This document shows positions 1 to 42,621 of a stretch of 42,621 bases of DNA, one piece after another. Source of the stretch: Alphaproteobacteria bacterium (GTDB lineage: Bacteria > Pseudomonadota > Alphaproteobacteria > Rs-D84); contig JAFXGD010000033.1 in NCBI GenBank assembly GCA_017513285.1, positions 1 to 42,621 on the forward strand, in the 5' to 3' direction. The translations under genes were made by a program, and so were the position numbers. How positions within the stretch are numbered: position 1 is the stretch's first letter; each line of letters opens with the position of its first letter. The notes beneath the pieces are model-generated. The model searched no databases. It saw only the letters and a program-made list of their open reading frames with translations, and was not told the origin of the DNA.

Positions 1-226
1 CGCCCACCGGTGTATTTTGCCAATCCAACGGTGTATCGGCATTGGGGATGATTTCCAATTCGATTTCTTTGGCCAATATATTTTCTGTTGGTTCTTCTTG
101 TTTGTTTCCCAACAGCAAAAACATCAGTATCAGCACAACAATAAAAGCAATTGCCAACAACAGCCATTGAACCTGTTTTGGTGTATTTTTTTTGAAATCC
201 GCTAATTGTTGTTTAAAGTTACTCAT
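1..226 (-). CDS. virB10: VirB10/TrbI-type secretion channel protein, N-terminal part only
   Basis: Only the first 75 codons lie in the window; the gene runs off the left edge. The protein starts MSNFKQQLADFKKN, has one hydrophobic segment at about residues 21-40 (WLLLAIAFIVVLILMFLLL), then an acidic, proline-containing stretch. That is the layout of VirB10: a short cytoplasmic tail, one inner-membrane helix, and a long periplasmic arm. The defining C-terminal barrel is not visible, so the call rests on this topology and on position 43 bases after virB9 in the order virB8-virB9-virB10. In the family it spans both membranes and links the energy modules to the outer-membrane pore. A GGGGTTGGGAG purine stretch precedes the ATG. 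An F-type TraB protein would look similar here. Confidence 0.7.
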   Translation of the reverse strand, partial: MSNFKQQLADFKKNTPKQVQWLLLAIAFIVVLILMFLLLGNKQEEPTENILAKEIELEIIPNADTPLDWQNTPVG

Positions 227-269
227 TCTCCCAACCCCGACTGGTAAAAATTACATGTATGCGTATAAA

Positions 270-1835
270 TTATTGTATACGCACAACGTTGCACGGTGCA
301 TCTCCACCGGTTTGCTTAATCAATTTATTGCACAACGTCTGCGCTTCATCGATTGTGGCAATTGGCCCGATACGCAATCTGTATAAACTTGCAGTAGATG
401 CACCTTCACCCAAATCGCCGACGCCTTGTGCGTCAATTGCATAGAATACTTTATCTTCATATGGGTCTAACAGGCCACGTGCATCGGTTCCCGAAAAGCG
501 CGCCAATAAATTTGCCCAATATTTTTCCAATGCATCTGTTGATGTGTCCGAATATAATTCGACGGCGACGCCGCTTTGGTTGCTGGCGATTACCGGTATA
601 TTATTCTGTGGCAGGTATGCGCCGGCGGTATTGCGTTCTTGGGGCAACATGTTAATTACACTGCCCGAACCATTGGTTGGCATTTGGGCCGGTATTTGTG
701 TTGGCATACCGTATCCGGCGGGCATATAGTATCCTGCCCCTGTCATTGGATTAACGGTTGCTTGATTGCCCATAAATACGGGTGTCCCGGTATAGCCGGC
801 GCCCATGCTCATTGCGGCCATGCTGTCTGTATATGCGATATTGTTTAACGATTGTCCCGACAGCATGCTTTGTGCGACATTTGCTTCGGCCAACGCCATA
901 ACCGATGCGGTATCTGCGATTAAGAATGGTTTTTCACGTTTTTTGATACATACAATTCTTTGACCGCTGCGCAAAACCATATCGCCAACGGCTTCGACGA
1001 TTAACAGTCGGCCGTCTTCACCATCTGTACGAAAACCGACGGGGGATTCGCCACCTTCGACCAACAAAGATACAACGGGTCTTTGTGTCATAGAAATAAC
1101 TTTATCCCCAAAGTCGATATATGTAAATATGCGGTCACGCCAAACACGTTCCGGCGCAATTACATAGTCGTCCGGATTTGGAACATAAATATCCAAATCA
1201 AAGCGGAATTCAGACGGATCAATTTTCATTGATTTAATCCAACCGTAATCTTCACCATCGACACCAACTGTAACGGGGCCACTGGATTTCTTTGTAAAGA
1301 TAGAACCTGCACCACCGCCGGCCTTGGTGGCGGCACCTGCGCCTGCGATTGCGGGGGCGCCCCTGTCCAACACCACATCTACCTGAGAGTATGTAATTTC
1401 ACTGGCGTTGGCGGGTTCAGCCCTTAAATAAAAGATATATCGGTTACCAGAATTACCTGTAACAATCATATTTGTGTCCGAACCAAAGTTATCTACGGCC
1501 GGACTGATGAACATGGTTTTGTCGCCTTGGGTTGCGTCAACGACAAATTGACTCTGGTCACCAATTTGAATGTCGGCAATTTGTTCGCCCATTGGCAAAT
1601 TAACCATTGTTAACATTCCATTTCGTAATTTAATTGGTAATACCGCCCCCTGTGACCACGACAGTTGGGCGTATCCTGGCTTAATACTGCCACTGGCCAT
1701 ATTGGCGGTTGGGTTGTCCCATGCGTATTGCACACCATTGAAACTGTCGGTGTTTGCATTGACAGACACGCATGTCAATATGCCTGCAACAGCCACTGCA
1801 TAAACGTTGCCTTTAAATACTTTTGCCCAATTCAT
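270..1835 (-). CDS. virB9: VirB9/CagX-family type IV secretion protein with C-terminal SPOR-like domain
   Basis: A 521-aa exported protein with a signal peptide of about 27 residues ending near VSVNA. Residues ~50-145 match the VirB9 N-terminal domain (LTMVNLPMGEQIADIQIGD, then IFYLRAEP). Residues ~200-305 match the C-terminal CagX domain (PERVWRDRIFTYIDFGDK, then LRSGQRIVCIKK). VirB9 forms the periplasmic/outer-membrane ring with VirB7 and VirB10. A Met/Gly/Pro/Asn-rich linker follows, and the last ~40 residues (YRLRIGPIATIDEAQTLCNK and on to the end) look like a SPOR domain, the fold that binds denuded peptidoglycan. Ordinary VirB9 is about 250-300 aa, so both linker and tail are extra. The start has a good ribosome site (AGGAAGGACAAG-ATG). 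It lies 42 bases after virB8. Confidence 0.85.
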   Translation of the reverse strand: MNWAKVFKGNVYAVAVAGILTCVSVNANTDSFNGVQYAWDNPTANMASGSIKPGYAQLSWSQGAVLPIKLRNGMLTMVNLPMGEQIADIQIGDQSQFVVDATQGDKTMFISPAVDNFGSDTNMIVTGNSGNRYIFYLRAEPANASEITYSQVDVVLDRGAPAIAGAGAATKAGGGAGSIFTKKSSGPVTVGVDGEDYGWIKSMKIDPSEFRFDLDIYVPNPDDYVIAPERVWRDRIFTYIDFGDKVISMTQRPVVSLLVEGGESPVGFRTDGEDGRLLIVEAVGDMVLRSGQRIVCIKKREKPFLIADTASVMALAEANVAQSMLSGQSLNNIAYTDSMAAMSMGAGYTGTPVFMGNQATVNPMTGAGYYMPAGYGMPTQIPAQMPTNGSGSVINMLPQERNTAGAYLPQNNIPVIASNQSGVAVELYSDTSTDALEKYWANLLARFSGTDARGLLDPYEDKVFYAIDAQGVGDLGEGASTASLYRLRIGPIATIDEAQTLCNKLIKQTGGDAPCNVVRIQ

Positions 1836-1877
1836 CTTGTCCTTCCTGTTTCTTATGTCTGTGTTATAGCACTATTT

Positions 1878-2546
1878 TTATTCCATGTCCAGTGGATCTG
1901 TCCCGCCTTCTACAACTTTGTATTGAACCACCTTTAACCCCAGTGGGTTTTCCAATCTGTTTTTCCATTTTACAGTTGTGTTGTCTGTTGCGATATCTAT
2001 ATGCAGTTTGTATGGTGTGTTGGTTGTTTGGCCAAAGCGGTCTGTACAAACATTTTCAATGGCGACCTGATATCTTTCTTGGTTTTTGGCTTTGATGTCC
2101 ATGGTTAACTGCTGTACAGATAATATTTTAACAACGCATGTTTTTTCCGGGGTTTTATTGCCCATATATTTTCTGAATGCACTGGTTTTAGAGAAGGCAT
2201 TATACACCTTGTCGTCGGACCACATACGTATTGCGCCATTGTCGGAATTCCACTTTTTCTCCATTGCGTTTTTATTTTGATATATTTCGTTTCTGTGTTG
2301 AATATACTCACGCACAAAGGCATTTTTATAATCACTCAACATTGTGTCTGTTTTTGGGATATTGTTTGTCACCATGATATCTTCGTTGGTGCGATTTTTC
2401 ATTTGCAGAAAGAAAATCTGTGGTCTGTTCAATGGAAACATATTGTACACAGTCACCACCAAAATCCCCAGTGTTACCAACAATCCTGCCAAAACAAAAG
2501 TGGTAATTTTGGTCTGTAAAACATTGGGTTCTGTGCGTGTTGTCAC
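1878..2546 (-). CDS. virB8: VirB8-type inner-membrane assembly protein of type IV secretion
   Basis: A 222-aa protein if it starts at the GTG at 2546, which has an AGAAGGAG site six bases upstream; an in-frame ATG further upstream has no such site. Residues ~14-35 form one membrane helix (FVLAGLLVTLGILVVTVYNM). The rest is a periplasmic domain with the VirB8 signature region near the end (ENPLGLKVVQYKVVEG; compare the NPLG-x-x-V-x-x-Y motif of the family). VirB8 dimerises in the periplasm and nucleates assembly of the channel. It is the first gene of the minus-strand unit, with a promoter directly upstream. Confidence 0.82.
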   Translation of the reverse strand: MTTRTEPNVLQTKITTFVLAGLLVTLGILVVTVYNMFPLNRPQIFFLQMKNRTNEDIMVTNNIPKTDTMLSDYKNAFVREYIQHRNEIYQNKNAMEKKWNSDNGAIRMWSDDKVYNAFSKTSAFRKYMGNKTPEKTCVVKILSVQQLTMDIKAKNQERYQVAIENVCTDRFGQTTNTPYKLHIDIATDNTTVKWKNRLENPLGLKVVQYKVVEGGTDPLDME

Positions 2547-2570
2547 GGTGCCTCTCCTTCTAATAAAATG

Positions 2571-2600
2571 ATTGTAGAAAAAAATGCGCCCCCTGTGCAA
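2571..2600 (-). promoter_or_regulatory. Promoter of virB8-virB9-virB10
   Basis: Read on the minus strand: TTGCAC, an 18-base spacer, then TACAAT, ending 24 bases before the virB8 GTG. The predicted transcript would have a leader of about 20 bases carrying the AGAAGGAG ribosome site. Confidence 0.6.
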
Positions 2601-2689
2601 GGAAAAATTTGTAATATCATGTATGTTTGTGTGTATTGAATTTAAAATGTTCTTGCAAGGGAATGTGAAAAATATTATAATATTTCCGC

Positions 2690-2717
2690 TTGATTTTTTG
2701 TATTGTTGTGCTATCCT
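2690..2717 (+). promoter_or_regulatory. Promoter of tRNA-Trp / secE-nusG
   Basis: TTGATT, a 16-base spacer, then TATCCT, placed about 55 bases upstream of the tRNA. It probably drives tRNA-Trp together with secE and nusG, because no terminator is visible between the tRNA and secE. Confidence 0.55.
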
Positions 2718-2772
2718 GTCGCAGACTGTGGTATCGGCAATCGGTGCAAAAAACGGGTGTTTTTAGTGTGTT

Positions 2773-2846
2773 AGGGGCATAGTTCAACGGTAGAATATCG
2801 GTCTCCAAAACCGCGGATGAGGGTTCGATTCCTTCTGCCCCTGCCA
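2773..2846 (+). tRNA. trnW: tRNA-Trp (CCA)
   Basis: A 74-base cloverleaf with encoded 3' CCA. The acceptor stem is AGGGGCA/TGCCCCT, the discriminator base is G, the anticodon loop is CTCCAAA with CCA at 2805-2807, and the T arm is GAGGG-TTCGATT-CCTTC. The anticodon stem shows an unusual T27/C43 mismatch, the D stem has a G-T pair at 10/25, and the variable loop is four bases. The neighbourhood trnW-secE-nusG is classical. CCA reads only UGG, consistent with TGA being used as a stop in this window. Confidence 0.95.
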
Positions 2847-2909
2847 AATTTTTTGCATGTGTCTGGTACGGTGGTTGTGGTTAATTTACGTAAATAACGG
2901 GCAATTTTT

Positions 2910-3089
2910 ATGAAGAAAATGCTGGATTTTTTAAAGTCTGTTCGCAGTGAATGGTTTAAAATTGTATGGCCATCACGTGACAGTGTCATTCGTGCAACAA
3001 TTATGATATTGGTATTTTCGGGGCTGGCCGCATTGTTTTTCTTTGTGGTGGACAGTATTCTGAACGCAATTGTTGGTTGGGTTTTCTAA
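2910..3089 (+). CDS. secE: Preprotein translocase subunit SecE
   Basis: A 59-aa protein: MKKMLDFLKSVRSEWFKIVW, then PSRDSVIRAT and a single hydrophobic helix at about 29-56. The KSVRSEWFKIVWPSR segment is the amphipathic SecE signature that lies on the membrane surface; the helix clamps the SecY halves together. This is the minimal one-helix form usual outside the enterics. It sits between tRNA-Trp and nusG, as in most Proteobacteria. No strong Shine-Dalgarno precedes the ATG (ACGGGCAATTTTT). Confidence 0.92.
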   Translation: MKKMLDFLKSVRSEWFKIVWPSRDSVIRATIMILVFSGLAALFFFVVDSILNAIVGWVF

Positions 3090-3110
3090 TACAGGCAAAG
3101 GAAGCATAAA

Positions 3111-3644
3111 ATGGAAGAGAAGATGCAGTGGTTTGTTGTTAACGTTCACACAAGTTGCGAAGACAAAGTTGCGCGTGGTCTGCGTGAACAGATTGATAAG
3201 CGTCGTTTAAATGCATATTTTGGTGAAATTCTGGTTCCTACACGTGAAGTGACCGAAATCAAGGCGGGTAAACGTGTAAAAAGCGAAAAGAAATTTTTCC
3301 CCGGCTATATTGTTGTTCAAATGGTTATGAATAACGAAACATTTACTTTGGTTAAACAGATTCCTCAGGTTGTAATGTTTTTGGGTGCGAAAAACAAACC
3401 GATTGCGGTCAGTGAAGAAGAAGCGCGCCGTCTGTTAAAGCAGGTGGAAGAGGGTGCCGTTGTCATGGATGATGTTGAATACGAAGTCGGGCAAGAAGTG
3501 CATGTTATCGATGGGCCGTTTGCGGGCTTTAATGGTGTTGCATCCGAAGTTGATAATGTAAAACAAAAAATGACTGTGACGGTTCTGGTCTTTGGTCGTG
3601 AAACCAGTATGGACTTGGAATTTAGTCAGGTTGAACGGGTATAA
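3111..3644 (+). CDS. nusG: Transcription termination/antitermination factor NusG
   Basis: A 177-aa protein with an N-terminal NGN domain (MQWFVVNVHTSCEDKVARGL at the start; VPTREVTEIKAGKRV, KKFFPGYIVVQM) and a C-terminal KOW domain from about residue 125 (VGQEVHVIDGPFAGFNGVAS). NusG binds the RNA polymerase clamp and links it to Rho or to ribosomal protein S10. The start at 3111 is chosen because GGAAG lies six to seven bases upstream; a second Met four codons in is possible. It is 21 bases after secE. Confidence 0.96.
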   Translation: MEEKMQWFVVNVHTSCEDKVARGLREQIDKRRLNAYFGEILVPTREVTEIKAGKRVKSEKKFFPGYIVVQMVMNNETFTLVKQIPQVVMFLGAKNKPIAVSEEEARRLLKQVEEGAVVMDDVEYEVGQEVHVIDGPFAGFNGVASEVDNVKQKMTVTVLVFGRETSMDLEFSQVERV

Positions 3645-3703
3645 CCGGTAACGAAAAGATTTTTGTGGTTTTCTGAAAAATATCATGTAAAATCACAGCA
3701 AAC

Positions 3704-3731
3704 CGTGGTAGATACGCCATATCGTACCACG
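3704..3731 (+). promoter_or_regulatory. Hairpin in the rplK leader, candidate L1 binding site
   Basis: CGTGGTA at 3704-3710 pairs with TACCACG at 3725-3731, with a possible inner GAT/ATC extension and a bulged G. It lies in the 114-base gap between nusG and rplK. In many bacteria L1 represses the rplK-rplA mRNA through a leader element; the role here is inference. No convincing new promoter was found in the gap. Confidence 0.4.
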
Positions 3732-3758
3732 ACACAAACGAAAAAAACGGAGTGAAAA

Positions 3759-4190
3759 ATGGCAAAGAAAGAAGTAAAGGGATTGGTCAAATTGGTCGTC
3801 CCTGCAAAACAGGCTAATCCTGCGCCTCCTATTGGGCCGGCGTTGGGTGCTGCTGGTGTAAACATCGCAGAATTCTGCAAACAGTTTAACGACAAAACGG
3901 CTGATAAAGAACCTGGGATGCCAATTCCATGTATTATCACTGTTTATACAGATCGCAGTTTCGAATTTATCATGAAATTGCCACCTGTGTCGTACTATAT
4001 TAAAAAGGCCTTGAAATTAAAAATCGGTTCACACAAACCGGGTCGTGATTTTGTTGGTACATTGTCTTTGGCACAGTTGAAAGAAATTGCCGAAGCCAAA
4101 ATGCCGGACTTGAATTGCTCTTCCGTTGAATCTGCTATGAACATTGTTGCGGGTCAATGTCGTTCTATGGGCGTAAAGGTAGAGGGGTAA
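3759..4190 (+). CDS. rplK: 50S ribosomal protein L11
   Basis: A 143-aa protein of normal length with the L11 N-terminal signature ([35 protein letters not shown]) and the rRNA-binding C-terminal domain ([32 protein letters not shown]). L11 forms the GTPase-associated centre with L10 and 23S rRNA. The ribosome site is GGAGTG before the ATG. Four bases separate its stop from rplA. Confidence 0.97.
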
Positions 4191-4194
4191 TATC

Positions 4195-4869
4195 ATGAAA
4201 TTGACTAAAAAACAGCAGACTTGGAAAAATTTGGATTCCGACAAAGTTTATTCTTTGGCCGAAGCAATCGATGCATTGCGTGAATATACATCCAAGAAAT
4301 TTGATGAAACATTGGAAATCGCTATCCGTTTGGGTATTGATGTAACCAAAGCGGACCAGAACATTCGTGGTATGTTGTCTTTGCCAAATGGCACAGGTAA
4401 AACTGTACGTGTTGCTGTATTTACTGCCAACGCACAAGACGAAGCCAAGAAAGCGGGCGCAGACGTTGTTGGTGGCGAAGAATTGATTGATTCTGTGGCT
4501 GCCGGTAATATCAATTTTGATCGCGTTATTGCGACACCTGATATGATGCCAAAAATGTCAAAAATCGCACGTGTTTTGGGACCAAAAGGTTTAATGCCGA
4601 ACCCAAAATTGGGTACCGTTACAAACAACGTTGCGGATGCGGTTGCAAATGCCAAAGCGGGTCAGATTGAATACCGTGCTGAAAAGAAGGGTATCATCCA
4701 CGCAGGCATTGGTAAAATGTCATTTACAACAGAAAAATTGGTTGAAAATGCGAATGCTTTGATTGACCAATTGAAAAAGGTAAAACCATCTACATCCAAA
4801 GGCCAATATATCTTGGGCATTTCGGTTGCTACAACCCAAGGCCCTGGCTTGAAAGTAGATGCAAAATAA
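4195..4869 (+). CDS. rplA: 50S ribosomal protein L1
   Basis: A 224-aa L1 protein, slightly short of the usual 229-234. Recognisable blocks are ETLEIAIRLGIDVTKADQNI, RGMLSLPNGTGKTVRVAVF, ARVLGPKGLMPNPKLGTVT and GKMSFTTEKLVENANALI. L1 builds the mobile stalk near the E site and often represses its own mRNA. The AGAGGGG ribosome site lies in the last codons of rplK, suggesting translational coupling. Confidence 0.97.
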   Translation: MKLTKKQQTWKNLDSDKVYSLAEAIDALREYTSKKFDETLEIAIRLGIDVTKADQNIRGMLSLPNGTGKTVRVAVFTANAQDEAKKAGADVVGGEELIDSVAAGNINFDRVIATPDMMPKMSKIARVLGPKGLMPNPKLGTVTNNVADAVANAKAGQIEYRAEKKGIIHAGIGKMSFTTEKLVENANALIDQLKKVKPSTSKGQYILGISVATTQGPGLKVDAK

Positions 4870-4875
4870 TTAAAT

Positions 4876-4899
4876 GCGATTGGGTTTTTGCCCAATCGC
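4876..4899 (+). other. Strong hairpin directly after rplA
   Basis: GCGATTGGG (4876-4884) and CCCAATCGC (4891-4899) form nine perfect pairs around a six-base loop. Adenines, not thymines, follow, so it is not a standard intrinsic terminator. It may protect the rplKA message end or mark a processing point upstream of the L10 leader. Confidence 0.6.
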
Positions 4900-4902
4900 A
4901 AA

Positions 4903-5051
4903 ACAGATTTCTGTCCAAGACTGATGGTGTTTGCAAAAACTTAATTCCCATCATAGACAAAGAAAAAATTCTTTGGGGCAGGAACATCAGCCCCATCCCA
5001 GAGCAATCTGGATGGAAAGTTAACAAAACAGAAGCTTGAAGGAAAAAACAG
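4903..5051 (+). ncRNA. Ribosomal protein L10 leader (autoregulatory mRNA element)
   Basis: A 180-base gap before rplJ holds a compact fold. TGATGG (4922-4927) pairs with CCATCA (4948-4953) around a loop containing CTTAATTCC, and AGACA follows; this resembles the L10-binding kink-turn region of proteobacterial L10 leaders. GGGGC/GCCCC (about 4976-4994) is a second possible stem. CCATC-C-CAGA/TCTG-GATGG (4993-5015) closes on a GCAA tetraloop. L10 in complex with L7/L12 represses translation of rplJL by binding such leaders. The ribosome site GAAGGA lies at its end. Confidence 0.65.
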
Positions 5052-5531
5052 ATGAAACGCGAAGAAAAATCGGATCTGATTTCAGCGTTACAGTCGTCCC
5101 TGAAAGAAGCAAACGGTGTTTTCGTTGTTGAAAACCATGGTTTGACGGTAAAAGAATTCGAAGAATTGCGCAATGAATTGCGTCCAATGGTTTCGTTATT
5201 CAAAGTTGTCAAAAACCGTTTGATGAAGTTGGCATTAAAAGACACCAACTTTGAACCTGTGTCTGAATTTATGAAACGCCCAACGGCGGTTGCGGTTGCA
5301 ACAGATGGTTTGGCGGTTACAAAAGTTTTGGCAAAATTTGCCGAAGCACACCCAAATTTAACAATTTTGGGCGGTAAAATGGACGCAGACGTTCTGGATG
5401 CGAACGGCGTATTGCAATTATCCAAGCTTCCTTCCCTGTTGGAAATCCGTGGCACAATTGCGCGTATCTTGGTCGAACCTGCATCGCGCTTGGCACGTGT
5501 ATCGGCAGAGTATGGAAAAAAAGAACAATAA
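5052..5531 (+). CDS. rplJ: 50S ribosomal protein L10
   Basis: A 159-aa L10 protein: MKREEKSDLISALQSSLKEA, VFVVENHGLTVKEFEELRNE, VSLFKVVKNRLMKLAL, then a C-terminal helix that anchors L7/L12 dimers (LSKLPSLLEIRGTIARIL). L10 ties the L7/L12 stalk to 23S rRNA next to L11. It follows a structured leader and precedes rplL by 48 bases, the conserved stalk operon. Confidence 0.96.
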   Translation: MKREEKSDLISALQSSLKEANGVFVVENHGLTVKEFEELRNELRPMVSLFKVVKNRLMKLALKDTNFEPVSEFMKRPTAVAVATDGLAVTKVLAKFAEAHPNLTILGGKMDADVLDANGVLQLSKLPSLLEIRGTIARILVEPASRLARVSAEYGKKEQ

Positions 5532-5579
5532 AATCAGAATATTTTATTCTGACCTAAAACAAAAATTAGGAGTAAAAAA

Positions 5580-5945
5580 ATGGCAGACATTCAAAAATTA
5601 GTTGAAGAATTGTCAAAATTAAGCGTTTTGGAAGCAGTTGAACTGTCCAAAGCATTGGAAGAAACATGGGGCGTCAGTGCCGCTGCTGCTGTTGCAGTTG
5701 CTGCCGGTCCTGTTGCTGCTGCTGCAGAAGAAAAAACAGAATTTGATGTTATCTTGGCAGAAGCGGGTGCAAACAAATTGGCTGTTATCAAAGCTGTAAA
5801 AGACATCACTGGTTTGGGCTTGGGCGAAGCAAAAGCTTTGGTCGAATCCGCACCAAAGGCTGTCAAAGAAGGTGTTGCAAAAGACGAAGCAGAAAAGTTG
5901 AAAGCAACATTAGAAGCAGCAGGTGCCAAAGTCGAAATGAAATAA
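5580..5945 (+). CDS. rplL: 50S ribosomal protein L7/L12
   Basis: A 121-aa protein of standard length. The N-terminal dimerisation helices ([20 protein letters not shown]) are followed by an Ala/Val-rich hinge (about residues 35-52) and the C-terminal factor-binding domain ([40 protein letters not shown]). It recruits translation GTPases. The AGGAGT site seven bases before the ATG is strong, as expected for a protein needed in several copies per ribosome. Confidence 0.98.
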
Positions 5946-6004
5946 TTCATATCGACAGGACCGCTTGGTTCTGAAAAAAATCTGTCGTACAACCGTGCGA
6001 CAAA

Positions 6005-6047
6005 ACGCCGCCCGTGTGGGAATTTTCCCATGCGGGCACACAGGCGT
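6005..6047 (+). promoter_or_regulatory. Nested hairpin in the rplL-rpoB junction, candidate attenuator or processing site
   Basis: GCCCGTGTGGG (6010-6020) pairs with CCCATGCGGGC (6027-6037, two G-T pairs). Outside it, ACGCC (6005-6009) pairs with GGCGT (6043-6047). No T run follows. The 291-base junction also holds TCAGATAAT/ATTATCCGA at 6117-6143 followed by CATTTTT, a weaker terminator-like fold. In E. coli this same junction carries an attenuator and an RNase III site that set the ratio of ribosomal protein to polymerase; the same role is inferred here. Confidence 0.55.
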
Positions 6048-6236
6048 AAAAGACGTATGTCAAAATATACACAAGACAACAGCTGGGCAAAAAGGAGATT
6101 GTTAGATAAATTGTGGTCAGATAATCGAATAAAAATTATCCGACATTTTTGATAAAATAAAATCGCAATTTATTTAAGAATTTTCTTTTTGCCCCGCTTC
6201 GTTTGCAAAACACACAGAAAAAAAGGATTAAAACCG

Positions 6237-9200
6237 ATGGCAGTTATCCAGAAACTTAGAAAATCTTTTGGTAAAAGTTTTTTGCAAACTCCGCTTCCTG
6301 ATTTGGTTGAAATTCAATACAATTCGTATAAGGATTTCTTGCAGGCAGATGTTGACCCACAATCCCGCAAAAATATGGGATTGCAAAATGTATTCTCTTC
6401 TATGTTCCCAATCAAAGACTATGCCGGCATTGCCGACTTGGAATTTGTGGAATATACACTGGACAAACCTGTTTACAATGTAAAAGAATGCATGTTGCGC
6501 AACATGACATATTCCAGCAAGTTAAAATTGAAGCTGAGATTGATTTTATGGGATGTCGCCGAAGACGGCAAAAAGACTTTGCGTGACATCAAAGAACAAG
6601 AAATATTCATGGGCGAAGTGCCATTGATGACAGAACGTGGCAGCTTTATCGCATCGGGTGTTGAACGTGTTATTGTATCTCAGATGCATCGTGCCCAAGG
6701 TGTGGTTTTTGCAACAACCAAAGAAGCAAAAGTTGCGGGTAATCCGGTTACATATACGGCACGCATTATTCCCGAACATGGTTCATGGATTGACTTTGAA
6801 GAATCCAAAGGTGTTATTTATGTTCGTATCGACCGCCGCCGTAAAGTTCCTGCGACGGTTTTGTTGCGTTGCTTGCCATGCGCCGAAGATGAAAAGAAAT
6901 GGTTGGCTGATCCACGCAAACCGACAATTTGTGGTATGTCCGACACGGAAATTCTGTCGGCATTCTATAACCGCATTCCATTAAAGTTTGATGGTAAATT
7001 GTGGGTTGGCGAAACGCAATCTTTTGCGGGATTGGATAAATATCGTTTGAATTATGATTTGATTAATCCAAAAGACAAAAAAATCATTGCATCCAAAGGC
7101 GACCGTTTGAACGCCAAACGCATGAAGAAATTGTTGGAAACCAAATCATTCGGTATCATGCCGGAATCTTTGGTTGGTGAATATCTGTTTGACCCAATTA
7201 TGAATGGCGACGAAGTTGTAATGCCTGCGGGTACAGAAATCACCGAAGAAGTTTTGAACGATTTGGATAAAATGAATGTCAAAGAAATCAGTTTGATTTC
7301 CATCGACAACGCCACGGTCAGTGCGCACATGCGCAACACGTTATTGGCGGACAAAACAACCAATCGTGAAGAAGCATTGATTGAAATCTATAACATTATC
7401 CGTCCGGGCGAACGCCCAACATTAGAAGCGGCAATCAATCTGTTTATGCGCCAAGGTTTTGAACCTGCATACTATGATTTATCTGCGGTTGGTCGTTTCA
7501 AGATGAACAAACGTTTAAAGATAGATTCCGGTAAAAAGCCAGAAGACGAACGTTTGTTGACCAAATCTGACTTTTTGGCGGTATTAAAGACTTTGACAAA
7601 CATTATCGACCGCAAAGATACGGTTGATGATATTGACAACCTGTCAAATCGTCGTGTCCGCACAGTTGGTGAATTGTTGGAACAAAACTTCCGCACAGGT
7701 ATGGTTCGTATTGAACGCTTGGTTCGTGAAAGTTTGACATCTCCAAACATTGCGAATATGCAACCCCAAGACGTTATTAATGTTAAACCATTGATGTCAT
7801 TGGTATCGGAATTTTTGGGTACATCGCAATTGTCACAATTTATGGATGCATATAATCCATTGTCTGAATTGGAACACAAACGTCGTATTTCTGCATTGGG
7901 GCCTGGCGGTTTGAATCGTGAACGTGCCGGCATTGATGTACGTGACGTTCATCCGACGCACTATGGTCGTTTATGCCCAATTCACACCCCCGAAGGTGCA
8001 AACATTGGTTTGATTAACCATTTGTCTGCATATGCACGTGTCAATCCATATGGGTTTATTGAAACACCATATTATGTTGTTGAAAACAGTCGTGTAACAG
8101 ACAAAATGGTATATTTGACGGCGGACGAAGAATTGGGTCACAAAATCGCCCAAGGTAACACCCCAACAAACAAAGACGGTGCATTGGCCGAAGATATGGT
8201 TACGGCCCGTGTTGATGGTGAATTTACCATGGTTGCCAAAGAAGAAGTTGACTTAATTGACGTTGAACCACGTCAGGTGGTATCCATTGCAACCGGCTTG
8301 ATTCCATTCGTTGAAAACGACGACGCAAACCGTGCTTTGATGGGTTCGAACATGCAGCGTCAGGCCGTTCCATTATTACGTGTTCAGGCACCATTGGTTG
8401 GTACCGGCATTGAACGTGAAGTTGCACGTGATTCCCGCACCGGTAAAGTTGCAAAGCACAGCGGTGTTGTTGAATCTGTTGATGCGAACCGTATTGTGGT
8501 TAAATGTATGAACAGCCGCAACGTTGTGACGGGTGTGGATATCTATAACCTGGAAAAATTCGAACGTTCGAACAGTGAAACAATCATTCACCAAAAACCG
8601 TTGGTCAAAGTTGGCGACCGTATTTCTGCGGGCGACATCATTGCGGACGGTTCATCTATGAATTATGGTGAATTGGCATTGGGTCGCAACGTATTGGTTG
8701 CCTTTATGCCATGGCGTGGATATAACTATGAAGACTCTATTGTTATTTCCGAACGCATTTCACGTGACGACGTCTTTACATCTGTAAAAATCGTTGAAAA
8801 AGAATTCAAAGTACGTGATACCCAATTGGGGCCTGAATCTTTGACACGTGACATACCGAACGTTGGTGAAGAAGCGTTAAAGAATCTGGACGAATCCGGT
8901 ATTATTTACGTTGGCGCCCGTGTGAAACATGGTGACATTTTGGTTGGTCGTGTGACACCAAAATCTGAAACTTTGTTAACCCCAGAAGAAGCGTTATTAC
9001 GCAACATCTTTGGTGAAAAGGCATTAAACGTAAAAGACACATCTTTGCGTGTTGGTCCAAACGAAGAAGGTACAGTTATTGGCGTTAACGTTCTGACCCG
9101 TCATGGTGTCAAGAAAGACGAACGTACCCAGATGATTGAACTGCAAAAAATCGAACAGATTAACAAAGATCGTGAAGCCGAAGTTGCAATTATAGAAAAA

Positions 9201-10370
9201 GGCTTTGCGGACCAAGTATTCCAGATTGCGGAAAACCTGGTTATCGAATCTGGCACAGGCAGTTTGAAACCATTCGTTGGCAAAAAATTGACCGGTGAAG
9301 TTTTCGAAGGCATTCGTCCATCAGACGTCAAAAAATTGGCTGTCAAAAATAAAGAAGCCCAGGCAAAAATCGATGAATTGCGCGAACAGCATGTTCTGAA
9401 ATTAAAGCAATTGAACGAAAAAGCCGATGCCGAAATCGCAAAAGCAACCGAAAGCAATTCTTTGAATGCCGGTGTATTAAAAGAAGTAAAAGTATACATT
9501 GCGCATAAAATGAAATTGCAACCTGGTGATAAAATGGCGGGGCGTCACGGAAACAAGGGTATTGTATCCAAAGTTGTTCCTGTTGAAGACATGCCGCACT
9601 TGGCGGACGGTACACCGGTTGATTTGGTATTGAACCCATTGGGTGTGCCATCACGTATGAACATCGGCCAGATTTTGGAAACCCACCTTGGTATGGCTGC
9701 CCGCACATTGGGTGCCCAGATTGGTGCGGTTTTGGACGAAGTCAAAGCCAAACGTGCCGTTACGGATGATTTGCGCAGTATCATGGGTACGGTTTACGGC
9801 CCAGAAACCGCCGAAAAATTGGAAAAAATGACCGACACAGACGTACGTGCCCAGGCGGCCTTGTTACGTGACGGTGTTCCAATGGCGACGCCAACCTTTG
9901 ACGGTGCGACACCCGAAGACATTCGCAGTATGTTGAAATTGGCGAAATTGCCAGAAACGGGTCAATTTGACTTATACGACGGTATGACGGGTGAAAAATT
10001 TGCACGTCCTGTGACCGTTGGTGTCATGTACATGTTGAAACTGCATCACTTTGTTGATGAAAAGATTCACGCCCGTTCTATTGGCAGTTACTCTTTGGTA
10101 ACCCAGCAACCATTGTCTGGTAAAGCCCACATGGGTGGCCAGCGTTTGGGTGAAATGGAAGTTTGGGCATTAGAAGCGCACGGTGCAGCCCACCTGTTGC
10201 GTGAAATGCTGACTGTCAAATCGGACGACATCACCGGCCGTAACAAGATGTATGAATCCATCATTTCGGGCAGTGATGACATCCAAACCGGTACGCCAGA
10301 GGCCTTTAACGTATTCGTACGTGAATTACGTGGATTGGGTCTGGCGATGACACCCAAGAAAATTGATTAG
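6237..10370 (+). CDS. rpoB: DNA-directed RNA polymerase subunit beta
   Basis: A 1377-aa protein from the ATG at 6237, which has an AGGA site nine bases upstream and begins [16 protein letters not shown]; an upstream in-frame TTG would add 16 residues with no support. Visible hallmarks are the rifampicin-pocket region (SQLSQFMD, then [19 protein letters not shown]), [20 protein letters not shown], and the C-terminal [20 protein letters not shown]. At E. coli-numbered positions 516, 526 and 531 the residues are the sensitive-type D, H and S, while positions 517-518 read A-Y rather than Q-N. Beta forms one half of the catalytic cleft. It is followed by rpoC after 89 bases. Confidence 0.98.
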
Positions 10371-10433
10371 TGGTTAGTGTTCCGGTTGCCGGTTATCCGG
10401 CAACCAACCTAACAACTAATACCTAACCACTAA
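10367..10433 (+). promoter_or_regulatory. Two-tier hairpin spanning the rpoB stop codon and the rpoB-rpoC gap
   Basis: TTAGTGGTTAG (10367-10377), which includes the rpoB stop TAG, pairs perfectly with CTAACCACTAA (10423-10433). Nested inside, GGTTGCCGG (10384-10392) pairs with CCGGCAACC (10397-10405) around TTAT. No T run follows, and rpoC's GCGAGGAAAAT ribosome site begins about 11 bases later. The fold may be a cleavage or stability element, or may slow ribosomes or polymerase at the junction. Confidence 0.7.
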
Positions 10434-10459
10434 CAACTCTTTCAAGCGAGGAAAATATA

Positions 10460-13400
10460 ATGAGCAATATGTTGCAAAAGATATTTGGACAAATCGAAAC
10501 CAAGGAACAATTTGATGCCTTGCGCATTACGATTGCGTCCCCAGAAGAGATTTTATCTTGGTCGCATGGCGAAGTAAAAAAGCCAGAAACCATTAACTAT
10601 CATTCTATGAAACCCGAATCCGAAGGTTTGTTCTGTCAACAGATTTTTGGTCCGGTCAAAGACTATGAATGTGCATGTGGAAAATATAAAAGAATCAAAT
10701 TCCGTGGTGTTGTCTGTGAACGTTGCGGTGTAGAGGTTGGTTCCGCATCCGTTCGTCGTGAACGCATGGGGCATATTAAATTGGCCATGCCGGTTGCACA
10801 CACATGGTTTTTACGTGAAGGTAAAATTGCAACTTTGTTGAACAATTTGCCACAAAAGAAGTTAGAGCAGGTTATTTCATACGATGCCTATATCGTTATT
10901 GAACCCGGTCTGACAAATTTAAAGCAATATGACGTAATCAGTGAAGATGAATATCAATCTGCGGTTGAAGAATTTGGTGCGGACGCATTCCATGTTGGTA
11001 TTGGCGCCGAAGGTGTTCGTTCCATCATCGCCGGTTTGGATATGGGCGATGAACGCACACGTCTGCGTGCAGAATTATCTGAAACGAAATCCGAAGCAAA
11101 ACGCAAAGCTTTGATAAAGCAGTTGAAATTGGTCGAAGCATTTTTGGATTCGAAAACGGAACCTGCATGGATGATGCCGGATATTATTCCCGTTATTCCA
11201 CCGGATATGCGTCCGTTGGTGACGTTGGATGCGGGTCACGTTGCGGCGTCTGATTTAAATGATTTGTATCGTCGTGTAATTATTCGTAACAATCGTTTGA
11301 AACGCTTTATGGAAATGCATGCACCTGACATCATTATCCGCAACGAAAAACGCATGTTACAAGAAGCGGTTGATTCATTATTTGACAATGGCCACAAAGC
11401 ACGTCCAATGGTATCCCAGAATCGTCGTCCTTTGAAATCGTTGTCTGATTCATTGCGTGGTAAATCCGGTCGTTTCCGTATGAACATGTTGGGTAAACGT
11501 GTTGACTATTCTGGTCGTTCGGTAATTGTATCGGGGCCAACCCTGAAATTGCATCAGGTTGGCTTGCCCAAGACAATGGCATTGGAATTATTTAAACCAT
11601 TTGTTTATGCACGTCTATTGGCGGGTGATTATGCAAACACATTAAAGACTGCACGTAAAATGGTTGAAAACGGCGAAGACGTTGTATGGGAAATTCTGGA
11701 AAAAGTTATCCACGAACATCCTGTATTGTTGAACCGTGCGCCTACATTGCACCGTCTGTCGTTGTTGGCATTTGAACCTGTTTTAATCGAAGGAAAAGCA
11801 ATCCGTTTGCATCCATTGGTCTGTGCGGGCTTTAACGCTGACTTTGACGGTGACCAGATGTCTGTTCACGTACCAATTTCATTAGAGGCCCAATTAGAAG
11901 CACGCACATTAATGTTGTCATCGAACAACGTATTGTCGCCTGCAAACGGTGAACCTATGACCGTCCCAACGCAAGACATGGTATTGGGTGTTTACTATAT
12001 ATCATTGATTAATGGTGAACACGATGAAAAATCGCCACGCTTTGCGAACATGGATGAAGTAAAATTGGCATTGGAAAACAAGACAATTACATTACACACA
12101 CCAATTGTTGCACGCATTAACGGCAAGACATACAAAACAACGGCGGGCCGTATGATTTTGGGTGAATTGTTGCCACAATGCGAAGAAATGCCATTTGATT
12201 TGGTAAATAAAGTAATGCCACGTGGTGAAATCAAATCTTTGTTGGCAACGACATACGAACGCTGTGGCGACAAAGCGATGATTTTGTTGGCGGACGCATT
12301 AAAGAACACCGGTTTTGAACAGGCTGCACGCAGTGGTATTTCCATTGGTTACGACGACATTGTGATTCCTGCAGAAAAGAAAGACTTGATTGCGGAATCT
12401 GAACAAGTTGCGGCCGAAATCGAAGAGCAGTATCAGAACGGTTTGTTATCTGGTGGTGAACGTCACAACAAACTGATTGACTTGTGGCAAAAGACGACCG
12501 ACAAATTGGGTGATATGGCATATGCCGCATTGGGTAAAACCACCGGCGACAATTGGAATTCTGTATACATGATGGCGTTATCTGGCGCCCGTGGTTCAAA
12601 ACGTCAGATTCAACAGTTGGCCGGTATGCGTGGTATGATGATGAAACCAGACGGTTCGATTATCGAAGTTCCGATTATTTCGAACTTTAAAGAAGGTCTG
12701 ACCATGTCTGAATACTTTACGTCCACCCACGGTGCCAGAAAAGGTATGTCGGATACGGCTTTGAAAACGGCTGACGCAGGTTATTTGACACGTCGTTTGG
12801 TTGAATTGGCGCAAAACACTGTTATCACGGAACATGACTGTGGCACAACAGAATTTATTACGGCCAAACCGGTTTATACGGGTTCGACATTATCTGTTGC
12901 GTTGGGTGATGTTGTATTGGGACGTACTGCGGCCCATGACATTGTGCATCCAATCACCAAAGAAGTTATCGTACCTGCCGGCGAATTGATTACCAAAGCG
13001 GCATCGAAAAAGATTAACGAATCCGGTTTACCATCTGTTGATGTGCGCAGTGTTCTGACATGTTGTTCGGATGGCCTGTGTGCAAAATGTTATGGTATGG
13101 ATTTGTCACGTAATGCATTGGTACACGTTGGTGAAGCGGTTGGTGTTATTGCGGGTCAATCGATTGGTGAACCTGGAACCCAGTTAACATTGCGTACTTT
13201 CCACATTGGTGGTGTTGCCGCCGGTGGTGCCGAAAGTCACTTTATCGAAGTTCCGGTTGCGGGTACAATCAAATTGTCGGGTGTTAACACAATTAAGAAC
13301 AGTGCCGGCCGTGTCGTAGTATTATCACGTAATGGCAAATTGGCGGTTGTGGATAAATCTGGTGAAGAATTATTCAGCAGCAACTTGCCATACGCATCTA

Positions 13401-14569
13401 TGTTGATTGTTAACGACGGCGACAGCGTTGAAAAAGGCGCAAAAGTTGCCGAATGGGATCCATATTCAAACACAATTATCGCCGAAAAAGACGGTATTGT
13501 GAACTTCAACGACTTGGTTGAAAACGTATCATACCAAGAAGAAGTTGATTCCATGACTGGCATTGTGTCACGCAAAGTTATCAATTGGAAGACAAACACG
13601 AAAAAGGCATTGAAACCTGCGATTACATTGGTTGACGCATCTGGCAACGTAATCAATTTGGGTGGCAAAAAGGTTGCAGAATATCTGTTGCCAATCTATT
13701 CGGTATTGAACGTTGCGAATGGTGACCATGTTGTTGCCGGTGACATTTTGGCACGTATCCCTGTCCAAGCAAAACGTACAGGCGACATTACGGGCGGTCT
13801 GCCACGTGTTAATGAATTGCTGGAAGTTCGTCGTCCAACCAATCCTGCATTGTTGGCGGAAATCGACGGTACGGTTGAATTAGAAGATGCAAAATCTAAA
13901 ATTATCATCCGTATTGAACCATCGGACGGCACTGCGCCGGTTGAATATGCGGTTCCAAAGGGTACAAACCTGTTGGTGCGCAGTGGCGACGTCGTTCGCA
14001 AAGCGGAAAAGTTGGTTGATGGTGATCCTGTTCCACAAGATATCTTGCGTATTTTGGGTCAGAAAGCCTTGGCAACATTTATGGTTGACCAGATTCAACA
14101 GGTTTATCGTCTGCAGGGCGTGACCATCAATGACAAACATATTGAAATTTTGATACGTGAAATGACACGCCGTGTTGAAATCACGAATCCTGGTGACACA
14201 GGCTTCTTGATGGGCCAGGTTGTTGACCGTGTTGATTTCGAAGAAGAAAACGCACGTGTTGCACGTGATAATGGCAAATTGGCCGAAGCGTCCCAAGTCT
14301 TGGTTGGTTTGACACGTGCATCATTGACATCACGTTCATTTATTTCGAACGCATCGTTCCAACAGACGACCAAAGTATTGGTAGATGCCGCAATCAGTGG
14401 TTCAACCGATAAATTGGTTGGTATTAATGAAAACTTGATTGTTGGTCGTTTGATACCAATTGGCACGGGTGCATATGTCCGTCGTGTACGTGAAATTGCC
14501 CGTGAAGAAGAACGTGCAGAAAAATTGGCACGTGAAGGCAACGGTCAGCAGCAATTGTTGGATATCTAA
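10460..14569 (+). CDS. rpoC: DNA-directed RNA polymerase subunit beta'
   Basis: A 1369-aa protein. The N-terminal zinc ribbon is visible (CACGKYKRIKFRGVVCERCG), as are the catalytic magnesium site (AGFNADFDGDQMSVHVPIS), the lid/rudder region (RPLKSLSDSLRGKSGRFRMN), the second zinc cluster (CCSDGLCAKCYGMDLS), and the C-terminal FEEENARVARDNGKLA block typical of Proteobacteria. It carries the active site of RNA polymerase. The start is supported by GAGGAAAATATA-ATG. It completes the stalk-polymerase operon. Confidence 0.98.
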   Translation: MSNMLQKIFGQIETKEQFDALRITIASPEEILSWSHGEVKKPETINYHSMKPESEGLFCQQIFGPVKDYECACGKYKRIKFRGVVCERCGVEVGSASVRRERMGHIKLAMPVAHTWFLREGKIATLLNNLPQKKLEQVISYDAYIVIEPGLTNLKQYDVISEDEYQSAVEEFGADAFHVGIGAEGVRSIIAGLDMGDERTRLRAELSETKSEAKRKALIKQLKLVEAFLDSKTEPAWMMPDIIPVIPPDMRPLVTLDAGHVAASDLNDLYRRVIIRNNRLKRFMEMHAPDIIIRNEKRMLQEAVDSLFDNGHKARPMVSQNRRPLKSLSDSLRGKSGRFRMNMLGKRVDYSGRSVIVSGPTLKLHQVGLPKTMALELFKPFVYARLLAGDYANTLKTARKMVENGEDVVWEILEKVIHEHPVLLNRAPTLHRLSLLAFEPVLIEGKAIRLHPLVCAGFNADFDGDQMSVHVPISLEAQLEARTLMLSSNNVLSPANGEPMTVPTQDMVLGVYYISLINGEHDEKSPRFANMDEVKLALENKTITLHTPIVARINGKTYKTTAGRMILGELLPQCEEMPFDLVNKVMPRGEIKSLLATTYERCGDKAMILLADALKNTGFEQAARSGISIGYDDIVIPAEKKDLIAESEQVAAEIEEQYQNGLLSGGERHNKLIDLWQKTTDKLGDMAYAALGKTTGDNWNSVYMMALSGARGSKRQIQQLAGMRGMMMKPDGSIIEVPIISNFKEGLTMSEYFTSTHGARKGMSDTALKTADAGYLTRRLVELAQNTVITEHDCGTTEFITAKPVYTGSTLSVALGDVVLGRTAAHDIVHPITKEVIVPAGELITKAASKKINESGLPSVDVRSVLTCCSDGLCAKCYGMDLSRNALVHVGEAVGVIAGQSIGEPGTQLTLRTFHIGGVAAGGAESHFIEVPVAGTIKLSGVNTIKNSAGRVVVLSRNGKLAVVDKSGEELFSSNLPYASMLIVNDGDSVEKGAKVAEWDPYSNTIIAEKDGIVNFNDLVENVSYQEEVDSMTGIVSRKVINWKTNTKKALKPAITLVDASGNVINLGGKKVAEYLLPIYSVLNVANGDHVVAGDILARIPVQAKRTGDITGGLPRVNELLEVRRPTNPALLAEIDGTVELEDAKSKIIIRIEPSDGTAPVEYAVPKGTNLLVRSGDVVRKAEKLVDGDPVPQDILRILGQKALATFMVDQIQQVYRLQGVTINDKHIEILIREMTRRVEITNPGDTGFLMGQVVDRVDFEEENARVARDNGKLAEASQVLVGLTRASLTSRSFISNASFQQTTKVLVDAAISGSTDKLVGINENLIVGRLIPIGTGAYVRRVREIAREEERAEKLAREGNGQQQLLDI

Positions 14570-14575
14570 TATAAC

Positions 14576-14606
14576 ACCATGTCCGGATGCATAATCTGGG
14601 CATGGT
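14576..14606 (+). other. Hairpin after rpoC
   Basis: ACCATGTCC (14576-14584) pairs with GGGCATGGT (14598-14606), one G-T pair, with a 13-base loop. AAAAAGTTTT follows rather than a clean T run, so termination would be weak. It may form the 3' end of the long operon mRNA. Confidence 0.45.
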
Positions 14607-14618
14607 AAAAAGTTTTCC

Positions 14619-14646
14619 TTGCAAATGCGCAGAAAATGAATAGAAT
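14619..14646 (+). promoter_or_regulatory. Promoter of rpmF(-plsX)
   Basis: TTGCAA, a 16-base spacer, then TAGAAT, 29 bases before the rpmF start. A short leader with AAAAAGGATAG as ribosome site follows. Confidence 0.55.
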
Positions 14647-14675
14647 AAGACAGTCATAATAAAAAGGATAGTAAA

Positions 14676-14825
14676 ATGGCAACGCCAAAAAGTAAAACCA
14701 GTAAAGCACGTTCCGCACAACGTCGTTCACATGACGCATTGTCTGTGATGCCATGCGGTGTATGCAAAACATGTGGCGAAAAGAAACGTCCACATCACGT
14801 TTGTCCTGCATGCGGTGCGAAATAA
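14676..14825 (+). CDS. rpmF: 50S ribosomal protein L32
   Basis: A 49-aa basic protein starting MATPKSKTSKARSAQRRSHD, with a zinc ribbon formed by Cys30/Cys33 and Cys43/Cys46 (CKTCG and CPACG). The start matches the family (MAVPKxKxSKxR). L32 is a late-assembling large-subunit protein. An AAGGATAG ribosome site precedes it, and plsX follows 70 bases later, the conserved rpmF-plsX pairing. Confidence 0.95.
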   Translation: MATPKSKTSKARSAQRRSHDALSVMPCGVCKTCGEKKRPHHVCPACGAK

Positions 14826-14850
14826 TACAACCAAATAAAATGGAATTAAC

Positions 14851-14888
14851 CAGGGCAGGGCGGTAATCATCGTCCTGTTCTGCTTTTT
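14851..14888 (+). terminator. Intrinsic terminator or attenuator between rpmF and plsX
   Basis: CAGGGCAGGGCG (14851-14862) can pair over its whole length with CGTCCTGTTCTG (14871-14882), three of twelve pairs being G-T, and a CTTTTTA tract follows. It stands only seven bases before the plsX ATG, so it should stop part of the rpmF transcripts and meter plsX. Confidence 0.65.
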
Positions 14889-14895
14889 ATATACT

Positions 14896-15966
14896 ATGTC
14901 AGAAGAAAAAAAGATTATTGCGATTGATGCCATGGGTGGTGACAAAGGGCCGAATGCGGTTCTGGGTGGCATGAATCAGTATTTATATCAAAACGGCGAA
15001 GGGCATGTGTCATTTCGTCTGTTTGGCGATGAAAAGAAATTACGTAAATTGTTGGCAAAATATCCACGTGTTTCCCGTAATGTAGAGGTTGTACACGCCC
15101 CAAACGTTATCAAAGGTACCGATAAAGTTATGGATGTTTTGCGTCACGCCCAAGATACGTCCATGTATATGGCCATCAAAGACGTCCGTGAAGGCAAATC
15201 TGCTGCGATAATCAGTGCGGGCAACACGGGCATATTAATGTCCTTGTCAAAATTGGCGTTAAAGACCATTGATGGCATATCACGTCCTGCGATTACCACA
15301 ATGTTGCCGTCTGGTGCGGGTGACAGTCGTGTTGTTGTGTTGGATTTGGGTGCGAACGTTCATTGTGATGAAACGATATTATTTGACTTTGCCGTATTGG
15401 GCAGTGTTTATGCCGAAGTTGTTGGCAAAATGCCACGTCCAAAATTGGGCATTTTGAATATTGGTTCCGAAGAAACCAAAGGTAACGACGTCTTGATACA
15501 TTTGAACAAAGTGTTAACGGCCAACAAAGATAAATTGCCATACGAATATCTGGGCTTTGTCGAAGCCAGTGATATCAGTGCCGGTCGTGTCCAAGTTGTT
15601 GTCACCGACGGCTTTACCGGCAATATTGTATTAAAGACGGTCGAAGGCACCGCCAAATTGATTAAACGTGTTGTTGTTGAAAACTTCAAAAAATCGATTT
15701 TGGCAATGATTGGTGCGTTCTTTTTGGTGCATGTGTTTAAACGTTTAAAGCATAAAATTGATCCACGTTCATATGCGGGTGCGACCTTTTTGGGTTTGCG
15801 TGGTTTTGCGTTTAAAACGCATGGTAACAGTGATGCCTTGGCATTTGCGAATTCGATTAAATATGCGGTGGATTTAACCACGGCGAATTTGAATGGTTTG
15901 ATTGCCGAACGGGCCCGTGCATTGGCGGATGTGCGTTCACAAATAAACGCACCCACCGCAGAATAA
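14896..15966 (+). CDS. plsX: Phosphate acyltransferase PlsX
   Basis: A 356-aa protein with the PlsX opening IIAIDAMGGDKGPNAVLGGM and internal blocks SAGNTGILMSLSKLALK, TMLPSGAGDSRVVVLDLGAN, IGSEETKGND and VVTDGFTGNIVLKTVEGTA. It converts acyl-ACP to acyl phosphate, the substrate of PlsY at the start of phospholipid synthesis, at the cytoplasmic membrane face. There is no Shine-Dalgarno; a terminator-like hairpin ends just upstream. The usual partner fabH is missing; a bidirectional terminator follows at once. Confidence 0.96.
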   Translation: MSEEKKIIAIDAMGGDKGPNAVLGGMNQYLYQNGEGHVSFRLFGDEKKLRKLLAKYPRVSRNVEVVHAPNVIKGTDKVMDVLRHAQDTSMYMAIKDVREGKSAAIISAGNTGILMSLSKLALKTIDGISRPAITTMLPSGAGDSRVVVLDLGANVHCDETILFDFAVLGSVYAEVVGKMPRPKLGILNIGSEETKGNDVLIHLNKVLTANKDKLPYEYLGFVEASDISAGRVQVVVTDGFTGNIVLKTVEGTAKLIKRVVVENFKKSILAMIGAFFLVHVFKRLKHKIDPRSYAGATFLGLRGFAFKTHGNSDALAFANSIKYAVDLTTANLNGLIAERARALADVRSQINAPTAE

Positions 15967-15992
15967 AAAATCCCGCAAATGCGGGATTTTTT
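15965..15992. terminator. Bidirectional terminator between plsX and mraZ
   Basis: TCCCGC (15971-15976), loop AAAT, GCGGGA (15981-15986), flanked by six A on the left and six T on the right, so it can stop plsX on plus and mraZ on minus. It overlaps the last base pairs of the plsX stop. Confidence 0.9.
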
Positions 15993-16071
15993 ATTATCAG
16001 TTGTCCGAATAATGGCAATTTTGATTCAGTTTATATATGTACCAGATTGTGCGTCAAGCATAAAGTCGGCA

Positions 16072-16521
16072 TTATTCGCCAATTTTTAAGTTTGGACGTG
16101 TCCCACGCAGGTTCTGCAAAGATTTTTCTTGGGCGGCATGGAATGCGCCCGGGTTCCATATTTGGAAACTGTTTCCACGACCGACAAAAACCGCTGAATC
16201 TGTAATGCCTGCATGCTTTAACATATCCGCGGGTATAACGATGCGTCCGGTTACATCAAATGCCAATGGGCGTGCATCTGCAAACAGCATGGCGGTCAAA
16301 TCATCCAATTCGCTGTCGAATACGCCCATTTTGTCGGTTGCGCTGGCCATTTGTTCCATGCGTGACATGGTCACACCTTCGATGCAATTATTTGTAAAAG
16401 ACCGGAATAAAATCACACCGGCAAAGTCTTCTTTGGCAATTGCCGCACGAAAGGAAGCCGGTACTGAAATTCGCCCTTTGGTATCCAACCGATTTTCATA
16501 AGATGAGAGAAATAATGCCAT
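16072..16521 (-). CDS. mraZ: Transcriptional regulator MraZ (solitary)
   Basis: A 149-aa protein with two AbrB-like half repeats: SSYENRLDTKGRISVPASFR near the N-terminus and ADARPLAFDVTGRIVIPADM in the second half (the DxxGR motif twice). MraZ is a ring-forming DNA-binding protein that usually heads the division and cell wall (dcw) cluster and represses its own promoter. Here it stands alone: convergent plsX lies downstream, and no rsmH or ftsL is seen. Its own promoter and TGG repeats lie upstream. No Shine-Dalgarno is evident close to the ATG, but the start matches the family. Confidence 0.95.
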   Translation of the reverse strand: MALFLSSYENRLDTKGRISVPASFRAAIAKEDFAGVILFRSFTNNCIEGVTMSRMEQMASATDKMGVFDSELDDLTAMLFADARPLAFDVTGRIVIPADMLKHAGITDSAVFVGRGNSFQIWNPGAFHAAQEKSLQNLRGTRPNLKIGE

Positions 16522-16575
16522 TTTATGATAAATTTTGGGTTAATTTTTTACCTTTTTCCTTTCTGCGTCACATGC

Positions 16576-16604
16576 AATTTAGCATGGGGATTTATGGTTG
16601 TCAA
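16576..16604 (-). promoter_or_regulatory. Promoter of mraZ
   Basis: On the minus strand: TTGACA (16604-16599), a 17-base spacer, then TAAATT (16581-16576). The consensus -35 and ideal spacing make this one of the best promoters in the window. The predicted leader is about 45 bases. Confidence 0.7.
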
Positions 16605-16648
16605 TGACAAATTCATGTTTTTTTATGGGAAATTATGGTTTTTTGGGT
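16585..16648. promoter_or_regulatory. Candidate MraZ operator: TGG repeats at 10-base spacing
   Basis: On the plus strand TGGGG at 16585, TGGTT at 16595 and TGACA at 16605 are spaced exactly ten bases apart. A second block has TGGGA at 16626, TGGTT at 16636 and TGGGT at 16644. The two blocks form an imperfect 18-base direct repeat, 41 bases apart (about four helical turns). The first block lies over the mraZ promoter spacer. MraZ of E. coli binds TGGGN repeats spaced ten bases apart upstream of its own gene, so autoregulation is the natural reading; the orientation relative to mraZ should be treated as unsettled. Confidence 0.5.
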
Positions 16649-16696
16649 CAAAAATAAATTTTTTTAAATAAAATGAAAATAAATGCATTTTGTGCT

Positions 16697-16726
16697 TGAC
16701 CTGCGATTCGTTTTTGTTCTAAGATG
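16697..16726 (+). promoter_or_regulatory. Promoter of the 113-aa unknown gene
   Basis: TTGACC, an 18-base spacer, then TAAGAT. Transcription from here would give a leader of about 170 bases before the ATG at 16902. The rest of the 380-base gap between mraZ and this gene holds the mraZ control region and the structured leader. Confidence 0.6.
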
Positions 16727-16816
16727 TTTGTATAGACAAGCAAGGGAAAAAGAATTCTCCCAGAAATCTGCGGAAAAGCCGGTTTTTTGGGAAAAACAAA
16801 AATAAACAACCAATGT

Positions 16817-16863
16817 AAGTCTGGTTAAATTGTAAATACCGACGTATTTACATGAAAACTGGC
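16817..16863 (+). promoter_or_regulatory. Structured leader element with perfect 9-bp palindromic hairpin
   Basis: TGTAAATAC (16831-16839), loop CGAC, GTATTTACA (16844-16852) pair perfectly. The flanks AGTCTGGTT and AAACTGGCT can extend the stem with two mismatches. Upstream in the same leader, GGGAAAAAG/AATTCTCCC and CGG-AAAAG-CCG followed by GTTTTTT may form further small folds, the last resembling a weak terminator. It could be an mRNA control element or, as DNA, a repressor site. Confidence 0.5.
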
Positions 16864-16901
16864 TGAAAACAACAATAACGCCCGAAAGGAGGGGAACGCA
16901 C

Positions 16902-17243
16902 ATGCCAAAAAACATCAAAGAAATAATGATTGCTTTAAACCAAGTTTTAACAACAACGGTTTGGGTTAACGAAGATCGTCAAATCATATCTTTGGCGGAT
17001 GAATTAAAAATTGGCATGAATAACACTCCTCGTTCTATCGAAGATTTATCACGTCCATCATTGGTTGGTGCATATGTTTCTTTACAGATTCGTACCGACA
17101 ACTTTGATATTGCGGCCGAAACATTGGATACAAAAGCGTTGGCATTGCGTGTCAAAGAAATGGTCTTTGCCGAAGCAAAAAAGATTATGGATGCCGCCGA
17201 CGCAACAGTTACAACATCGGAATCCGTCGCAATCGCAGCATAA
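16902..17243 (+). CDS. Unrecognised 113-aa protein, single-gene unit
   Basis: I do not recognise this family. The protein is soluble and probably mostly helical, with no signal peptide or membrane segment. It begins MPKNIKEIMIALNQVLTTT, has a central SIEDLSRPSLVGAYVSLQI stretch, and ends in an Ala/Thr-rich tail. It is not the omega subunit: the RpoZ opening and helix pattern are absent. Expression signals are strong: a near-consensus promoter, a long folded leader, AAAGGAGG nine to ten bases before the ATG, and its own terminator. Codon use matches the neighbouring ribosomal genes, which suggests a native, well-expressed gene. It could be a lineage-specific regulator or structural protein; no function is claimed. 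Confidence 0.8.
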   Translation: MPKNIKEIMIALNQVLTTTVWVNEDRQIISLADELKIGMNNTPRSIEDLSRPSLVGAYVSLQIRTDNFDIAAETLDTKALALRVKEMVFAEAKKIMDAADATVTTSESVAIAA

Positions 17244-17306
17244 TTGCTGGATAAAATGTGCGTGTCTGATGTTTATCAGTTTCCGGATAACCGGAAGGAA
17301 GGGAGC

Positions 17307-17337
17307 CACCGTCAACATTTGTTGGCGGTGATTTTTT
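17307..17337 (+). terminator. Terminator of the 113-aa gene
   Basis: CACCGTCAAC (17307-17316), loop ATTT, GTTGGCGGTG (17321-17330), then ATTTTTT: ten pairs with one G-T. A smaller hairpin TTCCGG/CCGGAA lies just before it (17281-17296). Confidence 0.85.
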
Positions 17338-17407
17338 GGAATTCATACCTGATGACATATATGTCCCGAATATGCAAAATATTAATGTATAACCAAAAGG
17401 GTGTAAT

Positions 17408-17923
17408 ATGTTCAGAAAATCAAAAATTTGTATAACAATTTTGGCGCTGTATGAAATTGTGGCGATATGCTTGCTGCATTTACAAAGCACGTGTACCGCC
17501 ATGTTTGGTTCCGTGTTTTGTGGCACGTGGTTTCGTTATTTTATTTTCTGTATTGCGTTGCCGGTTGTTGTAATGTTGGTATGGATGTGGATTGCCGGTG
17601 CGATACGTGCGCATCGTCGTCGTCGCTTTATTCGTCGTGCCAAAGGCGCCCTGCACAGTCTGGTGTCGGGTATTCGTGGCCGTGTTATGGAAAATATATC
17701 GTCTGATGATATTGAACGGATTATTATTGCGGCGGTTTTATTTGGGATAAAGCGCTATGTTGATCGTCATCCTGACCTGCATCATGGCATAAACAATGTA
17801 ATGGATTTGGCGGACGGCACGATTGACATATCGGATGTGTCGGTATCGCAAACAGGTGTCCGCAAAGCCCGGCAGACGACCAAACGACGTGGTGACAAAA
17901 AATCCAGTGTACGCCGCAAATAA
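17408..17923 (+). CDS. Unrecognised membrane protein, 171 aa, basic C-terminus
   Basis: I do not recognise this family. Two hydrophobic segments are visible, about residues 7-27 (ICITILALYEIVAICLL) and 44-66 (YFIFCIALPVVVMLVWMWIAG), separated by a short Cys-containing loop (three Cys). A dense basic patch follows (RAHRRRRFIRRAK) and then a roughly 95-residue cytoplasmic or periplasmic tail with a helix IERIIIAAVLFGIKRYVDRH and a Lys/Arg-rich end. AAGGGTG precedes the ATG. An interrupted palindrome GACATATATGTC lies upstream at 17354-17365. It is followed directly by a terminator, so it is a single-gene unit. Confidence 0.75.
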   Translation: MFRKSKICITILALYEIVAICLLHLQSTCTAMFGSVFCGTWFRYFIFCIALPVVVMLVWMWIAGAIRAHRRRRFIRRAKGALHSLVSGIRGRVMENISSDDIERIIIAAVLFGIKRYVDRHPDLHHGINNVMDLADGTIDISDVSVSQTGVRKARQTTKRRGDKKSSVRRK

Positions 17924-17926
17924 ACC

Positions 17927-17948
17927 AACCGCCGAACGGCGGTTTTTT
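17927..17948 (+). terminator. Terminator of the 171-aa membrane protein gene
   Basis: AACCGCC, loop GAAC, GGCGGTT, extended by a T run ending at 17948; it starts four bases after the stop codon. Confidence 0.9.
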
Positions 17949-17949
17949 C

Positions 17950-17977
17950 TTGCAATCGCATAAAAACACTGTATAAT
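17950..17977 (+). promoter_or_regulatory. Promoter of rpsA
   Basis: TTGCAA, a 16-base spacer, then a consensus TATAAT, immediately after the previous terminator. The predicted rpsA leader is about 120 bases. Confidence 0.7.
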
Positions 17978-18046
17978 TTCATTCGATTTTGCGGGTGGGC
18001 GCAAATTCAATCCGATTAACCCCACAAGACCCCCAGAGAGATTTTA

Positions 18047-18083
18047 GGTGGCCTGCCACCCGAAACACTCGGCGAAGGGTGGC
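18047..18083 (+). promoter_or_regulatory. rpsA leader with two mutually exclusive hairpins
   Basis: GGTGG (18047-18051) can pair with CCACC (18056-18060) around CCTG, or GCCACCC (18055-18061) can pair with GGGTGGC (18077-18083). Both use the same central strand, so they exclude each other. The second pairing also hides AAGGG, the only Shine-Dalgarno-like sequence, which in any case lies about 25 bases from the start. S1 is known to repress its own mRNA in E. coli through a folded, Shine-Dalgarno-poor leader; the parallel is inference. Confidence 0.5.
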
Positions 18084-18104
18084 AAACTTTGATGAAAATT
18101 TCTT

Positions 18105-19793
18105 ATGAAAGATTTATCCAAAGATTTATTTAATCCTGTATCCGGCGAAGACTTTGTCCAGATGTTCGATGCGAACTATGGTTCCCAAGAAACTTTGCAG
18201 GGTTACGCAACCAAAGGTACCGTCAAAGACATTCGTGGTGATTTTGCGATGGTTGACGTTGGCCTGAAATCCGAAGGTCGTGTTCCGTTAAAAGAATTCG
18301 GCGCATCTGTCCCATCTGTTGGCGACATTATTGACGTTTTTGTTGAACGTTACGAATCCCGTGAAGGTACGGCGGTTCTGTCATATGCCAAAGCACGTGC
18401 AGAAAAAGCATGGAAAGATTTGGAAAAAACAGTTGCCGAAGGTGTCGATCCCGAAGGTACAATTATCGAAGTTGTTCGTGGTGGCTTTACCGTGGACATC
18501 AATGGCGTATTTGCATTTATGCCATCGTCTCAGGTTGACCACAAACCAATCCGTGATGCGAAATCTTTGATTGGCTTGAAAGACAAATTCCGTGTATTGA
18601 AAATGGATGCTTTGCGCACAAACGCAATTGTATCACGTCGTGCAATCCAATCTGACACAATCGCTGCGGCGCAACGTGAAGCGATGAAGAACATCGAATT
18701 GGGTGCGGTTATCGAAGGTACAGTTAAAAACATCACAGATTATGGTGTGTTCATTGACTTGGGCGGCATCGATGGTTTGTTGCACGTAACAGACTTGTCA
18801 TGGAAACGTGTTAACCACCCACGTGAATTGGTACATGTTGGCGAAAAAATCAAAGTCAAAGTTATCCAATTCGACCCAGAATCACATCGTATTTCTTTGG
18901 GTGCAAAACAATTGGAAGAAGATCCATGGGAAACAGCGTCACGTGCGTTCAACGTTGGTGACACGGTATCTGGTAAAGTATCGTCTTTGACAGATTACGG
19001 TGCATTCATTGACTTGGGCAACAATATCGAAGGCTTGGTTCACATGTCTGAATTGTCTTGGACAAACAAAAACATCCACCCCAGCAAGGTTTTGCAAAAT
19101 GGCCAGGATGTAAACGTTATCGTTTTGGGTATTGACCAAGATAAACGTCGTATTTCATTGGGTTACAAACAATTGCAACCAAACCCATGGAAGCAATTTG
19201 CCGAAACACACAATGTTGGCGATGTGATTACAGGTCCAATTAAAAACACAACTGAATTCGGTTTGTTTGTTGCTTTGACATCTGAATTGGATGGTATGGT
19301 TCATATCTCTGATTTGTCTTGGAACAAATTGGACGAAGAAGAATTAAAGAAATTCGTCCGTGGCCAAGAAGTGACTGCGAAAATTTTGGATATTAATCCA
19401 GAAAAAGAACGTGTCACATTGGGTATCAAACAATTGACAGAAGGTGCCGAAAACAACGCCGCTTCTATCAAGAAGGGTGCGGTTGTATGTGGTACAGTTT
19501 CCGAAATCACACCTGATGAATTGGTTTTGACATTGGCGGGCGATGTGCGTGGTGTTATCCGTCGTACAGACTTGTCACGTGAAAAATCCGAACAAGACAC
19601 AGGCAAATATAACATTGGTGACAGCGTCGAAGCATCTGTTGTTTCCGTTGAAGACAACACTGTTAAATTGTCTATCCGTGCCTTGCAGGTGACATTGGAA
19701 AAGCAAGCGGTCAAAGAATTCTCGAACGAAGCGGACAGTGGTTCTGTTTTGGGCGACATTTTGGGCGCTGCAATCGAAAACAGCAAAAAATAA
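18105..19793 (+). CDS. rpsA: 30S ribosomal protein S1
   Basis: A 562-aa protein, the usual length for six S1 (OB-fold) repeats. Repeats are easily seen, for example GAVIEGTVKNITDYGVFIDL, GDTVSGKVSSLTDYGAFIDL and GDVITGPIKNTTEFGLFVAL, each followed by GLLHVTDLSW- or GLVHMSELSW-like ends. S1 brings structured or weak-site mRNAs to the 30S subunit. The first 30 residues hold the ribosome-docking region (MKDLSKDLFNPVSGEDFVQM). No Shine-Dalgarno lies close to the ATG. It ends at a strong terminator. Confidence 0.98.
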   Translation: MKDLSKDLFNPVSGEDFVQMFDANYGSQETLQGYATKGTVKDIRGDFAMVDVGLKSEGRVPLKEFGASVPSVGDIIDVFVERYESREGTAVLSYAKARAEKAWKDLEKTVAEGVDPEGTIIEVVRGGFTVDINGVFAFMPSSQVDHKPIRDAKSLIGLKDKFRVLKMDALRTNAIVSRRAIQSDTIAAAQREAMKNIELGAVIEGTVKNITDYGVFIDLGGIDGLLHVTDLSWKRVNHPRELVHVGEKIKVKVIQFDPESHRISLGAKQLEEDPWETASRAFNVGDTVSGKVSSLTDYGAFIDLGNNIEGLVHMSELSWTNKNIHPSKVLQNGQDVNVIVLGIDQDKRRISLGYKQLQPNPWKQFAETHNVGDVITGPIKNTTEFGLFVALTSELDGMVHISDLSWNKLDEEELKKFVRGQEVTAKILDINPEKERVTLGIKQLTEGAENNAASIKKGAVVCGTVSEITPDELVLTLAGDVRGVIRRTDLSREKSEQDTGKYNIGDSVEASVVSVEDNTVKLSIRALQVTLEKQAVKEFSNEADSGSVLGDILGAAIENSKK

Positions 19794-19815
19794 TTTGCAT
19801 ATTTGTGAATTATTT

Positions 19816-19847
19816 CACCGTTTGGCATCTTGCCAAACGGTGTTTTT
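19816..19847 (+). terminator. Terminator of rpsA
   Basis: CACCGTTTGGCA, loop TCT, TGCCAAACGGTG: twelve perfect pairs, followed by TTTTT. Confidence 0.92.
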
Positions 19848-19883
19848 CATGATACAATTAAAATATATTATGGGGTGACGATT

Positions 19884-20444
19884 ATGACGCACAAACCAGA
19901 AATTATTGTCATGATGGGCGGCCAAGGTGTTGGCAAAGGAACTTTCTCTAAAATGTTAATGGCGCGACACGATTTCGATCATATCGAAGTCGGGGCGATT
20001 TTGCGTACTGCGCCTGCGGATTCTGATATTGGTCGCACGATTGCATCTGGCAATTTGGTGCCGGACGAACTGTTATTCGATATGATGCGTGAACGCATAT
20101 CCGATACACGTGACACGATTTTGGATGGTTTTCCCCGTAAATTGACCCAGGCGCAATGGCTGGTTAAAAACTATGCCAAAACACATAATGTTCATGTGTT
20201 ATATTTGCATGTGCCGACGGATATTTTGATTGCCCGTATAAACAAGCGTATTCGTGAAGGCGGCGGTCGCACCGACGATGCGAACCCCGATGTCATTCGT
20301 CGTCGTTTGGAACTGTATCACACGGTCACAATGCCTGCGATTGAATGGTTGCGCACCGCACCGGGTATAAAGTTTTCTTATATCAATGCGGATGGCGATG
20401 TACGTGATAACTTTGCGGAAATAGTTGCGGCTTTACGGCCATAA
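19884..20444 (+). CDS. adk: Adenylate kinase, short (no zinc LID) form
   Basis: A 186-aa protein starting at the ATG after GGGGTGACGATT; an earlier in-frame start would lie inside the rpsA terminator. The P-loop is GGQGVGKGTFSK, with Gln where most adenylate kinases have Pro (GxPGxGKGT). The nucleotide-binding DGFPRKLTQAQ and the RTDDANPDVIRRRLELY segment (short LID with R-x-D-D) are typical. It interconverts 2 ADP with ATP and AMP in the cytoplasm. It lies alone after rpsA rather than in the spc ribosomal operon, and is convergent with xerC with an 11-base gap and no visible terminator. Confidence 0.88.
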   Translation: MTHKPEIIVMMGGQGVGKGTFSKMLMARHDFDHIEVGAILRTAPADSDIGRTIASGNLVPDELLFDMMRERISDTRDTILDGFPRKLTQAQWLVKNYAKTHNVHVLYLHVPTDILIARINKRIREGGGRTDDANPDVIRRRLELYHTVTMPAIEWLRTAPGIKFSYINADGDVRDNFAEIVAALRP

Positions 20445-20455
20445 ATCATATTGTT

Positions 20456-21367
20456 TTAATCTTTGGCCCTTGGATGGGCATGTGCATAAATATTGGATAT
20501 TTCGGCCATATTTACTTTTGTGTATAACTGTGTCGTTGACAATGACGCATGCCCCAATAATTCTTGCAGACTGCGCAAATCTGCACCACCCGCCAACAGC
20601 GCAGTTGCAAACGTATGTCGCAGTGCGTGCGGTGTCACATAGTCGGGCAGTTGCAACCAATGTCTTAATTTTTCCACGACCTTTTCTGCCATGCGTGCCG
20701 ACATTGGCAGCCCCCGCACACTGCGAAACAGTTCATCGTTCGCATCGTTTCCAAACGGGCGTAAATTCATATATTTTTCAATCGCATCCCATACGATTGG
20801 CAATACCGGCACCAATCTTTCTTTGTTTCCTTTGCCGGTAATTCTTAATATGTCGGGGTGACCGTATGTGTCACAGTTTTTTAATCCCAACGCTTCGGAA
20901 ATTCGCAATCCGCACCCAAACAGTAATACCACCAACGCCCAATCACGTGCCGCAATCCATGGTTCGTCTGCATCGATATCGGCGATTGCGCCCCGCATAT
21001 GTTCGACATCAATTGCATCAATTGCCTTGGACAGTTTTTTTATCACCTTGGGTGCCGATATCAATCCGATGGATTCGTTTTTTATACCATATTTTTTTGT
21101 TAAAAATTTAAAGAATCCACGCACTGCGGATAAAGTCCGTGCCGTTGATTTATGTGTTAAACCATTTCTTTGGCAATCGGCCAAGAACGAACGAAAGCAT
21201 ATTGTATCAATCCGTCCCATATCCTGCAGCAATGGCGGGGTACTGGTATAATTTTCATAGAACTTCAGAAAGTCTGTAATATCACGTTCATATGCCGTTA
21301 CGGTATGTTCCGAATAATGTTTTGTTTGTCCCAAGTATTCCAAAAATTCCGCAACGGCATTTTGCAT
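20456..21367 (-). CDS. xerC: Tyrosine recombinase XerC
   Basis: A 303-aa protein with an N-terminal SAM-like core-binding domain (VAEFLEYLGQTKHYSEHTVT) and the catalytic domain. The active-site residues can be placed: Arg in GCGLRISEAL, Lys in GKGNKERLVP, His-x-x-Arg in HALRHTFAT, His in LLGHASLSTTQLYT and the nucleophile Tyr in the same block. Length and motifs fit XerC/XerD, which resolve chromosome dimers at dif with FtsK; XerC is favoured over XerD from overall resemblance. It is the last gene of a trpS-SIMPL-xerC unit, nine bases or less after the previous gene, with AAGGACAC as ribosome site. Confidence 0.9.
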   Translation of the reverse strand: MQNAVAEFLEYLGQTKHYSEHTVTAYERDITDFLKFYENYTSTPPLLQDMGRIDTICFRSFLADCQRNGLTHKSTARTLSAVRGFFKFLTKKYGIKNESIGLISAPKVIKKLSKAIDAIDVEHMRGAIADIDADEPWIAARDWALVVLLFGCGLRISEALGLKNCDTYGHPDILRITGKGNKERLVPVLPIVWDAIEKYMNLRPFGNDANDELFRSVRGLPMSARMAEKVVEKLRHWLQLPDYVTPHALRHTFATALLAGGADLRSLQELLGHASLSTTQLYTKVNMAEISNIYAHAHPRAKD

Positions 21368-21375
21368 ATGTGTCC

Positions 21376-22113
21376 TTATTTAATTTCAAAAATTGCATTC
21401 ACGGTAACGGATACATCTGTGTCTTTTGCGACGATTGTACCGGCGGCGACATCGGCATTTGCACTGGTTGCCATTGCGACTTTTGACCGCATTAAATTAT
21501 ATGCGGGCTGTGGGTTATATGCGGTGTTTGTTCCATATGACACCGCCAACATTTTACCTGCTGTTTTGCTGTCACCGGCGGCCAATGCATTTGCACGTGT
21601 GCGTGCATTTTCGACCGCCAAAGACATACATTCTTCCATAATTGGTTTTAATACTTTGGCACTGGTGTACATACGCAAATCTTCGGAAAACACATTTTTT
21701 TGACCTGCGAATTTTGCCAACAAGTTTTCAATGGTTGTCGTATTATCTGCGGACACTTCGACGGCGATTGTTGTTTCAATCCCCAATATTTCAGATTTCT
21801 GCAGTTCACGATTCCACTCTGATTTTTCATATGAATTAAATTGTTTGGTTTGGATTTCGACCGGCTGGGTTTTTAAATAGTTCACAATATCGGCCATCTG
21901 TGCGGTTGCGTCCCGCATAGAATCTGCGGCATTTTGTGCCAATGCCGCAACACGCAATGTTATTGCGGTTTTATCTTTTGGTGCAGATGTCAAACATTCC
22001 CCCACAACGGATATTGTTTTTGGGGCGTCCGTTGTGCGCATTGCATCAAACACCAACGACATAACAGCGGCGGCCCCGATGACTGTACCAATCCAAATAA
22101 CGGTTTTTTTCAT
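21376..22113 (-). CDS. SIMPL domain (DUF541) periplasmic protein
   Basis: A 245-aa protein with an N-terminal signal or anchor (VIWIGTVIGAAAVMSLVF) and a SIMPL domain: ISVVGECLTSAPKDKTAITL, the central QTKQFNSYEKSEWNRE strand, ARTRANALAAGDSKTAGKML and a C-terminal VSVTVNAIFEIK strand. The family (YggE-like) is periplasmic or outer-membrane associated, forms oligomers and has no settled biochemical role. AGGAGAGAGAAA precedes the ATG. It sits between trpS and xerC with gaps of 19 and 8 bases, so all three are probably co-transcribed. Confidence 0.85.
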   Translation of the reverse strand: MKKTVIWIGTVIGAAAVMSLVFDAMRTTDAPKTISVVGECLTSAPKDKTAITLRVAALAQNAADSMRDATAQMADIVNYLKTQPVEIQTKQFNSYEKSEWNRELQKSEILGIETTIAVEVSADNTTTIENLLAKFAGQKNVFSEDLRMYTSAKVLKPIMEECMSLAVENARTRANALAAGDSKTAGKMLAVSYGTNTAYNPQPAYNLMRSKVAMATSANADVAAGTIVAKDTDVSVTVNAIFEIK

Positions 22114-22132
22114 TTTCTCTCTCCTGTTTTAA

Positions 22133-23125
22133 TTATCCCAGCATTGCTTTTTTTACACGTTGCATCGTACGTTCTGCGATTTGTTTGGCCTGTTGTGCGC
22201 CGTGATTCAATACCGCATCAATTTCATGTTTGTTTTCCATCAATCGTTCGTATTCTGTTCGTGCGTCTTTTATTGCGCCATTGATTTTATCGAACAGTAT
22301 TGTTTTTGCAGTACCATATCCCATTCCACCACGTCGGAACATATCGGCAAATTCTGCGATTTCTGGTTCGGTGGCGAAATGCTTGTACAATTGGAAAATA
22401 GTGGATTCATCGGGGTTCTTTGATTCTTCTGGTGTTTTAGAATCCGTGATGATGCGCATAATTTTCTTTTTCAATTCATTTTCCGGTGCCATTAACGGTA
22501 TGGTGTTGTCGTATGACTTGCTCATCTTGCGTCCATCCAAACCGGGAATCAGTCCTGATTCTTTACCTATAACGGGTTCTGGCATTTTGAAAGTTTCACC
22601 ATATATTGCATTAAAGTGTCCGGCAATATCCCGTGCAAATTCCACATGCTGTTTTTGATCGGCGCCGACCGGCACGATATCTGCCCCATACAGTAATATG
22701 TCAGCCGACATTAAAATTGGGTATGTGTACAATCCCATATTAACACCCGCATCAACATCCACGCCATTTGCGATATTTTTATCCATGGCGGCTTTGTACG
22801 AATGCGCCCGGTTCATTAATCCCTTTGGTGTGACATTCATCAGCAGTGTATTTAATTGATAAATTTGTTCAACGTCGGATTGTCTGAACATCAGTGTATT
22901 ATTTAAATCAATTCCCAACGCCATCATAATTGCGGCGGCCTGATATGTGTGTTCACGCACAGTTTTTGGGTCGTATATTGTATTCAGTGCATGCAAATCC
23001 GCAATAAACATGATTGTTTTTTGTGTTTTTGCGGATTCTATCATTGGCTTTAACGCACCGATATAGTTGCCAAAGTGTGGCATTCCGGTTGGTTTGATAC
23101 CGGTTAAAACGATTTTATTTGTCAT
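22133..23125 (-). CDS. trpS: Tryptophanyl-tRNA synthetase
   Basis: A 330-aa class I synthetase. The HIGH-type motif is GIKPTGMPHFGNYIGALK, the KMSKS motif is GRKMSKSYDNTI, and FIADLHALNT and MSADILLYGADIVPVGADQK are TrpRS blocks. The ATG at 23125 is chosen because it begins MTNKIVLTGIKPTG and has AAAAGG nine bases upstream; a further 29 upstream codons are open but lack family similarity. It charges the tRNA-Trp encoded elsewhere in this window. First gene of trpS-SIMPL-xerC, with its own promoter. Confidence 0.96.
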   Translation of the reverse strand: MTNKIVLTGIKPTGMPHFGNYIGALKPMIESAKTQKTIMFIADLHALNTIYDPKTVREHTYQAAAIMMALGIDLNNTLMFRQSDVEQIYQLNTLLMNVTPKGLMNRAHSYKAAMDKNIANGVDVDAGVNMGLYTYPILMSADILLYGADIVPVGADQKQHVEFARDIAGHFNAIYGETFKMPEPVIGKESGLIPGLDGRKMSKSYDNTIPLMAPENELKKKIMRIITDSKTPEESKNPDESTIFQLYKHFATEPEIAEFADMFRRGGMGYGTAKTILFDKINGAIKDARTEYERLMENKHEIDAVLNHGAQQAKQIAERTMQRVKKAMLG

Positions 23126-23284
23126 AATGATTACCTTTTCTGTTTTGTATTTTAATTGTTTTCTGGATGAAATAAAAGCCCAAAATTTAACAACGCCCGG
23201 GATACGGCGCACAATAAAGCATCAGGCGGCAACGCGCCAACATTTATTTACAGAAAAGATAAATTTGCTGTTAAACATATGCAA

Positions 23285-23313
23285 ATTATAAAACATAATA
23301 TTTACAAAATCAA
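23285..23313 (-). promoter_or_regulatory. Promoter of trpS
   Basis: On the minus strand: TTGATT, a 17-base spacer, then a consensus TATAAT. It starts right after the infB terminator and gives a leader of about 150 bases containing a GC-rich island (GGCGC at 23206-23210 with GCGCC at 23234-23238) and an 18-codon open frame (23187-23243) without Trp codons. Confidence 0.7.
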
Positions 23314-23314
23314 T

Positions 23315-23340
23315 AAAAATCCCCCAAACGGGGGATTTTT
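23315..23340 (-). terminator. Terminator of nusA-infB
   Basis: CCCCC (23321-23325), loop AAAC, GGGGG (23330-23334), flanked by AAAAAT and ATTTTT; on the minus strand the T run follows the stem. It overlaps the infB stop by two bases and would also work on plus. Confidence 0.9.
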
Positions 23341-25750
23341 ATATTTGCGCACGAACTTCTTCTACTTCATAGCATTCGACCCGGTCGCCTTCTTTTAAAT
23401 CGTTATATTTATCAAAGGACATACCGAATTCAACCCCGCCGGATACTTCTTTTACTTCATTTTTTTCACGGCGCAGTTGTCCGATTTTGCCGTCATAAAT
23501 TACGACATTGTTACGCAACAATCGCACAAAAGCATCTTTTTTAATTGTGCCTTCGGTCATGCGACATCCGGCCACACGGATACCTTTGCCCACGGTAAAC
23601 AGCGCGATAACATCTGCGTATCCAATAAAGTTTTCTTTTCTTTCTGGTGCCAATTTACCGGACAAAATTTCTTTGATTTCATCTGTGATACGATAAACCA
23701 CGCTGTGATATCTGATATCGACACCATTGCTGCGTGCCATATCACGCACAGCAGAATCTGCACGCACATTAAATGCGATAATTACGGCACCGGATGCGGT
23801 TGCCAAACGAATATCGCCTTCGGTGATTTGACCGACACCTGCGGACAAGATATCAACCCCAACTTTATCCGTATTGATTTCTTTAATCATATCACTGATT
23901 GCTTCGACGGAACCTTGGACGTCTGCACGCAATACGACCGGCAGTATCATCTTTTTGTTTTCGTCACGCTTTGCGAACAATTCTTCCAACGAAGACCGTT
24001 TAACGGCATTTGCTTTATCTTTTGCCTTTTGCACACGATATGCGGCAACTTCACGTGTTTGCGCTTCGGTTTCCATGACACGTAATTCGTCACCTGCGCT
24101 GGGGACTGTGTTCAATCCCAACACGACGGCCGGTTGGCCCGGTTTGACAGATTTGACACGTTCGCCGGCCGAATTTATCAATCCACGCACACGGCCAAAT
24201 GTTTCACCAACAACGAATACATCGCCAATTTTTAATGTTCCTTGGCGCATTAATACGGTTGCGACTGCGCCCAAACCTTTTTCTTGTTTTGCTTCGACAA
24301 CGAATGCGACGGCGGGCATATCGGGATCTGCTTTTAATTCCATCATTTCTGCCTGTAACAGAATTGCTTCTTCTAATTTATCCAATCCGATACGTTTTGT
24401 TGCAGAAATTTCAACGCATTGCACATCGCCACCCATTTCTTCGACTTGCACTTCTTGTTGCAGCAAATCTGTCTTTACCCGCATTGGGTTTGCTTCTGGC
24501 AAATCGATTTTATTGATTGCGACAATGAAAGGCACTTTGGCGGCACGGATATGGTTAATTGCTTCGATTGTCTGTGGCATAATAGAATCATTTGCGGCCA
24601 CGACCAACACGACGATATCGGCCATTTGTGCGCCACGTGCGCGCATTGCGGTAAATGTTTCGTGTCCCGGCGTATCCAAGAAAGTAATCATTTCACCCGA
24701 TTGCGTTTTTACTTCATACGAAGACACGTGTTGTGTAATACCACCGGCTTCGCCTGCGGCAACATTTGCATTACGGAATGCGTCCAACAAAGACGTTTTA
24801 CCATGGTCAACGTGTCCCACAACGGTCACAACGGGCGCCCGTGGTGCCAATTTTTCTGGGTTTGGTTCACGTTCCAATTGGTCGGCATATGGTTTTACAT
24901 CGACACGTTTAACGGTTGCGCCGAATTCTGTGGCGACCAATTCTGCGGTATCTGCATCAATAGATTGATTGACAGATGCCATCATACCCATTTCCATCAA
25001 TTTTTTGATAACGTTGCCGACTTTTTCTGCCATTGCGGCGGCCAAATCTTTCACGGTGATTGTGTCACCCAATGTGACAACGTGTTCGACTTTCTGTGGT
25101 GCAGAAAATACCGCCCGTGCTTTTTCACGAAAGCGTTTTAATGATGCTTCGGATCTGCGGCGATTTGCACCACGTAATCCGATTTCATCGTCATCATCAC
25201 CGTCGCCACCCATAATGATATCGTGCAAATGAATTTTGCCGGATTTTTTAAAGTCCTTTTTATTTGCGAACTTGTTTGGGCGTCCTTCATCGTCATCGTT
25301 ATTGCGGTTTTTGCGATTTGCACCCGCAACCGCATTATTCGTAAAGACTTTTTGTGTCTGTGCCGGTTTTGCAGCTTTGACCGGTTGAGTATTTTCTTCT
25401 GTGGCATCATTGGCACTGTTATTGGCATTTTCACGTGCGGCCAACTGTTCACGAACCTGTTCGTATTCACGTGTTTCACGTTCGATTTCTGCGGCCCGTG
25501 CAGCCCGTGCGGCTTCTTCTGCGGCTTCACGTTGTCTGCGTTCTTCTTCACGTGCCTTGGCGGCGGCCAACACTGCACGCAGTTTTTCATCTGCGGCATT
25601 TTTTTGTGTGGCAGGGGTGTTTGGTTCATCCCTTAATTCTTTATTACCCGGTGCGACGACCCGTCTGCGTCTTTCGACAAAGACGGCATCGCCTTTTTTG
25701 CTGCGAACCGCATCGGTTGTAACAGATTTTCCCAGTGTCAATGTTGCCAT
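23339..25750 (-). CDS. infB: Translation initiation factor IF-2
   Basis: An 803-aa protein. The N-terminus ([20 protein letters not shown], then [12 protein letters not shown]) is the alphaproteobacterial IF-2 N-domain, followed by a charged Arg/Glu/Ala coiled-coil stretch (~50-125) and a linker. The G domain has [27 protein letters not shown] and AINKIDLP; domains II-IV follow to [13 protein letters not shown]. It places initiator tRNA on the 30S subunit and promotes subunit joining. GGAGTG precedes the ATG. It follows nusA by 37 bases; ylxR, usually between them, is absent, and rbfA/truB do not follow. Confidence 0.97.
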
Positions 25751-25787
25751 ATATATTCACTCCGTTTATATCATTATCAAATAACGC

Positions 25788-27326
25788 TTATTCGTTATCC
25801 TGTTTAATGTCGTATGCCAATTCACGTGCTTTCATAATTACACGGCCCGCCAAACGGTTTGACATAGTATCTTCGCCCAAGATTTCGACCAATTCATCTG
25901 TTGCCAAATCTGCCAAATCTTCCAAAGATTTAATGCCTGCTTCACCCAATTTCATGATAGTTGGGCGTTTGATAAAGTCGAACTTTAACAAATCATCAGA
26001 CATACCAATTTTGTGGCCGTTATCCAAATAGTCTTGTTCGACTTTGGCCAAATAATCTTTTGCACGTTTTTGTAATTCTGCGGCCAATTCTGGATTAAAT
26101 CCTTCGACGGCTTCTAATTCTGCGATATCGACGAATGCGATTTCTTCGATTGTGCGGAATCCTTCTGTAATCAGCAGTTGTGCAATCATTTCATCGACAT
26201 CCAACCCACCGATAAACAGTTCTGTTTTTTCTTTAAATTCTTTTGCACGTCTTTCTTGTTCTTCGACTTCGTTCATAACGTCGATATTCCAACCTGTCAA
26301 TTGGGATGCCAAGCGCACATTTTGTCCACGGCGACCGATTGCCAAAGATTGTTGATCTTCGTTTACGACCACGGCTGCGCTGCGTGTATCTTCATCGACG
26401 ATAATTTTTGCGACTTTTGCCGGTTGCATTGCGTTAACGATAAAGACGGCCGGGTCTTCTGAATACAAAATAACGTCAATTTTTTCGCCGTGACATTCGT
26501 TAATAACGGGTTGGATACGTGTACCTTTGATACCGACGGTCATACCGACTGCGTCAATAGATGGGTCTTGTGTTTCCACGGCGATTTTTGCGTGTGAACC
26601 CGGCGCACGTGCCACGGACTTGATTTTGATAATGCCTTCATAGATTTCAGGCACTTCTTGCACGAACAGTTTTTCCATAAACATTGGGTGTGTACGTGTC
26701 AAGAAAATCTGTGGGCCTGTATTGGAACGTGCGACGTCCATAATCAATGCGCGCACACGGTCACCCACGGCCAATCTTTCACCTGGGATTAATTCTGTTC
26801 CTTTGATATATCCTTCGGCTTTGCCATTAATATCCACGAATACATTTCCGAATTCGATACGTTTTACAATTCCGCTGACGATATCGCCGATATTGTCTTT
26901 GAATTCTTCGAACTGACGTCCTTTTTCTGCATCACGCACACGTGCGGTCATCATTTGTTTTGCGGTTTGGAACGCCATACGTCCAAATTCAGGTTCGGGC
27001 AGGGCGTCTTCCACCACGTCGCCAACGGATGGGTTTTTGGCATATTTTTTTGCCTGTTCCACGGTCAGCATAGTGTTCGGGTCATAATCATCGCCTGCAT
27101 CTGCGGGTGATTTGATAACATCGAATAAACGCTTTACATAAATTGCGCCATTTTTGCGATCAATAGATGCGGTAATATTAAATTCTTCGCCATATTTATG
27201 TTTTGCAATTTTTGCGATTGCGGCCTCTAAAGATTCGATAACGACGTCACGGTCGATTTGTTTTTCTTGGGCCAAAGAATCGATTGCTAACAATAAATCT
27301 TGGCGTGGCATAGATACAAAAGACAT
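25788..27326 (-). CDS. nusA: Transcription elongation/termination factor NusA
   Basis: A 512-aa protein: N-terminal polymerase-binding domain (MPRQDLLLAIDSLAQEKQID), S1 domain (~135-200, GDIVSGIVKRIEFGNVFVDI), two KH domains (IKGTRIQPVINECHGEKIDV; IGRRGQNVRLASQLTGWNID), then tandem helix-hairpin acidic repeats (TIEEIAFVDIAELEAVEGF; AGIKSLEDLADLATDELVEI). NusA modulates pausing, termination and antitermination. The ribosome site is AAAGGAG. It heads nusA-infB; rimP, its usual upstream partner, is missing, and divergent lpxD lies upstream. Confidence 0.97.
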   Translation of the reverse strand: MSFVSMPRQDLLLAIDSLAQEKQIDRDVVIESLEAAIAKIAKHKYGEEFNITASIDRKNGAIYVKRLFDVIKSPADAGDDYDPNTMLTVEQAKKYAKNPSVGDVVEDALPEPEFGRMAFQTAKQMMTARVRDAEKGRQFEEFKDNIGDIVSGIVKRIEFGNVFVDINGKAEGYIKGTELIPGERLAVGDRVRALIMDVARSNTGPQIFLTRTHPMFMEKLFVQEVPEIYEGIIKIKSVARAPGSHAKIAVETQDPSIDAVGMTVGIKGTRIQPVINECHGEKIDVILYSEDPAVFIVNAMQPAKVAKIIVDEDTRSAAVVVNEDQQSLAIGRRGQNVRLASQLTGWNIDVMNEVEEQERRAKEFKEKTELFIGGLDVDEMIAQLLITEGFRTIEEIAFVDIAELEAVEGFNPELAAELQKRAKDYLAKVEQDYLDNGHKIGMSDDLLKFDFIKRPTIMKLGEAGIKSLEDLADLATDELVEILGEDTMSNRLAGRVIMKARELAYDIKQDNE

Positions 27327-27362
27327 TCATATACTCCTTTGCGTTTATTAAGATGTCTTACG

Positions 27363-27389
27363 AAAAGGCGGGGTTTCGTCAACCCCGCC
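27363..27389 (-). promoter_or_regulatory. Terminator-like hairpin in the nusA leader, candidate attenuator
   Basis: GGCGGGGTT (27367-27375) pairs with AACCCCGCC (27381-27389) around a five-base loop. Read on minus, TTTTCG follows the stem. It lies between the predicted nusA promoter and the nusA start, with no minus-strand gene upstream that it could serve, so it is a leader element rather than an end of another operon. Confidence 0.6.
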
Positions 27390-27417
27390 CCCAAAATTAC
27401 TTTCAAGAACACCACAT

Positions 27418-27445
27418 ATTATAAATACGAATCGTGAAAAATCAA
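27418..27445 (-). promoter_or_regulatory. Promoter of nusA-infB
   Basis: On the minus strand: TTGATT, a 16-base spacer, then TATAAT, ending about 90 bases before the nusA ATG. Confidence 0.65.
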
Positions 27446-27508
27446 GGTAAAAATACATTTCATAAAAATGTGGCGGATTCAGAATTTTTTATTTATAATC
27501 GACTGGCT

Positions 27509-28552
27509 ATGATGAAAATAATACGAAATTTGTTTGCGCCGGCGGCAAATAAAACAACGGCTGGCGAATTGGCGACCAAATTTGGTCTGGAATTACGTGG
27601 TGATGCGAATGCGCCGGTGACGGGTGTTGCGCCGATTGCGGATGCCCGTGCGGGTCAGTTGGCTTTTTATTCCACCGAACAGAACAGCAATGCGTTCAAG
27701 ATTTTGCCATTATCTGTTTTGCAAAACACCCGTGCGACGGTTATATTGGTTCAACCGGAAATGGCCCAACATGCGCCAACCGGTGCGACATTATTGGTGA
27801 CGGACAGTCCCCGTGGCAACATTGTCAAGATTTTGGGTGAAATTTATCGTGCCAAGCCACGCTTTGGCATCAATCGCAATGCGCATATCGACCGTGGTGT
27901 ATTCTTTCGCAAAAAAAGAACGACCTATGTTGCCCAGTTTGCGACCATTGAACGTGGTGCGGTAATTGAACCGGATGTCAAGATTTATCCATACGCATAT
28001 ATCGGCCGCAATGTTGTATTGGGTCGTGGGACGGTTGTGCACAGTGGTGCGCACATTGAAAATGCGACGATTGGTGCGGATTGCGTAATAAATTCTGGTG
28101 CGGTTATTGGTAAAGATGGCTTTGGGTACACCCGCCAAAATGGGAAAAATGTCTTTATTCCGCACGTTGGTCGTGTTGTATTGGGTGAACGTGTGTCTAT
28201 TGGTGCGAACACATGTGTTGATCGTGGTGCCATGACGGACACACGGATTGGTGACGGGACGAAAGTTGATAATTTATGTCAAATTGCCCATGGTGTTGTG
28301 GTTGGTTCTGAATGCTTTTTGGCCAGTGGCGTTGGCTTGGCGGGTGGCGTTGTTATTGGCGACCGGGTTTTATTGGGTGGTCACGTTGGTGTTGCCAATG
28401 GTGTCAAGATTGGCAATGATGCATCTGTTGGCGCAAACAGTGGTGTTTTCCGTAATATCCCAGATGGCGAAAGTCATATGGGGTATCCGGCGGGGCCTGG
28501 GACTGAATTTATGCGTCACTATGCATGGTTGCGTAAAAATGCGAAAAAATAA
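27509..28552 (+). CDS. lpxD: UDP-3-O-acylglucosamine N-acyltransferase LpxD
   Basis: A 347-aa protein from the ATG at 27509 (ATG-ATG; the second Met may be used). The N-terminal uridine-binding domain (VTGVAPIADARAGQLAFYST) is followed by left-handed beta-helix hexapeptide repeats (IEPDVKIYPYAYIGRNVVLG, IGADCVINSGAVIGKDGFGY) and the catalytic His in VDNLCQIAHGVVVG. It adds the second acyl chain in lipid A synthesis, so the organism makes lipopolysaccharide. No clear Shine-Dalgarno is present; a TATAAT at 27494-27499 ends ten bases before the ATG, which raises the possibility of a near-leaderless mRNA, although no -35 is visible. Confidence 0.94.
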   Translation: MMKIIRNLFAPAANKTTAGELATKFGLELRGDANAPVTGVAPIADARAGQLAFYSTEQNSNAFKILPLSVLQNTRATVILVQPEMAQHAPTGATLLVTDSPRGNIVKILGEIYRAKPRFGINRNAHIDRGVFFRKKRTTYVAQFATIERGAVIEPDVKIYPYAYIGRNVVLGRGTVVHSGAHIENATIGADCVINSGAVIGKDGFGYTRQNGKNVFIPHVGRVVLGERVSIGANTCVDRGAMTDTRIGDGTKVDNLCQIAHGVVVGSECFLASGVGLAGGVVIGDRVLLGGHVGVANGVKIGNDASVGANSGVFRNIPDGESHMGYPAGPGTEFMRHYAWLRKNAKK

Positions 28553-28567
28553 TTGATTCATGCACAA

Positions 28568-28702
28568 ATGATTGATAATAAAAAGGCTATTGTTCGTATT
28601 TATCCACCAAAGCGCATTTTGCAAAAAATGCCAACTGATAAATTTGTAAAGCCAACAGTAAAAATCATAATCGAAAGTTGGATGCTGTCCAAACAAAAAT
28701 AA
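28568..28702 (+). CDS. Possible 44-aa small protein between lpxD and fabZ
   Basis: An open frame of 44 codons fills most of the 163-base gap, ending 13 bases before fabZ. The product is basic (starts MIDNKKAIVRIYPPKRILQK) and has no membrane segment. There is no clear ribosome site before its ATG, and I recognise no family. Its position between two same-strand genes is the main support; it may be chance, or the leader of fabZ. Confidence 0.3.
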   Translation: MIDNKKAIVRIYPPKRILQKMPTDKFVKPTVKIIIESWMLSKQK

Positions 28703-28715
28703 AAGGAAAGGAAAA

Positions 28716-29162
28716 ATGATAGATGCAAAAGAAATCGAAACGGTAATTCCGCATCGTGGTGACATGCGCTTGGTTGATGAAATTCGTGAATATAATGATA
28801 CCAGTGCTGTTGGCATAAAATACGTCCGTGATGATGAATTTTGGTGTTCTGGTCATTTTCCGGGCGATCCGATTATGCCGGGCGTATTACAGGTCGAAGC
28901 ATTGGCGCAAACGGCATGTTATGTTGCATTTGCCCGCATGACCGATGCGGAACGTGCCGGTATGTTGGGGTACTTTACCACCATGGAAAAGATAAAGTTT
29001 TCGCACATGGTCCGCCCCGGTGACAAATTGGAATTGCATGTTGAATTATTAATGACCAAGATGAAGTTGTACAAATTCCACGGGATTGCGTTGGTTGGTG
29101 GGAAAAAAGTTGCCGAAGCGACCTTTACTGCGGTCATTCAACGTGCGGATTCGGGGCAGTAA
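28716..29162 (+). CDS. fabZ: 3-hydroxyacyl-ACP dehydratase FabZ
   Basis: A 148-aa hot-dog-fold protein. The active site is visible in GHFPGDPIMPGVLQVEALAQ, with catalytic His47 and Glu61, and the opening VIPHRGDMRLVDEI matches the FabZ PHR-x-LVD motif with unusual G-D-M-R in the middle. It dehydrates 3-hydroxyacyl-ACP in fatty acid elongation and shares its substrate pool with LpxD. AAGGAAAGG precedes the ATG. The usual lpxA does not follow; a ribosomal operon does. Confidence 0.94.
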   Translation: MIDAKEIETVIPHRGDMRLVDEIREYNDTSAVGIKYVRDDEFWCSGHFPGDPIMPGVLQVEALAQTACYVAFARMTDAERAGMLGYFTTMEKIKFSHMVRPGDKLELHVELLMTKMKLYKFHGIALVGGKKVAEATFTAVIQRADSGQ

Positions 29163-29170
29163 AAAAATAC

Positions 29171-29198
29171 TTGATTTTTGATTAAAACTTGGCATAAT
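29171..29198 (+). promoter_or_regulatory. Promoter of rpsF-rpsR-rplI
   Basis: TTGATT, a 16-base spacer, then CATAAT, nine bases after the fabZ stop. The leader of about 55 bases has a small GATGAC/GTTATC hairpin and an AGGAAAATAAA ribosome site. S6-S18 is known to bind its own leader in several bacteria; a specific site is not proven here. Confidence 0.6.
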
Positions 29199-29258
29199 TT
29201 ACGGCGTTCCTGCTGATGACAATGGTGTTATCGGCTGATTAAACCATAGGAAAATAAA

Positions 29259-29597
29259 ATGGCTTTTTATGAAAGTGTCTTGGTTTTTCGTCAAGACTTA
29301 ACCGAACCGCAGGTAAAAGAAAAAGCGGCAAAATTCTCTGAAATTATCAAAGAATTGGGTGGTGATGTTAAATCCACAGAATTCTGGGGATTGAAAAATT
29401 TGGCATATATCATCCGCAAAAATCGCAAGGCTCACTATGTTATGTTGAACATTGAATTGGGCGGTGATAAAATTACAGAATTGGAACGTCGTTCCCGCAT
29501 TGACGAAGACGTTATCCGTTTCTTGAATGTTCGTGTTGACGAATTGGCTTCAACACCTTCTATCATGATGAAAAAGAATACCGAGGAGGCTGAATAA
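29259..29597 (+). CDS. rpsF: 30S ribosomal protein S6
   Basis: A 112-aa protein: [53 protein letters not shown] and [16 protein letters not shown] are S6 blocks. S6 pairs with S18 on the 30S platform. Its stop overlaps the rpsR start by one base (TAATG), so the two are translationally coupled, fitting their 1:1 complex. Confidence 0.96.
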
Positions 29598-29824
29598 TGG
29601 CAGTTCGTGCAGCAATTTATCGTAAAAAATCAAACCCATTAAAGGGCAAGGTTATTGATTACAAAGATACCAAAACATTGGCGCACTATATCACAGAACG
29701 TGGTAAAATTGTTCCATCCCGTATCAGTGGTGTTTCCCAGAAAGATCAACGTGCATTGGCGGTTGCCATCAAACGTGCGCGTCATTTGGGTTTATTGCCA
29801 TTTGTTCGTAACAACTTGGGTTAA
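29597..29824 (+). CDS. rpsR: 30S ribosomal protein S18
   Basis: A 75-aa basic protein with the S18 blocks [40 protein letters not shown] and [12 protein letters not shown]. It binds 16S rRNA with S6. The ribosome site GAGGAGGC lies in the last codons of rpsF. Confidence 0.97.
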
Positions 29825-29869
29825 AATTTGGGCATATGCTCTAACTTATAAAACATAAGGACAGATAAA

Positions 29870-30463
29870 ATGAAAGTTATTTTGACAGAAAAAATCACAA
29901 AGTTGGGCAATATCGGTGATGCGGTCGAAGTTAAAACCGGTTTTGCACGTAACTATTTGTTGCCAAACGGCAAAGCGATGCGTTTCACTCGTGAAAACGT
30001 TGCATTGTTCGAAGCGAAAAAAGCAGAATTGACCGCCCGTCAAGAAGCGGCCAAGAAATCGGCCGAATCAAATGTTGATGCGGTGCGTAATGCAAAACTG
30101 CACATGATTCGCCAAGCGGGCGATACCGGCCAATTGTATGGTTCTGTATCAACACGTGACATCGCACGTATGTTGAAAGACGTTGCAAACGTATCTGTTG
30201 AATCTGCCCAGGTTATGTTGGGTGCGCCAATTAAATCTGTTGGTGTATTCGAAACATCTATTGCATTGCACCCAGATGTTATCGTACCTGTTAAAATCTA
30301 TGTTGCGCAATCACAAGACGAAATTGACGCCTTGGTTGCGGGTAAATCTTTGACATTCGGCACCAAGAAAGTGGAAGAAGAAGTCGAAGAAGTTGCCACA
30401 GCAGAAGTTGCAGAAACATCCGCCCCTGTGGCCGAAGAATCTGCCGCAACAGATGCAGAATAA
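29870..30463 (+). CDS. rplI: 50S ribosomal protein L9 with acidic C-terminal extension
   Basis: A 197-aa protein. The N-domain is typical (MKVILTEKITKLGNIGDAVE, VKTGFARNYLLPNGKAMRFT), joined by a long helix to the C-domain (GQLYGSVSTRDIARMLKDVA, IKSVGVFETSIALHPDVIVP). After about residue 165 a Glu/Ala/Thr-rich tail of some 30 residues extends it beyond the common 147-150 aa. L9 binds 23S rRNA near the L1 stalk. AAGGACAG precedes the ATG; a terminator follows. Confidence 0.96.
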   Translation: MKVILTEKITKLGNIGDAVEVKTGFARNYLLPNGKAMRFTRENVALFEAKKAELTARQEAAKKSAESNVDAVRNAKLHMIRQAGDTGQLYGSVSTRDIARMLKDVANVSVESAQVMLGAPIKSVGVFETSIALHPDVIVPVKIYVAQSQDEIDALVAGKSLTFGTKKVEEEVEEVATAEVAETSAPVAEESAATDAE

Positions 30464-30484
30464 TTTGATATCTGAATTAAAAAG

Positions 30485-30506
30485 TCCCCCAAATGGGGGA
30501 TTTTTT
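30485..30506. terminator. Terminator of rplI, possibly bidirectional
   Basis: TCCCCC, loop AAAT, GGGGGA, then TTTTTT. The T run overlaps the stop codon of the convergent gene; a short A tract on the left may allow it to act on minus as well. Confidence 0.88.
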
Positions 30507-31410
30507 AATAATCGTTATTTTCTAATGTGTGTTTAACTATGTCTTCCAAATGAAATGCATTGATTTCCGTTGCGGATTTCAGGTACTCTGAAATTGGTGC
30601 AGGTTTATATGTTTGCCTGTCGTAATACATTATTTGCGCCCCCAGTGCAGTTTTGGACGGTTGTAAATTATCCAATGCATGTGATAATTCGTGTGCCACT
30701 GTGATGATAAAGGTGTTGAACACCGTGTCGTTGTATTTTTTTGCCAAATTTTTGATGTTTTTCATATAAATATTTACATGTACATGTGGCGTATTATCAT
30801 TGGTGTACCTTATTTTGCATGTTCCGGTCATCAATGGTTTGTCGTCACATTCTGGGTACAGGTCGGCATATAAAATTGGTGCGCCTATGTCGTTGCGCAG
30901 GTTATAAAAATTCACGAAATCATCGGTTATGGTCCACAATAACTCTTGATATGCGGTAAATTCATTTTCTGGCGATGCGTTTTTTGCGGCTTGTATTTGA
31001 TCGGGATATTTTTGTAATCGTTTAATCCAATTCAATGCATTTATTGCGCTTAATGTTGACATGTTTGGCATATTTTTACCCAACATATTACGTGCATCGT
31101 CGAATTTTTTTGCTTTTATCAGTTTGGCCAGTGTTGGATTAAAAGTATCGAATTGGCCACCGGTATATGCCAAGTCTGGGTTGTTTGCAAAATCCAAGAT
31201 GGGCATATTGCGTGGTCTGTATTTGTCCAATTCGATTGCGATCTTTAATCGCAGCCATTGCAACATTGGGTTTTGGTTTTGGACAAAAGATTTCATATCG
31301 TCGGACAGTTGTTGATATGCATCGTCTGTTGGATTTGGTATATATTGTTCCAATTCATCCAACCAATGTTTTGCAAATTTTAATTCAAAGTTCATATCGT
31401 TTGTCGCCAC
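30505..31410 (-). CDS. Unrecognised HExxH zinc-protease-like protein, 301 aa
   Basis: The protein contains VAHELSHALDN near residue 238, an HExxH zinc-binding motif in a helix preceded by hydrophobic residues (FNTFIITVAHELSH), and about 40 residues later SATEINAFHLED, a plausible third ligand (E-x-x-A pattern of gluzincin peptidases). The rest is helical and unfamiliar; there is no signal peptide, so it is probably cytoplasmic or exported unconventionally. A GTG start at 31410 is preferred because AAAGGG lies six to seven bases upstream; the ATG five codons later has no such site. It is a lone minus-strand gene between rplI and efp. I do not recognise the family. Confidence 0.75.
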   Translation of the reverse strand: MATNDMNFELKFAKHWLDELEQYIPNPTDDAYQQLSDDMKSFVQNQNPMLQWLRLKIAIELDKYRPRNMPILDFANNPDLAYTGGQFDTFNPTLAKLIKAKKFDDARNMLGKNMPNMSTLSAINALNWIKRLQKYPDQIQAAKNASPENEFTAYQELLWTITDDFVNFYNLRNDIGAPILYADLYPECDDKPLMTGTCKIRYTNDNTPHVHVNIYMKNIKNLAKKYNDTVFNTFIITVAHELSHALDNLQPSKTALGAQIMYYDRQTYKPAPISEYLKSATEINAFHLEDIVKHTLENNDY

Positions 31411-31544
31411 TGTGTACCCTTTGCCACGATTATATCAGAAATATTGCCAAAATCACATATATATCTGCCGGCGCTTTTCTTTTGGACGTGTTATGGAAAC
31501 TTTGTTTTGTTCCATGGTTGCCGTCCTTATTTTTATTGTCGTAC

Positions 31545-31576
31545 AAAAAAACAGGGGGGTGTTCCCCCCGTTTTTT
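31545..31576. terminator. Terminator of efp
   Basis: GGGGGG (31554-31559), loop TGTT, CCCCCC (31564-31569), with seven A on the left and six T on the right. It ends ppa-efp transcripts on minus and isolates the downstream 301-aa gene. Confidence 0.88.
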
Positions 31577-31584
31577 ATATTTAA

Positions 31585-32154
31585 TTATTTTGCACGTTCT
31601 ACATATTCCAATGTTTCTGTATTAACGACAATTCTTTCGCCTTGTTCGATAAATACAGGTACCTGAACACGTACGCCGTTGTCCAAGATTGCGGGTTTTC
31701 CACCACTGCCTGTGGCGGTTTGTCCCTTTAATGCAGGTTCTGTTTCTTCAACGGTTGCGATAACTGTTTTTGGCAAAGAAATGGATACAGGTTGACCTTC
31801 AACAAAGTTTGCCTTTACAACCATTTCTGGGGCCAAGAATTTCATCATTTCGCCCAAAGAATCCACCGGCATTGTGAACTGTTCATAATCGGACAGATTC
31901 ATAAAGAATGCATCGCTGCCATCTGCATACAAATATTGGCAATCGAAATCTTCGACCATTAATTTTTCAACTTTGTCTTCTGCGCGCCAACGGTCGCCGC
32001 CCTTGTTTCCGGAATCGATGTCACGCAAATCGGCCTGAACAAAAGCGCCACCTTTACCCGGTTTAACTTTTGTGATTGATGTAACCGAATATCTTTTTCC
32101 GTTATGGGAAATCACCCAACCCACACGCATATCGTTTGCAATATAAGATGCCAT
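31585..32154 (-). CDS. efp: Translation elongation factor P
   Basis: A 189-aa protein of standard length with the KOW-like N-domain (MASYIANDMRVGWVISHNGK) and the modified-lysine loop KPGKGGAF with Lys34 at the tip. The two OB domains follow (VEDFDCQYLYADGSDAFFMN; GSGGKPAILDNGVRVQVPVF). EF-P rescues ribosomes stalled at polyproline. The PGKGG loop is of the type usually lysylated by EpmA/EpmB; neither gene is in view. The start at 32154 has AAAGGGG nine bases upstream; upstream in-frame codons lack family similarity. Confidence 0.96.
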   Translation of the reverse strand: MASYIANDMRVGWVISHNGKRYSVTSITKVKPGKGGAFVQADLRDIDSGNKGGDRWRAEDKVEKLMVEDFDCQYLYADGSDAFFMNLSDYEQFTMPVDSLGEMMKFLAPEMVVKANFVEGQPVSISLPKTVIATVEETEPALKGQTATGSGGKPAILDNGVRVQVPVFIEQGERIVVNTETLEYVERAK

Positions 32155-32216
32155 ATTTGTACCCCTTTTAAATTTTCTGTTTTGATTATAAAGATAAAGT
32201 GTCCAAACGCAAGTAT

Positions 32217-32759
32217 TTATTGTGATTGGCGTTTGTGTTGCCAATATCTGTCGATACTGTCCATAATCAGTTTATCTGCCGTTGCACGATCGGCCCAACC
32301 CAAGATTTTAGACCAAGAATGTGGTTGCAAATCTTTATAGTGTTGAAAGAAATATTCGATTTTAGACCGCAAAATTTCGGGCAACTGTTCAATAAATTCG
32401 ATTTTTTCGTAATATGGATCGATTTTATCACGTGGTACACAGATGATTTTTTCATCGCCACCGGCTTGGTCTTCCATCAACAGTGCGCCGATTGGTCTGA
32501 CTTCGATAATCACACCTGGGCGCAGTGGTGCATTACAAACCACAACACAATCCAATGGGTCGCCATCATCGCCCAATGTTCCCGGAAAATATCCATAGTT
32601 CGCCGGATATGCCATTGGGGCGTGCAAAATTCTGTCCACCTTTAACAGGCCGGTTTCTTTGTCGATTTCATATTTAACATGCCCATTTTCAGGAATTTCA
32701 ATAATTGCATTCATTTTCTTTGGTGGCAATTTTCCTGGGGCTATTTCACCTATTGTCAT
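32217..32759 (-). CDS. ppa: Inorganic pyrophosphatase
   Basis: A 180-aa family I soluble pyrophosphatase. The active-site blocks are HVKYEIDKETGLLKVDR, PANYGYFPGTL and the Asp cluster GDDGDPLDCVVV, plus ALLMEDQAGGDEKIICVP and HYKDLQ. It hydrolyses pyrophosphate and so drives polymerase, synthetase and similar reactions. AAAGGACAA precedes the ATG. It lies 62 bases upstream of efp on the same strand. Confidence 0.96.
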   Translation of the reverse strand: MTIGEIAPGKLPPKKMNAIIEIPENGHVKYEIDKETGLLKVDRILHAPMAYPANYGYFPGTLGDDGDPLDCVVVCNAPLRPGVIIEVRPIGALLMEDQAGGDEKIICVPRDKIDPYYEKIEFIEQLPEILRSKIEYFFQHYKDLQPHSWSKILGWADRATADKLIMDSIDRYWQHKRQSQ

Positions 32760-32841
32760 ATTTAATTGTCCTTTGTTGTTTTATCGGGCAATATTATCAC
32801 AAAAAAATACGAATGCAATTATTTGTGTTTCAAATCTTTTT

Positions 32842-34824
32842 TTACCACAGTTTTACACGTTCGTCTGGTGCGATAAACATTTGGTCTGTTTCGGTTATAC
32901 CGAATGCGTCATACCATGCGTTTATATGTGGCAAAATACCATTGACACGATTTTTGCCCAAAGAATGTTCGTCGACTTTGGTTAATCTCAGTTCTTCTTC
33001 TGCACGAATATTCTGCGCCCATGCGCCGGCGTATGCGATAAAGAAACGCATGTCGGCGGTCAAATTCGCGACATCTGCCGATGGGGTGCCGTATTTTTTG
33101 TATGCGTCAAAAGCAATAGTCACACCGCCGTAATCAGCCAAATTTTCGCCCAGTGTAAATTCACCATTTGCAAACACTTCATCATTAATCTTGATTTTAT
33201 CAAAGAATTCCTTCATGACTTTTGCACGTTCGTCAAATCCTGCTGCGTCTGCGGTGGTCCACCAATCTTTCATATTTCCGTCTTTGTCAAAATGACGTCC
33301 GGAATCGTCGAATCCGTGGGTCATTTCGTGTCCGATAACGGCCCCAATTGCGCCATAGTTAAACGCATCGTCCGCCGACATGTCAAAGAACGGATATTGT
33401 AAAATCCCGGCCGGAAAGCAAATTTCATTTGTAGACGGGTCATAATACGCATTCACTTCGTGTGCGTTCATGTACCATATGTTTGGATCTTTTTTCTGGC
33501 CAATTTTTGCAATCCAAAATTCATCTTCGAATTGTGCGACACGCACCATATTTTCCCACAAAGAATCATTTTTGATTTCCAATTTATCATAACTGCGCCA
33601 TTTGTCGGGGTACCCGATTTTTGCACGGAATGTGGATAGTTTTTCCAATGCTTTTTCACGTGTTTCATCGGACATCCAATCTAAATTTTCAATACGGTCT
33701 GCGTATGCATGTTGCAGATTTTTTACCAATTTTTGCATACGTTTTTTTGCATCGCCGGAAAAGTATTGTTCAACATATAATCTGCCGATTTCTTCGCCCA
33801 AAGACCCGTCCAACATAGATACCGCACGTTTCCAACGTGGTTTTGGTTCTTTTTGGCCGGCCATTGTTCGGTTATAGAAATCAAAGGCAATATCGTATGT
33901 TTTGTCATCTAATACAGAATCTGCGGCACTGACGATGCGGTATTTCAGATATGTTTTAATCAATTCCATATCTGTATCGTTCATGATTGCGATTGATTCT
34001 GTGATTGCTTCGGGTTGTGCGATATTGATAAATTCTGCATTTGATGCGCCCCGTGTTGCCAAGAAAGTATCCCAATCAAACCCGCTGAACTTTTCTTTTA
34101 CTTCTGCAACACTCATTTTGTGATAGTTTGCATGTGGGTCACGCAATTTTTCTTTTGGATAGAAAGATTTGGCCATGCGTTCTTCCAAGTTATACAGTTT
34201 TTCTGCGTCCACATCCAAACCAAAGTTTTTCATTTGTTTTTCGATAAATTCTTTGTATTTTTTTCTGACCTCTACGGATTTTGCATCTGTATCAAAATAG
34301 TAATCACGTGACAGTCCCAATCCGCCTTGTCCAATGTTGTACAGGAAATGTTCGCTGTCCATTTCGTCCAATGCCACGCCGTCGCCCCAGAATGCAGATG
34401 AAAAACTAAAAATTTTACCCATATATTTTGGCAGGTCCGCACGTGTCAGTGTATCGATTTCTGTTAAATATTTTTTAACCGGTTCAACGCCGTCGGCATT
34501 TAATTTGTCTGCATCCATTGCAATTTTGTACAGCATTCCAATTTTGCCGGTATCGTTTTCTGCAATTTGGCGTGTACGTTCTAAATTCGTGTTGCGCAAA
34601 ACTTCGAATGCGCCAAATCGTGAATAGTCATCGGGGATTGGGTGTGCCGTTTGCCAACCACGTGTTGCATAATTATAAAAGTCTTCGCCGGCTTTTACCG
34701 ATGTGTCCATATTTTCAATTTTGATACCTGCATTCAATGTTTTCTCCTTTGTAATATTGTGTGCGAATACGATTGCGCCTGCGATCGCAACGATGCCAAT
34801 TATATTTAAAAATTTTCCTTCCAT
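32842..34824 (-). CDS. M13-family zinc metallopeptidase (neprilysin/PepO-like)
   Basis: A 660-aa protein with an N-terminal membrane anchor or signal (FLNIIGIVAIAGAIVFAHNI). The catalytic motif is GAVIGHEMTHGFDDSG (HExxH) with the downstream Glu ligand in ENLADYGGVTIAFDAY; NAYYDPSTNEICFPAGIL is the NAxY-type substrate-binding block of the family. The C-terminus ends ERVKLW. Family members cleave peptides outside the cytoplasm. Its start lies two bases after the hemW stop, so translation is probably coupled to hemW. Confidence 0.93.
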   Translation of the reverse strand: MEGKFLNIIGIVAIAGAIVFAHNITKEKTLNAGIKIENMDTSVKAGEDFYNYATRGWQTAHPIPDDYSRFGAFEVLRNTNLERTRQIAENDTGKIGMLYKIAMDADKLNADGVEPVKKYLTEIDTLTRADLPKYMGKIFSFSSAFWGDGVALDEMDSEHFLYNIGQGGLGLSRDYYFDTDAKSVEVRKKYKEFIEKQMKNFGLDVDAEKLYNLEERMAKSFYPKEKLRDPHANYHKMSVAEVKEKFSGFDWDTFLATRGASNAEFINIAQPEAITESIAIMNDTDMELIKTYLKYRIVSAADSVLDDKTYDIAFDFYNRTMAGQKEPKPRWKRAVSMLDGSLGEEIGRLYVEQYFSGDAKKRMQKLVKNLQHAYADRIENLDWMSDETREKALEKLSTFRAKIGYPDKWRSYDKLEIKNDSLWENMVRVAQFEDEFWIAKIGQKKDPNIWYMNAHEVNAYYDPSTNEICFPAGILQYPFFDMSADDAFNYGAIGAVIGHEMTHGFDDSGRHFDKDGNMKDWWTTADAAGFDERAKVMKEFFDKIKINDEVFANGEFTLGENLADYGGVTIAFDAYKKYGTPSADVANLTADMRFFIAYAGAWAQNIRAEEELRLTKVDEHSLGKNRVNGILPHINAWYDAFGITETDQMFIAPDERVKLW

Positions 34825-34826
34825 TT

Positions 34827-35897
34827 TTACTTCACCAATTTTACGATTAAGTCATCCAAAACCAACATTCCCCGGCGTGTGGGTGCGATGCGTCCATTTT
34901 GCACAGTTACCAAATCGGGGTTTGCCGATGCCCATTCCATATCAATAACGTTTTTTACATGTTCTGTCAACTGGCAACCACGCACCGTTCGCATGCCGGT
35001 TATAATCATTTCTGTTGCCCGCATATCATCTGAAATTGGGTCAAATTGTGCGTTTGCGCCCATTTGTTCGTACCAAATACCATTACACAATACACGTCCC
35101 GCTGCACCACGTCCGATGCCGATATATGGTTGGCCGTCCCATATGTTTAAGTTGTGCGCACATTCTGCGCCCGGCATTGCATAGTTCGACACTTCATATC
35201 TGGGTAATTTTAGGTAATCTGTAATTGCGTTATACATTTGCGCCATTGTTTCATTTGTTGGCATATCCAAATTCATTTTACCAAATGGGGTATTGGGTTC
35301 TATGGTTAATTCATACATGGCGCAGTGCGTCAATCCCAAATCATTTATTTGTTTGCATGTTTGAATTACGTCTGAAACACTTTCGGTGGGCAGGCCATAA
35401 ATAAAGTCACCCGATACACGCAATTTTAATTTGTTTGCGGCCGCAATTAAATCGCATGCATCACGAATAGTGTGTTTTCGTCCCAAGAATTTTAATTTTT
35501 CATCATCAAAACTTTGAATTCCAATCGATAAGCGTGTGACACCGGCGTGCATAAAATCGGCCAGTTGTTCCGGGGTGATTGTTCCCGGGTTGGATTCCAA
35601 CGTGATTTCATATGTGTTTGATAAATCGGTGTGTTGCTGCAATGTCTTAATTATCCTATCAAAGTATTGGATGGGCATCAATGACGGTGTTCCGCCCCCA
35701 AAGAAAACAGTTGGTACGGGTATTTTGCCTAATTTTTCGCCCCACATGCGAATTTCGTCGCATATATCGTCTGTGTATTTATCCCAATTTGGCGCCGCAC
35801 ACGCATGCGAAAAGAACGCACAATAATTGCACTTTGACATACAAAAAGGCACGTGAATGTATATATTATGTTGATTTTTATGTGTCATGCATGGCAT
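34827..35897 (-). CDS. hemW: HemW-like radical SAM protein
   Basis: A 356-aa protein with the radical SAM cluster C19-x3-C23-x2-C26 (HVPFCMSKCNYCAFF), the glycine-rich SAM motif FFGGGTPSLM, and HemW/HemN blocks ITLESNPGTI, RLSIGIQSFDDEKLKFLGR and GDFIYGLPTES. Such proteins are heme chaperones rather than true coproporphyrinogen dehydrogenases; the single extra-cysteine pattern of HemN is lacking. The first ATG (35897) or one three codons later (35888) could be used; neither has a strong ribosome site. Divergent from the outer-membrane protein gene. Confidence 0.92.
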   Translation of the reverse strand: MPCMTHKNQHNIYIHVPFCMSKCNYCAFFSHACAAPNWDKYTDDICDEIRMWGEKLGKIPVPTVFFGGGTPSLMPIQYFDRIIKTLQQHTDLSNTYEITLESNPGTITPEQLADFMHAGVTRLSIGIQSFDDEKLKFLGRKHTIRDACDLIAAANKLKLRVSGDFIYGLPTESVSDVIQTCKQINDLGLTHCAMYELTIEPNTPFGKMNLDMPTNETMAQMYNAITDYLKLPRYEVSNYAMPGAECAHNLNIWDGQPYIGIGRGAAGRVLCNGIWYEQMGANAQFDPISDDMRATEMIITGMRTVRGCQLTEHVKNVIDMEWASANPDLVTVQNGRIAPTRRGMLVLDDLIVKLVK

Positions 35898-35964
35898 TTT
35901 ACAACGTCAAAACCATTGTGCAAGTGGTAAATGAAAAATACTTTTTTAATATTCAAAATTATGT

Positions 35965-35970
35965 TATAAT
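35965..35970 (+). promoter_or_regulatory. Likely -10 box of the outer-membrane protein gene
   Basis: A consensus TATAAT 16 bases before the ATG at 35987, in the AT-rich gap between hemW and this gene. No good -35 is visible. The leader would be about ten bases. Confidence 0.4.
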
Positions 35971-35986
35971 AAACGCAAAGTTGACA

Positions 35987-37504
35987 ATGAAGGCAAGGAA
36001 AAGTTTATTTTTGTCGGGCATTTTTGCGCCGTTTGTGGCATTTGCTGCGAACGAAGGTGTTCCTTCGTATTATCAAACATCTGCGGCGCCCACGGCCAAT
36101 CAAGTTGCATATGGCGAATATGCCAACCAAGGTTATACGAAATACGTCGGCAAATCCGGGGTAAAGCAGGTTGTCGGAACACGTACCCAAACGTATCAGG
36201 TTCCACGTGTTCAAAATGTTCCGGCCTATATGGGTGGCATGACGGCCAATGGTATTGCGATGCCCGCCGCGACTGAGCCTGCAACAACCATGTATGCGGG
36301 GTATGCGCGTCGTTTTGCAGACTTTGAATTTGAAACGGGTGTAAATTCCATATTGGAATGGGATGATATGGTATGGAATGAATTATATTTCGGCGCCCGT
36401 CATAATTTCAGTTTGCGTGACTTTGATTTATCTGTTTTTGGGGAATACAGATATGGCGACATGTCGCATGGCGGATTGGCCATGGACTATGATTTAAAGC
36501 CATTTGATAATTCTGACCCGACATATGGAATATTTACAATATCCGTAGGGGACCAGCGTGGGCGCAGCAATCATTTCCGTTTTGGTTTGTCGGCCCATCA
36601 TGTGTGGGATATTGGTGGATGGAAATTGTCACCAACATTGGGTTATGAAATATTTAAGCATAACTTGGAAATGTCCGACCATTATTATCCGAATCCCGGG
36701 ATTTATCTGCCTTTGATGACCAACGGCGGTGAATATGTGTTTGGGGACGAATTGGGGAATTATTATGCGGTTCCTGTTGGTACCGAAGCGCCATCTGATT
36801 GGTATCAGGTATGTATGTCACCCGAAGATATCAAAGTCGTCACAAACACCCCGACGGGCAGTTTGGATGGTTATTTAACGTTGGGTGATTCATTGATAAC
36901 CGGCGATTATGAAATTACAATGGGTACTGTGCCGTGGGGTGTCGGTGCGGGCGAATGTGTCATTATTGGTGGCGATGGGCCGGTTGTTGTTGGCGGCACT
37001 ACACATATCTATAACACAACCTGGTCTGGTTTTTATGTGGGGTTGGAAATTGAAAAGCAGGTCACATTAAAAGATAAACTGCGATTCTATATGCAATTTG
37101 GCATGCCGAAATATTCATCCGAAGGTATATGGCCAAACCGTACCGATTGGCAACAGAACCCCAGTTTCTTGGACGAAGGCGATAATGATGCCTACTCATA
37201 TTTGGCGGAAATGGAATATAATTACAAATTATCTGACCGTCTGCAGTTGTCATTAAAAGTTGATACCAACTTATTCCATGTTGGCAATATTCCCGGCGAA
37301 TTGTACATTGCGGAAACATCGCAATATGTCATAGATGAAAATGGCCAATACGTCATGGAAGAAATAATTGATGAATTTGGCAATATCTATTACGTTCCGT
37401 TATTGGAAACTGTTCCGGCCCATACCGAGCAGGTCAGTAATTCCCTAAAGCGTGCCACGTGGCAATCGTTTGGCTTGCACATCGGAATTAAATTCGCATT
37501 TTAA
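35987..37504 (+). CDS. Predicted outer-membrane beta-barrel protein, 505 aa
   Basis: It starts MKARKSLFLSGIFAPFVAFA with a clear signal peptide (cleavage before ANEG). The frame is open for about 100 more codons upstream, but that stretch lies over hemW and lacks an export signal. An 80-residue Gln/Tyr/Val-rich linker precedes alternating amphipathic strands rich in Tyr/Trp/Gly (NELYFGARHNFSLRDFDLSV, FRFGLSAHHVWDIGGWKLSP, TWSGFYVGLEIEKQ). The protein ends SFGLHIGIKFAF, with the terminal Phe typical of BAM substrates. The layout recalls omptin-like barrels, but I cannot place catalytic residues, so no enzyme activity is claimed. mltB-like follows 25 bases later. Confidence 0.75.
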   Translation: MKARKSLFLSGIFAPFVAFAANEGVPSYYQTSAAPTANQVAYGEYANQGYTKYVGKSGVKQVVGTRTQTYQVPRVQNVPAYMGGMTANGIAMPAATEPATTMYAGYARRFADFEFETGVNSILEWDDMVWNELYFGARHNFSLRDFDLSVFGEYRYGDMSHGGLAMDYDLKPFDNSDPTYGIFTISVGDQRGRSNHFRFGLSAHHVWDIGGWKLSPTLGYEIFKHNLEMSDHYYPNPGIYLPLMTNGGEYVFGDELGNYYAVPVGTEAPSDWYQVCMSPEDIKVVTNTPTGSLDGYLTLGDSLITGDYEITMGTVPWGVGAGECVIIGGDGPVVVGGTTHIYNTTWSGFYVGLEIEKQVTLKDKLRFYMQFGMPKYSSEGIWPNRTDWQQNPSFLDEGDNDAYSYLAEMEYNYKLSDRLQLSLKVDTNLFHVGNIPGELYIAETSQYVIDENGQYVMEEIIDEFGNIYYVPLLETVPAHTEQVSNSLKRATWQSFGLHIGIKFAF

Positions 37505-37529
37505 TATAATGTATATCAAAGGGTGACTG

Positions 37530-38582
37530 ATGAATAAAATCGCATTTATGTGCTTGGCATGCGTGGCATTTGCATCGCCGTCAGTTGCGTCTACGGTATC
37601 TGGTTCTTTTGATTTGGACAGATGGTACGCAATTGTCGAAGGCGTTCGGTCACGTGCCACGTCGGAAAACATATCGCCGGAAATTACGGATGCGACATTA
37701 AAGTCTGTTGCATTGATACCTTCGATTTTAAAAAGTGATAAAAATCAGTCTGAATTCAAATTGACCTTGGACGGATATTTGCAACGTACAGTAAACCCCA
37801 CACGCATTTCGACCGGACGCCGCATGCGCAAAACATATCCAACTTTGTTGTCCCGGGTCGAATCACGCTTTGGCGTTCCGCCACATGTGATGTTGGCATT
37901 TTGGGGCATGGAATCGAATTATGGTGCTGTAAAGTCACGTCACAGATTAATAGATGCATTCTTTACACTTATGTACGATGGTCGCCGTGAAACATTTTTT
38001 ACAAACCAGTTATTGGCCCTGATGCGTATTGCGGATAAAAATAATTTGGACATAAACGGGATACATGGTTCTTGGGCGGGTGCCATGGGGCATTTTCAAT
38101 TTATTCCCACGACATTAAATCAATATGGCGTGGATGGCGACGGTGACAAACGTACAGATATTATTAATAATTTGCCCGATGCGATGTTCAGTGCGGGTAA
38201 CTATCTGAATAAACTGGGGTGGAACAAAAACGAAAGGATTGTTCGTCGTGTGGTTTTGCCATCTGATTTTGATATTTCGATGTTGGACGGGAAAACAAAA
38301 TTAACACTGCCCCAGTGGGCGGCATTGGGGGTGACCAATCCGGATGGTTCGCCGTTGCCGTCTATGGATATGACGGCGGGATTGGTTGCGGACGTTGCGC
38401 AAATTACACAAATGCGTGCCGATGCCGCCCAGCAATCAGCGTCGGCCATGGATACAGATATTGCCCCGATGCCGGTTATTAATGCATATTTAACCTATCC
38501 AAATTTTTATCGTATCAAGCGCTGGAATAATTCCAATTGGTATGCGATTGCGATTGCCGAATTGGCGGATGAATTACATTGA
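37530..38582 (+). CDS. Lytic murein transglycosylase, MltB family
   Basis: A 350-aa protein with a signal peptide (MNKIAFMCLACVAFASPSVA; no lipobox of the MltB lipoprotein kind is obvious). The catalytic Glu lies in FGVPPHVMLAFWGMESNYG, followed by the family blocks IHGSWAGAMGHFQFIPTTLN and YGVDGDGDKRTDI, then a C-terminal YLTYPNFYRIKRWNNSNWYA. It cleaves peptidoglycan in the periplasm, forming anhydromuropeptides. AAAGGGTGACTG precedes the ATG. Its 3' end overlaps the convergent glycosyltransferase by nine bases. Confidence 0.92.
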   Translation: MNKIAFMCLACVAFASPSVASTVSGSFDLDRWYAIVEGVRSRATSENISPEITDATLKSVALIPSILKSDKNQSEFKLTLDGYLQRTVNPTRISTGRRMRKTYPTLLSRVESRFGVPPHVMLAFWGMESNYGAVKSRHRLIDAFFTLMYDGRRETFFTNQLLALMRIADKNNLDINGIHGSWAGAMGHFQFIPTTLNQYGVDGDGDKRTDIINNLPDAMFSAGNYLNKLGWNKNERIVRRVVLPSDFDISMLDGKTKLTLPQWAALGVTNPDGSPLPSMDMTAGLVADVAQITQMRADAAQQSASAMDTDIAPMPVINAYLTYPNFYRIKRWNNSNWYAIAIAELADELH

Positions 38583-39461
38583 TTTGTGATTAATTCTTAT
38601 TATTTGAATTTTATTAAACAGATAAATTTTGGTGCATTTGCCATACGCTTTGATGGTGATTATTGGCATAAAGCCCAAGATTTTTATCGTCTTTGTTTTT
38701 CTGACGGGCTTATATTGCTGCAGTTGTTTCCATTCATCATAATAAATTGGGTATTTTTCACGTGCATATGCGACGATTGTTGGTGGCAAATCATACATTT
38801 TTTGCCATTGTCGGATGGTGGTATTGTTTCCGTCCCATACGTATTTCAACACCACATCGGGCAGGTTGTGAAAGAATGTGTGCGGTATTAAATCTATGAA
38901 CAACATTCTGTCTTCGCACGGTGAAAATTTTTCTGTATATCTGACCCCTGATGTGTCCAGTACGGATTTGCGTATCATGCATCCCGAATGCACAGGGTTG
39001 CAAACATATGTATCGTTTATCAGTGATAATTTAATATCGTGATCATGGATTGGTCGTTGTGCGGTTGGGTATTCTTTGCCATTTTTGATTTCGATGACAT
39101 TTCCGCCCACTGCGCCAATGTGTGGATTGTTGTCCAAGAAATCTGATTCTAACTTTAATCTGTCTGGCATGGATATATCATCGTGGTCTGCAATGGCCAA
39201 GTATTCTCCACGTGCCAAATCGATTAATTTATTGCGTGATTTTGTGATTCCCATATTGCAATCGTTTTTCATATACCTGATACGCTTGTCTGTATATGAC
39301 ATAACGATATTTTCCAATTCTGTGTTATTGGGGCTGTCATTTAATATTAAAAACTCAAAGTCCGTAAATGTTTGCGATAAAATGCTGTCTATCATCGCAC
39401 GCAGTGCATCTGGCTTGGTGTTATAAACAGGGGTCAGAACGGAAATTTTTGGTTTTTTCAT
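38574..39461 (-). CDS. Family 2 glycosyltransferase
   Basis: A 295-aa GT-A protein: ISVLTPVYNTKPDALRAMID at the N-terminus, NMGITKSRNKLIDLARGEYL, and the metal/sugar-nucleotide site AIADHDDISMPDRL. There is no membrane segment. Such enzymes add sugars to lipopolysaccharide or capsule; donor and acceptor cannot be read from sequence. Its start overlaps the stop of the upstream glycosyltransferase by four bases (ATGA), so the two are one operon. Confidence 0.9.
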   Translation of the reverse strand: MKKPKISVLTPVYNTKPDALRAMIDSILSQTFTDFEFLILNDSPNNTELENIVMSYTDKRIRYMKNDCNMGITKSRNKLIDLARGEYLAIADHDDISMPDRLKLESDFLDNNPHIGAVGGNVIEIKNGKEYPTAQRPIHDHDIKLSLINDTYVCNPVHSGCMIRKSVLDTSGVRYTEKFSPCEDRMLFIDLIPHTFFHNLPDVVLKYVWDGNNTTIRQWQKMYDLPPTIVAYAREKYPIYYDEWKQLQQYKPVRKTKTIKILGFMPIITIKAYGKCTKIYLFNKIQIIRINHKSM

Positions 39462-40672
39462 AATTTTTGCCTTGCTATAAATTCGATAATTTCATTCAGG
39501 TTTTCTGGTGGGTTAATTGTTTTTAATACCAATCCCTTGGCATAGTGTTTAACACGTTCTGCCGGCGCCCCCATGTCAAAGCATATAACCGGCAATCCCA
39601 TGGACATTGCTTCGGATGTGGTGTATGAAAAAGTTTCCGGCCACACAGATGGTATGAATACTGCATCAATTTTTTGTTTCTCCATAATACGTGGTAAATC
39701 ATCGGTTTTATATCGTCCATAAATCCGAATGTTTTTTGGTGCCGGGCGCATATTTCCGATGATAATTATATTTATGTTTTTATCAATATGTTGTGCCATT
39801 TCACGAATAACATTTGCGCCTTTTTGCCATGAAATATTACCCAATACCGCCAAATTAATTTTTTTGTGTTTGGGTATTTTCACATGGCGCAGATTTTGTG
39901 TTTCGTGTGGAATAACAACGATTTTGTTTTTTATATTTGGGTATGCCGTTACAAAGATGTCTTTGATTGCATCGGAAAATACGACAATTTCATCTGCAGA
40001 CTGTTCCAAAAAATTCCTCCAATTTTGCTGCCATATTTTTATACTGGTGGCGCCCGATTTCAAAGTTGCATTTGCGGTTGGATTTGTCGCCATAATTTTA
40101 CGTTTCCAACAATTTTCACATCCAGTTTTGTAATTTAATTTGCAATATGCGCCGTCACAGTTTATCAGATTAAAACTGGGGCATATTGATTGGAAATCAT
40201 GTCCACGCACAGAAATATGTGGGCGAATATATTGTGTGGCGGCGATATTTTTTATAATATGTAATATGTCCAACGCATTTGGATATCCGACCAAATTGTT
40301 AACAACGATTTTATCGATATTTATCTGGTGTGCGAATTGTTGAATATCTGTGGCTTGTGCGGTTGTGTACAGATGATTTTTATTTTGCACCCGTGTGATA
40401 TGGAATCTTTTGTTTCTGGGTCTGTATTGAATTCTTAATATTTCAAATTTGTTTTGTAATTTATTGAATTGTCGTTTGGAATAAGTTTCTGTCCCACCCC
40501 CCAACGCATGATCGAACCACAGTATATATGGCTTTTTATCGGTGTTATTGTTCAACAGCACATTCGGGTTATTTTGCCTGTCGAACCATCTGTGATACAG
40601 TGCGACCCGAAATCTTCGTCTGATACTGGGGATGGGAATCCATACGCATGCGATATTTATCCACCGGTTCAT
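39458..40672 (-). CDS. Family 4-type glycosyltransferase
   Basis: A 404-aa GT-B protein. The N-terminal half begins ILWFDHALGGGTETYSKRQF; a Cys-rich insert (CPSFNLINCDGAYCKLNYKT, then CENCWKRK) is characteristic of a GT4 subgroup. The C-terminal half has the donor site NLAVLGNISWQKGANVIREM, IRIYGRYKTDDL and PSVWPETFSYTTSEAMSMGLP (E-x7-E motif), with PVICFDMG. It probably builds a surface polysaccharide with the next gene. AGGACGTTAA precedes the ATG. Confidence 0.9.
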   Translation of the reverse strand: MNRWINIACVWIPIPSIRRRFRVALYHRWFDRQNNPNVLLNNNTDKKPYILWFDHALGGGTETYSKRQFNKLQNKFEILRIQYRPRNKRFHITRVQNKNHLYTTAQATDIQQFAHQINIDKIVVNNLVGYPNALDILHIIKNIAATQYIRPHISVRGHDFQSICPSFNLINCDGAYCKLNYKTGCENCWKRKIMATNPTANATLKSGATSIKIWQQNWRNFLEQSADEIVVFSDAIKDIFVTAYPNIKNKIVVIPHETQNLRHVKIPKHKKINLAVLGNISWQKGANVIREMAQHIDKNINIIIIGNMRPAPKNIRIYGRYKTDDLPRIMEKQKIDAVFIPSVWPETFSYTTSEAMSMGLPVICFDMGAPAERVKHYAKGLVLKTINPPENLNEIIEFIARQKL

Positions 40673-40786
40673 TTAACGTCCTGTTTGTTGCGGATTGTTT
40701 TGTTTGCGTTATTATACATTTATTCTCATATCTATGCATCAGGATAGATGTCCTAATCCCCGGCATACAGATAAATAATAAAAACG

Positions 40787-40815
40787 TTGAAAAAAGTGGG
40801 TGTGTTTGTTATTCT
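40787..40815 (+). promoter_or_regulatory. Promoter of olsB-olsA
   Basis: TTGAAA, a 17-base spacer, then TATTCT, 31 bases before the olsB ATG. The 174-base divergent gap otherwise holds only a small AGGA/TCCT fold. Confidence 0.55.
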
Positions 40816-40846
40816 GTGACATATATCATTTATCAAAGGATTATAT

Positions 40847-41800
40847 ATGGCTATTAAAATTCGTGATTTCGAAGTGCGTTTGACCCGCAACAAAGAAGAA
40901 CGTAAACAGGTACGACAGTTAAGATATTCTGTCTTTGTCGAAGAAGAGGGCGCATCCGCCACCGAAGAGCAGCGCGCCCTGGGTGAAGAATATGATTCTT
41001 ATGACAGATTTGCCGAATACATGGCTGTATTTCATAATGGTCGTGTTGTTGGTACATATCGTATTATTGACAGAAATGCTGCGGAAAAAATGGGCGGTTT
41101 TTATACGGAAACCGAATATAATTTATCCAAGATTAAAAAGTATCGTGGCAACATTGCGGAAATGTCCCGTGCATGTGTTGAAAAATCATATCGTGATAAT
41201 GCATTGGTGATGCGCATGTTGTGGGCGGGTCTTGGTGAATTTATTGTGCGCCGTAAAATTGGTATTGTATTTGGCGTTGCGTCATTTGTTGGGACAAAAC
41301 CTGCACGTTCTGCCCAGGCTATATCATATCTGTACTATAATCATTTAACGCCATTGAATTTGCGTGCGACGGTTTTGTCTGAAAATTTTGCAGATGGCAT
41401 TAATCCGAAATTATCACGCATGAATATTTTGCCCCGTGAATTTGTGGACGAAGCGGATGCAAAATCTGAAATGACCCCATTGATAAAAGGCTATCTGCGT
41501 TTGGGTGCAACCTTTGGTCGTGGTGTATTTGTGGATGCGCCCTTTAATTCATATGACGTATTTGTGATGTTGGAAACCCGCAAAATGAATGCTGTATATC
41601 AAAAGCATTTTCTGGGTCGTGAAAATGCGTTGGGCAATCCCGATGACAAAGAAAACATCATGAAGACCGTTGGGAAAATCATAACTTTCCCGGTTGTTGG
41701 TCCATTCAAAGTTGTGCGTGCATTTGTTGACTTTTTATTACGTGAAGATGCCGCCGATGCCGAATATATCGAAGATGAAGATAAAAGCGAAGAAGAATAG
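40847..41800 (+). CDS. olsB: OlsB-type GNAT N-acyltransferase (ornithine lipid synthesis)
   Basis: A 317-aa protein with the acyl-homoserine-lactone/GNAT-like N-acyltransferase fold: VRLTRNKEERKQVRQLRYSV, FVEEEGASATEEQRALGEEY, VGTYRIIDRNAAEKMGGFYT, IAEMSRACVEKSYR and MRMLWAGLGEFIVRRKIGIV. OlsB transfers a 3-hydroxyacyl group from ACP to ornithine; other amino acids are possible. A charged Asp/Glu tail ends the protein. AAAGGATTATAT precedes the ATG. The next gene begins two bases later, and OlsB-OlsA adjacency supports the ornithine-lipid reading. Confidence 0.82.
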   Translation: MAIKIRDFEVRLTRNKEERKQVRQLRYSVFVEEEGASATEEQRALGEEYDSYDRFAEYMAVFHNGRVVGTYRIIDRNAAEKMGGFYTETEYNLSKIKKYRGNIAEMSRACVEKSYRDNALVMRMLWAGLGEFIVRRKIGIVFGVASFVGTKPARSAQAISYLYYNHLTPLNLRATVLSENFADGINPKLSRMNILPREFVDEADAKSEMTPLIKGYLRLGATFGRGVFVDAPFNSYDVFVMLETRKMNAVYQKHFLGRENALGNPDDKENIMKTVGKIITFPVVGPFKVVRAFVDFLLREDAADAEYIEDEDKSEEE

Positions 41801-41802
41801 TC

Positions 41803-42621
41803 ATGGCAAAATTACGCAAACAAAACATTTTCAATACCACCACTGCGGCGATTAAGTTCGTGTTATTTTGGGTTATGGTTGTGATTCAATTACCCATATT
41901 GGTATTGTTGCCCCGTCGTGCGGCGGTACATTATATGCCTGTATTCATGTGGTTTTTAATCAAATTGGCGGGCATTAAAATTGTTGTGCATGGCAAATTG
42001 TCGGACCGTCGTCCTTTAATGGTTGTTGCCAATCACATATCTGTATTTGAATTGGCGACATTTCCATGCGTTTTCCGTGGCAGTTTTATTGCCAAGAAAG
42101 AAATGGAAAATTGGCCATTGGTCGGTTGGGTCGCCAAGAAATTTGGTGTAATTTTTGTAGATCGTCGTCCGTCGCATGCCCGTGATGCATTAGCGGTTGT
42201 TCAAAATGCGGTAAAAAATGTCACATATCCTATGATATTATTTCCCGAAGGCACAACCACAAATGGCGCCTATGTCAAACCGTTTAAAAGCACGTTGTTC
42301 AGTTTTGTTGAAAATTCCAACATAACGGTTCAGCCAATGGCAATGCACTATCGTTATCGTGATGGCAGTGTTATTGATGAACAAACGCTGGCCGACCATT
42401 TTGCATATTTTGACAATGCGAAAATGGACATGGGGCCACGCTGTAAAATCGAACGCAGTGCCTTTGGTCAAGTATTTCATATCATGATGTTGGGTGGATT
42501 TACGGTTGAAATAACCTTGTTGCCGCCCCCGTCTTTGGACGGTATGGACAGAAAGCAGATTGCCGAAACTCTGCAAAAAATCGTTTCGGACAAATACATG
42601 GAATTAAAAGACAAGAAATAA
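41803..42621 (+). CDS. olsA: OlsA/PlsC-type 1-acyl-glycerol-3-phosphate acyltransferase
   Basis: A 272-aa membrane-associated acyltransferase, complete: its stop is the last codon of the window. An N-terminal hydrophobic segment (AAIKFVLFWVMVVIQLPILV) precedes the acyltransferase motifs: VVANHISVFELATF, VGWVAKKFGVIFVDRR, and ILFPEGTTTNGAYVKPFKST. The first motif reads NHISVFE, HX4E instead of the usual catalytic HX4D. OlsA adds the second acyl chain to lyso-ornithine lipid, while PlsC acylates lysophosphatidate; the neighbour favours OlsA, but either substrate is possible. Confidence 0.8.
   Translation: MAKLRKQNIFNTTTAAIKFVLFWVMVVIQLPILVLLPRRAAVHYMPVFMWFLIKLAGIKIVVHGKLSDRRPLMVVANHISVFELATFPCVFRGSFIAKKEMENWPLVGWVAKKFGVIFVDRRPSHARDALAVVQNAVKNVTYPMILFPEGTTTNGAYVKPFKSTLFSFVENSNITVQPMAMHYRYRDGSVIDEQTLADHFAYFDNAKMDMGPRCKIERSAFGQVFHIMMLGGFTVEITLLPPPSLDGMDRKQIAETLQKIVSDKYMELKDKK

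Follow-up and report, generated by a model that had tools for sequence, protein, structure and literature searches.

A C-terminal SPOR domain on the VirB9 protein of a Candidatus Enterousia-like member of the order Rs-D84 (Alphaproteobacteria)

VirB9 proteins build the outer-membrane ring of type IV secretion systems (T4SS), and PDB entry 6gyb contains 14 VirB9 chains. How the core complexes of these systems pass through the peptidoglycan and are held in it is poorly understood. Secretins form a family apart from VirB9. The type II secretion system (T2SS) secretin LspD of Legionella carries an N-terminal SPOR domain (PMC6617341, PMC9239104), and it is through the AMIN domains of PilQ that the type IVa pilus machine reaches future division sites, no dedicated wall hydrolases taking part (PMC5285504). 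LspD and PilQ, with which GspA/GspB were counted, are precedents for a wall-binding domain on a secretion pore that were not cited in the first-pass annotation of the DNA described here; for VirB9 itself, no report of a SPOR domain was found in the open-access literature searched. In the SPOR domain of RlpA, the side chains of Q270, R302 and R309 are in contact with the glycan and R311 completes a basic patch, Q270 (FtsN Q251) being the sole glycan-contacting side chain described as highly conserved across the solved SPOR structures (PMC6895207). Here we present a VirB9 protein with a confirmed C-terminal SPOR domain, together with its gene context, its distribution and a proposed role.

The window, i.e., the whole stretch of 42,621 nucleotides that was analyzed, is from a bacterium that is, or is very closely related to, Candidatus Enterousia (order Rs-D84, Alphaproteobacteria). 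The named homologues (at least 67% identity) belonged to Candidatus Enterousia and to broadly named Alphaproteobacteria, many of them from animal guts. Enterousia is a member of Rs-D84; its genomes measure about 1 Mb or less, and its life is probably partner-dependent (PMC12306168).

The virB9 gene, which the first-pass annotation had placed at positions 270-1835 with no strand given, is real and is formed by an uninterrupted minus-strand open reading frame (270..1835, ATG start, 521 aa) that contains CagX and SPOR within a single frame; a plus-strand reading of the same interval was rejected for its many stops. All parts of the protein are given on the minus strand. A probable Sec signal peptide, judged by eye from the sequence, covers residues 1-27 (1755..1835; VSVNA followed by N), and the CagX/VirB9 core covers residues 57-299 (939..1667; PF03524, 80.8 bits vs a cut-off of 34.2, E 1.6e-22). 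It is followed by a variable low-complexity linker (residues 311-421; 573..905), recognized from its composition (enriched for A, G, M, N, S, P and Q) and from low pLDDT in the full-length model, and by the SPOR domain (residues 422-521; 273..572). The cut-off of the VirB9 equivalog model TIGR02781 was missed by far (53.6 vs 217.7 bits), and by these scores the protein is a divergent member of the wider VirB9/TrbG family, not a TIGR02781 equivalog. The virB9 genes of two Enterousia genomes contain one in-frame stop each (G034:C35:4209-5672 and G018:C19:3265-4728), due to assembly error or decay.

The gene virB8 (1878..2546, minus strand; PF04335, E 5.1e-13) lies upstream of virB9, and its GTG start at 2546 agrees with the starts in relatives better than TTG at 2600. 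Downstream of virB9 is the start of virB10, of which only the 5' end is present (1..226, minus strand), cut by the contig end; an intact relative (L057:10483-12897) matches PF03743. Upstream of virB8 are a tRNA-Trp gene on the plus strand and then a series of genes (nusG, ribosomal-protein genes and rpoB/rpoC) whose names come from their sequence. Genes for VirB4, VirD4 and a 330-aa VirB11-like ATPase are located elsewhere in the genome, and a VirB3-like gene, scoring below the cut-off, adjoins that for VirB4. VirB6 (PF04610) was matched by Pfam in one of 15 genomes only, and the model may not reach divergent members of this polytopic family; regarding VirB7, the lipoprotein partner of VirB9, the place examined was the 42-bp gap between virB8 and virB9, in which no candidate fits. 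With VirB8, VirB10, VirB4, VirB11 and VirD4 all found, assignment to a vir-type T4SS is supported, completeness being less certain given VirB6 and VirB7.

Several features of related genomes are recorded here. The VirB10 of the Enterousia relative mentioned above has 804 aa, with about 208 residues after TrbI (L057:12271-12897) that have no Pfam match and a Cys-containing very end (NCCPSAGGDCFPPLI), and the VirB10 of another Rs-D84 family (L036) has 623 aa and ends soon after TrbI. In the latter genome, two membrane-protein-like genes of 319 and 275 aa (L036:2555-4334, plus strand), with no Pfam family over the cut-off, lie directly 5' of virB8 and are possible extra T4SS parts. Nearly all relatives encode a 547-aa GspE/PilB-type ATPase besides the 330-aa VirB11-like ATPase (G000:C30:3539-4750, G000:C67:4779-5117); its conservation suggests a type IV pilus or a T2SS in these reduced genomes.

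Regarding the tail, the first-pass annotation had proposed a VirB9-SPOR fusion and named a profile search, a structure prediction and a survey of relatives as checks; all three bore it out. PF05036 matches residues 482-508 with 22.6 bits in the full-length protein and up to 26.6 bits (E 7.6e-6) when the tail is scanned alone, against a cut-off of 21. The match in the window protein is short (27 residues, about profile positions 40-66 of 76), and all 16 homologous tails, from Rs-D84 and one neighboring family, matched SPOR as well (best E 5.7e-9). A profile of free alphaproteobacterial SPOR domains aligned to residues 419-508 (profile positions 6-80 of 89) with 27.9 bits, whereas the best of 500 shuffled tails reached 3.7 bits. 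Because these free domains were chosen by likeness to the tail, this profile is not fully independent, and Pfam serves as the independent test of the SPOR call. Against PDB sequences, a profile of the tail alone gave no match at E up to 1; with the free SPOR domains added, the CwlC SPOR domain (1x60) was the sole match with a credible E (5.7e-4).

An AlphaFold2 model of the tail (mean pLDDT 76; input of 35 sequences from one genus) predicts the RNP-type beta-alpha-beta-beta-alpha-beta fold, with, counted from residue 415, strand 8-16, helix 19-33, strand 49-55, strand 69-78, helix 81-95 and strand 102-106. Its top-ranking Foldseek neighbors were the RlpA SPOR structures 6i09 and 6i05 (probability 1.00, TM by target 0.70-0.72); since the E-values are modest (1.2e-3 and 3.5e-3), the weight of the SPOR call comes from the agreement of several lines. 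The full-length model (mean pLDDT 49) again separates the SPOR domain and agrees in that part with the tail-only model, and is uninformative on the C-terminal half of VirB9 and on SPOR packing.

Among 150 Rs-D84 genomes, 140 yielded a VirB9 match, and all 140 extend to the SPOR end, apart from two residues in one genome. The linker varies freely among relatives while the SPOR tail stays. Outside Rs-D84, the class survey recovered VirB9-SPOR proteins in at least seven alphaproteobacterial families (f8, f27, f37, f53, f56, f78 and f95), the remaining VirB9 proteins of the survey being without SPOR. In 398 genomes drawn across the phylum, no VirB9-SPOR was found beyond the genus of the window; carriers from the class's other families were missing from this sample too, which makes it a weak negative for the remainder of the phylum. 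Plasmid-borne VirB9 proteins matched the core only, at best to residue 279 of a 497-aa query, and thus no SPOR form was found among them. In a tree of the VirB9 core, the SPOR-bearing proteins fall on one side of a branch with support 99; in a tree of SPOR domains, the VirB9-linked domains fall on one side of a branch with support 90/77, which with 98 columns is not decisive. One old fusion followed by vertical descent fits both trees and is the simplest reading. Beside the VirB9-linked domains in the SPOR tree, on a very long branch, is the C-terminal SPOR domain of a 524-aa putative lipoprotein (L181:2078-2335, minus strand).

At the position of RlpA Q270, in the first strand, the window protein has Glu426 (558..560, minus strand). 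Glu occupies this position in 65 of the 66 VirB9-linked SPOR domains and Asp in the other, whereas Gln is present in 20 of 21 free domains and His in one; all three other SPOR proteins of the window's own genome keep Gln, and the putative lipoprotein has His. Fisher's test on this contrast gives p of about 1e-20, a value that ignores shared descent and so overstates independence. The change removes the side-chain amide by which RlpA touches both the lactyl carboxylate and the N-acetyl group. In the third strand, Arg486-Leu487-Arg488 (372..380, minus strand) were aligned with the basic patch R309/R311 of RlpA (PMC6895207), which serves the NAM carboxylate, an assignment based on the motif YRLRIGP rather than on coordinate superposition. 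The R309 position is occupied by 59 Arg and seven His in the 66 VirB9-linked domains, and the R311 position by Arg in all 66, vs 14 of 21 free domains. A C-terminal VxRxQ is near-invariant in the VirB9-linked domains, more so than in free ones. As judged from alignment and model, the domain has kept its fold and part of its binding site, and the most diagnostic SPOR residue was apparently altered a single time, early on, and held thereafter.

One reading of this pattern, which we put forward tentatively, is that of a T4SS-dedicated SPOR subfamily in which the exchange of Gln for an acid would have shifted recognition to a different wall feature, the pore ring anchoring the T4SS to a specific wall site; it would have had a single origin in an ancestor common to Rs-D84 and at least seven other alphaproteobacterial families. 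Its target could be, for example, N-deacetylated glycan, whose free amine could pair with the acid, or a partner carried by a peptide or protein. The change offers a clean single-residue hypothesis on the basis of SPOR specificity.

Small RNP-like domains are common oligomerization modules. It is conceivable, if somewhat unlikely, that the SPOR fold now serves the T4SS outer-membrane complex for protein-protein contact or ring formation and that glycan binding was lost. The acidic residue in place of the key Gln in every member and the VxRxQ constraint speak for this; however, Arg at the R311 place is held more strictly than in free SPOR domains, and the linker, long and variable, does not look like that of a domain packed in a ring.

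The first-pass annotation had the domain bind denuded septal peptidoglycan and so place the pore at division sites. In this canonical SPOR role the T4SS would be placed or pre-installed at such sites, as PilQ AMIN does for the type IVa pilus (PMC5285504), and both the fold and the best structural neighbor, the RlpA SPOR domain, are as expected. An AmiC-like amidase (Amidase_3), which could in principle make denuded glycan, was found in 11 of 11 genomes. The window's genome has a single Slt-type transglycosylase (575 aa) and no short VirB1-like SLT protein, which makes a need for a pre-opened wall plausible; by analogy, this inventory resembles the pre-installation of the pilus machine by PilQ. 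The acidic exchange in 66 of 66 domains, in a genome whose three other SPOR proteins keep Gln, nevertheless makes septal targeting improbable. Of the earlier interpretation, the fusion is supported, as are the identity of its tail as SPOR and the RNP-type fold, and the targeting of denuded septal peptidoglycan is the weak part.

A passenger domain without selected function, or an assembly or annotation artifact, to which the 27-residue Pfam match in the window protein would by itself be open, is very improbable and is contradicted by the retention of the tail, with its invariant residues, across Rs-D84 and seven other families while the linker drifts.

The reading that we favor, and consider moderately probable as a whole, is that this VirB9 belongs to a dispersed chromosomal vir-type T4SS and that a single ancient fusion gave it a flexible periplasmic linker and a SPOR-fold domain, with which the ring would grip glycan and hold the core complex at the wall. 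What the analysis shows of this is the identity of the domain, its predicted fold, the gene context and the conservation. With 14 VirB9 chains per ring, as in 6gyb, a ring of about 14 SPOR domains would be expected beneath the pore, and glycan strands may be gripped via the Arg patch together with the first-strand backbone. With about 110 residues, the linker has the length to reach the wall, so that high avidity for strands could result from the many heads, even with each one weaker than the RlpA SPOR domain. We infer a periplasmic location, the copy number in the ring, wall binding and an effect on insertion, which would perhaps be biased to places where the amidase has opened the wall. Since the Arg patch is kept and the first-strand Gln is changed, wall tethering, as judged from the domain and from analogous machines, is likely, and targeting to septal denuded glycan possible. 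The isolated SPOR domain of about 100 residues makes the question of wall anchoring directly testable, in gut bacteria with reduced genomes that are thought to be partner-dependent (PMC12306168).

Compared with the VirB9/TrbG/CagX family (PF03524), represented by VirB9 of 6gyb, the window protein has the CagX core and the virB8 and virB10 flanks in common, but is longer by about 210 C-terminal residues, which make up the linker and the SPOR domain; its sequence match to the 6gyb VirB9, in the C-terminal part of the latter, is very weak (E 0.83). With the RlpA SPOR structures it shares the predicted fold and the third-strand Arg patch. By sequence, the closest kin found are FtsN-like SPOR proteins of Alphaproteobacteria, which have a Cys pair in common with the VirB9 tail. 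It differs from usual SPOR domains in the acidic first-strand residue and in its carrier, a T4SS pore subunit instead of a division protein or hydrolase. PilQ AMIN likewise is a peptidoglycan-binding domain on a pore subunit, but of another domain family and another machine, and its localization has been shown, whereas VirB9-SPOR is known from sequence and model. The VirB9-SPOR protein is a combination of known kinds for which no report was found. A true precedent is LspD, in which a SPOR domain is likewise part of a secretion machine's outer-membrane pore subunit, although that subunit is a T2SS secretin and its SPOR domain is N-terminal, not C-terminal as in VirB9.
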